NCBI GenBank assembly: GCA_937924775.1
Contig: CALDUT010000010.1
Location: 62,001 to 126,000, forward strand
Direction of reading: 5' to 3'
Source of the DNA: an uncultured Gemmata sp.
Lineage (GTDB): Bacteria; Planctomycetota; Planctomycetia; Gemmatales; Gemmataceae
Length of the DNA: 64,000 nucleotides
Below, piece after piece: positions 1 to 64,000 of this stretch; the stretch's first letter is position 1; each line of letters opens with the position of its first letter. Below the pieces are notes generated by a model. That model made no database searches. It worked only from the letters and a program-made list of their open reading frames with translations, and was not told the DNA's origin. The translations under genes were made by a program, and so were the position numbers.

Positions 1-1414
1 CGTTCACGGGTTCCACGGCGATCGGCACCCAAACGGCTTCTCCACCCAAGCCAGCGTCTGAATCCGCGCTTGCAGCTTGCACGCGGAAACCAAAGGAGGC
101 GATTCGATCGTTCCAATCGGAATGGGGGGTGAAGCGTAATCCGGCTTCCCCTTGGGCGACCGTGATAAACGCTCCCTCCTCAATGACCGTCACTCCGTCG
201 CTGAAGTACAGGGTTCCGTGGGTGATGTCCGTGATTTTGAAGTGTGTGGTCACCGCATCCCGGGGATCGCGGATAATGACCAGGCCGCTGGTGGTTTGTA
301 CATCTTCTTTCGTGCGGGCGTTAGTTGTATAGGGCGTTAACGGCTGCGGGTTTCGAGGCGTGAACGCGACGCCGCGGAAGGCGGTGTTGGCCGCCGCGCT
401 GGCCAATTCGATCACTTCGCCCTCGAGCGTGCCGTGATAACCGCTGGTATCCGTGAATGTTACCAGTTTGTTGCCGTTACTTATGAGATAGAGCGTCACC
501 CCTTGATCATGGACCAAACCCGTCAGGCCGCGGAAGATACTGCCTGCGCCACCGATCTGCCCGTTCAATGACCAGCTTTGGCCATCGAAGGTGTATTTGA
601 ACAATCCGCCCGCGTCGGAATTGGTTTCATCGACCAGATACAACGTATCCACACCAGGAATCGTGCTATTGAGATCGGCGAAGAAGAAGCCGGCGACATG
701 GCCCCGGGTGGGTAAACCGGTCAGGTTCGTGATGGTTTGATTAGCGGTGGTGGGCAAACCATTGCCGACCGTGCCAATTCGGAATGCGTTTCCACTGGCT
801 GTAGAAACATAAAGCTGGTTGTCGAAAATTCCGACAGCACGCAGACTGGTGACCGACGAACTCACGACGGTTCCACTTCCACTGCTGCCCCAAGTGGTAT
901 ACACTACACCAGTATTGGAACCAATCACCCACAAGTCGGTCCCGTCGGTACTGGCGACACCTCGGATATTGCCTTCACTGAAACTGGTGGTGCTAGTACT
1001 GGTATCGACTTGGCCCTTGGCATCGACACGCGCAATCACCCGTGGTACATCCGTACTCGTGAAGGCATGGACAGCGGCTGAACCGCCCAAACTCCGGGCG
1101 TAGCCGGTGAGGACCAGATATTCCCCGTTGGCCGATAGGGTCAGCATTCCCTCGGTGGTGGCGTTGCCGCTGGCCACAAGCGGCTTGTGCGTTCCGCTGG
1201 GCGTGGTGGGTAAGGCGATCGACTGCACCCACTCGCCATCGGGGGTGTATTCATCGAGAAAAACCGCCGTTGCCCGGCTTGTGAGCGCCGCCGATCCATC
1301 GCCCACGCGATAAATTATCAAATTCCCGCTGCCGAACGCCGCGGGAGTCCAGCGATCTTCCAAGGGTTCGACACGCAGAACCGTTCGCACCGTCGGGTGA
1401 GACTGCGACTGCAT
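1..1414 (-). CDS. Large planctomycete surface/secreted protein, N-terminal part (3' end outside window)
   Basis: The minus-strand frame is open from an ATG at 1414 to the left edge, giving 471 visible residues. A purine-rich GGGGGAG lies about 9 bases before the ATG, and an in-frame TGA lies just upstream. The N-terminus reads MQSQSHPTVRTVLRVEPLED followed by RWTPA. This matches the LEDR-type leader seen on many large planctomycete surface proteins (family knowledge), where it replaces a classical signal peptide. The rest is rich in Gly, Thr, Ser and Val, with repeated short strands such as GEYLVLTG and GVDTLYLVDE, which suggests a beta-rich extracellular domain. The last visible residues (FRVQAASADSDAGLGGE) resemble cadherin- or Calx-beta-like surface repeats, but no named domain is certain. 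Function unknown. A divergent DUF1080 gene starts 243 bp away. Confidence 0.75.
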   Translation of the reverse strand, partial: MQSQSHPTVRTVLRVEPLEDRWTPAAFGSGNLIIYRVGDGSAALTSRATAVFLDEYTPDGEWVQSIALPTTPSGTHKPLVASGNATTEGMLTLSANGEYLVLTGYARSLGGSAAVHAFTSTDVPRVIARVDAKGQVDTSTSTTSFSEGNIRGVASTDGTDLWVIGSNTGVVYTTWGSSGSGTVVSSSVTSLRAVGIFDNQLYVSTASGNAFRIGTVGNGLPTTANQTITNLTGLPTRGHVAGFFFADLNSTIPGVDTLYLVDETNSDAGGLFKYTFDGQSWSLNGQIGGAGSIFRGLTGLVHDQGVTLYLISNGNKLVTFTDTSGYHGTLEGEVIELASAAANTAFRGVAFTPRNPQPLTPYTTNARTKEDVQTTSGLVIIRDPRDAVTTHFKITDITHGTLYFSDGVTVIEEGAFITVAQGEAGLRFTPHSDWNDRIASFGFRVQAASADSDAGLGGEAVWVPIAVEPVN

Positions 1415-1657
1415 GGAGCCAGCTCCCCCAGATCACCGATTGAAAGCATTCCAGCATCGGGCGCGAATCCATTCGTTGCCACCCGATTATTACGATGCTA
1501 GCTGCGTTATGAAAGTCGAATTTTCACTAATGCGCAAAATCTTTTGTCTGAGTTCCAATCTTGCGGTCTCTTCTTCTCTTCTGGCCGCCTCGCCCTAATA
1601 CACTGATCTGGCGGATTGGTTTTCCTGTGATGAGGTACACCGGCCGAGGTACAACCC

Positions 1658-2479
1658 ATGCGAAACCCCACTTACTGGCCAAGTTTTCTTCAAGCCAGTC
1701 TATCGGCGTTGGCTGTGATGCTGACCAGCCTGCCGCCTGTGCCGGCGGATGAAACCAGCAGAGCTGAGGAGAAGTGGATTCCCCTCTTCAATGGCCAAAA
1801 TCTCGACGGTTGGACTCCTAAAATCACCGGGCACGATTTAGGGGAGAACTACGCCGATACCTTCCGCGTCGAAGAGGGGTTGTTGAAGGTACGTTACGAT
1901 AAGTACCAAAACGGCGAGTTCGCGGACCAATTCGGCCATCTTTTCTACAAAGACAAATTCTCACATTACCGACTGCGAGTTGAATACCGTTTTGTGGGCG
2001 ACCAGTGTCGCGGCGGGCCATCGTGGGCGATCCGCAACAGTGGCATCATGTTCCATGCTCAAGACCCCAAAACCATGACCAAAGACCAAAAATTCCCCGT
2101 TTCGATAGAAGCCCAACTGCTCGGCGGCCTCGGGAAGGGCCAGCGGCCAACCAACAACATGTGTTCGCCCGGTACCCATGTGGTTCTCGGTGGCAAACTC
2201 TTCACCCCCCACTGCACCAACTCCAAATCCAAAACCTATCACGGGGATCAGTGGGTGACCGTGGAAATCGAAGTCCGCGGCAGCGGGACGGTCAAACACT
2301 TCGTGGAAGACGAATTGGTGCTGGAATACGAAAAGCCCCAACTCGATCCGAACGATCCCGACGCTAAAAAACTCATCAAAAACGGGCAGTTACTCTTGGA
2401 AGAAGGCTATATCGCTCTTCAATCAGAGAGCCACCCCTGTGATTTTCGGAAAGTGGAGATCCTTCTGCTCAAAAAGTGA
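1658..2479 (+). CDS. Secreted DUF1080 (3-keto-disaccharide hydrolase family) protein
   Basis: A 273-residue protein whose first ~30 residues (MRNPTYWPSFLQASLSALAV..., cleavage near VPADE) form a signal peptide, so it is exported. The mature part begins with EEKWIPLFNGQNLDGW, the opening signature of DUF1080, a concanavalin-like beta-sandwich family very abundant in planctomycetes, some members of which act on 3-keto-glycosides. The core includes YRLRVEYRF, the GGPSWAIRNSGIMFHAQ segment and a C-terminal GYIALQSESHPCDFRKVEI strand, as in full-length members. Length is normal for a single-domain member. GAGG lies 8 bases before the ATG. It is probably monocistronic: the upstream gene is divergent and the next gene is on the opposite strand. 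The substrate cannot be read from sequence. Confidence 0.9.
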   Translation: MRNPTYWPSFLQASLSALAVMLTSLPPVPADETSRAEEKWIPLFNGQNLDGWTPKITGHDLGENYADTFRVEEGLLKVRYDKYQNGEFADQFGHLFYKDKFSHYRLRVEYRFVGDQCRGGPSWAIRNSGIMFHAQDPKTMTKDQKFPVSIEAQLLGGLGKGQRPTNNMCSPGTHVVLGGKLFTPHCTNSKSKTYHGDQWVTVEIEVRGSGTVKHFVEDELVLEYEKPQLDPNDPDAKKLIKNGQLLLEEGYIALQSESHPCDFRKVEILLLKK

Positions 2480-2753
2480 ACAGACGCATCAATATAGTAA
2501 TCATAAGTTCAAATTCTGTACTTGCGAGTCGATCAGGGAAAGGGGTGACTCGATCCTGAACAGATGGTCCAACTACAATTGACCGTAAAAATCGTCCGAC
2601 AACGGATCAGCAGGCTGGGATTCACGAAGCGTAGTATCCCCTCCTGAGAACGATCCGTCGGAGTGAACGCGGATCGCGGATCGGCGGCTGGGTGAACCTT
2701 CTAGTTTCTTGGTTGCCCAATGCCTGTCCGTGTCCGCGTTCATTTACGCCCGG

Positions 2754-2957
2754 TTACGCCACCAAGACTCCTTCCGCCCTGCGTTCAGCGGCTTGAGGAT
2801 GAACCGACCGATCCGCGAGCATCTCCGCCTTGATGCGTCGGGTCAGTCGGAGAACGTAGGCCACATCGCGAAGCATCTGCTCCGCCGCGGCGGTTTCGAG
2901 GGCTTCGACAACCGGGGCGCTTTCCGTAATGCGGGAAGTTCCGATGGTTGGGGTCAT
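2754..2957 (-). CDS. Small hypothetical protein (67 aa)
   Basis: The ATG at 2957 follows GGAGG at a good distance, which decides this start. The same frame stays open upstream for another 114 codons, but that extension has no ribosome binding site and odd composition. The product (MTPTIGTSRITESAPVVEAL..., ending AERRAEGVLVA) is acidic at the front and has an Ala/Arg/Leu-rich amphipathic helical segment in the middle (EQMLRDVAYVLRLTRRIKAE). No signal peptide, membrane segment or known motif is seen. It is soluble and probably helical. Function unknown. It is divergent from the metallo-hydrolase gene at 3355. Confidence 0.5.
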   Translation of the reverse strand: MTPTIGTSRITESAPVVEALETAAAEQMLRDVAYVLRLTRRIKAEMLADRSVHPQAAERRAEGVLVA

Positions 2958-3354
2958 GGCTGCCTCCGTGCGGGTGGCTGGTGATCGCTGACGGTTGTTA
3001 ATGCAGCATATCGTGTGCCAATCGTCGGGTGAGTGACTGAAATTTGTCGCGAAGTCCGGGATTTGTTGCGTTTTCGTCCCAAAACGGGATTTATTGCCTA
3101 GGCCGAGTTGTTGGAACCGTTGTAACCGCTTCAACTTGACAAAAACTCTACATTCGGCTGTTGGCAGAGTTACAACGCGATTGTCAAGCCAGAGAAACGG
3201 CCCTGACGAGAGGATTTTCCCGGTGCTGAACCGATTGACGCCTTTCCGCGCATCCTGCACAATGGTTCCATCTTGTCCGATTCGCCTGTTAACCGTCAAA
3301 ACCTCCGCTTCCTCCGTCCACCATACCTACGGCTATTGAGAACACACAGACACC
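2958..3354. other. Gene-free divergent intergenic region with nested inverted repeats
   Basis: This 397-base spacer between divergent starts holds no supported gene. At 3135-3188 there are nested inverted repeats: CTTGACA (3135-3141) with TGTCAAG (3182-3188), enclosing AACTCT (3144-3149) with AGAGTT (3166-3171). TTGACA occurs in both orientations at the outer arms, but I see no convincing -10 partner. It could be an operator region for either flanking gene. Confidence 0.4.
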
Positions 3355-3996
3355 ATGCAAGTTCACATTCATACGATTGTCTCGGAGCCGTTTGAGGAAA
3401 ATTCCTACCTCGTCTGGCGGGATGGCAGCTTGGCAGCATTCGTCGTTGATCCCGGGTTTCAGCCGGAGTTGATTCTCGACGCGGTGAAGGAGAACAATTT
3501 GGCGGTGGTGGCCATTATTTGTACACATGGTCACTGTGATCACATCGCGGGCAATGCGGCTGTGAAACAAGCCTACCCGGAAGCGTCCATCATCATCGGT
3601 CGTGACGATGCAGCGAGTCTCACCGATCCGCTGCGGAATATGAGCGCGGTTTTTGGGTTCGATGTGGCCAGCCCCCCGGCGGATCGCGTTGTTCAGGAGG
3701 GGGAGACGGTCACAGTGGCAGGCATTCCGATGGAGGTTTTCGCCATCCCAGGGCATTCGCCAGGGCATGTCGTGTATATTGTCAGAGACACGCAACCGCC
3801 GCTGGTGTTTGGGGGCGATGTGCTGTTTCGCGGCAGTATCGGGCGGACCGACTTTCCCGGCGGCAGTTTTGCGGAGCTGCAGGCGAACATTGAGCGGGTG
3901 CTGTGGCCGCTGCCGGAGAACACGGTAGTTTATCCCGGACATGGCCCAGTCACCACGGTGGGCCACGAAAAACGCCACAACCCATTTCTTGTTTGA
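3355..3996 (+). CDS. Metallo-beta-lactamase-fold hydrolase (glyoxalase II-like)
   Basis: A 213-residue cytosolic protein with the binuclear zinc signature HGHCDH at residues 58-63 (HxHxDH) and later metal ligands in the segments IPGHSPGHV and YPGHGP. The GGDVLFRGSIGRTDFPGG stretch is typical of the YcbL / glyoxalase II-like subgroup of hydroxyacylglutathione hydrolase-related proteins. The protein lacks the long C-terminal substrate domain of classical glyoxalase II. A role in thioester hydrolysis (for example S-D-lactoylglutathione-type substrates) is inferred from the family, but the physiological thiol is unknown. There is no strong Shine-Dalgarno before the ATG. Its 3' end faces that of gluQ, 72 bp away. 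Confidence 0.88.
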   Translation: MQVHIHTIVSEPFEENSYLVWRDGSLAAFVVDPGFQPELILDAVKENNLAVVAIICTHGHCDHIAGNAAVKQAYPEASIIIGRDDAASLTDPLRNMSAVFGFDVASPPADRVVQEGETVTVAGIPMEVFAIPGHSPGHVVYIVRDTQPPLVFGGDVLFRGSIGRTDFPGGSFAELQANIERVLWPLPENTVVYPGHGPVTTVGHEKRHNPFLV

Positions 3997-4068
3997 CCCA
4001 CAGTCCTGCCCCCCTGGTTTGTTGAAAAACCGACCCGGTGAGGTGAAGTTCCGTCGCCAACATCAGAT

Positions 4069-5058
4069 TCAGATGCAGTAACCGATCGTGCGGAGCAGCT
4101 CCGGGGTGAGAACAAACGGTCGACGGGGGATACTTTCGAGCCGAAAGAGCGGGAGAAGCTCGCGGGCACAGATCGGCTCGGGTTGGTCTAACCACCCGCA
4201 CGACCAGGCGAGAAGGCCCAGCAGCGCTTCTGGTTTCACCCCGGCGGCCCGAAGAGCTGCTAGCCGGGTGTCACCATGGCGTTTGGCCAAGCGGCGCCCA
4301 TCTGGGCCGACAACGAGCGGAACGTGCGCAAACTCTGGTGGCGCAAGATTTAACGCTCGGTACAACAACAACTGCCGCGGGGTAGAAGGGAGGAGATCAT
4401 CGCCGCGCACCACTTCAGTGACGCCCATCTCTGCATCATCGACGACCACGGCCAGTTGATAAGCCGGCGTTCCGAGTTCTGCGGCCGCATCGGGCTGTGC
4501 ATGAGCGGGGGCGGTGAATTTCTTCCACACCACGAAATCGCCGCCGATTTGTTTCAAGTCGATGTGTTGTTCGCCGGCGAAGCGATCGACAAAGGTAGGG
4601 CTTTCGTGAACGCGGAATCGCCACGCCCACGGTCTTCCTTCCGCCTGTAGTGTTTGGACATCGGCAACCCTCCGGGAGGCACAGGTGCCGGGGTAGGGGA
4701 TTTCTTCGCCCGCGTGCGGGGCGCTGGCGGCGGTGGCGATGTCGGAGCGCGTGCAGGTGCAAGGATAGACGAGTTCGCGGCGTTTCAATTCTTCCAACGC
4801 GGCTTGATAATGGGAAAGACGCGTCGTTTGGACGATCGGTTCGCCGTCCCAATCGAGTCCTAACCACTGCAGGTCCTCGCGTGCGGCCACCGCGGCTCCG
4901 GGCTTGACCCGCGGGGAATCGATATCCTCGATACGGAGCTTCAGCATACCGCCGGACGAGCGGGCCGACAGCCACGCGATCAAGTAGGTTCGCGCGTTGC
5001 CGACGTGCTGCGCACCGGTCGGTGAAGGAGCCAGCCGTCCAATCACGGGGAAGACCAT
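4069..5058 (-). CDS. gluQ: Glutamyl-Q tRNA(Asp) synthetase
   Basis: A 329-residue truncated class I aminoacyl-tRNA synthetase that attaches glutamate to the queuosine of tRNA(Asp). The front contains GRLAPSPTGAQHVGNARTYL, a HIGH-like motif, and LRIEDIDSPRVKPG typical of GluRS-like enzymes. A zinc site is formed by CTCTRSDI and the later YPGTC. The KRHGDTRL segment replaces the KMSKS loop. The anticodon-binding domain of GluRS is absent, which separates GluQ from GltX. Length is slightly above the usual ~300. The ATG at 5058 is chosen because the catalytic core starts six residues later; its ribosome binding site is weak. It is divergent from the secreted-protein gene at 5186. Confidence 0.92.
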   Translation of the reverse strand: MVFPVIGRLAPSPTGAQHVGNARTYLIAWLSARSSGGMLKLRIEDIDSPRVKPGAAVAAREDLQWLGLDWDGEPIVQTTRLSHYQAALEELKRRELVYPCTCTRSDIATAASAPHAGEEIPYPGTCASRRVADVQTLQAEGRPWAWRFRVHESPTFVDRFAGEQHIDLKQIGGDFVVWKKFTAPAHAQPDAAAELGTPAYQLAVVVDDAEMGVTEVVRGDDLLPSTPRQLLLYRALNLAPPEFAHVPLVVGPDGRRLAKRHGDTRLAALRAAGVKPEALLGLLAWSCGWLDQPEPICARELLPLFRLESIPRRPFVLTPELLRTIGYCI

Positions 5059-5185
5059 AGCATCATGCTACCGCGCTGTTGGGGTTGTGGCCGTTGGGGT
5101 TGTGTGGGGGCGCTGTTTGCGGCATGATAGCGACCGCAGGGGCACATTCTCCGCGTCGTTTTCGTTACAGGCAAGGAGGTGAACG

Positions 5186-6934
5186 ATGGCTCGTCGCGTC
5201 TTCTGCAACAGTATGCTGTCGGCTTTTCTGACACTGGCTGTGGTCGTTCCCACACGGGCGGATGATCCGTCGGAGTGCCCGCGACCGTTGACCATTACCG
5301 ACAATCCCAAGGAGATTGTCTTTAAGTTTCCATTCGACAACGGTTTACGTGTGGAGTGGAAGCATCACGCGCCGCCCGAAGCCGAGGCTTCAGAACCGAC
5401 TCCCCACAGAATTCGGTTTCTAGACCAGCCGCATTCTCCCGCCGGGCTGAGCGGCGGTTTCGGCTTGGCACGCCTCAGCCCGCGACTGACCATCCCGCTA
5501 TCATCGTGTTGGGCGGGCGATTCCAACTCCAGTGTGAAACCGGTAGAGTTTGCCGCTGATAGCCGCCCGCTGTGCCCGCCGTGCCCCTTGCCCCCGGTCA
5601 CGCCCAACCCACTTCTCGGAACGTGGCACCGCGACTCCGGGATGGGTGTTGTGACAGCCCATTTTACCCATGATGAACTGAAAATCACCTTCAACCCCGC
5701 TGAAGCCAAAGACCTCACATTGACCATGACCGCACACTATACGCTCATGAAAGATGGGTTGGTGTACGGGGCCATCACCGGAGCGGATGTAGAGTGGGGT
5801 GAAGGCTTGCCGCGCGGTGGCGAAATGCTGCAAAATATCACCCGCTTGCGTGCGCAACTGCAGTCGTGCAGCGATCTGCCGTTTTCTTTCCGGACGAAAT
5901 CGACTTCGCTAGGGGTCATGGTCAGCGGAGTGAAATTTCCATTGATGGAAGGCTGCAACGAAGAGGTCGTTCAACTGTTGGGTGGGTTGTACAAATCCTC
6001 GAAAAAGCCCCTCGCCGACGCATCGCCGACTGTGGCCCCGCCCTGGGCCCTGAGGTGCGATACGGCAGCCGCGACCCCCTCCCAGCGGATATCATCCTCG
6101 CCTCCCATGGCAATGCCCCAAGCTCCGGCCACGCTCACCCCCCGGATGATCCCTCCCGCCCAGCCCCTGGATACCACATTCGCCGCACCGATGATGCCGC
6201 CGATGTCCACGGCTCCCGCACCCAGGATGCCACCCGCTCAGCCCTTAGGGATGGGAGGCTATGACCCGATGAAGCAGATGGCGTCTGACGCGTTCAACGA
6301 ACTTCTGAAGCAAAGTGGTGTGAAACCGGTGGTCGGCATGATGCTTCCTCCTGATCACAATCCGTGCCCAGGGGCTGTTGCCGTCGAGCCTGCCGCTGGC
6401 TGTGTGGTCCCGAAATCTGCGGTGGCTATGGACAGCACACCCCGTTCGGCTCTTCATGGGACGTGGTACCGGCAGCTGAGCGGTTGTCAATGCGTTATCA
6501 CGTTGGCTGATGGGCAAATGACCATCACACAATCGTTTCCCGAAACGAGTGTGGATGGAGAATGCGTCCTGACGCAACTGATCATCACCGCGGATTATCA
6601 CCTCACCCGCGACGGAACAACCATCGTGGGCCTTATCAGTGGAGTGGACCTGACCTTTGACGGCCCGCTTTCCTCCGCCGCCATCCGCGAGCTTCAGGAT
6701 ACGTTTCAGAAATTGGCCGAAATCAAGGCTCAGATTGAAGAGAAACCCTTCGCGATGGCGTGCCGCACCAGCGACAACACGCTGATGATCGGCAATATCC
6801 GCTTGCCGTCGTCCAGTTTTTGGCATGAAGTGGCTCCGGCCAGCTTCATCGGAGGCCGCTACACGAACGCCGGGGGGCAACCAGTACCGAACCTGAAACC
6901 GACACCTGCTAGCAAACTCCAAAAGTTGAAATAG
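5186..6934 (+). CDS. Secreted protein with an internal domain duplication, function unknown
   Basis: A 582-residue protein starting at an ATG 7 bases after AAGGAGG. The N-terminus is a signal peptide (hydrophobic SAFLTLAVVV, cleavage near TRADD). Two related domains can be aligned by eye. The first starts near residue 145 (LLGTWHRDSGMGVVTAHFTH), the second near residue 422 (LHGTWYRQLSGCQCVITLAD). Each continues with a Thr-rich strand, a DG-turn (MKDGLVYGAITG / TRDGTTIVGLISG) and a late Cys-containing strand. They are joined by a Pro/Met/Ala-rich linker (about residues 300-400) that is probably disordered. No enzyme motif is recognised. Paired Cys residues suggest disulfides in the periplasm or outside the cell. 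A lipocalin-like or binding role is possible but unproven. Confidence 0.8.
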   Translation: MARRVFCNSMLSAFLTLAVVVPTRADDPSECPRPLTITDNPKEIVFKFPFDNGLRVEWKHHAPPEAEASEPTPHRIRFLDQPHSPAGLSGGFGLARLSPRLTIPLSSCWAGDSNSSVKPVEFAADSRPLCPPCPLPPVTPNPLLGTWHRDSGMGVVTAHFTHDELKITFNPAEAKDLTLTMTAHYTLMKDGLVYGAITGADVEWGEGLPRGGEMLQNITRLRAQLQSCSDLPFSFRTKSTSLGVMVSGVKFPLMEGCNEEVVQLLGGLYKSSKKPLADASPTVAPPWALRCDTAAATPSQRISSSPPMAMPQAPATLTPRMIPPAQPLDTTFAAPMMPPMSTAPAPRMPPAQPLGMGGYDPMKQMASDAFNELLKQSGVKPVVGMMLPPDHNPCPGAVAVEPAAGCVVPKSAVAMDSTPRSALHGTWYRQLSGCQCVITLADGQMTITQSFPETSVDGECVLTQLIITADYHLTRDGTTIVGLISGVDLTFDGPLSSAAIRELQDTFQKLAEIKAQIEEKPFAMACRTSDNTLMIGNIRLPSSSFWHEVAPASFIGGRYTNAGGQPVPNLKPTPASKLQKLK

Positions 6935-7099
6935 TCCGCTGGTTTTGAAGCATCTGTTGTGGGAGTTCTGCTTGTGGTCGGTTGATCGGGGGACTTTCTC
7001 GTCAATCGGCGATTGGTCGCAAGTCTAATAACCGCAGGGTGTTACATGATACCTTGCGGTTTATCGAGGTGAGCTGACATCAAACGGAAGTCGTTTCAG

Positions 7100-7183
7100 T
7101 GGCTCGGGCGGGACTTGAACCCGCACGCCCTTGCGGGCACAGGCTTCTAAGACCTGCATGTCTGCCAATTCCATCACCGAGCC
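7100..7183 (-). tRNA. tRNA-Leu (anticodon UAG)
   Basis: Read on the minus strand, a full class II tRNA folds. The acceptor is GGCTCGG paired with CCGAGCC, with A as discriminator. The D-arm contains GGAATTGGCAGACA. The anticodon stem is CAGGT/GCCTG with loop CTTAGAA, giving anticodon UAG. A long variable arm (CCCGCAAGGG) marks Leu, and the T-arm is GCGGG-TTCAAGT-CCCGC. CCA is not encoded. Placing the 5' end two bases further out would give a U discriminator and is less good. Confidence 0.93.
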
Positions 7184-7422
7184 ACAATGGCCTCAAGTCA
7201 GGCCCCAACTCAGTTCAGAAATCCCTTCCGGTCAAATACATTCTAGCAAAAAACGGTTCTCTGTCGCGAGGTGGTCAGCCATCGCACCAGGGAGAAAAAT
7301 TTTGAAAAAAATCAATTATGAGAAAAAAAGGAGTTGTTAAAAGTCGATGAGTAGGCTACCATTCGAATATCGAAGCATTTCGGTATTGAACCGCGTTCGC
7401 GGTGCAGCCTAGGAATCGACGC

Positions 7423-7695
7423 ATGAAACGGGTTCTCTCCAGCGTTCGGGAAGAATCGCCCTTCGCCACCCCGCCCCGCGTCTTGATCGTCGCGGATGAC
7501 GATAGCGCTCACGAAGCCGTGGCCTTGGTCGAAGCTCTGGATGAAATCGGGGCTGAGGCGGAGGTCCGTTTCGGGTTGGAGGCCGTTCACGTTCGGTCTC
7601 GGCATCCGGATGCTGTGATTGTTGCCGAACCCTGTGGTTACCGGATTGCTCGGCATCACCCGGTCTTGGAACAGTTGCACGCTATGGTGAGCTAA
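7423..7695 (+). CDS. Small receiver-like hypothetical protein (90 aa)
   Basis: I use the ATG at 7423, preceded by AGGA at about 8 bases; a GTG at 7402 is also possible and would add seven residues. After a basic start (MKRVLSSVREE) the sequence PPRVLIVADDDSAHEAVALV and later PDAVIVAEPCG looks like the first half of a Rossmann/receiver fold, with an acidic DDD after the first strand. It stops at 90 residues, short of the ~120 needed for a complete receiver. No phospho-acceptor context is clear. It may be a truncated or degenerate receiver. Its stop overlaps the larC stop region by 4 bases, tail to tail. Confidence 0.55.
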   Translation: MKRVLSSVREESPFATPPRVLIVADDDSAHEAVALVEALDEIGAEAEVRFGLEAVHVRSRHPDAVIVAEPCGYRIARHHPVLEQLHAMVS

Positions 7696-8864
7696 CCCTG
7701 GCGTTCTACCGCGGCGTAGACCTCACGCAGAGGTACGCCACAATTGCGGGCGATGCGAGCACAGTCCTCATATTCAGGTGCGAGAATCGCAAAGCCGTCC
7801 TCGCGCCAGCCCCGTTTAGCTTTCACTGGGCCCCACGGGGTCTGCACCGTTATTACTTCCCGCTGTAGCTTGGAACGCACAGCGGAGGTGCGACGTATTC
7901 CAAACGTTCCCGTTTCGCGGAAAATGATCGCTTCTAAATCATTGACTCGATTTTCATCACACAACACACTCAGCAACACCCCGGGCCGGTTCTTTTTCAT
8001 GTGAATCGGAAGCGTGAAGACATCCCAGGCCCCCGCGGCCAGCAGTCGTTCGGTGGTGAAACCGACCACTTCGGGAGAAACATCGTCGAGATTCGTTTCG
8101 AGAACGATGACGCTATCGCGTTCGCGGTCGGGGGGGGAGGGGGCAATGTCAGGGGTGGTGCCGAGGAAAAGCCGCAGCAGGTTCGGTTGTTCGAGGAAGT
8201 CTTTGGTGCCCGCACCATGGGCGATCCGTTCGATCGTCAGCGGCGGGCAGGGGAGGAATTCGCGAACTACCGTGGTGAGGATGGCGGCTCCCGTGGGGGT
8301 GGTGAGCTCACCTTTCATCACCGTCGGTGCCAGCGGCACGCCTTTGAGCAACTCCGCGGTTCCGGGCGTGGGCACGGGCATAATGCCATGGGCACACTTC
8401 ACTGTGCCGCTGCCAACGGCCACAGGAGAACTCGTGAATTTCTCCACACCCAATAAATCCAGCCCCACGGCCGCTCCGACAATATCGGCGATGCTATCCA
8501 ACGCCCCCACCTCATGAAAATGAACCCGTTCTAACGGCAGACCGTGTGCGGTTGATTCTGCGACCGCGATTTTGCGAAAAATCGTTCGGGCGAGGTCCTG
8601 CTGCCGTTCGCTGAGGGCCCCACGGGCGAGAATCGCTTCCACATCGGGCAGAAACCGGTAATCGTCTTGATCAGAGGCAATAATGGTGGCTTTCGTCGCC
8701 GGGAAACCGCAGCGCTTGACCTTCTCCACTTCCAACTGAATGGGCAGATCCAGGGAACCGATCGCGTTGCGTATGGCGTCGATGGGAACTCCGGCATCGA
8801 TGAGTGCCCCCAAAACCATATCCCCACTGATTCCACTGAAACAATCGAAGTGTGCAACTCGCAT
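7692..8864 (-). CDS. larC: Nickel-pincer cofactor biosynthesis protein LarC
   Basis: A 390-residue protein of the former DUF111 family. LarC is the CTP-dependent nickel insertase that completes the nickel-pincer nucleotide used by lactate racemase and related enzymes. The start MRVAHFDCFSGISGDMVLGA is the family signature, and I choose the ATG at 8864 because it begins that signature exactly. Further recognisable segments are HFHEVGALDSIADIVGA and ETNLDDVSPE, and a C-terminal region that includes KKNRPGVLLSVLC. Length fits full-length, unsplit LarC, without the programmed frameshift seen in lactobacilli. larA, larB and larE are not in the window, so the client enzyme is unknown. It is divergent from the DUF362 fusion gene. 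Confidence 0.9.
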   Translation of the reverse strand: MRVAHFDCFSGISGDMVLGALIDAGVPIDAIRNAIGSLDLPIQLEVEKVKRCGFPATKATIIASDQDDYRFLPDVEAILARGALSERQQDLARTIFRKIAVAESTAHGLPLERVHFHEVGALDSIADIVGAAVGLDLLGVEKFTSSPVAVGSGTVKCAHGIMPVPTPGTAELLKGVPLAPTVMKGELTTPTGAAILTTVVREFLPCPPLTIERIAHGAGTKDFLEQPNLLRLFLGTTPDIAPSPPDRERDSVIVLETNLDDVSPEVVGFTTERLLAAGAWDVFTLPIHMKKNRPGVLLSVLCDENRVNDLEAIIFRETGTFGIRRTSAVRSKLQREVITVQTPWGPVKAKRGWREDGFAILAPEYEDCARIARNCGVPLREVYAAVERQG

Positions 8865-9000
8865 AACTGTTCCCACCCACTCGATTCGGCCCGGCCATGA
8901 ATTTCGTGTTCACGCCCGAACCGAACATGGAACTGTTCTATTGGCTTTGGCTCGTCTTGCGTGGCATAAACAAGTATCGCCCCGGTTCGGGAGACACACT

Positions 9001-10917
9001 GTGACAAGCTTTTCGGAATTATTGGTGCGTTTGGCGGCCTGTGCCAACCCCGATGGCGGCTGGGGATACCACAGCGGCAAAGCCAGCCATCCCGAGCCGA
9101 CGAGTCTGTCACTGTTAGCGCTCAACAGCGACCCAGACGAGTTTGCTACGGCCATCAGCATGGGGTTAGCCGCCTTGGAACGGCACCGCCAGCCTGACGG
9201 TGGTTACCGCCTCGCCAATGGACGCCCGGAGGCCGAATGGTCTACTGCGATCGCGCTTTTTACAAAATTGGCCCTCGGTGCGAACCCCGAGTCGATGAAA
9301 CCGACGATTTCCCGGCTGCTGTCGGTGGAAAGCCGTATCATCGAACGCGGGCCAGAAACGTTGGACATGGAAAATGACATCGACCTGAAGCTCATCGGTT
9401 GGCCGTGGGCTGCGGCGAACTTTGGCTGGGTCGAACCAACCGCCTGGGCCTGTCTTGCCCTTCGTGCCGCTGGATTCGAGCGCCACCCCCGGGTGCAGGA
9501 AGGGCTGAAGTTATTGCTCGATCGGGCGTTCGACACCGGCGGGGCCAATTACGGTAACCGCGTCGTGCTGGGTACCCGCACGGAACCGATCCCCGGACCC
9601 ACGGCCATTCTCTTAGCGGCGGTGCAAGGGGCGGTGGACCATCCGCGGATCGATGCTTCCGTCGGGTATTTGCGAGTCTTGGCGGCGCACAGTGATGATG
9701 TGGAGCATCTGGCGTGGTCGCGCATCGCTTTGGGACTCTACGCGACCGACACCGCGACCCGCGAACTGTTGCCCGAACTTGATCGGAAAATTCTCAGCTT
9801 GGCCGCTGAACCCCAAACCTCACCGCTCCATCTCGCCTTGGCTGCGCTGGCCGTAGCTCCTCAAAACCCGTTTCGGCTCCACTCAGCCGCGGCTCCAATG
9901 AACGATGTGCCCATTCGGCCCATCCGCGAATCGCCAGGAATTCTTGGTCGGATCGCCGCGACCGTTCGTGGGGTGATGGTCGCGGGGCTCTCGCAACTGA
10001 AACCGTTGCCGGTCACCTCGGCCGTTCACATCGCTCGGGTACCCAGCTACGACGAACCCCTTCAGGACATTCTCTCTCGACAGTTTGAATATTTCCGGGC
10101 GGCCTGCCCCCTGGCCGGCAAACGGGTGGTCATCAAGCCCAATTTGGTCGAGTACCGGCCCCATCGTGTGATTAATACCGATATTCGTGTGATCGATGCG
10201 GTGATCGGTCTCTGCCGAGCCGAAGGGGCCGCGGAGGTGGTGGTCGCGGAAGGCCCGGGGCACTGGCGGAATACGCAGTTCCTCGTTCGCGAAAGCGGAT
10301 TGGCGGCCGTTCTTCAAAAACACGATGTCCCATTTGTCGATGTCAACCACGACGAACCGGTGAAGGTCATGAATCTGGGACGGCTGACGCGGTTGGACCA
10401 CCTCTATTTGTCGCGAACCGTTCACCAGGCCGAAGTCCTGATTTCCCTCGCCAAGCTCAAAACCCACCATTGGGCCGGGGTCACATTGACGCTCAAGAAC
10501 CTCTTTGGGATTCTTCCCGGCATCTGCTACGGCTGGCCGAAGAACGAGCTACACTGGCGGGGAATTCCCCAGAGCGTGGTGGATATTGCCTGCACCTGCC
10601 CGCCACATCTGGCGATTGTCGATGCCGTGGTGGGAATGGAAGGGGATGGCCCGCTGCACGGCACAGCCAAGCACGTTGGCGCCTTGGTGATGGGGGTAGA
10701 CCCGTTGGCGGTCGATGCAACCTGTACACGGCTGATGGGCTTTCCCCCCGAACGCATTCCCACACTGGTCCTGGCGGAAGCACGCCGGCTAGGGCGGATG
10801 CAGGAAGCCGAAATCCCCCAGCTCGGGGAGCCGATCGCCGCGCTGGCCCAGCCATTTGAATGGCCACCGCTGATTGAACGGCATCTGCTGCCCGAGCGAC
10901 GGCACGCGGCCAGTTGA
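9001..10917 (+). CDS. Prenyltransferase/squalene-cyclase-like repeat protein fused to a DUF362 domain
   Basis: A 638-residue protein from a GTG at 9001 with GGGAGA about 7 bases upstream. The frame is open further upstream, but that part runs antisense to larC and has no good start. Residues ~1-300 contain alpha/alpha-barrel repeats of the prenyltransferase / squalene-hopene cyclase type (CANPDGGWGYHSG, RQPDGGYRLANG, WAAANFGWVEPTAWACLALR). The catalytic DxDD of cyclases is not evident. Residues ~365-580 are a DUF362 domain (KRVVIKPNLVEY, LAKLKTHHWAGVTLTLKNLFG, DAVVGMEGDGP, MGVDPLAVDATCTRLMGF). DUF362 is often linked to iron-sulfur proteins, but no CxxCxxC ferredoxin tail is present here. Function unknown; cytosolic by appearance. 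Confidence 0.8.
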   Translation: MTSFSELLVRLAACANPDGGWGYHSGKASHPEPTSLSLLALNSDPDEFATAISMGLAALERHRQPDGGYRLANGRPEAEWSTAIALFTKLALGANPESMKPTISRLLSVESRIIERGPETLDMENDIDLKLIGWPWAAANFGWVEPTAWACLALRAAGFERHPRVQEGLKLLLDRAFDTGGANYGNRVVLGTRTEPIPGPTAILLAAVQGAVDHPRIDASVGYLRVLAAHSDDVEHLAWSRIALGLYATDTATRELLPELDRKILSLAAEPQTSPLHLALAALAVAPQNPFRLHSAAAPMNDVPIRPIRESPGILGRIAATVRGVMVAGLSQLKPLPVTSAVHIARVPSYDEPLQDILSRQFEYFRAACPLAGKRVVIKPNLVEYRPHRVINTDIRVIDAVIGLCRAEGAAEVVVAEGPGHWRNTQFLVRESGLAAVLQKHDVPFVDVNHDEPVKVMNLGRLTRLDHLYLSRTVHQAEVLISLAKLKTHHWAGVTLTLKNLFGILPGICYGWPKNELHWRGIPQSVVDIACTCPPHLAIVDAVVGMEGDGPLHGTAKHVGALVMGVDPLAVDATCTRLMGFPPERIPTLVLAEARRLGRMQEAEIPQLGEPIAALAQPFEWPPLIERHLLPERRHAAS

Positions 10918-11032
10918 TTGTCCTTCGTCTGCGAAGAAGGGGCTGACCTGCGAACGATTGTTCTGACGGGTGGAGAAAGTCAGAGTGGTGGCCTATCCTC
11001 GTTGCTCCCCTCCGTAAAGTTCTCGCGGAAGC

Positions 11033-13849
<2,817 letters not shown>

Positions 13850-14028
13850 ACCTACGCCTTCAGTGCGAGGAAAATCTTGTTATTGGCTTATATGCCGGTA
13901 AAAGCCGCGTCCACAAAGGACAATACTGCGTCACCAGGGGTTCGCACCATGATTTGTTCATGTGTTCAATTTTGGTGGCGATGGGGCGGGCCGTGCCGGA
14001 TCAAAAAAATACTTATAAGGAAACTGTC

Positions 14029-14979
14029 ATGATTCTGGATGTGTTGCTGTTCATCCTGGGGCTAGTGATGCTGGTGATCGGGGCTGAGGGGTTGGTTCGC
14101 GGAGCCACCCGGGTGGCCCGGGCCCTGGGGGTGAGTCCCTTTATGGTCGGCTTCACCATCGTGACGTTCGGGACAACCGCCCCTGAGCAGGTTGTGAGCA
14201 TTTCAGCCGCCCTCCGCGGGAATTCCGAATTGGCCTTGGGAAATGTTGTGGGCAGCAACATCGTCAACGTGGGACTGGTCTTGGGAGCGGCCGCGGTAGT
14301 GGCTCCATTCACCGCGCATTTGCGGCTGTTGCGTGTGGAAACGCCCTTGGTAGTTCTGGTAAGCATACTGTTGTGGCTCTTTTGCTCCGATGGTACCTTG
14401 AGCCGCTGGGATGGGGCCTTGCTATTATGCGGCTTTGCCGGCTTGGTGGTGTACATGTACCGTTCTGCTCGTGCGGAACCACCGGAGGTGAAGGCAGAGG
14501 TGGGCAAAGAAGCCACGGTGAAAATGCCCGTCTGGCAGGCATCGCTCGTGATGGTAGTGGGTTTGGCCACCTTGATCGGCGGAGCGCAACTGATGGTTTA
14601 CGCCGCGGTGGAAATCGCTCGGGCGGTGGGGGTTAGCGAATGGCTGATCGGGCTGACGGTTGTCGCCGTGGGGACGTCGTTACCCGAATTGGCCGCAGCG
14701 GTGGTGGGCGCTTTCCGCGGCGAATCCGACTTGGTTTTGGGCAATGTGGTGGGTTCTTGCCTTTTCAATATCCTCATGATTCTGGGTCTGACGTCGGTGA
14801 TTCAGCCGATGGTGGTTCCCCCGGAGGCCTTGGCGGTCGATCTGCGCATCATGTTCGGCTTTGCCGTCGCATTGTTGCTGATCGTCGCGAATGGCTTGCG
14901 TGTCTACCGATGGGAGGGGGTTCTCCTGTTGGCGGGTTACGCGACATTCATTGCTTGGCAGATGCAGGAGGCGAGCTGA
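14029..14979 (+). CDS. Calcium/sodium antiporter (CaCA family)
   Basis: A 316-residue inner-membrane protein with about ten hydrophobic helices, starting at the ATG at 14029 behind AAGGAAA. An upstream in-frame start would add 25 hydrophilic residues and has no ribosome binding site. Two inverted alpha-repeats are visible: FTIVTFGTTAPEQVVS plus GNVVGSNIVNVGLVLG in the first half, and LTVVAVGTSLPELAAA plus GNVVGSCLFNILMILG in the second. Each carries the conserved Glu that binds the cation. It exports Ca2+ in exchange for Na+ or H+ (family knowledge). Its last 32 bases overlap the end of the convergent MFS gene. Confidence 0.9.
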   Translation: MILDVLLFILGLVMLVIGAEGLVRGATRVARALGVSPFMVGFTIVTFGTTAPEQVVSISAALRGNSELALGNVVGSNIVNVGLVLGAAAVVAPFTAHLRLLRVETPLVVLVSILLWLFCSDGTLSRWDGALLLCGFAGLVVYMYRSARAEPPEVKAEVGKEATVKMPVWQASLVMVVGLATLIGGAQLMVYAAVEIARAVGVSEWLIGLTVVAVGTSLPELAAAVVGAFRGESDLVLGNVVGSCLFNILMILGLTSVIQPMVVPPEALAVDLRIMFGFAVALLLIVANGLRVYRWEGVLLLAGYATFIAWQMQEAS

Positions 14980-16435
14980 TTCCCCGTCGAATGAACCAAC
15001 TGAGCGTCACGCCTCCAAATAACAACATCGCCGCCAAAACGACCATCAGCCGGACGGCGGTGCCCCCCCATGAACTATTCGCCAAATCCACCAAAAGCCC
15101 GGTCAGGAAGAGAGCGACTCCATTGAGGGTTTTGATCACGAGGTTATACACCCCAAAGTACATACTCACGGCCCCTTTTTCTTCCGAACCGACACACGCA
15201 GTAATCGCTTCTGCATCCAACGCCAACAGAACAGCAATCATGGGGCCGGCGAGGGAAAAGATCAGCATAGCCGTCACTTTGGGCGAACCTACCAAGCTGA
15301 TCCCGGCGAGGCTGGCGGTGAGACAGTAGACCAACCCCAATACTACGGAGGTACTCCGGAGGGCATATTCCCACCCCCAACGGCGGGACACCGCCGGGGC
15401 GAAAGCGAACATCGGTATCGCGGTGACAATCAGCGGCCCCAGAAGCAGGCTGACGTCCTTATCGGTTCCGCCTAGCAGGTTGATGGCGATGTACGGTGCC
15501 GCCGCCGTTAACACGGTGAACGACATCTGCGACCCCGCTAACAGTGTCATTAACGCGACAAAACGTCGATTTTGGAAGACTTTGCCAAACGACCGAATAA
15601 TCGCCCCCAACGAGGTCGATTCACGATGCGGCAGCTGAGCTTCGGCCGGCGAGAACCTCCCGGCGTACACCGGGGCCACCATGCACACCATCGCCAACAG
15701 CGCCACCACCGCGGCCGCATCCTGGTACCCGAGCTGATTGATCAGAAGCGGCGTGACAACAAAACCCACAATCGTTGCCAGAATTAACCCCAACCCCAGC
15801 ATGTTAGAAAGCAGACGTCGGCCTTCGGAGGACGATTGGCCATAGTCTTCAACAAGGCTCCAATAGGGAATGGCATACACGGTATAACCAACGAAGAACA
15901 CAAACATTCCCGCGACAAGCAGCATCCAGCGAACGGTAGGCGACATCGATTCATTCGGCAAAAAACACATCACCAACCCCACCGGAGCGATCCAAAAGCT
16001 CAGCATTAGCAGAGAGGTCCGTTGGCGGCCACGACTGACCCACCAGTCGGCAAGCCCCCCGGCCATCGGATCGGTAATACCGTCAAAGATGCGGTATCCT
16101 AGGAAAACCGCGCCCACAATCGACGCCAAAAACAATGGACCCGTCTCTGTCGGGGTGTCGGAGAACCGCAGGATCCATTGAAATAGATACCGCGTCAGTA
16201 GCATGATGCCGAACTGGCCGAGCATGTACAAAAAGAGTTGCAGCAAGCTCATGAGAACTGTCCGTAAGCCGGGGGGCGAAAACGAGCCGCCAGGACTGAA
16301 CCGTTTCCGAAAACGCTCCGCAGAGTAGGCTATAATTTTCGCTAAGTCGAGATCAGAATGGTTGCTTGACAACGAATAATTCTCAAGAGTAGTCGCTTGG
16401 GATTGGCGGTGGGAGGGGTCGGCGGTGGTGTTCAT
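14948..16435 (-). CDS. MFS transporter, GPH (sugar:cation symporter)-like
   Basis: About 495 residues with roughly twelve hydrophobic segments. Features of the glycoside-pentoside-hexuronide:cation branch are visible in FDGITDPMAGGLADWWVSRGRQR (loop 2-3, the conserved DxxxDPxxG region) and YAIPYWSLVEDYGQ. The start is uncertain. The ATG at 16435 (MNTTADPSHR...) gives a hydrophilic N-terminal tail of about 60 residues before the first helix and no clear Shine-Dalgarno; an ATG at 16252, just before the first helix, is an alternative. With the upstream start the gene overlaps the 5' end of the divergent gene at 16425 by about 11 bases. The substrate is unknown. Confidence 0.82.
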   Translation of the reverse strand: MNTTADPSHRQSQATTLENYSLSSNHSDLDLAKIIAYSAERFRKRFSPGGSFSPPGLRTVLMSLLQLFLYMLGQFGIMLLTRYLFQWILRFSDTPTETGPLFLASIVGAVFLGYRIFDGITDPMAGGLADWWVSRGRQRTSLLMLSFWIAPVGLVMCFLPNESMSPTVRWMLLVAGMFVFFVGYTVYAIPYWSLVEDYGQSSSEGRRLLSNMLGLGLILATIVGFVVTPLLINQLGYQDAAAVVALLAMVCMVAPVYAGRFSPAEAQLPHRESTSLGAIIRSFGKVFQNRRFVALMTLLAGSQMSFTVLTAAAPYIAINLLGGTDKDVSLLLGPLIVTAIPMFAFAPAVSRRWGWEYALRSTSVVLGLVYCLTASLAGISLVGSPKVTAMLIFSLAGPMIAVLLALDAEAITACVGSEEKGAVSMYFGVYNLVIKTLNGVALFLTGLLVDLANSSWGGTAVRLMVVLAAMLLFGGVTLSWFIRRGISSPPASAKQ

Positions 16436-16865
16436 GACATCCGAAGAGGTCCGGCAGCGGATCGTCAACGAGATCAAAGCCCGCGGGTACGATGATCACT
16501 ACATCGACAAGAACGAAGAACGGGAGATCGTTCAAATTGCAATTCAATTGGGTGTGAGTGTGGAAACCACCCTAGCAGCGCTCCGGCAAGTTTGTGATGA
16601 ACTTCACTATGTATTGGAGTCGCGTGTGTATCAGCAGATTGAAGAGCAAATGGCATCTCGGACCAGCCACGACGGTTTTATCGATCAATACGAATTTGAA
16701 CAAATTTACAAAAGTCTCCTGCCGATACTCCGCGGCAAAAAGAGTGACCGGGACATTAAAGCGATGATCCTGACGGTGATGGAGCGAACAGGCAATCACC
16801 GCATCAAACACGGATGGTTTGGAAATTGGTACACGCGGTTGAAGCGAGAAGTCGGTATGGCTTAG
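16425..16865 (+). CDS. EF-hand-like small hypothetical protein (146 aa)
   Basis: A GTG at 16425 is preceded by GGGAGGGG at about 7 bases, better placed than for the ATG nine bases later. The product is charged and predicted mostly helical with no signal peptide. Two acidic stretches could be loop regions: DKNEEREIVQIA near residue 28 and SHDGFIDQYEFEQIYKSL near residue 84. The latter follows the EF-hand pattern of acidic loop then helix (D-G-F-I-D-x-x-E-F). The C-terminal part (HGWFGNWYTRLKREVG) is basic and aromatic. No known function. It starts head to head with the MFS gene. Confidence 0.65.
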   Translation: MVFMTSEEVRQRIVNEIKARGYDDHYIDKNEEREIVQIAIQLGVSVETTLAALRQVCDELHYVLESRVYQQIEEQMASRTSHDGFIDQYEFEQIYKSLLPILRGKKSDRDIKAMILTVMERTGNHRIKHGWFGNWYTRLKREVGMA

Positions 16866-16992
16866 CGTGATGGACGGAGTATTGGCTCATCCTTTTCGCT
16901 AAGCCGAAAAGTATAAACCTGACGATCCCCTCGGATACCCGATTTGCAGGGGAAAATGTCGCGAGGCCACACTCCGTTCGCATGCTGGCATA

Positions 16993-17008
16993 CGTTTGAC
17001 GTGGAACA
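16993..17008. promoter_or_regulatory. Degenerate parS-like half-palindrome
   Basis: CGTTTGACGTGGAACA matches the site at 17222 in 14 of 16 positions. The right half (ACGTGGAAC) is intact and the left half carries TG instead of CC. It may be a weak second ParB site or a decayed copy. Confidence 0.4.
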
Positions 17009-17221
17009 GTTTGTCCCAATAACCGGGGAAGTGGTGAGTTTGACATCCGGTCAGACGCCGTCTTTCAGCTTCGAAAGGTGATCCGCGAAAGGGTGCTGAT
17101 GTCTATTCTTGTCGAGTTAGAAAATCGTGCCAATTTCGTAGAAAAATCATGAAAAATTGGTTAATTAATCGTATAGTCAATAAATCCCAGCACTTCGGTG
17201 CGACATTCTAACCATCGCCGA

Positions 17222-17237
17222 CGTTCCACGTGGAACA
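17222..17237. promoter_or_regulatory. parS centromere site (ParB/Spo0J-type)
   Basis: CGTTCCACGTGGAACA contains the perfect 14-base palindrome GTTCCACGTGGAAC (17223-17236) centred on CACGTG. It differs by one base from the TGTTCCACGTGGAACA form of the bacterial parS consensus. ParB binds such sites, usually near the replication origin, to load SMC and segregate chromosomes (family knowledge). parA and parB are not in the window. Confidence 0.75.
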
Positions 17238-17293
17238 TTTTTCAACAAAAGTAAACATCCCCGCCCCGGAAGAGCGAAACTGACATAACCGCC

Positions 17294-17327
17294 CCCGAAC
17301 CCTGATGGACACCAAGCAGGGTTCGGG
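17294..17327. terminator. Strong hairpin downstream of the DUF3467 gene
   Basis: A perfect 11-base inverted repeat, CCCGAACCCTG with CAGGGTTCGGG, and a 12-base loop. It lies 65 bases past the stop of the minus-strand DUF3467 gene and could end that transcript. There is no U-tract on either side, so the call is tentative. Confidence 0.45.
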
Positions 17328-17392
17328 ATCATATCATCCAAGCCAGGAACACGTCGTGGTTCGGCTCAGTAGGCCGTCTGCGGTTTCGATGT

Positions 17393-17800
17393 TCAGCTGC
17401 CTGTGGGTCGCGGCGGTTGTGGGGCCTGTGGAGGGACGCGTAAACGGCGTTGAGGGTCCAGTTCGATCACTCCGAACATTTGCTCATGCTGTGTGATGGC
17501 CCGGCGGAGAAGGTCGGCCAGTCGCTTCGCTGTCACAAAATTCATGATGAGCCGGTGTGTTAGAACGATCGGGTCCGGTCCTGCCGGCGTGATCACTTGG
17601 GAAAAAGTTCCCATATCGAGATAAATTTCGTCGGCATTGATGTGGGCTTGAACAAAATTCACGTAAGCTGTTTCCCGGTGGGACGCGTCCACCGGGATTT
17701 GCATTTGTTGCGGCGGTCCACCTGCACCAGGTTGACCAGCGGGCCCGCCCGCTTCGTTAACGTTGCCTTGCGACGGAACCGGAACCTTCTCTTCAGCCAT
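17393..17800 (-). CDS. DUF3467 domain protein
   Basis: A 135-residue cytosolic protein. After a Pro/Gly/Gln-rich disordered N-terminus, residues ~45-110 read YVNFVQAHINADEIYLDMG and VLTHRLIMNFVTAKRLADLL. This matches DUF3467, a small family whose members carry an N-xx-D-E-F/I-x-L-D-(M/F)-G strand and a later KRL helix (from memory). The C-terminus is again Pro-rich. AGGAG precedes the ATG at a good distance. The family has no established function. It sits between the parS-like region and a secreted YHS/TRASH-type protein. Confidence 0.8.
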   Translation of the reverse strand: MAEEKVPVPSQGNVNEAGGPAGQPGAGGPPQQMQIPVDASHRETAYVNFVQAHINADEIYLDMGTFSQVITPAGPDPIVLTHRLIMNFVTAKRLADLLRRAITQHEQMFGVIELDPQRRLRVPPQAPQPPRPTGS

Positions 17801-18025
17801 CGTGGACTCCTGAGTGGTGTACGTGTCAGCTCCGCGATACCACCGGGTGGGCGATCGAGTCGAGGTTCGCTCGCCGAAGGATCACGGATTCGCACAGTAT
17901 ATCCGGCCCGTCGGACTTGCCTACCGTCTTTCGGGGAAGGGCTTCTAACAAATACCGGCCCATCAGGGCCGGACACGGTATCAATGATCGCGTTGAGGCA
18001 AAGCGATGGAGGGATCCCCCCGGGA

Positions 18026-18739
18026 TCATTTGGCATACTTTTGCGGATTGGCCAGAAACTCGTCGCGGCAACCCGAACAGCACACGTAGTAGGTTTTGCC
18101 GTTGTATTGCACCGCAATATTGGCAGCCCCGCCACTGACAACACACTCGGGTTTCTTAGGTCCACCGCCGGCCAGCGATTCTCCATCCTTGTTGCCATTC
18201 ATGGCAAACACGGTATTGAAAAGGCCTTTACCCCCGCTTTGCTTCTCGTAGCGGAACACGAAGCGGACACCCTCAGCCGCGGTGTTCATCGTGATGCGGT
18301 AAACATCGCCGGTTTTAGCATCCGTGCGTTCCAGTTTGAGCATGCCGCGGTTGTAATCCCCGACGTATTGTTGTGGAGTGGCGTCTTTCTCTGCGGGGGT
18401 GAGCGTCAGAACGTACTTCTTTTTGGCGACATCGTAGCGAAGTTCGCCACTGGTGAAGTATTTGCCGTTGCCCTCGGCAAAGCTCACAATCAGCCATGCC
18501 GCGCCATCTTTGAACTTCCAACCCCAACTTACGGACTCTTTCCACGCCTCGGTTTTCGCTCCCACTTTTTGGGTGCCCTCGAGGTTCCACAACCCGATGA
18601 AGTCTTGAATCTCCTGCAGAGCTTTCTTAGCTTTGGCCGCATCGGTGGCGGACGGGGGCCCTTGGGACATCCCCACAGGCGTTGTCAACAGCAGAACGCC
18701 AGCCCACAACAGCGTGCAACAGATAAACCGATACATCAT
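18026..18739 (-). CDS. Secreted protein with C-terminal YHS/TRASH-like metal-binding motif
   Basis: A 237-residue protein with a clear signal peptide (YRFICCTLLWAGVLLLT, cleavage near GMSQG). The first of two adjacent ATGs sits 8 bases after GGAG. The middle part (IQDFIGLWNLEGTQKVG, then several beta strands to about residue 180) resembles lipocalin-like stress proteins but cannot be assigned. The last ~42 residues (PECVVSGGAANIAVQYNGKT, ending YYVCCSGCRDEFLANP) form a YHS/TRASH-type motif with Cys residues suited to bind copper or another soft metal. A similar YHS unit occurs at the front of the copper ATPase 6 kb away. A role as periplasmic metal sensor or chaperone is inference. Confidence 0.75.
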   Translation of the reverse strand: MMYRFICCTLLWAGVLLLTTPVGMSQGPPSATDAAKAKKALQEIQDFIGLWNLEGTQKVGAKTEAWKESVSWGWKFKDGAAWLIVSFAEGNGKYFTSGELRYDVAKKKYVLTLTPAEKDATPQQYVGDYNRGMLKLERTDAKTGDVYRITMNTAAEGVRFVFRYEKQSGGKGLFNTVFAMNGNKDGESLAGGGPKKPECVVSGGAANIAVQYNGKTYYVCCSGCRDEFLANPQKYAK

Positions 18740-18951
18740 TAATCAGGCTCCTATACGAAAAGCGGGGCAACATCGGACGGTCAATAGTTCGACGCCCCAG
18801 AAAGGTATTCAGTTCCCGTTCTTCTAGCCTAGCATCCCGCGATCATGGGCAAAATGCCGAAAACACAAGGACCAACGTGAAAACCCGTATTCATTACCTG
18901 CCGCGCTGCATGGCTCGGGTGAACAACACCGGGGGTTGGTCAGGTTAGGAT

Positions 18952-18977
18952 GTGGGGAATGATTGTGGGGAATGATT
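18952..18977. repeat. Tandem duplication of a 13-mer
   Basis: GTGGGGAATGATT occurs twice back to back at 18952-18964 and 18965-18977. The second copy overlaps the stop codon of the minus-strand gene ending at 18976. It may be a slippage product; no function is evident. Confidence 0.7.
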
Positions 18978-19515
18978 AGGGCAGTGGCTCGTCGATCGCC
19001 GTGTCGTCGGGTGGGGTGGGCGGTTTGAGCCCGGGAATACGTTCGTTGAGCTTGCTTTGGCGATAAACCGCCAAATCGCGTTGCAGTTTCGCCTCGTGAT
19101 CGGCTTTCAGCTCTTTGTATCGAGCCATCCAATATTTTCGTGTGGCCCAGAAATCGACAATCGCCAAACACATGGTCACAAACACCAACCCCATCACCCC
19201 GGCCCAATAGAGGGCGACGAATTGCGTGAAGCGGCGGTCGGCTTCTGCCTGCGGCTCATCAGGATTCCTGCGGGCGGGAATGGCATCCATCCGTGCATCC
19301 ATTCCTGAGAAGTAGTAGCCCGCGATGAGACCCCCGATGAGGATCAAAAGCCCCGATGTAGCCAAGCGTCGCCGCGCTTGGCGTTCCCGGTAAACACGGT
19401 CTTCCTGGGCGACGAAGGTTTCTTCGGCCAATAGGTGTAGCGCTCGTCGTTGCCGAAGCGCGGTGTACACCCCAACCAATACCAATGCCGCCGCCAACAG
19501 CAAGCCAACAGCCAC
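18976..19515 (-). CDS. Hypothetical membrane protein (179 aa)
   Basis: The start is a GTG at 19515 with GGAG about 10 bases upstream; no ATG is available in frame nearby. Three hydrophobic segments are visible: residues ~2-18 (VGLLLAAALVLVGVYTAL), ~52-70 (SGLLILIGGLIAGYYF) and ~100-122 (LYWAGVMGLVFVTMCLAIV). A charged loop between the first two and a C-terminal cytosolic coiled segment (RYKELKADHEAKLQRDLAVY) ending in a Pro-rich tail complete it. No known domain. It lies 134 bp downstream of the PQQ-like gene on the same strand, separated by a hairpin. Confidence 0.7.
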   Translation of the reverse strand: MAVGLLLAAALVLVGVYTALRQRRALHLLAEETFVAQEDRVYRERQARRRLATSGLLILIGGLIAGYYFSGMDARMDAIPARRNPDEPQAEADRRFTQFVALYWAGVMGLVFVTMCLAIVDFWATRKYWMARYKELKADHEAKLQRDLAVYRQSKLNERIPGLKPPTPPDDTAIDEPLP

Positions 19516-19589
19516 GATGACACCACTCCTTCCCCGAAACCATCAGCCACCGGTTCGATCTTGCCACCGAGCCGTGATGACCGGGGAAT

Positions 19590-19620
19590 GGGCCCGGGGG
19601 TGAACTGAACCTCCGGGCCC
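19590..19620 (-). terminator. GC-rich hairpin between two minus-strand genes
   Basis: GGGCCCGG (19590-19597) pairs with CCGGGCCC (19613-19620), enclosing a 15-base loop. It lies after the PQQ-like gene on its strand. No U-tract follows, so it may only stabilise or attenuate the transcript. Confidence 0.35.
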
Positions 19621-19649
19621 GTTTCCAACATCTGGGCAACCCAGAAGCT

Positions 19650-20876
19650 CTATCTTTTCAACTCAAAACACATCAGTTCGTGGTCGTCCCGTAAGTAGAG
19701 CCGACCCTCGACCAATGCCGGGTGGGCCCAGGTGGGGCCGCACACTTTACTCTTCGCCAGCTCCTTGTACTCCTTTTCGCTGGGGGCGAAAAGGGTTAAG
19801 TGGCCGTTATCATCAAGCATCAGCAGACGTTCTTTCCCTGGAGGGCCACAGCGGAGAATCGCGGCATGGTAACGACCGACGTTCTTCTTTTCCCACATGA
19901 CTTTACCGCTTTTGATCTCGACGCACCGCAGTGTGATCGACGGATTGGTGAGTGTGGCCGCCCCGTTGATCATGTACAAGTAGTCGCCAACGGCCACGGG
20001 GGTGGAGAAGTAACAGGTTAAGTCTTTGTTTTCCCAGGCCTTCTTCGCGGTGAAAGAACCATCGCCCTCCATGACCTGGACCGCGATACTGCCCGCGGTA
20101 ACCGAACTGGCAATAATCCATCCCCCGGCCAGAATCGGCGTGGTGGATGATTCGTTGAGCTTGTCTTTGAAAGGAACTTCCCACAGCGGGTGGCCGCTGG
20201 GGGATAAACCACGGAGGTTCGCACCCGTGAGTGCAACAATCTGTTGGTTGAGAATCACGGGCGAAGCATAACTGGCCGGATCGTCGGTCGCTTGCCACGC
20301 CACCTTACCCGTTGTGGTGTCGAACGCCACCAAACCGGCCCCTTTGCCTCCCACCAAAACGATGACCTTGCCGTCGTGAACCAATGGCGAAGCCGAAGTC
20401 CCGAAGAATAGATTGCTGGCTTTGAAGTCTTTGAGAGCCTCCACTTTCCAGACGATTTCCCCTGTGGCGGCCTTCCAGCACGCCAGGATTCCGGTGCTGC
20501 CATAGGTATAGACATGTCCGTTAGCGACCGCGGGGGTCGCCCGTGGACCGTTTCCAAAGAGCAGTTTGATTTCGGCCCTCTCGTAGCTCTTGTCCCATTT
20601 TCGCTCGCCGGTTTTGGCATCGAAGGCGGCGAGGGTGTCGGCATTTTGGCCTTTGGGTTGGTAGAAGGCGTAGACGATACCGTTCACCACCACGGGGGAA
20701 CTGTGTGCTTCCCCCACCGGTTTTTTCCACACGGGCTTCAGTTCACCGGCCCACGGTTCAACGACTTCCTGGGTGGTGTTGTCGCGTTGGGGGCCGAGAA
20801 ATTGTGGCCAATCAGCGGCGTGGGCTGTCAGACTGCAGCCGAGCATCCACAGCCCCAGAAGCACCAGTCGCGGCAT
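19650..20876 (-). CDS. Secreted PQQ-like beta-propeller repeat protein
   Basis: A 408-residue exported protein with a signal peptide (MPRLVLLGLWMLGCSLTAHAA). The mature start DWPQFLGPQRDNTTQE is the common opening of planctomycete outer-membrane-assembly-like (BamB-related) PQQ-repeat proteins. Propeller blades are visible as repeated units with AFDAKTGERKWDKSY, CWKAATGEIVWKVEAL, AFDTTTGKVAWQAT and CVEIKSGKVMWEKK. No catalytic residues of PQQ dehydrogenases are evident, so it is more likely a scaffold or binding protein. GGAG lies 8 bases before the ATG. The end of the upstream YkgJ-type gene overlaps its first 65 bases in another frame. Confidence 0.88.
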   Translation of the reverse strand: MPRLVLLGLWMLGCSLTAHAADWPQFLGPQRDNTTQEVVEPWAGELKPVWKKPVGEAHSSPVVVNGIVYAFYQPKGQNADTLAAFDAKTGERKWDKSYERAEIKLLFGNGPRATPAVANGHVYTYGSTGILACWKAATGEIVWKVEALKDFKASNLFFGTSASPLVHDGKVIVLVGGKGAGLVAFDTTTGKVAWQATDDPASYASPVILNQQIVALTGANLRGLSPSGHPLWEVPFKDKLNESSTTPILAGGWIIASSVTAGSIAVQVMEGDGSFTAKKAWENKDLTCYFSTPVAVGDYLYMINGAATLTNPSITLRCVEIKSGKVMWEKKNVGRYHAAILRCGPPGKERLLMLDDNGHLTLFAPSEKEYKELAKSKVCGPTWAHPALVEGRLYLRDDHELMCFELKR

Positions 20877-21426
20877 GGGTTAGCTCCAACAGCGAGGAAC
20901 TAGCGGGCGATTCTCCCACGGCCGCGGCAGCTACCACGGGGAGAGCCACTCGGGCCGCAGGCGTTGTCATGTTATCGGGCGCGGTGCCCATTGACCGCGT
21001 GGGGGCGGCATTCAAAAAATGGTGCAAAGGGGCATAATGCCAGCCGGTGCCAAATTCGTCGGCGATTTGCTTCAGTGCGGCGACCGCCTGTTCCGCAATT
21101 TCCCCCATCCGCTTCTGATAGTTGGGGTCGCAGAAATAAATCCGGCAGCCAAGAGGTCGAATCGACCGCACGGTACATAACCCGTTCACCTGAAATGGGC
21201 AGCTATCGCGTGTGACCGGACGCGGGTAGTCGGGGGCAGCTGACAGGAGAATTTCCGCCTCCAAGTGCGATACAAACAGAGTGTGGCCATATTCGCTGAA
21301 ACGGCAGCATCGGCCGCTAGCCGTGCAACGCGGCTGGGCTGCCGCAATCGCGGCCTCCACTTGGGCGTAAACGGCCCAAACTCGCTGGCGAACAGTCTCG
21401 GTCAGGGAGCTGGCGTGGCGATTCAT
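20812..21426 (-). CDS. YkgJ-family cysteine-cluster protein with a C-terminal extension
   Basis: A 204-residue cytosolic protein. Cys motifs typical of the YkgJ/DUF-type zinc or iron cluster family are RCTASGRCCRFSEYG (residues ~33-47) and CPFQVNGLCTVRSIRPLGCR (about 82-101), followed by IYFCDP. Normal family members would end near WHYAPLHHFLN. Here about 60 Ala/Thr/Ser/Pro-rich residues follow, and the frame runs through the ribosome binding site and signal peptide of the next gene. The extension may be real or the result of a lost stop. It lies 20 bp after a second YkgJ-type gene, so the two are probably co-transcribed. Confidence 0.75.
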   Translation of the reverse strand: MNRHASSLTETVRQRVWAVYAQVEAAIAAAQPRCTASGRCCRFSEYGHTLFVSHLEAEILLSAAPDYPRPVTRDSCPFQVNGLCTVRSIRPLGCRIYFCDPNYQKRMGEIAEQAVAALKQIADEFGTGWHYAPLHHFLNAAPTRSMGTAPDNMTTPAARVALPVVAAAAVGESPASSSLLELTHAATGASGAVDARLQSDSPRR

Positions 21427-21446
21427 GGGATAGGTGCAATTGTTGT

Positions 21447-21878
21447 TTACAGGCGGATCAGTTTCAGCCGGCGGCTGATCTCCTCAACTGGGATCAACTC
21501 GCCGTGCCCCGAACCAGGACACTTTTCGCACGTTCGTTCCCAATCGTCTGGGGTTTCTAGGTTACTGTGCCAAAAGGGCCACGTTCGGCACTGGGCTGGC
21601 CGTACCGGGTAGATGGTGCATCCTTTCTTGGGATCGTAGAAAATGCAATCGCCGTTGATTTTTTCACGCAACGTGCGTTTTCCGCGGGCCATACGACTGT
21701 ACAATTCGCGCACTTCGTTAACCGGTTGGCCCAAATACGTCGCGATGGCATTCAGCTCCTCGGTGGTGACCCAGACGAACCCCGGTTCGCCGGTGCAGCA
21801 ATCGCCGCATTGGGTGCAGGTGAAACGTAGCCCTGCCGCATACCATGGCTGATCGTGGGTGTAGGTTGAGTTGTTCAT
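21447..21878 (-). CDS. YkgJ-family cysteine-cluster protein
   Basis: A 143-residue cytosolic protein with FTCTQCGDCCTGEPGFVWVT near residue 19 and CIFYDPKKGCTIYPVRPAQC near residue 78, then CEKCPG near the end. This is the full Cys pattern of the YkgJ/UPF0153 family, thought to bind zinc or an Fe-S cluster; its biochemical role is not established. It is the first gene of a minus-strand run with a second YkgJ-type gene and the PQQ-like protein. No strong Shine-Dalgarno is seen at the ATG. It diverges from fabH. Confidence 0.88.
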   Translation of the reverse strand: MNNSTYTHDQPWYAAGLRFTCTQCGDCCTGEPGFVWVTTEELNAIATYLGQPVNEVRELYSRMARGKRTLREKINGDCIFYDPKKGCTIYPVRPAQCRTWPFWHSNLETPDDWERTCEKCPGSGHGELIPVEEISRRLKLIRL

Positions 21879-22040
21879 GAAGGTTCGGTTTTACGGGCCG
21901 TTCGTGGAATAGTGATCATACAGCTTGAATAGGGGTGGAACCAACCTAAGATAAGGCTTTTTGCTTGCGAAGGGGTTAGTCATTCCGTACTGATAGGGGG
22001 GATTGGTTGCACATAACTTTTCATCGGGCGTGATCTCGCG

Positions 22041-23042
22041 ATGACACAACTGTTAGGGGTGGCACTTCGCGGCACGGGCAGTTTTCTGCCAGTCCGCGTC
22101 GTCACCAACGATGAATTCACCGATGTTCTCAATTTGGACACCTCTGACGAGTGGATTCGCACCCGCACCGGGATTCGGGAACGCCGTTATGCCGGTCAGG
22201 GGGAAACTTCGGCCACCTTGGGGGCTGCCGCCGGGCGAATCGCCATCGAAACCGCGGGGCTGACCCCCGCCGATATTGATCTGATTGTCTGTGCAACAGT
22301 CACCCCCGATTTGATGTGCCCCTCGACCGCCAATCTCATTCAGGCGGAACTCGGCTGCCGACATATTCCGGCTTTCGACATCACCGCGGCCTGCTCCGGC
22401 TTTTTGTATGCCCTGTCGGTCGGTACGCAATTCGTCCGCACCGGAGCCGCTACACACGCCCTAATTGTGGGGGCCGAAGTTCTGACCCGCATTCTCGATT
22501 TCACCGACCGCAACTCCTGCATTCTCTTCGGCGATGGGGCCGGGGCCGTGGTGCTGAGTGCCACCCCCGTCGTCAATACCGGGGTGCGGATGATCCGCCT
22601 GTATTCAGACGGTACCCGGCAGGAACTCATTCAAGTGCCCAGCCGGGTGACACCCATTCCGCCGCCGGGCCCTCCGCAATTGCAGCGACTCGACTACATG
22701 CGCCTCAGCGGCCGGGAGGTTTTCCGCTTTGCTGTCAGCCGGATGGTGGAATTGATCGAACAAGCTGAAATTGATGTGCGCGAATTGGGGCTACCTGGGA
22801 TCGATGCTCTCATTCCCCACCAGGTCAATCAACGCATCATCGACGCAGCGCTGGAATCGAGTGGCTTTCCTGCCCACAAGGTGATGGTCAATCTCAGTAA
22901 ATACGGCAATACTTCCGCAGCGAGCGTTCCTATTGCGCTGGATGAAGCCCTCCGCACGGGGCGGTGCAAACCTGGTGATACCGTGTTGCTGGTGGCCTTC
23001 GGCGGCGGTCTGACGTGGAGTTCCGCCCTGCTCACACTCTAG
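22041..23042 (+). CDS. fabH: 3-oxoacyl-[acyl-carrier-protein] synthase III
   Basis: A 333-residue condensing enzyme that joins acetyl-CoA (or a branched primer) to malonyl-ACP to start fatty-acid synthesis. The catalytic triad is intact: Cys118 in DITAACSGF, His in IPHQVNQRI, and Asn in KYGNTSAAS. The N-terminal GTGSFLPVRVVTNDEF and DEWIRTRTGIRERRY are FabH signatures. Length is normal. The usual neighbours plsX, rpmF, fabD and acpP are absent, so it may be a second copy, a primer-specific variant or simply a dispersed gene. The ATG has no clear Shine-Dalgarno. Confidence 0.94.
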   Translation: MTQLLGVALRGTGSFLPVRVVTNDEFTDVLNLDTSDEWIRTRTGIRERRYAGQGETSATLGAAAGRIAIETAGLTPADIDLIVCATVTPDLMCPSTANLIQAELGCRHIPAFDITAACSGFLYALSVGTQFVRTGAATHALIVGAEVLTRILDFTDRNSCILFGDGAGAVVLSATPVVNTGVRMIRLYSDGTRQELIQVPSRVTPIPPPGPPQLQRLDYMRLSGREVFRFAVSRMVELIEQAEIDVRELGLPGIDALIPHQVNQRIIDAALESSGFPAHKVMVNLSKYGNTSAASVPIALDEALRTGRCKPGDTVLLVAFGGGLTWSSALLTL

Positions 23043-23377
23043 CCGTGGCGATGGCCGTCGCAACTTTTGCTTCCCCAGGGAACATTTTTCAGCAGTATCG
23101 TTTGGCATTTCGTGAGCCTGTCACGGTTGCCATCGGTCCTGAGGCCCAAATTGGGCGCAAAGAGAGAGGAGCAACAAACAACATTCGGTCATCAGCAGCT
23201 GCGGTTGACAGGGGGCGGAGAATTGCTTAAAGATGCGTCCCGATTGGACCGACGCGGGTTTTCTACCGACGACGGAGGGTTTGTTCGGAAGTGGTGGAAC
23301 CCCGATCCAACCGGCTGGGCGTCTGCGCGCCAGCCGCGTCGGACCAACACGAGTCGCCTTTCACGGAGGATTACCCC
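23043..23377. other. Intergenic leader upstream of a PEP-CTERM gene
   Basis: These 335 bases contain no supported gene. The only regulatory signal I can point to is a sigma70-like candidate at 23205-23233. Confidence 0.5.
23205..23233 (+). promoter_or_regulatory. Candidate sigma70-type promoter
   Basis: A perfect -35 TTGACA (23205-23210) is followed after 17 bases by TAAAGA (23228-23233), a poor -10. It points to the PEP-CTERM gene starting 145 bases downstream. Tentative, because the -10 matches the consensus at only three positions. Confidence 0.35.
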
Positions 23378-24025
23378 ATGATTCGTCGGACCTGGATCGC
23401 CCGTTTGTTCGTGGTCGCCGCGACCACCAGCGCGGCCATCGCGATGAGCGCTGGGTCGGCCCATGCTGGTCTGCTGCCGGTGTCGGTCACGGTGCAACCG
23501 GAAGCCGGCAACTTCCGGTGGACCTACTCGGTGGTTCTCCCCACCGACATGAGCCTGAAGGCCGGCAGCTACTTTACAATCTACGACTTCGCTGGGTATC
23601 AACCCGGTTCCGGTCGTGTGACTTCGGCCGCCCCCGATCCGAGCTTTTCCACATTTTGGACTGTGACGACCAGCAACCTCGGCCCCACCCCGGCTCGCCT
23701 CAACCCGCAAGATGATCCGGCTATCACGAACGTTACCTTCACTTACACCGGTCCGACGATTCCCTCGGGTCAACTCACCCTGGGCAACTTCGTCGCCGTC
23801 TCGGAGTTCAGTGAAGCGATTGAAAGCTTCTTCACGGCCACCAATCCACGCGCCGCCGATGGCCAAATCGACAGCAATATCACGCTGACGCTCGTTCCCC
23901 GGCCGCGGGAGATCCCTGGCCCCGGGGCGATTCCCGAACCGGCCACCCTCGCTCTGGCTGGGTTGGGCCTGCCGGTCGTCGGCTTGGCTCGTTACTTCCG
24001 CCGCAAAAGCCAAATGAACGCTTGA
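23378..24025 (+). CDS. PEP-CTERM sorting-domain protein
   Basis: A 215-residue exported protein from an ATG at 23378 with GGAGG 9 bases upstream; the frame is open further up without a good start. The signal peptide is MIRRTWIARLFVVAATTSAA with cleavage near SAHAG. The C-terminus is a textbook PEP-CTERM anchor: the motif IPEPATLALAGLGLPVVGLA followed by RYFRRKSQ. Such tails are processed by an exosortase (family knowledge); none is in the window. The middle is beta-rich (SVTVQPEAGNFRWTYSVV) without a named domain. A rho-independent terminator follows at 24069. Confidence 0.88.
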   Translation: MIRRTWIARLFVVAATTSAAIAMSAGSAHAGLLPVSVTVQPEAGNFRWTYSVVLPTDMSLKAGSYFTIYDFAGYQPGSGRVTSAAPDPSFSTFWTVTTSNLGPTPARLNPQDDPAITNVTFTYTGPTIPSGQLTLGNFVAVSEFSEAIESFFTATNPRAADGQIDSNITLTLVPRPREIPGPGAIPEPATLALAGLGLPVVGLARYFRRKSQMNA

Positions 24026-24068
24026 TTCTCCTGTGCGTTAATGCGTCCGAGAGAAAGGGACACTGAGC

Positions 24069-24101
24069 AACCTCGGGGGCCCCCCGAGGTTGTCTTTTTT
24101 C
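24069..24101 (+). terminator. Rho-independent terminator
   Basis: AACCTCGGGGG and CCCCCGAGGTT form an 11-base GC-rich stem, followed shortly by TCTTTTTT. It lies 44 bases after the PEP-CTERM stop and before the copper ATPase. Confidence 0.9.
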
Positions 24102-24185
24102 CATTCGGCCCGCCACGCACGGCCCACAAACGACGCGAATGGCATACACTGCCTACAATCCGTATCAACTTCAGGAAATGTGGGC

Positions 24186-26555
24186 ATGAACGACGACCGA
24201 CCACCACCCGCCCAGCCCAAGACATTCTCCCTGACCCTCCATGATCCCACCGTCCTCGATCCCGTATGCGGCATGCGTGTGGATCCGGCGAACGCGGCCG
24301 GTTCGATAATTCATGCCGGAACCACGTACTACTTTTGCAGTTCCCATTGTGTTGAGAAATTCCGCAGCGATTCTCAACGGTATTTGGACGGCGCCACCGC
24401 CGCGGAACCGTCGGCGTGTGGCGGGGAGCCGGCCGGCGACCCGACAGTGGAATACACTTGCCCCATGCATCCCGAGATCGTGCAAATCGGCTTTGGAACG
24501 TGTCCCCTGTGCGGGATGGCTTTGGAACCCAAAACGCCGCAGGCAGGCAGTGATGAGGATACCGAATGGCGAGCCATGCGACAGCGCTTTCTTGCGGCCG
24601 CAGTCCTGACTATGCCGGTGTTTATCCTGGCGATGGCTCCGATGATTCCAGGGGTGAATTGGTCGGCAGGATGGATGACGGCCGCAAATATCATCGGGTT
24701 GGTGTTGGCCACCCCGGTGGTGTTTGGTGCCGGCGGACCGATCTTTATCCGCGCGGTGCAAGCCCTACGGCATCGGACCGCCAATATGTTCACTCTCATT
24801 GCTATCGGTACAACAGCCGCGTGGGGTTATAGTACCCTGGCGACATTGGTTCCAGAAGCCTTCCCTGCGCACTTCCGCGATCCCCATGGCCACATCGCCA
24901 CTTACTTCGAATCCGCAGCGGTCATTGTCACGTTGGTGCTGTTGGGTCAGGTTCTCGAGTTGCGGGCCCGACGGAGTACTGGTGAAGCCATTCGCACGCT
25001 CATGGCGCTGGCACCTGCTACGGCGCGCCGTATTGAGGCCGATGGCACGGAGACGGACATTCCGTTGAACCAGGTTCGCGTCGGTGATGTTCTCCGCGTT
25101 CGGCCTGGAGAAAGAGTTCCTGTGGATGGTTCGCTCCGCGAAGGTTCCGGTCTGGTGGATGAAGCCATGCTGACCGGCGAATCCACACCGGTCGAGAAAC
25201 ATCTGGGGGATAGCGTCACCGGAGGCACGATGAACCTGCGGGGTTCGTTCGTGATGGTGGCCACCAAAGTCGGTCGTGACACCGTTTTAGCCCGCATCGT
25301 GGAATTGGTGGCCAACGCTCAGCGAAGTCGAGCTCCGATCCAGAAAGTGGCCGACCGGGTGGCCGCGTGGTTTGTTCCGGCGGTCGTGGTTATCGCGCTT
25401 GTGACGTTTGCTGCGTGGTGGCACTGGGGGCCGGAACCGACGTTGGTTTTCGCTCTGATCAACGCGGTCGCGGTTTTGATTATCGCTTGTCCCTGTGCTT
25501 TGGGGCTGGCCGCGCCGATGTCAGTCACGGTCGGAATCGGTCGGGGGGCGTCGGCCGGGGTGCTGATTCGTTCCGCTGAAGTTTTGGAGCATTTGGAGCG
25601 AGTGGATTGTGTGATCGTGGATAAAACCGGCACCCTCACGGAAGGGCGTCCGCGGGTGGTGGCCATTGCCCCGGTCGAGCCGTGGACCGCGGAGGAAATC
25701 CTCCAATGGGCGGCCAGTTTGGAGCAGGGGAGTGAGCATCCTTTAGCGGCAGCCCTCATTCACGCGGCTCAGGAACGGGGGTTGAGCCGGGAGGCTGTCG
25801 AACGCTTCGAATCCCTGCCGGGCCGGGGTGTGCGGGGCCTCGTCGTGGGGCGGCGGGTAACACTCGGTAACGTCTTGTTGTTGCGGGAAGAAAATGGGGC
25901 CGGAATCCCGGAAAGCGAGGTGGAAGCCCGGCGTCGGCAGGGCCAAACGGTAGTCTTGATGGCCGTCGATGGCCACTTCGCGGGCTTTTTTGCCATCGCC
26001 GACCCCCTTCAACCGACAGCGGTCGACGCCATCCAGCAGCTGCAAATGCAGGGTCTTCGCGTGGTGATGCTCACTGGGGATAGCCACAGTACCGCCATGG
26101 CCGTGGCCCAGCAATTGGGGATCACCGAAGTGTATGCCGAAGTATTACCCGAGCAGAAGGTGGAAGTGGTTCAACGGTTGCGGGCCGAAGGCAGGGTGGT
26201 CGCCATGGCCGGGGATGGTATCAATGATGCGCCGGCGTTGGCTACTGCGGATGTGGGCATCGCCCTGGGTACTGGGACGGATATTGCGATGCACTCGGCC
26301 GGGGTCACGCTGGTTCGCGGGGATTTGCGGGGGATCGTCAAGGCCTTGCGGTTGGGGCACGCCACCATGGGCAATATTCGGCAGAACCTGGCCTTGGCCT
26401 TCGGGTACAATCTCGTGGCGATACCGGTGGCCGCGGGGGTACTGTATCCCGTGTTGGGATGGCTACTCAATCCGATGATTGCCGCTGCGGCAATGAGTTT
26501 CAGCTCTATCTCTGTTATTGCCAATGCGTTACGGTTACGAAGGCTGAAGCTCTGA
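24186..26555 (+). CDS. copA: Copper-translocating P-type ATPase with YHS and HMBD N-terminal domains
   Basis: A 789-residue inner-membrane pump. The ATG at 24186 is chosen because the earlier in-frame sequence overlaps the terminator. Residues ~20-65 are a YHS domain ([15 protein letters not shown], then YYFCSSHC). Residues ~88-115 are a heavy-metal-binding HMBD ([23 protein letters not shown]). There is no HMA (CxxC ferredoxin-like) domain. Membrane helix 6 carries CPC ([11 protein letters not shown]), the phosphorylation site is DKTGTLTEG, and the hinge is [20 protein letters not shown]. These residues mark a P1B-1 Cu+ exporter. Its 3' end overlaps the convergent hypF end by 21 bases. No copper-responsive regulator is adjacent. 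Confidence 0.92.
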
Positions 26556-28880
26556 AGCGTGGGAAGTTCGAGTTGCGTCCGGATTCAGCCCCGCTGCGAG
26601 GATAGCCTGACCCAGGGATAATCCGCCGTCGTTGGTGGGAACGTGGCGATGGATCAACACCCTCATCCCACTGGTACGAAGACGATCAACGGTCTGCTGC
26701 AATAGGAGAAGGTTTTGGAAGACACCGCCGGTCAGTCCCACCGCGTCGAAATGGTACTTTTGTCGCAAACGGCTGGCCAAGCGGGTGATGGCTTCAGCTA
26801 CCGTAACATGAAAGCGGCCCGCGATCCACGCGGCGGGCACGCGTTGACGCACCTCTTCAGCTATGGCGCGTATCAGCGGCCGTAGATCCCATTGCGTCCA
26901 TTCGTCATCCATGATGTTAATGGGATAGCAAGCTCCGGGGGTGACGGTGGCGCGGGATTCCATTTCAATTGCGGCTTGGGCTTCGTAACTCACCGTGTGC
27001 CGAATGCCGATGAGCGACGCGACGGCATCAAACAATCGCCCAGCACTACTCGTGGGGATACAGTGGACATGGCGTTGCAACTGTTGCTGGAGTACACGCC
27101 GTTCAACCGGCGAGCAAGCCGCGACACAGGGGAGATCCTCGCTCCACGGTACCCCGGCCGACCACAGATGGGCCAGCGCCACTCGGTATGGGCGACGGAT
27201 CGCGGCATCGCCCCCCGGTAGCGGAATATCGGTTAACTTGGCGACCCGACGGATTGAGCTTCCTTGGGCGAGGAAGAATTCGCCACCCCAGATGGCTCTG
27301 TCATCACCGTAACCGGTGCCGTCGAAGCAAACCACTAAAGCCGGATCGGTTGTCCAGCCGCAGTCCGTCAACAGAGCCGCGACATGCGCCCGGTGATGCT
27401 GCACCCGCAGCACAGGTAAACCGCGTCGGGCCGCGAATTGCCTGGCCCACTCCGCGGATAGATACCTGGGGTGAGCATCACACACGACGGCCTCCAGATT
27501 TGTGGCGAAAAGTGTAAGTAACTGCTCGGCCGTGCGTTCGAGTACCGTGAGTGTTTCCACGCTTTCGACATCGCCTATGTGCTGGCTGAGAATGGCCCGG
27601 GTGTCGGTCGTGAGGCAGAGTGTCGCCTTGAGTTCTCCTCCCACGGCCAAGATGGGGCGAACCGGTCGCGGTAGTGATACCGGTAGGGGGGCGAACCCGC
27701 GGGATCGCCGTATGGGATATTCGTGGCCTGCGACAACATACACCACGGAATCATCACAGACGGTGTGGATGTCGCGGTTGTGGAAAAGGAAGGCATCGGC
27801 CAGCTGCTCTAACCGCTCCCGGGCTTCGTCGTTGTCGTGCGCGATCGGTTCATCACTGCGGTTGCCAGACGTCATCACCAGTGGTCGATCCTGCAGCAAC
27901 AAATGATGGAGCGGGGAATACGGCAACATCAAGCCGAGGGTGGCAATGCCGGGAGCCACTTCCGGGGCCAATCGCGAATCCTGTTGGCGACGGGGTAACA
28001 GTACGATCGGCCGTTCTGGACGGGCCAGGAGGCGAGCTTGTTCCTCGGAAATAATGGTCCATTCGCGCGCTTGCGTCACATCGCGGACCATCACTGCAAA
28101 GGGCTTCTCACCGCGGCCTTTGCGTTCGCGGAGCGTTTGAACCGCCCGAGAGTTGGTTGCGTCGCAGGCGAGGTGGAAGCCGCCGATCCCTTTGACGGCG
28201 AGAATCCGCCCCGCATCAAGCAATTGCACGGCCTGTTGAATGGCGGCATCTCTTGTGGCGATTGTGTCCCGATCAACTTCGAGCCAAACGTGCGGGCCGC
28301 AGACGGGGCAAGCGATCGGTTGCGCGTGGAAGCGGCGATGGGCCGGATCGTGATATTCGCAAGCGCACGGAGGGCACATCGCGAAGGCGGCCATGGTGGT
28401 TGACGGGCGATCGTAGGGCAGACCGCGGATGATGGTGAATCGCGGCCCGCAGTTGGTGCAGTTGATGAACGGGTAGCGATAGCGGCGATCGGCTGGGTCA
28501 AATAGTTCCCGGAGGCACTCCGCACAGGTGGCGATATCAGCGGGTACCGAGCTGCCCACGGTTGCCGAGAAGGAACTGGTCTGGATCCGGAAGTCAGTTT
28601 CGTGGCCCAGAGGACAAGGTTCGGAAGTGATCGCCGCGATCCGGGCCAAGGGTGGATATTGCGTGGTCAAATCCGCTGCAAATGCGGCAATCGCATCCGC
28701 TCTTCCCTGAACTTCAATCCAGACGCAGTCGGTCGTGTTGCTGACAAAACCGTGGAGTTGGTATCGCTGTGCCAGTCGGTAGACAAAGGGCCGAAACCCC
28801 ACGCCTTGCACTACCCCGCGCAGGACAAAACGCTTGCGAACGGGATCCGAAGTGATTCCCCAATCAGCTGGACCCGACAC
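26535..28880 (-). CDS. hypF: [NiFe]-hydrogenase maturation carbamoyltransferase HypF
   Basis: A 781-residue protein. The GTG at 28880 has GGAGG exactly 8 bases upstream; longer in-frame starts lack such a site and would collide with the divergent gene. Domain order: acylphosphatase-like ([20 protein letters not shown], residues ~16-35 on), double zinc finger with exact spacing CxxC-18-CxxC-24-CxxC-18-CxxC, YrdC-like domain, then a Kae1-like domain ([41 protein letters not shown]). HypF turns carbamoyl phosphate into the thiocarboxamide on HypE, the source of the CN- ligands of hydrogenase iron. No other hyp or hydrogenase gene lies in the window. Confidence 0.94.
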
Positions 28881-29026
28881 GGTCAAAACCTCCGTGGCGA
28901 TCACTCTCTCCGATTGTACACGCCGCCACGCGTGAAGGGGCATTCTGATACTGTTCGGCTTGACGGGCCAACACTCCATGAGGTAGCGTATAATTCCCAT
29001 TTTCGGATCGCAGGGAGGCGATAGAA

Positions 29027-29857
29027 ATGGCTGCGGAATCGTGGTGGCGTGGGCGGCGGGTATTCTTTACCGGTGATGTGGCATTCCTTGGCCGCACGCT
29101 GATGAGTGAGTTGGTTCGGCAAGGGGCAGAGATTGTTGCGTTAGTGCCCAATCGACAAATCTGTGATCCCCTAGTTGCGGGTTGCGCAAGGCCCGTTCAT
29201 CTCATTTACGGCCGTGCGGACAATCTTTTCCGTTTGCACTCGGCGATGGCCATTCACGAAATCACGGCTGTTTTCTATTGTGCGAACGCCGACAGCCCGG
29301 AAACCGCCACGGCTAAACACGATATCGCTGCTGTGCTGCAAGCGCTGCGAATGTATTCATCGCAAGTGCCGGTGGTGGCCTGTCTGCCGGTATCATCGCA
29401 TCCGTGTGGGGTTGAACTTCAGGATGAGCAGTTGCGCATGGTGCGCGTCGGTGAAGTGTTTGGCCCCGGCGATCAGAGCGCGGACCGCATTGTGCCGCGG
29501 ACGGCGCGGGCCTTGTGCCGGGGCGAATCGGTGACGGGAGCGGATGGCCCGCCGCGAGATTTTGTGTACGTTCGCGATGTGGCATCAGCGTGTTTGTTGG
29601 CTGCACAACCGGGGAATCGACCCGCTTTGAGGGAATGGGTTTTCCGCAGTGGTTGGTCGATGACCGATCGTCAGTGTGTCGCCCTTCTCGAGGAGGTGTG
29701 GAACAACCAGCATGCCGTGTTGCCGTCGTTTCCGATTCCCGAGAATCCGTTGGGGTGGAAACCAGCCTATTCCTTGTTCACCGCCTTACGTGAAACCCTG
29801 GCTTGGTACCACGATCTGGTTGTGGGGGAAACCCGAACGACGCGCTGTGCGGCCTAG
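29027..29857 (+). CDS. Degenerate NAD-dependent epimerase/dehydratase-like protein (extended SDR), probably non-catalytic
   Basis: A 276-residue protein with GGGAGG 8 bases before its ATG. The Rossmann opening reads VFFTGDVAFLGRTL, so one glycine of the TGxxGFxG motif is replaced by Ala. The second half (RVGEVFGPGDQSADRIVPRT, then FVYVRDVASACLLA) aligns by eye with CDP-glucose 4,6-dehydratase-like enzymes. The region that should carry the catalytic Tyr-x3-Lys, between the fourth strand and RVGEVFG, is shortened; no YxxxK occurs anywhere. The total is ~70 residues shorter than family members. It may bind a nucleotide or nucleotide-sugar without catalysis, or be a decayed gene still in frame. 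It is followed by the MmgE/PrpD gene. Confidence 0.7.
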   Translation: MAAESWWRGRRVFFTGDVAFLGRTLMSELVRQGAEIVALVPNRQICDPLVAGCARPVHLIYGRADNLFRLHSAMAIHEITAVFYCANADSPETATAKHDIAAVLQALRMYSSQVPVVACLPVSSHPCGVELQDEQLRMVRVGEVFGPGDQSADRIVPRTARALCRGESVTGADGPPRDFVYVRDVASACLLAAQPGNRPALREWVFRSGWSMTDRQCVALLEEVWNNQHAVLPSFPIPENPLGWKPAYSLFTALRETLAWYHDLVVGETRTTRCAA

Positions 29858-29902
29858 GGGCCCGGAAAAGCATCGTTCGACACCAGCGATGGTTTGTACA
29901 AC

Positions 29903-29933
29903 ATCCCTGAGTTTTTTGGGCTTTCTCAGGGAT
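29903..29933 (+). promoter_or_regulatory. Hairpin overlapping the MmgE/PrpD ribosome binding region
   Basis: ATCCCTGAG (29903-29911) pairs with CTCAGGGAT (29925-29933) around a 13-base T-rich loop. The 3' arm contains AGGGA, the only Shine-Dalgarno candidate for the ATG at 29941. Formation of the stem would hide it. Confidence 0.55.
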
Positions 29934-29940
29934 TGCTTTC

Positions 29941-31314
29941 ATGACCTCACCCACTCTCGCCGGGCGGCTGGCGGAATACGCCGTGCAACTCACCTTCGAC
30001 AAACTCACCCACGCAGCGATTCATGAAGTGAAGCGGCGGTTCATCGATTCCTTCGCCACGGCGATCGGCGCGATGCCCTCCGATGCTTACGCCATCGCGA
30101 AGCGCTGTGCCAGCCGCGTCAGCAGCCATCCTGGGGCGTCCCTTCTTGGCGGGGGGCGTTCGAGTGTGGAGTGGGCCACGTTCGTCAATGGTCTCTTGAT
30201 TCGCTACCTCGACTTCAACGATACCTATCTGAGCAAAGAACCGGCCCACCCCAGCGATAATATCGCCGCGGTACTGGCGGTGGGCGAAGCCGTGGGAGCC
30301 AGCGGACACGATTTGATCACCGCGACCGTCCTGGCCTATGAAATCCAATGCCGCTTCTGTGATGCGGCCAGTCTGCGGAAGCATGGGATCGATCACGTCA
30401 CCTATGGGGCGATTTCGTCAGCCGTCGCGGCGGCGAAACTGATGAGGTTGGATATCCCCCGGATGATTCACACCATTGGCCTGGCCGGGGTGTGCAACAT
30501 CGCTTTGCGGCAAACACGCAGTGGCGAATTGAGCATGTGGAAGGGGTGTGCCTTTGCTAACGCGGCACGCAATGGCGTTTTTGCCGCAACCCTGGCAGCT
30601 GAAGGGCTCACCGGGCCGGCCCCGATTTTCGAGGGCGACCTGGGTTTTTTCAAATTGGTTACTCGCGAAGCCTTCACGCCGGCCCCGTTCGGTGCCGAAG
30701 CTGGCAATACCGACGGCTTCATGATTAACAAAACTTACATCAAATTCTGGCCCGCGGAATACCATTCGCAAAGCGCCATCGACGCTGCGTTACAACTCCG
30801 TGCCGAACTCAGCGGCGATGTGTCGCAAGTGAAGGAAATTGACATCGCGACCTTCGAGGCAAGCTACAACATCATTGGGAAATACCCCGAAGCCTGGGTC
30901 CCCAAAACCCGGGAAACCGCGGATCATAGCCTGCCCTATTGCACAGCCGCCGCTCTCTATGATGGCGATGTGGACCTCAACACCTTCGAACCGGCCCACT
31001 TCACCGACCCGCAACTGGTTGCTTTTACCCGCAAAGTGAAAGTTCGGCACGATACAACGCTGGATACCCGCTATCCGCAAGGAATTCCCAACCGGATCAC
31101 GCTCACGCTCAACGATGGTCGCCAATTGGTCAAAGAAGTGGAATTCCCGCGCGGTCATGCTGGCAATCCGATGACCGATGCGGAAGTCGAGGCCAAGTTC
31201 CGCCGTATGGCGGAGCCGAAGTACGGCAAAGCGAAGGCCGATCAGATTCTGGCCCGCTGCTGGGAGTTAGAAAAACTCACCAGCGTGACGGATCTGCTTG
31301 TGCTATTGGATTGA
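29941..31314 (+). CDS. MmgE/PrpD family protein (2-methylcitrate dehydratase-like)
   Basis: A 457-residue cytosolic protein. Family features are the N-terminal TSPTLAGRLAEYAVQLTFDK, the loop FVNGLLIRYLDFNDTYLSKE with its LDFND motif, HPSDNIAAVLAVGEAV, and the C-terminal FPRGHAGNPMTDAEVEAKF. Members include 2-methylcitrate dehydratase (PrpD), cis-aconitate decarboxylase and iminodisuccinate epimerase. The other methylcitrate-cycle genes (prpB, prpC) are not nearby, so the exact reaction is open. The only ribosome binding site lies in the 3' arm of a hairpin (29903-29933), which suggests translational control. Confidence 0.9.
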   Translation: MTSPTLAGRLAEYAVQLTFDKLTHAAIHEVKRRFIDSFATAIGAMPSDAYAIAKRCASRVSSHPGASLLGGGRSSVEWATFVNGLLIRYLDFNDTYLSKEPAHPSDNIAAVLAVGEAVGASGHDLITATVLAYEIQCRFCDAASLRKHGIDHVTYGAISSAVAAAKLMRLDIPRMIHTIGLAGVCNIALRQTRSGELSMWKGCAFANAARNGVFAATLAAEGLTGPAPIFEGDLGFFKLVTREAFTPAPFGAEAGNTDGFMINKTYIKFWPAEYHSQSAIDAALQLRAELSGDVSQVKEIDIATFEASYNIIGKYPEAWVPKTRETADHSLPYCTAAALYDGDVDLNTFEPAHFTDPQLVAFTRKVKVRHDTTLDTRYPQGIPNRITLTLNDGRQLVKEVEFPRGHAGNPMTDAEVEAKFRRMAEPKYGKAKADQILARCWELEKLTSVTDLLVLLD

Positions 31315-31405
31315 AGGTGTTCACAAAATCGGATTACACACAGGTTATTTCCCCCTGGGAATGGCCCTGATGGAATGCTCGCAGGTTTGGTAATCAATTT
31401 TCGCC

Positions 31406-33049
31406 TCATTGTTCCCCACCGAGCCGGTAAACCTGAATGGCCGCTTGCTCGGGGGGAACATTCTGCGGCCAATGATACACGATCCGCGCACCGGGCGTGT
31501 TCTTCAGCTCCTTCGCCTGCTCGTAGAGCGGTAATCGCGAATGGGGGCTTTCGGATTTGTTTTCCCAAATCACATAGGTGCTGGTGGAGGGCGTTGGATT
31601 CCATGAAGTCCGGTAGAGCGTGCGTCCTGCGTACCATTCAGTCCAACAAAATGGATCGACCAATGCGTCCGTATCGCGAATGCGTTCGGCCAGCCATAGC
31701 CCAGCATATTTGTGCCCCTCGCGGTGCGAATGCATGGGCTTGAGTGCAAATGGCAAGGACGAGGCGACAACCGCCATCAACAGGCTGGCGGCTGTGATGC
31801 GGACCCCCACCCATCGCAGGCGGGGCACCAGTGCCCCGAGTGTATGGGCCAATACGGGCAGACCGGCAGCCGCCACTTGACACCCCAACAGTGTGAGCAA
31901 AACGGTGTGCCGCTCCGAGACGTAACCCACACGGGCTGCTAAATACACCAGTAACGCGGTGTTACAAGCGATGAGCAGCAGTAAGACCCATACCCCCGGT
32001 TGAGTGGCGAACTGCCGCCGCAGCGCCACGATGGTAAATAGTGCCAACGGCCACAGGAAGTAGTTAGAACCTTTTGCCATTTCTTTGACAACCGCGTGAA
32101 AGGCCCACAGTTCCCGCGGGATGTCTGCATCCTTCTCGTAATTCCACCAGGCCGCGAGAATCGCGGTCGCCGACGTTACCCGCTGGGATGTCGGCGCGCC
32201 GCGGTAGAGCGGCCCCGAAGGCGATTCCAAGGGGTTGAGATATTCTCCAGTGGGCTTATTGCTGATTTTGCCAATGAGGGCCATATACGGAAGCGCGACC
32301 AAACCCACACCAATCAACAGTGCGATCACACGCCCCCAAGCCACTTCGCGGGGCCACTGCCGCTTCCACGCGAAGACAACCGCCACGATGGCGGGAGCAA
32401 CAGCCACCAACAGTCCTTCCGGGCGAACCAGATAGGCGGCGCCGGTGGCCAGCCCGCAGGCGAGAAATCCGCTGATCCGCGGACGGGTCACAGTTCGTAT
32501 TCCGAACAACACCGCGACACTGGCCATCAACAAGTAAACACCTTCGGTCAAACCGTCGCTAGTGATGCGAGCCGGCACCGGCAGCGCTTGGAACATCAGT
32601 GCTGCGGCGAATCCGACGTTGCGGCTGAACAGCATACGTCCGATGAGATACGTTGGAACCACCAACAGCACTGCGGCCACAGCATTGGCAAGCTGACAAG
32701 CGAGCAAAATTCGCTCAGCGACTGGTTGTGGGCTGAAACGTTGCAGAACCGCATCAGTGGCCCACACCGCTAACGGATACCCCGGTGGGTGTTCCGCCGA
32801 GCGAATGTGGTCGAGGGTATTGGGAGACCGGCCATCTGGATGCGGAGGAGCTAACGAAGGATTCTGAAAACACAATACCAACCGGGCAAACCCTAAGCTA
32901 TCGCGGGCGGTGATCGCGGTATGAGCGATCAGCCAAAGGTGAAGCCCACCAGCCACCACCACAAGAACGACAAGCCGCCAGTAGTCCGGGCCCAATAGCG
33001 ATCGGGACCGTTCAACGACCTCCAGCCGTCCGCCCACCGTGGCTGCCAT
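31406..33049 (-). CDS. Membrane glycosyltransferase, GT39/PMT-like
   Basis: A 547-residue polytopic membrane protein starting at the ATG at 33049 behind GGAG; the frame extends 23 codons upstream without support. After the first helix (YWRLVVLVVVAGGLHLWLIA) comes an acidic/aromatic loop (ITARDSLGFARLVLCF, then SAEHPPGYPLAVW). This is the usual place of the catalytic Asp in dolichyl/polyprenyl-phosphate-dependent transferases. About ten further hydrophobic helices follow, with a C-terminal periplasmic domain of ~120 residues (DPFCWTEWYAGRTLYRTSWN). It probably transfers a sugar from a polyprenyl-phosphate donor to a lipid or protein, but donor and acceptor are unknown. Confidence 0.75.
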   Translation of the reverse strand: MAATVGGRLEVVERSRSLLGPDYWRLVVLVVVAGGLHLWLIAHTAITARDSLGFARLVLCFQNPSLAPPHPDGRSPNTLDHIRSAEHPPGYPLAVWATDAVLQRFSPQPVAERILLACQLANAVAAVLLVVPTYLIGRMLFSRNVGFAAALMFQALPVPARITSDGLTEGVYLLMASVAVLFGIRTVTRPRISGFLACGLATGAAYLVRPEGLLVAVAPAIVAVVFAWKRQWPREVAWGRVIALLIGVGLVALPYMALIGKISNKPTGEYLNPLESPSGPLYRGAPTSQRVTSATAILAAWWNYEKDADIPRELWAFHAVVKEMAKGSNYFLWPLALFTIVALRRQFATQPGVWVLLLLIACNTALLVYLAARVGYVSERHTVLLTLLGCQVAAAGLPVLAHTLGALVPRLRWVGVRITAASLLMAVVASSLPFALKPMHSHREGHKYAGLWLAERIRDTDALVDPFCWTEWYAGRTLYRTSWNPTPSTSTYVIWENKSESPHSRLPLYEQAKELKNTPGARIVYHWPQNVPPEQAAIQVYRLGGEQ

Positions 33050-33439
33050 ACCGTTTCGCTCCTCAACTTCACAAACTGCCGGATGGCGGACTGTAGGGTA
33101 ACCCTGTCGTCTCGTCAAGCCGAAGGTGAACCACTTCTAACTCCTCTCCTCCCTAAATATGGTAGACTTCACCTCAGGTATATTAACATTTGTTCAGAAA
33201 CTATACAAGAGACTTTTTCCCAAAAAACTCGCGGAAGGATCATTAGGACCGATTCGGGATTCCCAATGGGTTATTCCTCTGAGTCATTCTGCCGATGACT
33301 CACCAGCTGATGGCTGTTCAGGTCCAACCGTGTGGTTTCTTAGCCCCAGAATAGTTGAAACCACGGTTGAAACTGTTTGACCCTGTCGTCAGAAGCGTCG
33401 TATCATCCACCTTATCGTAGGCTGAGTGAGGGGTGCATC
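33050..33439. other. Gene-free divergent intergenic region
   Basis: These 390 bases separate the divergent GT39-like and HEAT genes. Short frames exist but none has a ribosome binding site or family resemblance. A long hairpin is present at 33325-33369. Confidence 0.5.
33325..33369 (+). promoter_or_regulatory. Hairpin in the leader of the HEAT-repeat gene
   Basis: The arms at 33325-33339 and 33357-33369 pair over 13 bases with one 2-base bulge (CAACCGTG/GTTTC against GAAAC/CACGGTTG), with a 17-base loop. It lies 70 bases before the HEAT gene start. The role is unknown (attenuator, operator or small-RNA element). Confidence 0.45.
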
Positions 33440-34666
33440 ATGGTGGTCATCGTGTTGCGGGCTGGTTTCGCGGTGTTGTGTTTGGGGCTTTTCCTTCCCC
33501 TGGTTCAGGCCGCCGAGGACGATCCCGAATATGACGGGATGAAGGTTTCGAAATGGGTTGATACGGTTCAAAACGCCTCCAGTGCTCGGCAACGAGCGCT
33601 TGCCGTGGAAGCCTTGGGAAAAATCTGGGTTCTACACAAACATAAAGACGCGATCCCAAATATTTGCCGCTCGCTGCGGGTCGATCCCAGCGCGGCGGTA
33701 CGGGCCCAAGCGGCGGTCGTCCTCGCTGGCCTGCGAGCTGAAGACCTGCCACTATTTTCAAAAGATCTTATCGGTGCCCTAGAAAACGAAAAAGAATCCC
33801 GCGTCCGCCGGCAAATCATCAACGCGATGACGAAATTCCCCGAAACGTGTGTTTGGGGGGTCGAACCTCTGATCGCCACACTCCAAGATGACGACTCAGC
33901 GGTGAAAGCCGCTGCGGCCGAAGCCCTGGCCCTGGCAGCGATTACGGTCAAAGGTTCAGCGAAAAGCGCTGCGAGCGAACTGGCACCGTTACTGAAAGAG
34001 AAAGACAAAGCTGTGCGCATGGCCGCGATTTATGCGATTGCCCGCATTGAGCCGGAAGGAGCTTCGACCATCGCGGAAACGCTCGCCACGATGCTGCACA
34101 GCGAAGGCACTGAAGCCGACATGAAGCGCGAAATCGTCACGTCGATTGGCCTATTGGCGCAAAAGTCGGGGATCGTGGTGAATGCTCTCGCGAAAGCGTT
34201 ACGCGATCCCGATGACGAAGTCCGCCGGCGGGCGGCGCGGGTCTTAGGGACCTTTGGCCCGGCGGCCAGCTCTGCCGCGGATGACCTCTTCAAGGTCCTC
34301 ACCGATGAAAAACTCACCGACATCCGCGTCGACGCGGTCCGGGCTTTCGGTTCAGCGCTCGGCCCAGCTGGCTTAAAGGCCCGGGTCCGTACCTTGCTAC
34401 CCCACCTGACGCCCGAAGTACAACCCGCTTGGGAAGTCCGATTGGCAGTCGTTGATGAGATTGGTTCACTTGGTTGGGAATTGTTGGGCAGCGATCTGAC
34501 ATCACCCCAGCCCGAGACCAAAGCAGCGGCGTTGGAGGTCATGGCCGCGTTGCGCAAGCGACTCGCCGATCCGCAAATCCAAGTGCGGGGAGCAGCCGCT
34601 GCTGCGATTCGCAAAATCGAGAAAAAACCCGAACCCAAGAAAGAACCGGAAAAGAAAGAACCCTAG
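33440..34666 (+). CDS. Secreted HEAT-repeat protein
   Basis: A 408-residue protein from an ATG at 33440 with GAGGGG about 6 bases upstream. A signal peptide (MVVIVLRAGFAVLCLGLFLP, cleavage near VQAAE) sends it out of the cytosol. From about residue 45 to 390 it is a solenoid of HEAT/PBS-lyase-like repeats of ~37 residues. Examples are DPSAAVRAQAAVVLAGL, DDDSAVKAAAAEALALA, EKDKAVRMAAIYAIARI and DPDDEVRRRAARVLGTFG. The tail KKPEPKKEPEKKEP is charged and disordered. Such solenoids mediate protein binding; no partner is evident from the neighbours. Confidence 0.88.
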   Translation: MVVIVLRAGFAVLCLGLFLPLVQAAEDDPEYDGMKVSKWVDTVQNASSARQRALAVEALGKIWVLHKHKDAIPNICRSLRVDPSAAVRAQAAVVLAGLRAEDLPLFSKDLIGALENEKESRVRRQIINAMTKFPETCVWGVEPLIATLQDDDSAVKAAAAEALALAAITVKGSAKSAASELAPLLKEKDKAVRMAAIYAIARIEPEGASTIAETLATMLHSEGTEADMKREIVTSIGLLAQKSGIVVNALAKALRDPDDEVRRRAARVLGTFGPAASSAADDLFKVLTDEKLTDIRVDAVRAFGSALGPAGLKARVRTLLPHLTPEVQPAWEVRLAVVDEIGSLGWELLGSDLTSPQPETKAAALEVMAALRKRLADPQIQVRGAAAAAIRKIEKKPEPKKEPEKKEP

Positions 34667-34771
34667 GCCAGAACCCGTATTAAGAGCAGAGCAAAATATC
34701 CTCCGGCCTGAAACGATAGTTCCCGCCCAAAGAATGGAACGTTTTCAGGAATGTGGCCGTCAAACCGCCTT

Positions 34772-34812
34772 AGGTATCCCCTAAACCATGAATGGGAGTG
34801 TGAGGGATACCT
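34772..34812. repeat. Inverted repeat in the gap after the HEAT gene
   Basis: AGGTATCCC (34772-34780) and GGGATACCT (34804-34812) are perfectly complementary, with a 23-base loop. There is no U-tract, so it is not a standard terminator. Confidence 0.5.
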
Positions 34813-35240
34813 CTTAAATGTACGGACCGTTCAACCGCGGTGAAACGCCCAGCATAACCAAGCATTGCGATCAAGAAGCCTTGGCCGGAAGGTCGTTACA
34901 CCGTGGAAAGATCCTGGGCAGCTGCCGATGGCTCGATGCCGCGGAATTCCCTAGTGTGCCAAGCCATGAGAATACCGATAGCAAAGGTGATGCGGAGTAC
35001 GCTCTAGGTTTCAGAACCCGAATGATCTCCATCGGTGAACCTTGAGCCCCCAACAATATCGATATTCGTAGTGGTGTTTGCCTCTTCGCATCGAACGGGA
35101 GATTCGGTAATCCTTTCGCCAACATCCCATATTTTCGCTAAAGTTATTCGATTCACGCGAAGCGCTAGAACCGGTTTGACATTGGTAATAGCCGTTCTAG
35201 ATACAAGATGAATTCGGAAATTGAGCCTTGACCTCAGACA

Positions 35241-35261
35241 ACTACCAGAAATCTTGGTAGT
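35241..35261 (+). promoter_or_regulatory. Small hairpin just upstream of the histidine kinase start
   Basis: ACTACCA (35241-35247) pairs with TGGTAGT (35255-35261) around a 7-base loop, 19 bases before the kinase ATG and directly before its GGAG. It could be an operator or affect translation. Confidence 0.45.
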
Positions 35262-35280
35262 GTTGTGGAGACCCTGAACG

Positions 35281-36513
35281 ATGGTGGCCACCGGTTCGCT
35301 GACCACAGCCCTTGGCTTCTTACCCAACTGGTGGCGTGAAACCACCGATGCGAAAGCGTTGGATGCCCTCCTCCTCGGTTGGCAGCAAGCGTGTGGATGG
35401 AAGACCTGTGGTGTGGTGTTGTCGCAGGAAGGGGCTCGGTGGGTTAGGACCGTGGAAGTGGGGCAATGCCTGGAGGCCTCTCCGCCCCCCGAATTGCCCG
35501 ATGCCCTGCGGCGATTGAAAAATGGCGAGGCGACGGTGCTGTATTCGATCCCAGACTCGTCGGGGCGGGTGTTTGCGCCGGTCCAGCCATTGGGGAGATC
35601 CCCGGGTGTGGTCTGGGCCGATAAGCGTTTGGGTGAACCGTGGACGGATAACGAGCGAGTCTACATGGCCGTCACCGCTCAGATGATCGAGCGCTCGCCG
35701 GCGTTGACGGCGCTTCTCGGGGCCGTGGTGGACCCCGAACGACTCCAGCAACGGCTTGGGGATGCCGCGGTTATTTGTGGCCGCTTAGCCCATGATTTCG
35801 ACAATTTACTCCAAGGCGTGATTGGGTTTGCCGATTTAACGGCGCCGTTGGTTACACCTGGTTCGCAGGCCGCGGGTTTCATCGCGGAAATCGGGAAAAT
35901 TGGCCAACGCGGCATTCAGTTCACACAACAATTGCATCAGCTCAGCCGCAGTGGCCAAGTGAAGCCCAATCCGGGCTCAGTGCCGCTGGCGATCGCCAAA
36001 GAAGAAGCCCGGCTCAAGCCCATTCTCCCGCCCGGCCTGCGGATCGAGAAAGATTTACCGAATACCCTGCCCGCGGTAGCAATGGAAGCGACGCCGCTGC
36101 AGACGGTGCTCGGCCACTTGTTGGAAAACGCCGTCGAAGCGTGCCCACAGGGGGGGGTTGTGCGAGTCTCTGCGAAGTCGGTTGAGTTGACCGAAGCTGA
36201 TGCACGTGTTTACTTGGGCCGGGTGGGCGTGGGCACTCACCTCCAAGTGGTGATTACGGATAGCGGGGTCGGCATCAAGCCGGAGTTGCGTCGTCGGCTG
36301 TTCGTAGAGCCGTTTTTCACCACCAAAGTTCGGCATCGCGGGCTGGGACTGGCCATCGCCTATCGCGTGCTGTGCTCGCATCGTGGTGGTATTCTGCTTG
36401 ATTCTGTCCCAGCACCCGGTAGTGGCACACAGGTTCGGGTTGTGCTGCCCTTGGCAGCGATCCGCCCGCCGAATGTGGCCAACTCACCTATTGCCACTGC
36501 GGTCGGAGGTTAG
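35281..36513 (+). CDS. NtrB-type sensor histidine kinase
   Basis: A 410-residue soluble kinase with no membrane segment. Residues ~20-150 look like a degenerate GAF-type input domain (LLGWQQACGWKTCGVVLSQE). The phospho-acceptor His is at about residue 173 in GRLAHDFDNLLQGVIGFADL, an HDFxN H-box of the NtrB group. The ATPase domain has the N-box HLLENAVEAC, G1 DSGVGIKPE, F-box FFTTK and G2 RGLGLAIAYR. All catalytic motifs are present. GGAG precedes the ATG. The stop is 5 bases before the REC-XRE regulator, so the two form one operon and very likely a two-component pair. The signal is unknown. Confidence 0.92.
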   Translation: MVATGSLTTALGFLPNWWRETTDAKALDALLLGWQQACGWKTCGVVLSQEGARWVRTVEVGQCLEASPPPELPDALRRLKNGEATVLYSIPDSSGRVFAPVQPLGRSPGVVWADKRLGEPWTDNERVYMAVTAQMIERSPALTALLGAVVDPERLQQRLGDAAVICGRLAHDFDNLLQGVIGFADLTAPLVTPGSQAAGFIAEIGKIGQRGIQFTQQLHQLSRSGQVKPNPGSVPLAIAKEEARLKPILPPGLRIEKDLPNTLPAVAMEATPLQTVLGHLLENAVEACPQGGVVRVSAKSVELTEADARVYLGRVGVGTHLQVVITDSGVGIKPELRRRLFVEPFFTTKVRHRGLGLAIAYRVLCSHRGGILLDSVPAPGSGTQVRVVLPLAAIRPPNVANSPIATAVGG

Positions 36514-36518
36514 ACACC

Positions 36519-37238
36519 ATGCCGTTACCTGTTGAAAATCGTTTGTCCCAAGTGATTCCACCCATGTTTCCACCGATTACTCCCGCTCCCAAGGGAACCC
36601 CGCAAACGATGAGCCGGGAATTGCAATCCGCTGGCGAGATTCACATTCTGATTCTCGATGACGATCCGCATACGTGTGCCGTCATCCAGGCGGCGTTGTC
36701 GAATCGCGACTTCTCCGTGGATGTGGTGTCGGACCCGATGCTCGTCGAATCAGCACTCTCCGGCCCTACTTCTTACCACTTGATTATCCTCGACTATGTC
36801 TTACCTGGTCTGGAAATCGAACAGGTTTTTACCTGGATTCGTGATCGCCAACCCGATGCCAACATCATCGTGGTGACCGGCTATCCCTCCGTGGATAGTG
36901 CGATCAACTGCCTGCGGGCCCGCACCTGTGACTATCTCACCAAGCCGTTCCAGATCGAACAGTTGCGCGAAATAGTCCATCGTTGTTTGGAATCCAAAGG
37001 TCTTTTGCGGATGACCGAGGAAGCCCTCAAAGAAGCCTTGGGCCAAGCCATTCGCGAACGCCGCAAAGCCCTCGGTCTGACCTTGGCCAACATGAGCGAT
37101 CGCACTGGCGTGTCGTTGGGCTACCTCAGCCAGATCGAATTGGGGAAAAACTCGGCATCCATCGAAACGCTGTACAAAATCTGCCTGGCATTGGGCATGA
37201 AGATGAGCGAACTTTTCAATGCCATTCAGCGGGTGTAA
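36519..37238 (+). CDS. Response regulator with C-terminal XRE-type helix-turn-helix
   Basis: A 239-residue protein with GGAGG 9 bases before its ATG. A Pro-rich leader of ~40 residues is followed by a receiver domain: acidic pocket ILILDDDPH, phospho-acceptor Asp in LIILDYVLPG, Thr in IVVTGYPS, Lys in YLTKPFQ. After a helical linker, residues ~175-235 form a Cro/C1-type HTH (IRERRKALGLTLANMSDRTG, GYLSQIELGKNSAS). Receivers coupled to XRE HTH domains instead of OmpR, NarL or Fis output are uncommon. A strong terminator follows at 37260. Confidence 0.9.
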   Translation: MPLPVENRLSQVIPPMFPPITPAPKGTPQTMSRELQSAGEIHILILDDDPHTCAVIQAALSNRDFSVDVVSDPMLVESALSGPTSYHLIILDYVLPGLEIEQVFTWIRDRQPDANIIVVTGYPSVDSAINCLRARTCDYLTKPFQIEQLREIVHRCLESKGLLRMTEEALKEALGQAIRERRKALGLTLANMSDRTGVSLGYLSQIELGKNSASIETLYKICLALGMKMSELFNAIQRV

Positions 37239-37259
37239 CGCCCCCCGACCACGACTCGC

Positions 37260-37298
37260 ACACGGGCGGTCCACCCAAGGTGAGCCGCCCGTGTTTTT
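37260..37298 (+). terminator. Rho-independent terminator of the kinase/regulator operon
   Basis: ACACGGGCGG (37260-37269) and CCGCCCGTGT (37285-37294) form a 10-base stem, with TTTTT at 37294-37298. It ends the plus-strand operon and lies 15 bases past the stop of the minus-strand SelW-like gene. Confidence 0.88.
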
Positions 37299-37312
37299 AG
37301 GCAATCGTATTG

Positions 37313-37549
37313 TCAGTTCAGACGTTTCATCACTTCATCAATGATGAGTTGTTCGTTGGGAAATTCTCCCGTTTTTAACTTGGAGTAGATCAACTCCCCA
37401 TTCACGGCGATTTCAAAGCAGCCACCACCAGCGGGAATAAGCGTCAGGGATTGAAGCTTCTGTTTGAAATGCTCGAGTAGCCGGGCCGTCAAACTGACAG
37501 CCCTCGGTTCATAGTTTCATACGGAACAGTATTTCAATTCGATCGTCAT
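37313..37549 (-). CDS. SelW/Rdx-family selenoprotein (in-frame UGA = selenocysteine, predicted)
   Basis: The ATG at 37549 follows AAGGAGGT at 6 bases. The frame runs 78 codons to TGA at 37313, with one internal TGA at codon 11 (37517-37519). Residues are MTIELKYCSV, then the TGA, then NYEPRAVSLT. This places the TGA as the last residue of C-x-x-U, the redox motif of SelW/Rdx proteins (compare YCGAU in mammalian SelW, from memory). Downstream, GGGCFEIAVNGELIYSKLKT matches the family's FEV-x-V-x-G-x-LIxSK strand. Length fits the family (75-95). A SECIS-like hairpin begins 9 bases after the TGA. It is a thioredoxin-fold oxidoreductase by family. It lies 109 bp downstream of the anti-sigma gene on the same strand. 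The alternative is a Cys-to-stop mutation (TGC or TGT to TGA). Confidence 0.85.
37481..37507 (-). promoter_or_regulatory. Putative bacterial SECIS element
   Basis: Starting 9 bases after the TGA, the mRNA can form CCG(A)GG(G)CUGUC paired with GACGGCCCGG: ten base pairs including one U-G, two single-base bulges and an apical loop AGUUU. The loop starts 21 bases after the UGA and has G as its second base, followed by U. Both fit published rules for bacterial SECIS elements (G among the first loop bases, loop 16-37 bases from UGA), recalled from memory. Confidence 0.72.
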
Positions 37550-37658
37550 GGCGTGACCTCCTTGGGTGGCCGTCCACATTGACTGGCTGACAGTAGTACT
37601 ATACCGTCGGGACGAGCCGATTCCAAGCTTGGTAAGCGAGTTGGTTGGGGGGGAAGGA

Positions 37659-38390
37659 TTATGTAGCGGGCCCGCTGGGGTTGCGCGTGTTGAGAAACCG
37701 TTGCAAACCGCGGGGGCCGCCGGTGTAAACGATCACATAAACGGCATGGGGTGTGTCGTACACGTCGGCGCTGGCTCGCGATGCTTGCCCCGCCTGGAGA
37801 TTGCGGGTATCGAACCGGCCGTCTTTGCGGAAAATGTACACCTTGGCAAAATCACGGCCATCCGGGGTGGTGAAAACGACCACAGGCACATTCTGGCCCT
37901 GGACATCATCGAAGCCGCGGTGGGTGACCAATTCCCAGTCGAAATCCAATGGTAGTGAATCGGGAAGTTTCTGGTCCATCAACCACCGCCGTGTGTAATC
38001 CTCGGGCCGATGCAACTGACTGTCGGCCAATTCGGCCAGACTCTGGGGATCCACCGGCGGACGGGTCCGCGCCACAATACCCCAGCCAAGCAACCCGATG
38101 ACCACAACCGCCGCGATACCAACGGCGACGCGGTACAGTTTGGCCCGCAGCAAAGCCCCCTGTTTCATGGCGACATGGGTCAGGATTCGGTTGCGCAGCT
38201 TTGGGGGAACGGGAACCGCCTTCATGGCTCGGGCCAAAGCACTATCGAAGGCCACGATGACCTGAGCTTCGGCCGCACAGACCGGGCAACGGTCCAGATG
38301 TTGGCGCAATGCGCTCGTCACCTCGCCGCCGAGTTCGTCGGTGGCATGGCGTTGGAAGCGTAAATAGAATTGAGCGTCACGGCACTCCAT
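37659..38390 (-). CDS. Anti-sigma factor, zinc-finger (HxxxCxxC) type
   Basis: A 243-residue single-pass membrane protein. The N-terminal cytosolic domain (MECRDAQFYLRFQRHATDEL..., then HLDRCPVCAAE) contains the H-x3-C-x2-C motif of zinc-type anti-sigma factors, which in some relatives is redox-sensitive. One helix follows at residues ~88-106 (VAVGIAAVVVIGLLGWGIVA). The C-terminal domain of ~130 residues is outside the cytosol and contains VPVVVFTTPDGRDFAKVYIF. The gene overlaps the sigma gene by 14 bases, which indicates translational coupling. The SelW-like gene follows 109 bp downstream. Confidence 0.88.
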   Translation of the reverse strand: MECRDAQFYLRFQRHATDELGGEVTSALRQHLDRCPVCAAEAQVIVAFDSALARAMKAVPVPPKLRNRILTHVAMKQGALLRAKLYRVAVGIAAVVVIGLLGWGIVARTRPPVDPQSLAELADSQLHRPEDYTRRWLMDQKLPDSLPLDFDWELVTHRGFDDVQGQNVPVVVFTTPDGRDFAKVYIFRKDGRFDTRNLQAGQASRASADVYDTPHAVYVIVYTGGPRGLQRFLNTRNPSGPAT

Positions 38391-38943
38391 CGGTCACCTT
38401 GGGGGAGCCGCTGGCGGCTTTCTCATCCGGGCGGGGAGCTTCGCGCTGGTCCGTATTTGGGAATAGCCGATTTCGGAGGTACGCCTTTCCCCGGGCCAGG
38501 CGCGACATCACTGTTCCGATCGGCACATCCATTTGTTCGGCGATGTCGCGGTAACTGAATTCTTCAAAGTAGAACAAAATTAGGGGTGTTCGGAACGCCT
38601 CATCCAAGTCGTTGAGCGCCTGTTGCAGTTGTACCGGGTCAACTTCTGGCAGTGGATCGTCCGGTGGGCGATGGGGCAAATCCCCGATCGCCTCCAAGGG
38701 GATTTCTTTATGGCGTTTGGTATCGCGCACTTGATGCAGGTAGAGGTTTCGCAAGATCCGAAACAGCCAGGCTTTCGCACGCTCCGGGTCGCGGAGTTGG
38801 GAAAGGTGCGTCAGTGCCTTGCCGAACGTTTCTTGCGTCAGGTCTTCCGCGTCCGTCGCCGTGCCACTCAGTCGGTAGGCGTATCGGTAGAGGGATTCGT
38901 AATGGGCGTCGATCAATGCGTGCAGCCCATGGGCGGAAGACAT
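38377..38943 (-). CDS. ECF-type RNA polymerase sigma factor
   Basis: A 188-residue sigma70-family extracytoplasmic-function factor. Region 2 is visible as LYRYAYRLSGTATDAEDLTQ followed by ETFGKALTHL and WLFRILRNLY; region 4 as LNDLDEAFRTPLILFYFEEF, then SYRDIAEQMDVPIGTVMSRL. Regions 1 and 3 are absent, as expected. GAGGGG lies before the ATG. It is followed without a gap by its zinc-type anti-sigma factor. Autoregulation from the 476-base upstream region is likely but no promoter was identified. Confidence 0.93.
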   Translation of the reverse strand: MSSAHGLHALIDAHYESLYRYAYRLSGTATDAEDLTQETFGKALTHLSQLRDPERAKAWLFRILRNLYLHQVRDTKRHKEIPLEAIGDLPHRPPDDPLPEVDPVQLQQALNDLDEAFRTPLILFYFEEFSYRDIAEQMDVPIGTVMSRLARGKAYLRNRLFPNTDQREAPRPDEKAASGSPKVTDGVP

Positions 38944-39419
38944 AACGTCCCCTCATCCTATAAAGAACCCGAAGATACCCATTTATTCCCGCCGCCCGAC
39001 AGGTTTCCTTCTCTTTTCGTCCGTCGACACCAGATGATACGGGGCATTTCGTGCGGGGATGTAGTGAGTCCTTCGCTTTCGTGACGGCGATCTTGGGGTT
39101 TGTGGATGCGGTCGTTCTACCGATTGGCCCAGGAAGAACGAAGAAAAATCGCAGAAAGGAAAATTTTTCGGGAATAACGGGCGAAAGTAAGTGTCTAAGT
39201 CGGCGTGGGTGAAGCGGAAGGCTTCCTCGAACGATTTTTGCATTTTGCATAAGTCTCTGTAAGACTGAGACTTGTGCAGCAACACAACTGAGGCAGGGCC
39301 CTCCCAGTACCCGACAGAAACAGAAGGCTGCGATCCCGAATGGGTTCGGGATCCGTGAGAAACCTCTCTGTTGTTTCCCCTTGTGGCCCACGCGGCCGTA
39401 ACTTCACAGGAGTTTGCAC
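38944..39419. other. Divergent intergenic region upstream of the sigma factor
   Basis: No supported gene in 476 bases. Two inverted repeats stand out: AAGTCTC...GAGACTT at about 39250-39273 and the perfect hairpin at 39332-39353. Being upstream of an ECF operon on one side and a small lipoprotein on the other, this is the likely place of their promoters. Confidence 0.5.
39332..39353. promoter_or_regulatory. Perfect hairpin 67 bases before the small lipoprotein gene
   Basis: GATCCCGAA, loop TGGG, TTCGGGATC: a 9-base perfect stem with a 4-base loop. It could be a leader element or the terminator of an unseen short transcript; no U-tract follows. Confidence 0.5.
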
Positions 39420-39524
39420 ATGAAGAAGGTTATCGTGGCTCTGGTCTTCGCTTTGGGTTTGGCCACCATCGTTACCACCAGCGTCACCGGCTGCGGCGGC
39501 GACACCAAGAGCACCAAGAAGTAA
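39420..39524 (+). CDS. Very small lipoprotein (34 aa)
   Basis: The ATG at 39420 has AGGAG 8 bases upstream. The product is MKKVIVALVFALGLATIVTT followed by SVTGCGGDTKSTKK: a basic start, a hydrophobic stretch, a lipobox (SVTGC) and a short charged tail of nine residues. Signal peptidase II would leave a lipid-anchored peptide of about ten residues. It is too short for most gene callers. Its design resembles entericidin-like and other tiny planctomycete lipoproteins, but no function can be assigned. A second tiny lipoprotein gene follows at 39649. Confidence 0.72.
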   Translation: MKKVIVALVFALGLATIVTTSVTGCGGDTKSTKK

Positions 39525-39580
39525 CTTCCCTTACAACGGCATACCCCATAATCTAGTACTATTTGTGGGTAAATGGGAAG

Positions 39581-39604
39581 GATCGGTTGGCTAGCCAACC
39601 GATC
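39581..39604. terminator. 24-base perfect palindrome between the two small lipoprotein genes
   Basis: GATCGGTTGGCTAGCCAACC plus GATC is fully self-complementary. It is followed by the pyrimidine-rich TCTCATCTTTCTTT, so it may act as a weak terminator after the first lipoprotein gene. A dyad-symmetric protein site is the alternative. Confidence 0.55.
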
Positions 39605-39648
39605 TCTCATCTTTCTTTGGCTCGCGTTTCCTCTAAGGGAGTATTTGG

Positions 39649-39768
39649 GTGCGACGCCTCCTGTTGCTGCTGCTTCTCATCATGACCATGGCCGTGATCG
39701 GTTGTGGTATTGGCGGCGAGCGGGGGAAGAATAAAGACTACGACCGACCGACCCGCGAAAAGAGGTGA
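39649..39768 (+). CDS. Very small lipoprotein (39 aa)
   Basis: A GTG start at 39649 follows AAGGGAG at 7 bases. The product begins MRRLLLLLLLIMTMAVIGCG and continues IGGERGKNKDYDRPTREKR. It has a classical lipoprotein signal (two Arg, a Leu-rich core, lipobox AVIGC) and a hydrophilic charged tail of about 20 residues. No homology is recognised. It lies 124 bases after another tiny lipoprotein gene, with a palindrome between them. Confidence 0.62.
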   Translation: MRRLLLLLLLIMTMAVIGCGIGGERGKNKDYDRPTREKR

Positions 39769-40500
39769 ATTTCACCCCGTATTACCAGATGATTGACGGT
39801 TTACCGCATTCGTCGATTAACTCTCGCGTCGAACAACCCTCTGATACACATGATTTCACGCACACTGAAGCTTTCATTCCCTCTGGGTATCGCCCATCCA
39901 CGCCAATAACGCTGCTGTGTAATTCCACCAGGCTTAGGTTTCTCCCATGCGGAAAATTTCATCCGTGGCCTGAATCTGTAGCCAGGTGAGGAATCCGCAC
40001 CTATGCAGTGGTCCCAATCATCGCCGCGATGCCAACGAGCAAGGGTTAAGGTAGCCCCTCCGACTACCTCCGCCATTTGTCCGTGAGTTACCCGCTTTGC
40101 TGCTTGTGATAATATGTGGCCTGAGGATCGGATAAGCCATTGGGGAATCATACAGCCAAACCCACGGTGGCGCGATGAGTCCTCCCGGGGGCACGGCGAT
40201 CGACAATCGAGAACATCTCGGCGGTGTTCTCAGTTGGGCGTGCTGCTTAGGAGCCGTGTCGGCAATCACGAGAACTTCCCACACTGTCTCAGCTTCGGCC
40301 GTATTCACCAGAAAGGGTTGCAGGGTGAGTTGCCGGCGGTGCCATCAACGGCCCTTATCCGGTTCGGAAAGCATGAAAGGCAGCGGTTCTCTGAAGCAAT
40401 CGCCGACTCTGACTTCTGTGACTGGTGGCTTGCCGCCTGGGTTCGACGCCGGGTATAGTTGATTTACCCGTTGAGAAAGCGTCCGTGTTGCGGAGTGTGC
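39769..40500. other. 732-base gene-free gap
   Basis: Open frames on both strands (for example 39801-40151 and 40018-40308, minus) lack ribosome binding sites, recognisable domains and normal composition. I see no transposon ends, RNA gene or strong hairpin. It may be decayed coding sequence or hold an unrecognised RNA. Confidence 0.45.
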
Positions 40501-43500
40501 ATGACCGTTCCGCCGGCGATCGAACAGCCACTTTACGAGCTAAGTCCGCGTCTGCGACGGATTCGTGTTGTGCGTGGGGCGGCCCGAAGTGTGTTGCTAG
40601 CGCTGCTGATGGTGTACGCGGTCGCCCTTTTCGACATCATTTCTCCACTGCCGGGTTGGGCACGGGCGATCAGCTTCGCGGCCTGGATCACCACCGTCGG
40701 CGTTTTGGTTTGGCGTTGGGTGCTGGTCCCCTGCCGGTCAGAAATTTCGTTGCCGGAAATCGCGAGAGAATTGGAGAAACGGTTGCCGGAGTTGGGGGAA
40801 CGGTTACGCGGGATACTTGAACGCGATCGGCCAAATATCACTCCCGCAGCTCATGCACTGTTAGTTGAGGATATGTCCCGCCGGCTGAAGTCAGTCCATT
40901 TCCCCCAGACCATTTCGTACATCCCGGCAATGACCCTCGCTTTAGCCGGCTTGGTGGCCCTCCTGAGTACCGCGGCAGTGGTGGCGTGTCATCCGTCGGC
41001 CGCGCATCAGCTCCGCCGGGTCGCGTTGCCCTGGTCACGGACGTGTGGTCTGACCGCATACTATGTCCACGTTGTTTCGCCGCCCACGGTTGTTCCGCGA
41101 GGTGAACCGGTGACCATCGCGGCCTATCCCAAACGTTACAATACGAATGAAAGAACTTATGTTTCTCATGCCGATGCCACATTGATTGTCCGCGACTGCG
41201 TGAGTTCGGTAGAAACTCAGTACATGATGCAAGCCGGAATTGGTGGTGAGTTTCACGTCACGCTGCCTGGAGCGTCTTCCGATTTCGATTTTTGTGTGCA
41301 ATTGGGGGAGGTGCGGAGTGAGTGGTGGCCGGTTGTGGTCGTGGATGCGGTGGAACTGACCGAGGCCACGCGAATTGTTGTTTCGCCGCCGCCCTACGTC
41401 GGCCTGCCTCCCCAAACCAACGGTTTTGCGGATGTAACCGTTCCTCAGTATAGTTTGATCGAGTTTGAAGGGAAGTTTGATCGCCCCGTCGCTTTTGCCA
41501 ATCTGGAGTGGCAGCCGGCGAATGCCGCAGCCAGTGAAAATCTGCGCTTGATCTGGCAACCCGATCGCTGCGGTGTGCAGACTTCTTTGCGGGTGTCACA
41601 CAACGGCCGAATTCGTCTGGTTGTGGCCACGGAGGAACGGGGCCAGAAGCTGTTTCGTGAGAAGGCCATCGCAGTTCGGGTGATTCCCGATGAACCGCCG
41701 CGTTTTGAGCAGCTTTCCGGCTTGGTTCGTCGCCTCCGAACTGCCAAACCCGAAGATATTCTGAAGATTGAGTTTACGGCGACGGATGACCGGGGCGTGG
41801 CTGCTGCCGCATTAGAGTATCAGATCGATACCAGGGATAACCCCATCACGATCCTGCCGCTTGCTCTCACATCTCGGGGCAATGGTGGATCTGCTGGAGC
41901 CGTCGAATTCCCGCTTGCGGGTCGGGTTCGAGAAGGGGATGTGCTACGCCTACGACTGCGGGTATTCGATAACCGCACCGTTGAGGGATTGGCCTTGGTA
42001 CCGCAAGAGGCCGTTTATCCTCCGGTGGGATGGTCGGAACTGCGCATTCATCCCCATGCGGAAAGTCTTGCGCTGCAGGACGTTATCGCACAACGGGATG
42101 ATATTCAAGATCGGCTGGCGTTGGCCACTGCGGAACTGACCGCGGCAGCGTCCGAGATCGACATTGTGCACAGGGAATCGACCGGTTCCGCTTTATTGGA
42201 AGTCCATCATCAAACGCGGTTGCAGAATGCCCGAATGCATATTCAAACGGCTCGGCATGCGCTGCATGAGGCCGCCGCGGAAGCACAGTTGGCCCCCCCC
42301 CTACGGCAGTTCGCGACAGAATGCCAGGAAGTGGCCCATGAGCTGTTCCACCGCGCTGCCGTTGCTCTACTCCAAGCGGAAACGGATCAGCCAACCATCC
42401 GCCACGAAGCGTTGAACCAAGCTCGCGCCTGCCTGAACCCCAGCATACGTCGAACCCGCGAACTGCAGGAAACCAATGCTACGATCGCACAACACCGGTT
42501 CGACCGGTTGCAATTATTGGCGTTAGCATCGGAATTGGCCGCATCAGCCACCCTCTCACCAAAGGCCGCTCGTGTTGAGATACATCGCCAGCTCGCGGCA
42601 CAACTCGATACGATCATTGCCCGCAGTCCGAGCCTCCGGCAGGCGGTTGAAACAGCGAAAAATGCGGAATTTCAGCAATGGCTGTGCAACATTCGCAAGC
42701 AGGGCGAATTCCTCCAGCAATGGAATCAGCAAGCTGAGGAACTTTACACGCTCACACGCCAGGAACGGATCACTGACATTGTGCGTCAGCAAGAGGTACT
42801 GGTGCAACAAGCAGTGAAAGTCCTCCGTGACGTCGAAACGGCGTGTCGGCTGGTGGGAGTCACGCTGCCATCACCCCACGAACTGCGCCGAACGGCCGAG
42901 CTGGCAGCAACTGGCAAGACAGTTGAGGCTCTGGCAGAACTCGAAAAACATACGCAAATGCTCGAACGTGTCGCCCAAACCTTCGAGCGTTGGTCGCTGG
43001 AACGCCGTGATCCAAAAGAGGCGGCTCACCAGCTTGTACGTTGGCAAGACGACTTGCTGACGCGTTTTCGCACAGCGACCAAGGACGTCGCCTACATCGG
43101 GCTTCAAGAGGAAGAAAAAGCGCGATTTCAACTGGAGCAACACGCCATCCTGGAAGCAGTGCGATCGCTCGAAGGGCCCAAGGAGGCAGCGTTCGGCCCT
43201 GCACACGAACAGGCGGTGCGGCACACCACCGCGGCGCTACGCTCTTTGGCAGGCAACGGGGCCACCGCCGAGGCTGCAATGACCGCCGCGACAACCGCGT
43301 TGCGAACACTCGCCACCAGCACCCCGTCGTTGGCTGAACGGCTAACACTCAGCCTGCGAACGGTCGATTCTCTTCGTTTACAGTGGGAAGCCACCAGCAA
43401 CACTGTGGAACTGACGCTCAAGAAAATCGACCGCCTCACACCCGAAACACTCGCCAAACACTGGGCCCCCATCGCTGACAAACAGGGGAAACTCGTATCA

Positions 43501-44859
43501 TTAGCGGAATCGTTAGACCTCCCTGGGTTGCAATCACGGCAGGCGCGGCTGATCCGGGCGATGAAAACCGCACTGGCCGATTTGCACACCGCTGCGTCGC
43601 TCGATGTGCCAGCATCGCAAGCGTGGGTTCGCCGGGAGTTGGAGCGGCTCAAATGGGTTTTAGAGGGTTATTCCAGTCCGGACGATCGAGCGGAGGAAGC
43701 CGCCCAGAAACTTCTTCAATTGGCCGCATCTGCCGCTGTATCACGCGACTCGGGGGACAGCCCTCCGGAACGTCTTGCACCGGTCCTGCAAGACGTTCTG
43801 CGGCAACTGAATTCCCTCGTGGCCCCCGAGGCCCCGGCCCTGTGGCAGGAAGCTCGTAATCTGGTGCAGCGGGCTGAACAGGCGACCCGCGAAGGCTCTC
43901 CAGAACGCGTTCAAGTGGCGTTGGAAGCCGCCGCGGAGGCTACCCGGCAACTGGCCGATCGACTCAATGGCCGCGAAACCGGTCTCGAACGCATCCAACG
44001 GCTTGCGTACAACCGCCGATCCGCCGCGGAGAAACCCAAAGAACGGCTCCTATCCGATGACATGATTCGTCAGTTGAGCCGCGAAGCCGATGAACTCCTG
44101 CACACACGCGTCGGCTGGGCCGGCGGCCCGCTCAAGAAACGCGCCCTGGATTTATACAGTAAATTACGCACCAAATCGGACCTCGACCGCTTCGGCACGG
44201 ATCATAAAGCCTTGATCGCTGTTTTGGATGAGCTCGCGGCCCTCATGGCTGACAACGCCGATTTGGCGACCTTGGAACCTCGGCCGCCAGTCAGGGCGGC
44301 GTTGGTCGCCGAACGCATTCTCCCTTCAAGTGAACTCGCGGCATCGCTCCGCACCCTGATCGAACTCTACCGGCCGCTACACACTTACATCGCAAACCTC
44401 ACCCATCAGTTGCACACGCGCTTTCGCCCCGGCTTGTGGCCGGCTTCCCGCCGATGCTCCTTGCTACAAGTTATTCATATTCAAGAACTTATAGAGGAAA
44501 TCGGCCAGCTGATAACGGTTGGGGAAGCCATCGGGTTGTTGAACGGGGCCGATGCGGCGACCCAGCAACGGCTCATGGACGCGATCGCACAGCTCCGCGA
44601 GGCCGAAAAACGCCTGCGTACCGCACGCTCACGCCACCTCGCCGGTGTACTATCAGAAGCGATTCAACTCCGGACCGATGCCACAACCCGCTTGCTGGCT
44701 GTGGGCGAATCCGTCGCTCCTTCAATGCTCTCGGTAACTCCGAGCGTGACCGGGGAACACATTCTCATAGCTTTGCGAGCGATCCGCCAGCCAGAAGAAG
44801 CCGCGATCCGCCGCGCAGCGGCCGCTCTCGAACATGCCGCCCAAAGCCTTGGTCGCTGA
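40501..44859 (+). CDS. Very large DUF4175-like membrane-anchored coiled-coil protein
   Basis: A 1452-residue protein from the ATG at 40501 behind GGAG. Two hydrophobic helices lie near residues 35-75 (VLLALLMVYAVALFDIIS, AISFAAWITTVGVLVWRW) and a third near 140-165 (ALAGLVALLSTAAVVAC). After these come Ig-like beta domains (YVHVVSPPTVVPRGEPVTIA, VIPDEPPRFEQL, IEFTATDDRGVAAAALEY), as in DUF4175/TIGR02302-type proteins. From about residue 540 to the end the chain is almost entirely Ala/Glu/Gln/Arg/Leu-rich helix, predicted coiled coil. Family function is unknown. The frame is intact over 4.3 kb. clpB follows 107 bases downstream on the same strand. Confidence 0.75.
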   Translation: MTVPPAIEQPLYELSPRLRRIRVVRGAARSVLLALLMVYAVALFDIISPLPGWARAISFAAWITTVGVLVWRWVLVPCRSEISLPEIARELEKRLPELGERLRGILERDRPNITPAAHALLVEDMSRRLKSVHFPQTISYIPAMTLALAGLVALLSTAAVVACHPSAAHQLRRVALPWSRTCGLTAYYVHVVSPPTVVPRGEPVTIAAYPKRYNTNERTYVSHADATLIVRDCVSSVETQYMMQAGIGGEFHVTLPGASSDFDFCVQLGEVRSEWWPVVVVDAVELTEATRIVVSPPPYVGLPPQTNGFADVTVPQYSLIEFEGKFDRPVAFANLEWQPANAAASENLRLIWQPDRCGVQTSLRVSHNGRIRLVVATEERGQKLFREKAIAVRVIPDEPPRFEQLSGLVRRLRTAKPEDILKIEFTATDDRGVAAAALEYQIDTRDNPITILPLALTSRGNGGSAGAVEFPLAGRVREGDVLRLRLRVFDNRTVEGLALVPQEAVYPPVGWSELRIHPHAESLALQDVIAQRDDIQDRLALATAELTAAASEIDIVHRESTGSALLEVHHQTRLQNARMHIQTARHALHEAAAEAQLAPPLRQFATECQEVAHELFHRAAVALLQAETDQPTIRHEALNQARACLNPSIRRTRELQETNATIAQHRFDRLQLLALASELAASATLSPKAARVEIHRQLAAQLDTIIARSPSLRQAVETAKNAEFQQWLCNIRKQGEFLQQWNQQAEELYTLTRQERITDIVRQQEVLVQQAVKVLRDVETACRLVGVTLPSPHELRRTAELAATGKTVEALAELEKHTQMLERVAQTFERWSLERRDPKEAAHQLVRWQDDLLTRFRTATKDVAYIGLQEEEKARFQLEQHAILEAVRSLEGPKEAAFGPAHEQAVRHTTAALRSLAGNGATAEAAMTAATTALRTLATSTPSLAERLTLSLRTVDSLRLQWEATSNTVELTLKKIDRLTPETLAKHWAPIADKQGKLVSLAESLDLPGLQSRQARLIRAMKTALADLHTAASLDVPASQAWVRRELERLKWVLEGYSSPDDRAEEAAQKLLQLAASAAVSRDSGDSPPERLAPVLQDVLRQLNSLVAPEAPALWQEARNLVQRAEQATREGSPERVQVALEAAAEATRQLADRLNGRETGLERIQRLAYNRRSAAEKPKERLLSDDMIRQLSREADELLHTRVGWAGGPLKKRALDLYSKLRTKSDLDRFGTDHKALIAVLDELAALMADNADLATLEPRPPVRAALVAERILPSSELAASLRTLIELYRPLHTYIANLTHQLHTRFRPGLWPASRRCSLLQVIHIQELIEEIGQLITVGEAIGLLNGADAATQQRLMDAIAQLREAEKRLRTARSRHLAGVLSEAIQLRTDATTRLLAVGESVAPSMLSVTPSVTGEHILIALRAIRQPEEAAIRRAAAALEHAAQSLGR

Positions 44860-44966
44860 AAACTCACAGTAAGTGGAATCCGATTTTGGGTTTGGGCTAT
44901 CCAATGCTGCGAATGCCCGCCTCCTCTCGGTGAATCGTTCGGAGGCCGGGAGGGAGGAAACTACTT

Positions 44967-47576
44967 ATGGATCTGAACCGATTTACGGAAAAAGCTCAAC
45001 AAGCCCTCGCCGGGGCTCAAAAACTCGCCGCGCGTCTCAACCATCAACAAATTGACGCGGAACACGCCCTCATGGCCTTGCTCGATCAAGAGAAAGGTTT
45101 GGCACCAGCGATTCTTCAGAAAGCCGGGGTTTCTGTCGATGCGGTCACGGTCAAATTGCAACGCGAGTTGGAGAAACTGCCGCGTGTGACGGGGGATGTG
45201 GAACCCCGACTCACCCAACGTCTCGTCAAGCTGATCGACACGGCCGAAACGGAAGCCAAAAAACTCAACGACGAATACGTTGCGGTCGAACATTTGCTGT
45301 TGGCCGCCACTCAGGATACTGGGGTGGCCGGTCGCATCCTCAAAGAGTTTGGCCTAACCCGGGATCGTCTGTTGTCGGCGTTGAAGGAAGTTCGTGGCAG
45401 CCAAAGAGTTACGTCGCAAAACCCTGAAGAAACCTATCAGGCCCTCGAAAAATACGGCCGCGACCTGACCCAATACGCTCGCCAGGGCAAGCTCGACCCG
45501 GTGATTGGTCGCGATGAGGAAATTCGTCGCGTCATGCAGGTTCTCAGCCGCCGGACCAAGAATAACCCGGTTCTGATTGGTGAACCAGGGGTCGGGAAAA
45601 CCGCGGTCGTCGAAGGTCTGGCCCAGCGCATCGTTCGCGGGGATGTGCCCGAGGGGCTGAAGGATAAAACCATCGTCGCCCTCGATATGGGAGCCCTGAT
45701 CGCCGGGGCGAAGTACCGCGGTGAATTCGAAGAACGCCTCAAAGCCGTTCTCAAAGAAGTCACGTCATCGGAAGGGCGAATTATCCTTTTCATCGACGAA
45801 CTGCACACGATCGTTGGAGCTGGCAAAGCCGAAGGTGCGATGGACGCTGGGAACCTGCTCAAGCCGCTGTTGGCCCGCGGGGAACTCCACTGCATCGGAG
45901 CGACCACCTTGGATGAATACCGGCAGCATATTGAGAAAGATGCGGCTCTCGAACGGCGCTTCCAACCAGTGTTTGTCGATCAGCCTTCGGTGGAAGATAC
46001 CATCAGCATCCTCCGCGGGCTGAAGGAACGCTACGAACTGCACCACGGCGTTCGCATCAAAGATGCCGCGCTTGTCGCCGCTGCGGTGTTGTCCAATCGC
46101 TATATCACCGATCGTTTCTTGCCTGACAAAGCCATCGACTTGGTCGACGAGGCAGCGGCCAAACTCCGCACCGAGATCGACTCGATGCCGGCAGAACTTG
46201 ATGAAATCAGCCGCCGGGTGATGCAATTGGAAATCGAACGCGAGGTTCTCAAGAAAGAAACCGACCGAGCCTCTAAAGATCGGCTCGAAAAACTCGAACA
46301 GGAATTGAGCAACCTCAAAGCGGAAGCCGATGCCCTCAAAGCCCGTTGGCAGGCCGAAAAGCAAGCGGTTCAACAGGTCCAGCAGATCCGCGAGCAGATT
46401 GAGCAAGTGAAGCGAGAAATCGAACGGGCCGAACGCGAATACGACCTCAATCGCCTGGCCGAGTTGAAATACGGCAAACTCCCGGCTCTCGAAAAGCAAC
46501 TGGCTGCGTTGGAAGCCAATTCTGGCCGCGACCCGGCCAACAAACTGATCAAGGAAGAGGTCGGGGAGGAGGAAATCGCGCAGGTCGTCAGCCGCTGGAC
46601 CGGGATTCCTGTGGCCAAGTTGATGGAGGGCGAACGCGAAAAACTTCTACATCTGGCCGACGAGCTGCACAAACGGGTGGTCGGGCAAGATGAGGCCGTA
46701 CAGGCCGTGGCCGAAGCGGTCATTCGGGCTCGCAGCGGCTTGAAAGACCCCAACCGGCCCATCGGCTCGTTCATCTTCCTAGGCCCTACCGGGGTGGGGA
46801 AGACAGAACTGGCCCGGGCGCTGGCCGAGTTTCTCTTTGACGATGAGCGTGCCATGATCCGCATCGACATGAGCGAGTATCAAGAGAAACACACGGTTTC
46901 GCGCCTGATCGGGGCTCCGCCAGGTTACGTCGGCTACGACGAAGGCGGGCAACTTACCGAAGCAGTCCGCCGCCGCCCGTACTCAGTGGTGCTGTTCGAC
47001 GAAATCGAAAAAGCTCACCCCGATGTGTTCAACACCCTCTTGCAAGTTCTCGACGATGGCCGACTGACCGACGGCCAAGGCCGCACGGTGGACTTCAAAA
47101 ATACCATCGTGATTATGACGTCCAACGTCGGTAGCCAGCGGATCTTGCAATACAAAGGTTCGCACATCGGCGAAGTGTACGAGCGCATGAAAACCGCGGT
47201 ACTCGATGAACTGCGCAAACAGTTCCGGCCGGAATTCCTCAACCGCATTGATGAGATTGTTGTCTTCCACGCGCTGACAGAAGCCGACATGGTCAAGATC
47301 GTGGAGATTCAGCTGGGTAACCTGCGCAAACGGCTCGCCGAGCGGAAAATCACTTTAACTCTCACCGAGGCGGCCAAAGAGTTCATCGTCCGCGTGGGTT
47401 ACGACCCGATGTATGGGGCCCGCCCGCTCAAACGGGCTATCCAAAAGGAAATTGAAACGCCCTTGGCGCGATTATTGTTAAAAGGAGACGTGACCGATGG
47501 GGCGTCGGTCACGGTGGATTACGACGCCACCGCGGATCGTCTGACGTTTCACGCGCAACCGGGGGAAACCGCCTAG
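44967..47576 (+). CDS. clpB: ATP-dependent disaggregase ClpB
   Basis: An 869-residue Hsp100 chaperone that, with DnaK, rescues proteins from aggregates. The N-domain repeats ([20 protein letters not shown]...) run to about residue 145. NBD1 has Walker [14 protein letters not shown], Walker [11 protein letters not shown] and an Arg finger region ([15 protein letters not shown]). A long coiled-coil M-domain spans ~410-530 ([20 protein letters not shown]), which separates ClpB from ClpA and ClpC. NBD2 has [20 protein letters not shown] and [16 protein letters not shown]. Length is normal. GGAGG lies 9 bases before the ATG. No CIRCE (HrcA) operator is visible upstream. Confidence 0.97.
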
Positions 47577-47714
47577 ATCAAACTTAGTCTGTTCTCCCGT
47601 CCCGGGGTGCGGCAGCGGGAGGCCGCTTCTCCGGTCGCCTGATCGGCCCGCGTTCCGGCGGCTGGGAGAGTGCGGGGCAGCTGAGAAACTCCCCGCGAAC
47701 AGGGTTTTCTTAGC

Positions 47715-47720
47715 TATAAT
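47715..47720 (+). promoter_or_regulatory. Consensus -10 box upstream of pckA
   Basis: A perfect TATAAT 42 bases before the pckA start. No convincing -35 hexamer is found 17 bases upstream (CCGCGA), so the promoter call is tentative. Confidence 0.4.
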
Positions 47721-47721
47721 G

Positions 47722-47756
47722 CCCTCCTACCCCGCGTGGTTGCGGGGTACGGAGGG
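47722..47756 (+). promoter_or_regulatory. Hairpin sequestering the pckA Shine-Dalgarno
   Basis: CCCTCC-TACCCCGC (47722-47735) pairs with GCGGGGTA-GGAGGG (47742-47749, 47751-47756) around the loop GTGGTT, with one bulged C. The outer 3' arm GGAGGG is the ribosome binding site of pckA (ATG at 47762). If transcription starts at the predicted +1 near 47727, the outer arm would be partly missing and only the inner 8-base stem would form. Confidence 0.6.
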
Positions 47757-47761
47757 TTAGC

Positions 47762-49378
47762 ATGTCTTCTCTTGGGCCAACGGCTCCCCCCGTGGAGGTG
47801 CCCACTGCCGCTCCAGCGATATTCTCTCCCGCGTCACTGGGGTTGGGTCATGTGGGGCCGGTGTGGGCGAATCTTTCGTCCGCCGCGTTATCCGAACACG
47901 CTGTCCGCCGCGGGGAAGCCTTCTTCACGGAATTGGGGGCGATCGTGGCGTTCACCGGCAAACGCACCGGTCGTTCCCCCCACGACAAATTCACGGTTCA
48001 GGACCCTGTCGTCGCCGATCAGGTCGATTGGCGCTCCAACCGAGCCATGGCCCCGGAGATCTTTGCTCGCCTGCAGGACTTGGTGCGTAGTTACTTGCAG
48101 AACCGAGAACTGTTCGTTTTCGATGGGTTTGTCGGAGCCGATGAAGAATTTCGCCTGCCTTTGCGGGTGGTCACCGAGAAGGCCTGGCATGCGCTTTTTG
48201 CTCGTTGCCTGTTTCTCCGCCCCACACCCGAGCAATTGCGCACGTTCCAGCCGCAATGGATTGTTTGGCACGCATGCGATTTCCACGCCGACCCCCACCG
48301 CGACGGAACCAACTCCGAGGCCTGCATCGCCATCAGCTATGACCAGAAAATGGTCATCGTTTGCGGTACTCACTACGCCGGTGAGATCAAGAAGGCGATG
48401 TTCACGGTGATGAACTTTTTATTACCACAACGGGGTGTACTCCCCATGCATTGCTCCGCGAATGTGGGGGCGGCCGGCGATGTGGCGTTATTCTTTGGGC
48501 TGTCGGGAACTGGAAAAACCACCCTCAGTGCGGATCCCGAGCGACGCCTGATCGGCGACGACGAACATGGTTGGAGCGACCGCGGCGTCTTCAACATCGA
48601 GGGGGGCTGCTACGCCAAAACCATCAAGCTTTCACCCACGGGGGAGCCGCAAATCTACAATGCTTTACGCTTCGGTTGTGTGCTGGAGAACGTGGTCGTT
48701 GATACCACCACACGCCAACCGGATTTCGACAGTAAACAAATCACCGAGAATACCCGGGCCGCTTACCCTGTCGATTTCATCCCCAATTGTGAACTATCGG
48801 GCATGGGGGGCCATCCACGGAATATCTTCTTTCTCACCTGTGATGCGTTTGGGGTGCTGCCGCCGTTGGCGAAACTGACCCCGGATCAGGCGGTGGAATA
48901 CTTCCTGTGCGGCTACACCGCGAAAATTCCGGGGACGGAAGTGGGCGTCACCGAGCCTAAACCGGAGTTCAGTACCTGCTTCGCCAAACCGTTTTTGCCA
49001 CTGCCGCCCCATCGCTATGCGGCCATGCTCAAAGAAAAAATGGAACGACATAACACCCCGGTGTGGCTGGTGAACACCGGCTGGACCGGTGGTCCATACG
49101 GGATCGGCCATCGGATGAGCCTAACGCATACCCGCGCCCTACTGCGAGCAGCCCTCAGCGGCCAATTGAAAGATGTTCCCTTCTCTCCTGACCCCGTCTT
49201 CGGTTTAGCGATCCCGGCGAGCTGCTCTGGGGTACCCCCCGAGGTTCTTCGCCCCCGCGACGCTTGGCGGGATACAGCCGCTTACGATGCCCAAGCCCTA
49301 CAACTTGCAGAGCGTTTCCGCGTCGAATTTCAAAAATACGCTCCAACCAGAAGGGATATGAACTCTTGTGCCGAATGA
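47762..49378 (+). CDS. pckA: Phosphoenolpyruvate carboxykinase (ATP)
   Basis: A 538-residue gluconeogenic enzyme converting oxaloacetate and ATP to PEP, CO2 and ADP. ATP-type signatures are TGKRTGRSPHDKFTVQ, the Walker A-like kinase-1a loop FFGLSGTGKTTLSADPERRL, the kinase-2 segment LIGDDEHGWSDRGVFNIEGG CYAK and the later NTGWTGGPYG. The GTP enzyme has a different architecture. Length is normal for the family (~530). The start is decided by GGAGGG 6 bases upstream. That site lies in the 3' arm of a strong hairpin, so translation may be regulated. Confidence 0.95.
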   Translation: MSSLGPTAPPVEVPTAAPAIFSPASLGLGHVGPVWANLSSAALSEHAVRRGEAFFTELGAIVAFTGKRTGRSPHDKFTVQDPVVADQVDWRSNRAMAPEIFARLQDLVRSYLQNRELFVFDGFVGADEEFRLPLRVVTEKAWHALFARCLFLRPTPEQLRTFQPQWIVWHACDFHADPHRDGTNSEACIAISYDQKMVIVCGTHYAGEIKKAMFTVMNFLLPQRGVLPMHCSANVGAAGDVALFFGLSGTGKTTLSADPERRLIGDDEHGWSDRGVFNIEGGCYAKTIKLSPTGEPQIYNALRFGCVLENVVVDTTTRQPDFDSKQITENTRAAYPVDFIPNCELSGMGGHPRNIFFLTCDAFGVLPPLAKLTPDQAVEYFLCGYTAKIPGTEVGVTEPKPEFSTCFAKPFLPLPPHRYAAMLKEKMERHNTPVWLVNTGWTGGPYGIGHRMSLTHTRALLRAALSGQLKDVPFSPDPVFGLAIPASCSGVPPEVLRPRDAWRDTAAYDAQALQLAERFRVEFQKYAPTRRDMNSCAE

Positions 49379-49440
49379 GCCAGCGGCCCTTTCGGTGTAC
49401 GGAAGCGTCAGGTACGCGGTCTTTCCGGGGACGTTTTCCA

Positions 49441-49929
49441 TCAGGCGAGGGGGGGCTTGCCGAGGCTCCGGCGGATCGTCGAGAGTTGCCCGCTATGCAG
49501 GGCGAAGTGCAACGAACCGAACAGCACCGCTTCTCCGTAGTTGGTGGCGAAGGGACTGGGGTTCGCTGGCGGGCTGGTGAGCGAATCGACAGGTATGGCT
49601 TGCGCCGCCGCGATGAGTTTGTCGACGCAAGTGTCGAATAGGCCTAGGATTGTGGCTTTGTCGCCCAATTCGGTCTGGACTCCGGCCGGTTGTTTGGTCA
49701 CGCTGAAACGGGCGACAAATTCCTCCGTCAACTCGGGTAGCTCGGTGGCCCCCAGCCGCTCCGCAGTGCGGCGGGCTGTCACCGCGAGGTGACCGACAAT
49801 CCACGCCGCGGAATTCGCTCCAGGTAACGGTTGATGATGAAATTCGGCTTCCGTCAGATCATCCACCATCAAATGAACCATTTGCTGCCCCATGCGGTAG
49901 CTGCTGGCCAGTAGGTCGTTGGGTGTCAT
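49441..49929 (-). CDS. DinB-like four-helix protein
   Basis: A 162-residue cytosolic protein of the DinB/YfiT superfamily. The first helix has SYRMGQQMVHLMVDDLTEAE, then the family pattern FHHQPLPGANSAAWIVGHLA with the metal-ligand-type His at GHLA. The last helices contain GSLHFALHSGQLSTIRRSLG, carrying the H-x3-H pair. Three His suited to bind a divalent metal are thus present. Many members are thiol transferases acting with bacillithiol or mycothiol, others are uncharacterised; the cofactor here is unknown. GGAG precedes the ATG. The gene is convergent to pckA. Confidence 0.82.
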   Translation of the reverse strand: MTPNDLLASSYRMGQQMVHLMVDDLTEAEFHHQPLPGANSAAWIVGHLAVTARRTAERLGATELPELTEEFVARFSVTKQPAGVQTELGDKATILGLFDTCVDKLIAAAQAIPVDSLTSPPANPSPFATNYGEAVLFGSLHFALHSGQLSTIRRSLGKPPLA

Positions 49930-50044
49930 CTGGTTCTCCTCGACTGAGTGATCAGTTAGGCCCTTCTTCTCAGAATATTCATTCGGCTGGGATTACGCAG
50001 CATTCCATGTCCGCGCAGCCGCGCCAGCGGTATAACCCTTCTCT

Positions 50045-50929
50045 ATGAGTCGGATGCGCATTCAAGAACTACCAGCCCTGCCGCCGCGGGCCCCCGAGGG
50101 ACATAAAGGAACCTACGGAACCATTTTGGTGGTCGCGGGCAGTCGGGGCATGAGTGGGGCGGCCATCCTCTGCGGCCGCGCGGCCTTGCGGAGCGGTGCG
50201 GGGTTGGTTCAGGTGGCTTGCCCTATCGAAGTGCAACCGATTGTGGCGGCCGCGTATCCGGGCTACACCACATTTGGCATCCGGCAGCATACCGATGGCA
50301 GCTTTGGCGATGGTACCGTCGAAGAGTTGTTGGAACGTGTTCGGGAAGTGGATGTGGTCGCGATTGGCCCGGGCTTGGGCCGGCAACCGGCGACCATCGA
50401 ATTCGTACAACGTCTATTAGCCGCTGTTACCGATAAGCCATTGGTTCTTGATGCCGATGGGTTGTTTGCGATTTCGCCATTTCGTGAGGAGTTCCGGCGG
50501 TCGTCGCCGTGGGTGTTGACGCCGCATCCTGGGGAATTTGCCCGACTGACCGGCGGCTCCTGGCCCCAGAACGATGACGAACGGGAAGAACAGACCCACC
50601 GCTTCGCCCAACGCTGTGGCGGGGTGGTACTCCTCAAGGGGGCCGGCACAGTCGTTGCCGATGGCAGCCGCTGGTATCGCAACGCCACAGGCAATCCCGG
50701 CATGGCCACCGGTGGCAGTGGCGACGTTCTTACCGGCGTGATTGCGGCTTTGATCGGCCAAGGTCTGACATGCTTTGAAGCGGCTGTGTTGGCAGCGTGG
50801 ATTCATGGCCGGGCTGGGGATTGGGCCGCGCAAGCCTTGGGTCAAACCGCTCTCACCGCGGTGGATCTGCTGGATTACCTTCCTGCGGTTTTCCGTGAAT
50901 TGGAACAATCGTGGTCGTCGCGGAGTTGA
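50045..50929 (+). CDS. nnrD: ADP-dependent NAD(P)H-hydrate dehydratase
   Basis: A 294-residue enzyme that restores damaged (hydrated) NADH and NADPH, here as the stand-alone C-terminal YjeF domain. Signatures are the ribokinase-like GTYGTILVVAGSRGMSGAAI, the VLDADGLFAI strand, VLTPHPGEFARL, VVLLKGAGTVVADG and the phosphate-binding NPGMATGGSGDVLTGVIAAL. The epimerase domain (NnrE) is not fused and not adjacent. The ATG at 50045 has no strong Shine-Dalgarno; the Met three residues later is an alternative. Confidence 0.93.
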   Translation: MSRMRIQELPALPPRAPEGHKGTYGTILVVAGSRGMSGAAILCGRAALRSGAGLVQVACPIEVQPIVAAAYPGYTTFGIRQHTDGSFGDGTVEELLERVREVDVVAIGPGLGRQPATIEFVQRLLAAVTDKPLVLDADGLFAISPFREEFRRSSPWVLTPHPGEFARLTGGSWPQNDDEREEQTHRFAQRCGGVVLLKGAGTVVADGSRWYRNATGNPGMATGGSGDVLTGVIAALIGQGLTCFEAAVLAAWIHGRAGDWAAQALGQTALTAVDLLDYLPAVFRELEQSWSSRS

Positions 50930-51086
50930 CCCCCTGGTAGCCATCGGGCTGGTTCATCCTAAGACAATGCCGAGGTATCCTGACTGACTGTCGAAGCGTC
51001 TTGGCGATAGAAGTGTATTTAGCGGAATACTTTACGGCGACATGTCTTGTAACTGACCCATAAAGTCAGAGTAAGGAACCCTGCCT

Positions 51087-52103
51087 ATGCGGTTGATCTG
51101 TCCGCACTGCGTGAATGAGGCGATCTATCCTGACGACATGGCCGGGAAGGAGGTGACCTGTCCCCATTGCGGCAAGTCATTCCCGACGCCGGCCCGCACT
51201 TCCGCAATGACCCCGACAGGGGAAGCCGAGGCCGCCGGTCCCATCGAACCTGTCCGGTCGCTGCCGCATCCGGAAATTCCCGTACCGGCGGGTAGCAACC
51301 CGTATACGCCGCCGGGGTATGTGCCACCAGGATCTGAAACGTGGGTCGATCCAACGAGGGCTTTGAGCATGCAGCATATGGCCCCCACGGCGTCGGCCGC
51401 TGTGGCCGGCTTAACGCGTTCCTGTGGGATCACGATTTCTCCGCGCGTTGTAGCGTGGCTGCCGGCGATACTGCTGACGGTGGTGTTGGTGTGTACTGCG
51501 TTCCCTTGGGTGGGGTGTTTTGTTGGCGATTCGGCGGTCTATGCTCAGCGGCCGTGGGGAGCGATGTTCGGCAGTACGCCTTATCGGAATTTCCAACTAG
51601 AAGAAGCCGGGGTTATTCCAAGTGGATGGTTGGACAAAATTTCCAGCGATTGGCGGCTGTTGCTGCCGTTTTTCTTCTTGTTACTGGTTTCTCTCATTTT
51701 TGCGTGGGCCGAACGCGGATTGTCGTCGGTGGATCCGCGACAAATTCCCCCCTTGGCCAAACTTTGGCCATGGCGTCACGCTGTGATCGCCAGTTGTGCC
51801 ACGTTGGCTTTGGTTATGCTGTTGCTGCAACTGACCCAGGGTTTTAGCATGGAACGAGCGATACATCAGCACATCGAAAGCGAATTCGCCGATCGGTTGG
51901 AGAAGGCCGCGAGTAGCCCAGCGGAGCTCGCCCGGTTGGAATACCTGGAGGAACAAGTGTTCCGTTCCTACAACGTGGAGTACACGAAGTGGTTTTACCT
52001 CGCGGTGATGAGCCATATCGTTGCCGTGGCGGCGAGCGTTTTGCGTCTGGCTCTCAATCGCCGGGGCGATCGCCCGCCCCCTCGACTTGTGTTATACTAT
52101 TGA
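51087..52103 (+). CDS. Membrane protein with N-terminal zinc-ribbon
   Basis: A 338-residue protein. The N-terminus (MRLICPHCVNEAIYPDDMAG, then KEVTCPHCGKSF) is a CxxC-x16-CxxC zinc ribbon of the kind often placed at the front of planctomycete membrane proteins. A Pro-rich cytosolic linker follows to about residue 125. There are four hydrophobic helices: ~128-150 (AWLPAILLTVVLVCTAFPWV), ~190-212 (LLLPFFFLLLVSLIFAWA), ~232-252 and ~307-325. Between the last two is a helical, charged loop (HIESEFADRLEKAASSPAEL). No catalytic motif is evident. AAGGAA precedes the ATG. Confidence 0.82.
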   Translation: MRLICPHCVNEAIYPDDMAGKEVTCPHCGKSFPTPARTSAMTPTGEAEAAGPIEPVRSLPHPEIPVPAGSNPYTPPGYVPPGSETWVDPTRALSMQHMAPTASAAVAGLTRSCGITISPRVVAWLPAILLTVVLVCTAFPWVGCFVGDSAVYAQRPWGAMFGSTPYRNFQLEEAGVIPSGWLDKISSDWRLLLPFFFLLLVSLIFAWAERGLSSVDPRQIPPLAKLWPWRHAVIASCATLALVMLLLQLTQGFSMERAIHQHIESEFADRLEKAASSPAELARLEYLEEQVFRSYNVEYTKWFYLAVMSHIVAVAASVLRLALNRRGDRPPPRLVLYY

Positions 52104-52512
52104 ATGAATTTGTTCATTTTTTGAACTCAAAAATCCCACAAATTATACACCAGCCGGTGACTGTCAATTTTTTGAACAGATTGAAAGGATGACTCCAGTC
52201 TAACTTTACAAAATTTAAGATTTTCCAGAACTTTTTAGTTCTATCAACCGTCTAAGAAGGCATACAAATTCTGATTTTTAATCTGATCTGAATTTTTTAT
52301 TTTACATGGATTTATGGAAGTAGCACTTTTTGCTTGAGAGCTTTTGTTTTGTAATAATCAGAATGCGAATATAGATTGCCGCAACATAAGCTGCTGTTGA
52401 AGTGAGTTGTGTCTGGTTCGACACAGCGTTCCCAAGCTTTTCAAACCTCTGTGTACGGCCGTCGCGGGACGGCCATCGTGTGTGCTCCGTTGTACTTTGA
52501 CGAGGTACTCGA
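52104..52512. other. AT-rich gene-free island
   Basis: From about 52104 to 52400 the sequence is strongly AT-rich (roughly a quarter G+C over 52201-52320 by hand count) in an otherwise GC-rich window. It has no reading frame. A short GTTCA-TTTTT-TGAAC dyad follows the zinc-ribbon gene. The last ~110 bases return to normal composition and include a hairpin at 52457-52474. Possible roles are a promoter/UP-element region, a protein-binding site or foreign sequence. Confidence 0.6.
52457..52474 (+). promoter_or_regulatory. Hairpin in the leader of the second PEP-CTERM gene
   Basis: GGCCGTC, loop GCGG, GACGGCC: a perfect 7-base GC-rich stem ending 38 bases before the ATG at 52513. Possible leader control element. 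Confidence 0.45.
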
Positions 52513-53331
52513 ATGTTCCGCCATCGCATCTTCATAGCTTTGGTTTTTTGGGCTGGTTCGTACAGTTCCGCGAACGCGAGTATTATCAACACTTTCGACA
52601 CGCCCAGTGATGTTGTTCTGAGCAATACTCAGGCACCGGGTACATGGTACATTGATCGCTACCCCCCTGCGAGTTTTGCCGCCGGGCAAACCGGAGGTAG
52701 TCGAAATGGAGTTCTTCATCACGGAATAAGTTCCGCCGACGGCCCTGGTTCGCGACCACCAGCCTTTGCTGGATCGTTTTACAATACTCAAGGCCGAAAA
52801 TTCGATTTTGCACCGGGAACGACCGCAATGGGGATTGAGCTGTACATTTCCTCCGAGTGGGCGAATCTGAACCAGGATGTGCCAGGATCGCAAGGTCGTT
52901 TGGCAGGTTTCTGGGGTACTGCCGTGGATGCCAGCGACACGATAAAGGCCTACCCGATCATAGAATTCAATAACCAATTGAACAGTGGTGGGGGTGGCTT
53001 CCGCATTTGGGACAGTACCAGTGCATCGTGGACCAACGTATCAGGGTTTGTCGGCTACGGCCAATGGTATGATCTAGGTATCGAACTGAGCGGTGCGAAT
53101 TTCAATTATTACGTGAATGGGATCTTTGTCGGCTCCACTTCCTCCAACGGCTCCACCGCCATCAGTAACGTGATTTTACAAGGATATAACGCTGGCAATA
53201 CTTACGACATCTACTGGGATAACCTCCGCACAAGCGCAGTCATTCCCGAACCAGCGACCTTGGGTGTGTTGGGAGCTATGGGATTATCCGCACTGGGATT
53301 TCGGGTTCGGCGCCAATTCCGAGTGGCTTGA
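52513..53331 (+). CDS. PEP-CTERM sorting-domain protein, beta-sandwich type
   Basis: A 272-residue exported protein with GAGGT 7 bases before the ATG. The signal peptide is MFRHRIFIALVFWAGSYSSA with cleavage near ANAS. The mature part is beta-rich and aromatic (TAMGIELYISSEWAN, GFVGYGQWYDLGIELSGANF, then NYYVNGIFVG). That order of strands resembles a concanavalin/LamG-like fold. The C-terminus is a PEP-CTERM anchor (VIPEPATLGVLGAMGLSALG, then FRVRRQFR). A strong bidirectional hairpin follows at 53360. Confidence 0.87.
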   Translation: MFRHRIFIALVFWAGSYSSANASIINTFDTPSDVVLSNTQAPGTWYIDRYPPASFAAGQTGGSRNGVLHHGISSADGPGSRPPAFAGSFYNTQGRKFDFAPGTTAMGIELYISSEWANLNQDVPGSQGRLAGFWGTAVDASDTIKAYPIIEFNNQLNSGGGGFRIWDSTSASWTNVSGFVGYGQWYDLGIELSGANFNYYVNGIFVGSTSSNGSTAISNVILQGYNAGNTYDIYWDNLRTSAVIPEPATLGVLGAMGLSALGFRVRRQFRVA

Positions 53332-53359
53332 ACCTTTTCACTACCCACAATGATAAGAT

Positions 53360-53400
53360 TCAGTGATAACGCTTGACCAGAAGGCAAGCGTTATCACTGA
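53360..53400. terminator. Bidirectional terminator hairpin
   Basis: TCAGTGATAACGCTTG (53360-53375) is perfectly complementary to CAAGCGTTATCACTGA (53385-53400) over 16 bases, with a 9-base loop. It sits between two convergent genes and includes the stop codon of the minus-strand amidinohydrolase gene. No U-tract is present, but the stem is very stable. Confidence 0.7.
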
Positions 53401-54239
53401 GGTCTATGGTAGTATTTCCAGCCGGCAGCTTCTTCGCCGTCCAGCCGCAGTGTCAGGCATTTGGCACTGCCTCCGGCTTTGAGGAATTCATCCAGTTCGA
53501 CCTCGAGGGATTGGTAACCCGCGCGGGCCAGGTCTTCTGCCATTTGGGGGCAGCGGCTGTTATGAACCACGGTTTTCCCCACCACCACCGCGTTGCAGCC
53601 AAAGCGTAAGGCTTCCGCGTCTGTCACCGCGATCAATTTGGGGATATGGGTTGTGATGACCCGCTGTCCATAGGCATCGAAGGCTCCGGGGAAGTACAAG
53701 GCTTCGCCAGGCGCCAGCGGGCAAAAGCAGGTGTCGAGGTGATAAAAGCGGGGATCGATCAATTCCACCGGAAGCACTCGCACACCCAGTTTCTCGCCCA
53801 CCCATTGATGCGCCAAAGCATCGGAGCGGGTCCGGTATCCCGCAAATAATGTATCACCGCAAAACAGGGCGTCGCCCGCACCTTCGTGGTAGGTGTTCTC
53901 GGGCAGATGCTCGACCTGAAAGCCGTGAGCCGCAAACCAGGCCTCGAAATACGGGGATTCGCGGGCCCGCACTTCATGTCGGAAACGGCTGCTCAGAAAA
54001 ACGTTGTGGAAAATCAGACCGGCGTTGGCGGTGAACACCAGATCGGGTAAACCCGGTTGCGGGGTCATCATTTCGACACAAACGCCCAACGCCACAAGGG
54101 TGTCGTGAAGGTTCTTCCACTGCCGATAGGCCAATTCCCGGATAGCCCCTAGGGAGCGGTTCATCCACGGGTTGATCTCGTATTCAATCCCATAATGATC
54201 CGGTGGACACATCAAAATTCGCGGAGAATTCTCCAACAT
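53394..54239 (-). CDS. DDAH/arginine-dihydrolase-like amidinohydrolase
   Basis: A 281-residue cytosolic enzyme of the guanidino-group-modifying (pentein) superfamily. It starts at the ATG at 54239 (MLENSPRILMCPPDHYGIEY) with AGGA upstream; the longer frame has no ribosome binding site. The opening CPPDHYGIEYEINPWM closely resembles the N-terminal domain of cyanobacterial arginine dihydrolase (ArgZ/AgrE), from memory. Catalytic elements visible are the acidic EGAGDALFCG, the His in FYHLDTCFCPL, and the nucleophilic Cys in AGGSAKCLTLRL. It hydrolyses arginine or a methylated arginine in relatives; the substrate here is undecided. The stop lies inside the terminator hairpin shared with the convergent PEP-CTERM gene. 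Confidence 0.85.
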   Translation of the reverse strand: MLENSPRILMCPPDHYGIEYEINPWMNRSLGAIRELAYRQWKNLHDTLVALGVCVEMMTPQPGLPDLVFTANAGLIFHNVFLSSRFRHEVRARESPYFEAWFAAHGFQVEHLPENTYHEGAGDALFCGDTLFAGYRTRSDALAHQWVGEKLGVRVLPVELIDPRFYHLDTCFCPLAPGEALYFPGAFDAYGQRVITTHIPKLIAVTDAEALRFGCNAVVVGKTVVHNSRCPQMAEDLARAGYQSLEVELDEFLKAGGSAKCLTLRLDGEEAAGWKYYHRPQ

Positions 54240-54370
54240 GGCGGGATTCCTGAGTTGTAAACACACGCCGCGTGTGCTTTCATCTTAGCATTGGAACGGC
54301 TCTCGGATGACGACCGAGCCACCCGCCCCGATCCGATTGCTGAGAACATCGCATCCGCAAAGAGAATCGC

Positions 54371-55807
54371 ATGCGTTTTTTCCTCTCTCTGGTTGTAGCT
54401 GCTGGGAGTGTGGCGGCAGTGCGGAGTGCCGAGCCACCGCGGCCACAATATTGTGTGGACATTTGTCGATGATATGTCGGCCCATTTTGGCTGCTATGGC
54501 GAAAAACTTATCCAAACGCCTCATGTGGATCGGCACGCCCAAGAGGGCACCCGTTTTAGCCGGGCATTTTCACCGCGCCAGTTTGCTCGCCATGCCGCTC
54601 AGCACTCATCACCGGCTGCTACCAGACCTTCCTCGGGGAGCAGCATCACTGCAGCGGTCGTGGTACCGAGAAGATGCAATTGCCGCAAGGGATTGTTCCT
54701 GTGCCGGTCTTGTTCCAACAGGCCGGCTATTACACTTGCAATGGCGGCCTCCATATCAAGGGCAATGTCATCGCCAAAACGGATTGTAACTTTGAATGGA
54801 AGTCTAGCATGTACCATGGGAACGATTGGTCAGGCCGCAAGGAGGGCCAACCGTTCCTCATGCAGGTGCAGTTACACGGCGGCAAGTACCGAAGACAGGG
54901 TTTGGCCCTGGCGTGGAGCGAACGGGTTCGCCGCGAGTTGGGCTCTATCACCCGTCCCGAAGATGTGACGCTTTCGACCTACTATCCACACGATCCGATT
55001 TTTGTTGGAAGATTGGGCCCGCTACCTCGATTTTTGCCGCTCTACGGATAAGGAAGTCGGCGAACTGATGGCGCGTCTCAAAAGGGAGAAATTGCTTGGA
55101 CAACACCGTGGTGTTTTTCATGACGGATCACGGCATCAGCCACGCCCGCGGTAAGCAATTCCTCTACGACGAGGGGACTCTATGTTCCCTTTATCGTCCG
55201 CGGGCCGAGTATACCCCAAGGTGCCATCCGTGACGATTTGGTCGAACACATCGACATGACCGCGAGTTCTTTGGCCCTCGCGGGAATTGAAATCCCCAAG
55301 TGGATGCAGGGGCGAAATCTCTTCGCCAAAGACTATCCGAAACGCGACGCGGTCTTTGCCGCCTGCGACCGCTGCGACGGTACCGTCGACCGCATCCGCG
55401 GTGTACGCCCATAGCGCTTCAAATACATCCGCAACTACTACCCCCAGCGGCCCCATCTCTAACCCAACCGTTACAAAGACGAAAAGGCGATTATCCAACG
55501 CCTCCGCGAACTCGACGAACTGCCCAAGAAATTGCTCTTCAACCCGCTACGTCCCGCGGAAGAATTGTATGATCTCCAGAGCGATCCCTATGAGACCAAG
55601 AATCTCGCAAACGATCTGGCCGACAAAACCACTCTGGCCGCGCTACGGAAAAAACTCGCAAAGTGGGAAGAAACAACCAACGACCGCGGTCGCTAACCCG
55701 AACCAGAGACGATGTATGATTCCGACATGGCTGTCTATTTCAGCGGCAAGGAGGGATCGCCCGGTCAGGACATTCTCAAGAAGAACATCGCTCTCATGAA
55801 ACAGTGA
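54371..55807 (+). pseudogene. Sulfatase pseudogene (frameshifts, in-frame stops)
   Basis: A decayed type I sulfatase. The signal peptide ([20 protein letters not shown]) is in one frame. The frame then shifts near 54450 to [20 protein letters not shown], and again near 54565 to the active-site region [15 protein letters not shown], where CSPCR (54584-54598) keeps the CxPxR formylglycine motif. Later fragments in other frames are [36 protein letters not shown] and EELYDLQSDPYETKNLAND. In the last part three stops (near 55413, 55461 and 55696) sit where Gln would fit (CAG to TAG, CAA to TAA twice). The central part is also shortened. It would have encoded a secreted arylsulfatase or heparan-sulfatase-like enzyme. 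Confidence 0.88.
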
Positions 55808-56048
55808 GCTCAGAAGGGGAGATGAATCCCAGGTTCAGGAGACTGTACACGATCGCTGTTGGGCTTTGCTTCTGCGGCCAGCCTTAGGTTTGACCATCGC
55901 CACATACAGAAATAGTCATAATGGCGGCAGCCATGGTCGGAGTCCTAAGAGATTGATGCATTTGTCCTGACCCATGTATGGCAACTGCGTGGCAGTTCGG
56001 CTCAACAGTTGCCCGTCGGACACCGCGGGAGTCGCACGGCTACCCAGA

Positions 56049-57731
56049 TCATTTTGGGTGCTTGGTGGCAGCTTCGATGGCTTTTTGGGTTTCAAGAACA
56101 TCCGCTTTCATGGTTAATGCCGCCTCACATAATTGCAGGTACGCTTTCACGAGTGCTTCGTTTTTGGGGGTGCGGGCAGCTTCGTCTTTGAGTTTCTCGG
56201 CAGCGTCTTCAATTGAGCGCAGCACGAGGAGTTTTCGGGTTAGATCATTTTTCAGGACCTCAAGGGTAGTCGGGATGGTTGTTAGCGGCGTGGGACGCGT
56301 AGTAGCCACCGGTAGGTCGGGTACGGGTACAGAAATCGTTGCGCTATGCGGGGGTTTGGTTTCAATGGGGAGGCTGAGGCGAGTACTCTTTCCTCCCAAA
56401 GTGGGCCACATTTGCACAGTACCCGCCCAATCCCCTCCGACCACAATTCTCCCATCAGCGCTGAGGGCGACGCGCATCACAATGTCGTCCGTGGGTCCGA
56501 GTTCCGCGAGCAGTTTCCCTTGGTGATTCCACGTGCGCACGCGATTATCGCGTCCTGCGGTAGCGAGGGTGCCGTCTGAGTGCATCACCAGATCGAGAAC
56601 ACCCTTGCCATGAGCGGTCCACTGCCTTGTTTCACGCAACTGGTGCATATCCCATAACCGCACGGTGCCGTCTTCACTGGCTGATAGAAAGCCATTGGAA
56701 TCGGCTTGCCAAGCAATGGCGGTAACGGCTTGGCTATGGCCGCGCAGCATGGCGAATTCCTTTCCGGATTTCGCTTCCCAAACGTAGAGCCCACCAAAAC
56801 GATCCCCGGCTGCCAGCAACAATCCCTCTGGGCTGAAGGCGAGTGACAAAACCCAATCCGTTGGCTTACGGAAGGTGTGCAAAATCTGGCCATCGGCGAC
56901 GGCGGCGATTTTCACTAAGCGGCTAGGGCCACCGTAGGCGACGCGCGTTTTGTCGGGCGATAAATCAGCACAAAGGATAGCATCGGTAACGTCGGTGAGT
57001 GTGAACAGCCGCTTCCAAGTACCAACTTCGATACCAGCGATGGCTCCAGATTGACCACCGACGCCGCCGGCAGCCAGCAAAATCTTTCCATCGTGCGAGA
57101 AGCGTAGGGAGTGAACTTCGCCCTCCGGGAAAGCCACGGCACCGAGCAACTTCGCATGGGGGATTTCGTAGAGAAGAACCTGTTTGATACCGCTCAGAGC
57201 GACCAATGACCCAGTGGGGCTGGTCGCAAGCGCTGTAATGGGTGTGGGCCGCGGCAGAAGTGCCGCTTTCTTAAGTCCATCGATAGTTTTTGGTGCGGAA
57301 CTGGGGACCAGCGCAGTGGTGTTGCGGTTTCTTTCCACCGCTCCACCTTCGATCCACTTACGGAGGATGTCGATTTCTGTTTGGGGAATCTTGGGGCTGT
57401 TGGGTGGCATCTTCGGATCTTCGAGGTGCGCGGTGAGGCTGTAGAGTAAGCTCTCCTCAGGTTTACCGGCGATCACGATTTTGCCTGAAATGCCGCCTTG
57501 CATCACGTTGGTGAAGCTGGAGAGATCGAGATCGCCCCGGGGCCGATCGCCTCTGTGGCACTTTTCGCAGTGCTTGGCGAGGATCGGCTTGACGTGAGCC
57601 TCGAAGGTGATGGTGTCGGTAGGTTTGGGTTCGTCCGCCTGGGCTGGGGTCTGCGCGAGGGCTAGAAGCAGTATTGCCACCACAGTGAGAGTTATTGCAA
57701 CCACAGCAACCCCATTGGCCTGACTTCTCAT
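56049..57731 (-). CDS. Secreted protein with planctomycete-type cytochrome c domain and WD40 repeats
   Basis: A 560-residue exported protein with a signal peptide (residues ~1-32, hydrophobic VAVVAITLTVVAILLLALA). Residues ~42-130 form a haem-binding domain of the planctomycete cytochrome c type (HVKPILAKHCEKCHRGDRPR, with CxxCH, and PPNSPKIPQTEIDILRKWIE). Residues ~160-455 carry WD40 repeats (GEVHSLRFSHDGKILLAAGG, HSQAVTAIAWQADSNGFLSA, SEDGTVRLWD). A C-terminal helical region of ~90 residues is acidic and Ala-rich. It is the last gene of the four-gene minus-strand cluster, 39 bp after the DUF1549/DUF1553 gene. It probably acts in the periplasm or at the cell surface. Confidence 0.88.
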   Translation of the reverse strand: MRSQANGVAVVAITLTVVAILLLALAQTPAQADEPKPTDTITFEAHVKPILAKHCEKCHRGDRPRGDLDLSSFTNVMQGGISGKIVIAGKPEESLLYSLTAHLEDPKMPPNSPKIPQTEIDILRKWIEGGAVERNRNTTALVPSSAPKTIDGLKKAALLPRPTPITALATSPTGSLVALSGIKQVLLYEIPHAKLLGAVAFPEGEVHSLRFSHDGKILLAAGGVGGQSGAIAGIEVGTWKRLFTLTDVTDAILCADLSPDKTRVAYGGPSRLVKIAAVADGQILHTFRKPTDWVLSLAFSPEGLLLAAGDRFGGLYVWEAKSGKEFAMLRGHSQAVTAIAWQADSNGFLSASEDGTVRLWDMHQLRETRQWTAHGKGVLDLVMHSDGTLATAGRDNRVRTWNHQGKLLAELGPTDDIVMRVALSADGRIVVGGDWAGTVQMWPTLGGKSTRLSLPIETKPPHSATISVPVPDLPVATTRPTPLTTIPTTLEVLKNDLTRKLLVLRSIEDAAEKLKDEAARTPKNEALVKAYLQLCEAALTMKADVLETQKAIEAATKHPK

Positions 57732-57770
57732 GAATTATCCCACCTGTTGCTATCGTGAAAATATATTCAC

Positions 57771-60179
57771 TTACCGGTTGAAAATGAATTCATTGGTGTT
57801 TAGCAGGGCCCAAAACAAGTCTTTGAGGGCCTCCTGGTGATTGTCCGCAACCGCAAGTCGCTGAGCGATTCTGCGGGCTTCATTAGTTGTTGGCTGGCGA
57901 CCTAGGCAGCGGATGTAGAGTTCCTCTGCCACGGCAACCGGTTCTTTCTTGGCGGCCAGAAGTTTCTCCACCACCCGACCTTCGGTGATTTTACCATTGG
58001 TGGTTTCACCATTGAGCAAGTGAAGGGCTTGCGAGAGCGTGGGGTTGGTCTTCACTTCGCAGGAACAAGCCGTAGTCCGCAATGCCCGACCGAAGGTGGT
58101 GAGGAAGTAGTTGGGGGTACGGCCATCGGGAATGTGGATCGCCCGCGCACCGACAGGCAAACCGGGGAAACGCGAGGTTGTTTCCGTGACTTGGTTAATA
58201 CAGTCGAGCAGGATTTCGGCTCGCAGCCGGCGAACTGTTTGCCGCGAGAAATTCCGCTCATCGAGATCGTTGGTAGCATTGCGTTGGGTAGACAGTTGAT
58301 AGGTGCGGCTGAGGCAAATATCCCGGGCGAGTTTTCGGATATCGAAGCGGTATTCCGCGAGTTTGGTGGCTAAGGCTTCTAGCAAGGCGGGATTACTCGG
58401 TGGGTTCGATACACGCATGTCGTCCACCGGTTCCACGATACCTTTGCCGAAAAAGTGGGCCCACACAATATTGGCGATGTTACGTCGGAATTGAGCGTTG
58501 TCGGGATGGGCGAGCCAATCGGCTAAGACCTGACGGTAATCAGTTCCGGGGGGAATGCGCGGAGCAGTACCGCCCAAAAACTTGGGTTCAACTGGACGAT
58601 GGTCCACCGGGTGGAGTGTTTTCCCAACACCGGAATTGAAGACGGTCAGTTCCCGGGGGTCTTGGGCGTTCTTGTAACCAATTTGACCAAAGAAGGCAGC
58701 AAAACCATAGTAGTCGTCCAACGTCCAGCGGTCGAAGGGGTGATTATGGCATTGAGCGCATTGAATGCGGGTGCCCAAGAAAACTTGGGCGACATTCTCC
58801 GCTAGCAGTTGTGGTGCGGTTTCTGTTTGGAAGTAGTTTACGGCCGGATTTTGGAACGTTCCGCCGGAAGCCGGCAGCAGTTCTCGCACAATCGCATCGA
58901 TGGTGACTCCGGAATGAATCTTGTCACGCAGCCATTTGTCGTAGAGCCGCAATCCTTTCTCACTGATGCCGTTGACAGTACGGATTTGCAGTAATTCGGC
59001 CCATTTCATCACCCAAATATCTCGGAATTCTTCGCGTTCGAGGAGAACATCGACGAGTTTTTCCCGTTTCTGAGGGTCCGGGTCGGCCAGAAAGCGTTCG
59101 CGTTCGGCTGGCATGGGCAATAAACCAATCAGATCAATATACACGCGACGCAAAAAAACCTCGTCGCTGCAGATGGCCGACGGAATGATGTGTAACTTGT
59201 TCAGTTTGGCGTGAACATGGGTGTCGATGTAGTTGAACGCAGGTGTTTGAGGATTGGTGAAGGGCGTGCCAGGGCGGACAATCACAGTCGTTCCTTCGAC
59301 GAATTCATCAAACCGAGCTAGGATGAAAGCTTCACCCGGTCCAATAGCGCTGATGATGCTTTTGTCGCTCACGATGGCCGCGGAGTCGTTATTACTAACG
59401 AATACACTGAAACGGGTTACATCGCGATCAGTACCGTCGCTGTATATGGCCCGAACCACTATCCGTTGCACTTGTCCTGGCCGTGCGAATACGGCCTCTT
59501 TCGGGTAAACCTCGATGCCAATAGGCCGCGGCGTTTCGGGAGGATCCAGAGGAGCGCCATCTTCCAACCAGCGCACGAGTAATTGGTAGTTTTCGCTACC
59601 TGCTTCGAGGCGTTGGCCCCCCGTGTGGGCCACTTTGCCCGAGGCTTTGTTGAGTAACAAGCAATCTTCTGGAGTTGCCAAATTCACCCGGCGGCCGCCC
59701 ATCTCCCGGGTGATGCGGAAATGATCGCCCTCAGGATCGTAGCCGAACAATGAGAGGCGAAAGCCATCCTTGCCTGAAGCAGCACCGTGGCACTTCCCCG
59801 AGTTACAACCGGTGCGGGTCAGTACCGGTAACACATCGTTACGGAATCGCAGAGGCTCGGCTGTCTTTGGCCGCTTCACGGTCACAGGAATTGTCATGGC
59901 CAGACGGCCCCAACTCACCGTGAGAGTGGCATTCCCCTCCTCCAAAGGTGCTAAAAAAGCATTTTGAATCGCGACAATTGGCTGATCGAGCGAGTAGTTG
60001 GCGTCCGCGGTCACATCTTGAGTGCTGCCATCCGCATATTCGGCTTGAACGACCAATCCTTGACGATCGCGGGCACCTGTCAATTCCACTGTCGCGGGGG
60101 AAACGGTGATCCGCATAGGTTCGGCCGCTGCACCTAAACTGGGCAGGAGTAGACCGACGATCATCAGAAATTCACGCAT
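57771..60179 (-). CDS. DUF1549/DUF1553 protein with Ig-like (Big) and cytochrome-like domains
   Basis: An 802-residue exported protein. The ATG at 60179 is chosen as the start of the signal peptide (MREFLMIVGLLLPSLGAAAE). Residues ~25-105 are an Ig-like bacterial domain (RITVSPATVELTGARDRQGL, DGSTQDVTADANYSL). Then a haem-type CxxCH (RTGCNSGKCHGAASGK) follows, a second Ig-like domain (~220-300), DUF1549 (~320-520, with YIDLIGLLPMPAERERFLAD and IQCAQCHNHPFDRW, a second CxxCH) and DUF1553 (~545-800, NIVWAHFFGKGIVEPVDDMR). This order is typical of planctomycetes. Function unknown; co-localisation with DUF1501 proteins is a hallmark of the phylum. Confidence 0.92.
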   Translation of the reverse strand: MREFLMIVGLLLPSLGAAAEPMRITVSPATVELTGARDRQGLVVQAEYADGSTQDVTADANYSLDQPIVAIQNAFLAPLEEGNATLTVSWGRLAMTIPVTVKRPKTAEPLRFRNDVLPVLTRTGCNSGKCHGAASGKDGFRLSLFGYDPEGDHFRITREMGGRRVNLATPEDCLLLNKASGKVAHTGGQRLEAGSENYQLLVRWLEDGAPLDPPETPRPIGIEVYPKEAVFARPGQVQRIVVRAIYSDGTDRDVTRFSVFVSNNDSAAIVSDKSIISAIGPGEAFILARFDEFVEGTTVIVRPGTPFTNPQTPAFNYIDTHVHAKLNKLHIIPSAICSDEVFLRRVYIDLIGLLPMPAERERFLADPDPQKREKLVDVLLEREEFRDIWVMKWAELLQIRTVNGISEKGLRLYDKWLRDKIHSGVTIDAIVRELLPASGGTFQNPAVNYFQTETAPQLLAENVAQVFLGTRIQCAQCHNHPFDRWTLDDYYGFAAFFGQIGYKNAQDPRELTVFNSGVGKTLHPVDHRPVEPKFLGGTAPRIPPGTDYRQVLADWLAHPDNAQFRRNIANIVWAHFFGKGIVEPVDDMRVSNPPSNPALLEALATKLAEYRFDIRKLARDICLSRTYQLSTQRNATNDLDERNFSRQTVRRLRAEILLDCINQVTETTSRFPGLPVGARAIHIPDGRTPNYFLTTFGRALRTTACSCEVKTNPTLSQALHLLNGETTNGKITEGRVVEKLLAAKKEPVAVAEELYIRCLGRQPTTNEARRIAQRLAVADNHQEALKDLFWALLNTNEFIFNR

Positions 60180-60287
60180 AGTACACTCTTCCATAATCTA
60201 TATTTCTGTATCGTATTGCGAACTAATGTACACTTCAAGTAGCTAGACTCTAATTTTCCCAAACCGCTCATTGTGATCGAGTCTCGG

Positions 60288-62735
60288 CTATTTTTTCTCC
60301 TGCTGACGCAGTGCTTCCAACGGGCTGAGTGGTTTACCGGTGGCGTCGGTTTTGGCAGCACCGGGGGGATCGATCTTGAGCAATCCCCCGCGACCCGTTC
60401 GGTAGACCACTTTTTGACCAGCAACGACACCCGCTAGCTCGCAAACCAGCGTTCGGTGTTCGCCCAGTGGGGTGGTCGGATCGATGGTCACTGTAAACGT
60501 GATCATTTTCGCATCCCCCGCGATTTCGACGCTGGCGGCTGTGGCCCGGGGTGGTAAACCATCGAGTTTGGCGGTGAAACGGCCCGGCACTGTGGAATTT
60601 GCTTCGAGTTGGCAAATCACTTGGACGGTTTTCCCCGCCTCACCAACAGTACTAGGGAAGGAGGCCTTGAGGGGTGCCTCTGCGACTTTCATTGTTCGTG
60701 CCGCAGACGCTACCGGGGTGATTCCCTCCACCGCTCGACGTGGGCGGCCCCCGGGTGTTAGCGTGCCAAGGCCATTCATTCCCACCAAAAGCGGGTCTCG
60801 GCCCGCACGGCCAGGCCGGGCAATCGTCGCTTCCGCGATTAGTTTCCAATCGCCTACTTCGGCTTCAGGGCTAGCTACCAAGGTGACGGTTGCTTCATCT
60901 TTCTCCGGCGGAATCAAGACCGTTGTGGGGGCTTCCACACCCGGGGGCAGGGTGGGGAATGTCACTTCGACCGCGTCGGTGAAATCCTTTGTACGTTCCA
61001 CGCGCACGGTGATTTCAAGAGTGCCATCGGTGGCCAAGGGTGTGGTGGGTGGTGAAACGCTTACATGAAGTGGCGATTCTTCCACCACGGCCACTATCAA
61101 GCGATCCAAAATCAAGGATTGGATCGCGGAGTCGCCCGGGCCCCGCACCAGAGGAACAACGTGAACGAATCCACCAGTGAAGCAGTTCTCACCAACTTGG
61201 CAGGTACCCATGATCGAAACCAACCGCCCCCCCAGCGGAGCATCGGCGTCGGCTTCAAACACAACAGGAAGGAGATACTCGTCGGCGGGGATGGTTCCCA
61301 GATCGACTTTCACCCCGGTTGGGAGTTCGCTGGCCCTGAGAGACACAGGACCGGCCACATCGTCGCGGCGAACAGCCAAGTATGCCATTACACGATTTCC
61401 ACGTGGTATGGCAATCACCTGCCGATCCTGCGATTTGCGGGTGCGTTCGGGGGCGAACACGGTTAGGCCGCGTTGGGGGCGATCCAGTTCTATCCGGTAG
61501 ATGAAGCCTGGTCCGCCTTGGTGGCGTTTATCGCTTACGCGGACGATGTATTCTCCATCTGTGGGGATTGTGAGCTGGAGTGCACTATCGTGGGTGGTGT
61601 CGTCATCATTGATGGCCACACGTGACCCGTGCGAATCGAGGATTTCGACAATGGTATCGACGGGAGTTCCAATCCGGGACGCATAAGCTTGAATGGCGAT
61701 TGCGTCGCCTTTCTGGGCCCGGAAGCGGAAATGATCAATGTCGCCATCTTTCGCCAGGATGCCGTTGAACGCTACTGGCCATGCTACCGCGGCGGGGATT
61801 TTGCGAAAATCCTCGTTAGGCTCCACTTCGTTCACGTTAGGAAACGGCGAAATCCGGAACGGATGAGCTGTTGGTGCCGTTCCATAAGGATCGGTGGGAA
61901 ATAGTTCGTATGTCGTAAATTCTTTCGGCAGTTGGATTAGCGTGGTTTGTTCGCCCTCGGCAGATCCGAGCATGGTGAGGGCGATTTCGGTTCCGGCTTC
62001 CCCGCCGGGAGGAAAGATCGCGGTGGGGCGGGGAAAAGTACCCACATGCAGCAGATAGGCGTTGTTAGGACCACCGCCGGCGGTAGTGTCGCGAACTTCG
62101 ATGGTATAGTTGCCCTCCTCGGGAGCGAGGAGGGATACGAACGGGTCTTGCCGGAATAGTGCCGTGTCGTCGACGGTCGCTAGCTCTTTTCCGTCAGGGC
62201 CATAAACAGTGATCACGTTATCCGTCAGTCCGACACCCAAACGAATACCTTCCACTTCCGCCGTCAGTCGTTGACCTTTTTGGAGTACGACCGCGTAGTA
62301 GTCGCGATCGCCCGACTCAATGATCCCAGAAATGGTGGTGTTGAGTTCCACCTTCTGCGCGGTTTCTCGCGAGCCGTGATCCACTGCTTCGAGGACGACC
62401 GGGAAACGGGTGATGGCGAACGTGCGAATTTCCGAGATACCAGTGGGTGTGCGCAACCGGAACGCATGCAAACCGATTTTGCAATCGGATGTCGCCTCGA
62501 GTGTGGCGATGACTTCGCGTTCGCTCTTAGCTTCGAGTCGGGTGCACCTGATCCCGGCCGAGTATAGCAACAATTCTTGAGCAGCGTTCAACTGCCTGCC
62601 GCGGAGGGTGAGGGTGAAGACGCTGCCACGCTGCCCCGCACTGGGGTAAACGGATTCCACCGTGGGCGTTGCGGCAGAGCTTGTACTACACAGTGTGCCG
62701 ACAGCGATAATGACCAGCAGAAGCCGAACAGGCAT
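60288..62735 (-). CDS. Secreted protein with pre-peptidase C-terminal (PPC) domains
   Basis: An 815-residue exported protein with signal peptide MPVRLLLVIIAVGTLCSTSS. The first mature domain (VESVYPSAGQRGSVFTLTLR) is IPT/TIG-like. Two PPC-type beta domains follow: residues ~120-225 (GIIESGDRDYYAVVLQKGQR, EEGNYTIEVRDT) and ~315-420 (EVEPNEDFRKI, GILAKDGDIDHFRFRAQKGD, PTDGEYIVRVSDKR). The remainder is a chain of Ig-like beta domains (EITVRVERTKDFTDAVEVTF, PEKDEATVTLVASPEAEVGD). It has no protease domain despite the PPC name. It is the second gene of the cluster, 58 bp after the DUF1501 gene. No strong ribosome binding site is seen. Confidence 0.85.
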   Translation of the reverse strand: MPVRLLLVIIAVGTLCSTSSAATPTVESVYPSAGQRGSVFTLTLRGRQLNAAQELLLYSAGIRCTRLEAKSEREVIATLEATSDCKIGLHAFRLRTPTGISEIRTFAITRFPVVLEAVDHGSRETAQKVELNTTISGIIESGDRDYYAVVLQKGQRLTAEVEGIRLGVGLTDNVITVYGPDGKELATVDDTALFRQDPFVSLLAPEEGNYTIEVRDTTAGGGPNNAYLLHVGTFPRPTAIFPPGGEAGTEIALTMLGSAEGEQTTLIQLPKEFTTYELFPTDPYGTAPTAHPFRISPFPNVNEVEPNEDFRKIPAAVAWPVAFNGILAKDGDIDHFRFRAQKGDAIAIQAYASRIGTPVDTIVEILDSHGSRVAINDDDTTHDSALQLTIPTDGEYIVRVSDKRHQGGPGFIYRIELDRPQRGLTVFAPERTRKSQDRQVIAIPRGNRVMAYLAVRRDDVAGPVSLRASELPTGVKVDLGTIPADEYLLPVVFEADADAPLGGRLVSIMGTCQVGENCFTGGFVHVVPLVRGPGDSAIQSLILDRLIVAVVEESPLHVSVSPPTTPLATDGTLEITVRVERTKDFTDAVEVTFPTLPPGVEAPTTVLIPPEKDEATVTLVASPEAEVGDWKLIAEATIARPGRAGRDPLLVGMNGLGTLTPGGRPRRAVEGITPVASAARTMKVAEAPLKASFPSTVGEAGKTVQVICQLEANSTVPGRFTAKLDGLPPRATAASVEIAGDAKMITFTVTIDPTTPLGEHRTLVCELAGVVAGQKVVYRTGRGGLLKIDPPGAAKTDATGKPLSPLEALRQQEKK

Positions 62736-62793
62736 TGGGTGTTACTCACAAGGGGAAGATTGTGTGCGAACCACGGCTGCGCTTGCGGTTTCG

Positions 62794-64000
62794 TCAAGCC
62801 AACAATCCTTGGACGACTTTGCCATTCATGACTATGGGTTGGGGGCGGTTTCCCGGCGACATTAAATCCTTGCTGGCGTCGATACCGATGAGGTGGTAAA
62901 GCGTGTGGGCGTAGTCTTCGATGCCGAGAGGGTCTTTCCGCGGTTCAGCGGCCAGAGCATCACTTTCGCCGTAAACGTGTCCAGCTTTCACGCCGCCGCC
63001 GGCCAAAACGATGCTGAAAACTCGGGGCCAGTGGTCTCGCCCGCCGCCGGCGTTGACTTTCGGGGTGCGGCCGAATTCGCTGTTGACCACTACTAATGTT
63101 TCTTTCAACATTCCGCGCTGGTCGAGGTCAGTGATCAGGCCAGAGAACGCGATATCCAACAGGGGCATCTGATTCTCGATGCCGCGGTAGTGGAAAGCGT
63201 GGGTATCCCATGCGCCAAAAGTGACGGTCACGAAGCGGGCTCCGGCTTCGATCAGGCGGCGGGCCATGAGGAAGCGAGCTGCTCCGGCGTTACGGAAGGC
63301 CAGTGGGCCGGTCAGTCCAGTCATGCCGTAAAGTTTTTTGGTGGCTTCGCTTTCCCCTTTGAGGTTGAAGGCGTCGCGCACCGTCGGCGAGGACAGCATA
63401 CCATAGGCGCGTTGGTAGAAACTTTCCATCGCTGCGAGTTGGTCATCCTTTTCGGTTTTGGCGAAATGCTCATCGACGAGTTCTTTCCACGCGCGGCGGC
63501 TATGGAACCGCGCTTCGTCTACATTTTGCGGTAAAGCCAAATCCCGAACCGCAAATCCGGCGCGGCCGGGATCAGCTCCCAACGCGAACGGGCCGTATTG
63601 GTTGCTGAGATAACCGCTGTTAAGGTATTGGCTGCCTGCGGTTGGCACCACGATGTAGGGTGGCATGTTATTCCGTACACCCAGTTCATGGGCGGTTACG
63701 CTACCCATGCTGGGATAAACTAATGCGGGGCTGGGGCGATAGCCGGTGAACATGCTGTGTTCACCGCGGCTGTGGTCCACCTCCGTGTGTGACATGGCAC
63801 GCACGACCGTCAACTTATCGGCGATGTCGGCGGTCTTGGCCATGTATTCGCTAAATCGCACTCCGGGTAGTTTGGTAGCGACGGTGTCCAGTAGGCCGCG
63901 GTATTCCGCGGGTGCATCGGGTTTGGGGTCGAAACTATCCATGTGCGGGAAGCCGCCTTGCAAGTAGATGTGAATGACGGATTTCGCCTTGGCTTGGATT
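62794..64000 (-). CDS. DUF1501 protein (N-terminus beyond right edge)
   Basis: The frame is open from the right edge to the stop at 62794 (about 400 visible residues). The first visible residues (AKAKSVIHIYLQGGFPHMDS, then FDPKP) correspond to the usual start of the DUF1501 core, so only the Tat-type leader and few other residues are missing. A TTG at 63963 is not a believable start. Typical motifs present are EVDHSRGEHSMFTGYRP, GARFVTVTFGAWDTHA, and VNSEFGRTPKVN followed by GRDHWP, related to the alkaline-phosphatase/sulfatase superfamily. It is the first visible gene of the four-gene minus-strand cluster. Confidence 0.93.
   Translation of the reverse strand, partial: IQAKAKSVIHIYLQGGFPHMDSFDPKPDAPAEYRGLLDTVATKLPGVRFSEYMAKTADIADKLTVVRAMSHTEVDHSRGEHSMFTGYRPSPALVYPSMGSVTAHELGVRNNMPPYIVVPTAGSQYLNSGYLSNQYGPFALGADPGRAGFAVRDLALPQNVDEARFHSRRAWKELVDEHFAKTEKDDQLAAMESFYQRAYGMLSSPTVRDAFNLKGESEATKKLYGMTGLTGPLAFRNAGAARFLMARRLIEAGARFVTVTFGAWDTHAFHYRGIENQMPLLDIAFSGLITDLDQRGMLKETLVVVNSEFGRTPKVNAGGGRDHWPRVFSIVLAGGGVKAGHVYGESDALAAEPRKDPLGIEDYAHTLYHLIGIDASKDLMSPGNRPQPIVMNGKVVQGLLA

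What the first reader, a model, noticed from the sequence alone, without database searches (positions are those of the whole stretch)
37313..37549. Unannotated SelW/Rdx selenoprotein gene with in-frame UGA and SECIS-like hairpin
The minus-strand frame from ATG 37549 (AAGGAGGT 6 bases upstream) is interrupted only by TGA at codon 11 and continues 67 codons in one frame. The TGA sits exactly at the redox position of the C-x-x-C/U motif (YCSV then TGA then NYEPRA). The C-terminal half retains the SelW-type FEIAVNGELIYSKLK. A ten-base-pair hairpin with loop AGUUU starts 9 bases after UGA, the loop 21 bases after. Three independent signals (family fit at the exact residue, RBS, SECIS) agree, so the UGA is very likely read as selenocysteine.
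Basis: partly seen in the sequence, partly recalled or inferred. Interest (0 to 1): 0.92.

Follow-up and report, generated by a model that had tools for sequence, protein, structure and literature searches.

The report
A bacterial selenoprotein W gene
This small planctomycete gene contains a stop codon that is almost certainly read as the rare amino acid selenocysteine, making it a good but ordinary new example of an already known selenoprotein family.

Summary
Minus-strand 37549-37313 encodes a 78-residue Rdx/SelW-like protein (Pfam Rdx, E 7e-21) with UGA at codon 11, the second redox position of C-x-x-U. The same genome carries selA, selB, selD and a tRNA-Sec with UCA anticodon. Besides the window's own copy, 57 of 57 loci read (about 54 distinct records) have TGA at codon 11, while their true stops are mixed. 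In 393 Planctomycetota genomes, 118 of 123 with an in-frame TGA in an Rdx match have selA, against 89 of 270 others. A hairpin with a loop G follows the UGA. In this one sequence it is weak evidence (25 of 1927 TGAs in the window do as well), but over 80 distinct windows it shows compensatory changes, and the loop serine is AGT in 59 of 60 cases against 18 of 296 serines elsewhere. Eleven homologues without TGA form 1 to 5 of 7 core pairs. A second, peroxiredoxin-like U-x-x-C candidate lies elsewhere in the genome. Bacterial SelW-like selenoproteins with such elements have been in print at least since 2005, so this is a new member of a known kind. No selenium incorporation has been measured.

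The parts
37313..37549 (-). Rdx/SelW-like selenoprotein gene, 78 residues including Sec, stop TGA 37315-37313
   Evidence: Pfam PF10262 E 7.4e-21, NCBIfam TIGR02174 66 bits over cut-off 34.2 (the query ran five codons past the stop); 80% identical relative in the same genus; pN well below pS in codons 23-70
37517..37519 (-). codon 11, UGA read as selenocysteine, second position of C-x-x-U
   Evidence: TGA in 58 of 58 loci read (the window's own copy and three apparent duplicates included)
37483..37503 (-). SECIS hairpin, nine pairs, loop GUU (37494-37492)
   Evidence: RNAfold; covariation over 80 distinct windows
37556..37563 (-). Shine-Dalgarno AAGGAGGT, six bases before ATG
   Evidence: sequence
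37261..37293 (-). strong hairpin 19 bases after the stop, between this gene and the convergent response-regulator gene; possible terminator, no T-run on this strand
   Evidence: RNAfold of 37312-37240, -34.8 kcal/mol for the stretch; the terminator scan did not list it

Best explanation
The gene encodes a bacterial SelW-like (Rdx family) selenoprotein. Shown by sequence: family membership, conserved UGA at the redox position, the complete Sec machinery in the genome, and a covarying hairpin right after the UGA. Inferred: during translation SelB carrying Sec-tRNA(UCA) binds the hairpin, whose loop G is the 23rd base after the UGA, and Sec is inserted instead of termination. The product is then a small redox protein with a Cys-x-x-Sec site; its substrate is unknown. 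A selenol-thiol redox role with small thiols or proteins as partners is the most likely function.
For: Machinery: selB 410 bits, selA 568 bits and selD 388 bits, each over the curated cut-off, and tRNA-Sec 73 bits (gathering score 47) that ARAGORN reads with anticodon UCA. Family: Rdx E 7.4e-21; solved relatives include 2fa8, 2p0g 'Selenoprotein W-related protein' and 2npb 'Selenoprotein W'. Conservation: TGA at codon 11 in 58 of 58 loci (own copy and three apparent duplicates included), true stops TGA 25, TAA 18, TAG 15, and in 27 of 27 further TGA-containing stretches picked by hand. Co-occurrence: 118 of 123 genomes with an in-frame TGA in an Rdx match have selA at E 1e-60 or better versus 89 of 270 others, Fisher p 1e-35 without correction for relatedness; four of the five genomes whose only matches have no TGA have no such selA match. 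Hairpin: 496 of 560 core pair cells paired versus mean 473.9, sd 2.1, maximum 481 in 1000 codon shuffles that keep protein and column make-up; five of eight pairs with changes on both sides (shuffled mean 2.7, 4 of 500 reach it), 52 such cells versus 13.2 shuffled (0 of 500), covariation score 0.312 versus 0.047-0.122 in six slid registers. Loop codon: Ser AGT 59 of 60 (elsewhere in the genes 18 of 296), Gly GGT 18 of 20 (elsewhere 70 of 451). Selection after the UGA: pN 0.09 versus pS 0.72 against the nearest relative.
Against: No expression, 75Se or mass-spectrometry data. Five of 123 TGA-Rdx genomes have no selA match at E 1e-60 (G102, G132, G155, G237, G359; completeness 90-92%). Within the window's own family the co-occurrence test is uninformative: 68 of 75 Rdx genomes and 17 of 20 without Rdx have selA over the cut-off. 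Eleven of 80 windows form only 3 to 5 of the 7 core pairs, and one of the 11 non-TGA homologues also reaches 5. The outer pairs are poor: 39, 34 and 16 of 80 unpaired in the three outermost of eight, and RNAalifold on its own predicts only the five inner pairs. On two measures the slid registers come close: up to 4 pairs with changes on both sides against 5, up to 15 further pair types against 17. In this sequence alone the hairpin is not rare. Rfam gave nothing at gathering score.
Confidence: 0.97

Rival explanations
1. A recent pseudogene or sequencing error created the in-frame TGA.
For: An in-frame stop is the usual sign of decay; one relative (G087, L092) is split over two frames inside the gene.
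Against: The same TGA in the 57 other loci read (about 54 distinct records), an in-frame TGA in 123 of 128 phylum genomes with a match, and pN well below pS after it in ten of ten relatives compared.
Confidence: 0.01
2. The UGA is a real stop; a 10-residue peptide is made and the downstream part is translated by reinitiation or not at all.
For: No protein data exist for this gene; TTG at codon 20 could serve as a start.
Against: The residues before and after the UGA form one continuous Rdx match (residues 2-73 on profile 1-72), and codon 11 aligns with Cys in seven of 11 homologues without TGA. The hairpin constraint follows the TGA and is weaker in the non-TGA homologues, 1 to 5 of 7 core pairs.
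Confidence: 0.01
3. UGA is read as another amino acid (Trp, Gly or Cys) by a different tRNA in this organism.
For: One family member has Gly at this position (L080) and other homologues have Cys, Gly or Ala.
Against: UGA also ends this same gene, and ends 25 of the 58 loci read; tRNA-Sec(UCA), selA, selB and selD are present. Other UCA tRNAs were not searched for.
Confidence: 0.01

Closest known systems
Bacterial SelW-like selenoprotein family (PMC1088965; PMC1794560)
   Same: Rdx/SelW-type protein with C-x-x-U and a bacterial SECIS with a G in a small apical loop right after the UGA; SelW-like was the most abundant Sargasso Sea family, 48 genes (passages read).
   Different: This one is from a planctomycete genome not treated there. 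No mechanistic difference seen.
SelW of Epsilonproteobacteria (PMC4607533)
   Same: Sec SelW genes, some missed in annotation, with a 5/6-pair apical hairpin and an invariant loop guanosine (passages read).
   Different: Different phylum; the predicted stem here is nine pairs, though only five inner pairs are in the RNAalifold consensus.
NCBIfam TIGR02174 CXXU_selWTH and Pfam PF10262 Rdx
   Same: Sequence family; both models hit above their curated cut-offs.
   Different: Both families also contain Cys forms (recalled), which do not need Sec insertion.

Membership tests
Rdx / SelW-like (SelTWH) family | match to curated family models over cut-off | tested here: met
   PF10262 74.6 bits over 22.6; TIGR02174 66 over 34.2; the equivalog NF041051 (SelTWH_Campy) at 79 bits is below its cut-off of 88
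Rdx / SelW-like (SelTWH) family | C-x-x-C or C-x-x-U redox motif near the N-terminus | tested here: met
   C8-S-V-U11
Rdx / SelW-like (SelTWH) family | thioredoxin-like fold | not tested
   no structure was predicted; sequence relatives with solved structures exist
bacterial selenoprotein (Sec-decoded gene) | selA, selB, selC and selD in the genome | tested here: met
bacterial selenoprotein (Sec-decoded gene) | in-frame UGA at a redox position conserved as Sec/Cys in homologues | tested here: met
   58 of 58 loci with TGA, own copy included; Cys at this place in seven of the 11 non-TGA homologues read, Gly in three, Ala in one
bacterial selenoprotein (Sec-decoded gene) | SECIS hairpin right after UGA with G in the apical loop | tested here: met
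   bSECISearch itself not available
bacterial selenoprotein (Sec-decoded gene) | selenium in the protein | not testable with these tools
   needs 75Se labelling or mass spectrometry

The most novel reading that the evidence does not exclude
In Planctomycetota the Sec form of this SelW subfamily is close to obligatory: where Sec is lost the gene tends to disappear, or turns to Gly as in one genome of the window's family, rather than to Cys, and the hairpin fixes part of the protein's own sequence (Ser or Gly with an AGU/GGU codon at residue 19). SelW would then be a main reason why many of these genomes keep the Sec machinery. Against it: one genome with selA has a Cys form (G256), and four genomes without selA carry Cys forms, though those look like a different, distant subfamily.
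Probability: 0.15. Interest if true: 0.4.

Novelty: new member of a known kind. Interest (0 to 1): 0.2.

Why it matters
It adds a well-supported selenoprotein of a kind that gene callers tend to miss, gives a covarying hairpin set of 80 windows that could train a planctomycete SECIS model, and shows a clear case where RNA structure dictates codon choice. It does not change what is known about how bacteria insert selenocysteine. The link of SelW-like genes with selA over 393 Planctomycetota genomes may help with the question why the Sec trait is kept.

Tried and rejected
Pseudogene and sequencing error: rejected by conservation. Single-sequence hairpin as proof: rejected as too weak. Rfam for a known element: two weak snoRNA hits far below gathering scores. 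Within-family selA co-occurrence: uninformative, since 85 of 95 genomes have selA over the cut-off; replaced by the phylum sample. Other selenoproteins by hairpin model R1: 50 bits at this gene, next best 16 bits at E 2.5. This gene is one of the model's own sequences, so it matches by construction; only 150 of 3376 first-look candidates were scored, and the model is shaped by this gene's codons, so others are not excluded. Molybdopterin family (formate dehydrogenase type): three matches, none with a stop inside. Peroxiredoxin family: one of 16 matches has an in-frame TGA. The tRNA-Sec search scored 150 of 1082 candidates; a second hit just over the gathering score (L010) is tRNA-Ser by ARAGORN. 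Promoter scan: one site, 37626-37598, where 0.4 are expected by chance; not used. Possible fusions of Rdx to long open frames in G015, G252 and G334: fetched, but only the Rdx part of G015 was scanned, so fusion was not tested. Literature: five searches, of which 'selenoprotein + Planctomycetes + SelW' and 'selenoprotein + Gemmata + selenocysteine' gave one paper each. Passages were read in PMC1794560, PMC4807772, PMC1088965 and PMC4607533. Term searches found none of the terms asked for in PMC13188914, PMC12013277 and PMC5029168, and only bSECISearch in PMC9312934; PMC2398784 was seen only in a listing. The selenoprotein table of the planctomycete paper PMC4807772 is in a supplement; supplement look-ups are capped at 0 here and none was tried, so a published planctomycete SelW is not excluded.

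Full report
What is there. On the minus strand an ATG at 37549 preceded by AAGGAGGT opens a frame with TGA at codon 11 (37519-37517), 67 more sense codons and a final TGA at 37315-37313. Read through codon 11, the product matches Pfam Rdx (E 7.4e-21) and NCBIfam TIGR02174 over their cut-offs and solved SelW-related proteins such as 2fa8, 2p0g and 2npb. The query used ran five codons past the stop. The UGA sits at the second position of C-x-x-U.

Machinery. The window's genome (4.79 Mb, 27 contigs, 97% complete) has selB on C10, selA on C1, selD on C8 (apparently a Cys form, RAGCAAK; the position is recalled) and a tRNA-Sec with UCA anticodon on C4, each over its family cut-off. The four genes lie on four different contigs.

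Relatives. Of 95 genomes searched in the family, the window's own included, 75 have a match. One, G005, has only a stop-free match, with Gly at codon 11 (L080); another, G087, is split over two frames. Reading 58 loci codon by codon gave TGA at codon 11 in 58 of 58, with true stops TGA 25, TAA 18 and TAG 15. One of the 58 is the window's own copy and three pairs appear to be one record twice, which leaves about 54 other records; 30 of the 58 were the best-scoring matches. The named records include Gemmatales, Pirellulales, Acidobacteria, Verrucomicrobiia, and MAGs labelled Bacteroidales and Bacillaceae. The closest named one is a Gemmatales genome, 73% identical, so the window is most likely from Gemmatales (inference).

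Link with the Sec trait. In a sample of 393 Planctomycetota genomes at least 90% complete, 128 have an Rdx match at E 0.001, 123 of them with a TGA inside. That the TGA is codon 11 was read only in the loci fetched. Of the 123, 118 have selA at E 1e-60, against 89 of the other 270; Fisher p 1e-35, not corrected for relatedness. Of five genomes whose only matches have no TGA, four have no such selA match and one (G256) has. Within the family alone the test says nothing, because nearly all genomes have selA: 68 of 75 with Rdx, 17 of 20 without.

The hairpin. RNAfold gives nine pairs with loop GUU, 14 to 34 bases after the UGA. On its own this is not rare: 25 of the 1927 TGAs in the window, this one included, do as well on stem length, 231 of 5000 synonymous recodings reach the stem length and 211 of 1000 the energy. 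The comparison is what carries weight. In 80 distinct windows from 96 usable loci (of 98), 496 of 560 cells of the seven core pairs are paired. Shuffling codons within columns among equal amino acids gives 473.9, sd 2.1, maximum 481 in 1000; free synonymous resampling gives 370, sd 7, maximum 392 in 200. On alignment A1 five of eight pairs show changes on both sides, with 52 such cells against 13.2 shuffled. Slid registers pair 22.5 to 43.6% of cells against 83.9% and have covariation scores of 0.047 to 0.122 against 0.312, but come close on pairs with changes on both sides (1 to 4 against 5) and on further pair types (6 to 15 against 17). The five inner pairs carry the signal and are all that RNAalifold predicts; the three outermost of the eight are unpaired in 39, 34 and 16 of 80. 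The loop codon is AGT in 59 of 60 serines and GGT in 18 of 20 glycines, against 18 of 296 and 70 of 451 elsewhere in the same genes. The 11 non-TGA homologues form 1 to 5 of the 7 core pairs; of the 80 windows 69 form 6 or 7 and 11 form 3 to 5. The shuffles do not correct for relatedness; the slid registers do, but the structure was taken from these sequences, which favours it over slid ones. The loop codon and the non-TGA homologues are separate evidence.

Selection. Against the nearest relative pN is 0.09 and pS 0.72 over codons 23 to 70; in ten of ten relatives compared pN (0.09 to 0.31) is well below pS (0.63 to 0.93), which is near saturation. The codons before the UGA were not tested. 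The gene order around it is kept in that relative: HEAT protein, histidine kinase, response regulator with HTH, this gene, a weakly DUF3379-like protein (possibly an anti-sigma factor), sigma factor.

A second candidate. Among 16 peroxiredoxin-type matches in the genome one, on C20, has an in-frame TGA, in the setting LRHLA-U-ILC, that is U-x-x-C, followed by a seven-pair hairpin with loop GGU at +22 to +24. It matches AhpC-TSA_2 at E 1.3e-17. Relatives of it were not compared. Prx-like U-x-x-C selenoproteins are listed in PMC1088965. The Rdx hairpin model finds no other strong site, but only 150 of 3376 candidates were scored.

Mechanism and novelty. The accepted bacterial mechanism (SelB with Sec-tRNA and the SECIS) explains what is seen; insertion itself is inferred. 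Bacterial SelW-like selenoproteins are long known (PMC1088965, PMC1794560, PMC4607533; passages read), and PMC1794560 already notes few or no Cys forms of SelW-like in Sec-using organisms. Planctomycete selenoproteins are reported in PMC4807772 (passages read; its table is in a supplement not seen). This is a new member of a known kind.

Noticed in passing
L131 (G000:C20:50616-50924, minus strand; TGA at 50816): Second selenoprotein candidate in the same genome: AhpC-TSA_2 peroxiredoxin-like protein with U-x-x-C and a seven-pair hairpin with loop GGU 22 bases after the UGA.
   Followed up: partly
L080 (G005:C172:17780-18004): Relative with Gly (GGT) instead of Sec at codon 11 and a weaker hairpin (4 of 7 core pairs) although selA is present in that genome.
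   Followed up: partly
L092 (G087:C1:4168756-4168991): Relative in a single-contig genome is split over two frames in the middle of the gene, keeping TGA and the hairpin sequence; sequencing error or recent decay.
   Followed up: partly
own genome, loci L001, L009, L017, L018: selB, tRNA-Sec, selA and selD lie on four different contigs.
   Followed up: no
37261-37293: Strong GC-rich hairpin between the convergent Rdx and response-regulator genes without a T-run; possible terminator.
   Followed up: no
40459-44859: 1466-residue open frame without any Pfam match at E 0.001, upstream of a clpB-like gene.
   Followed up: no
36519-37238: Protein joining a response-regulator receiver domain to a Cro/CI-type HTH, next to a histidine-kinase-like gene.
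   Followed up: no
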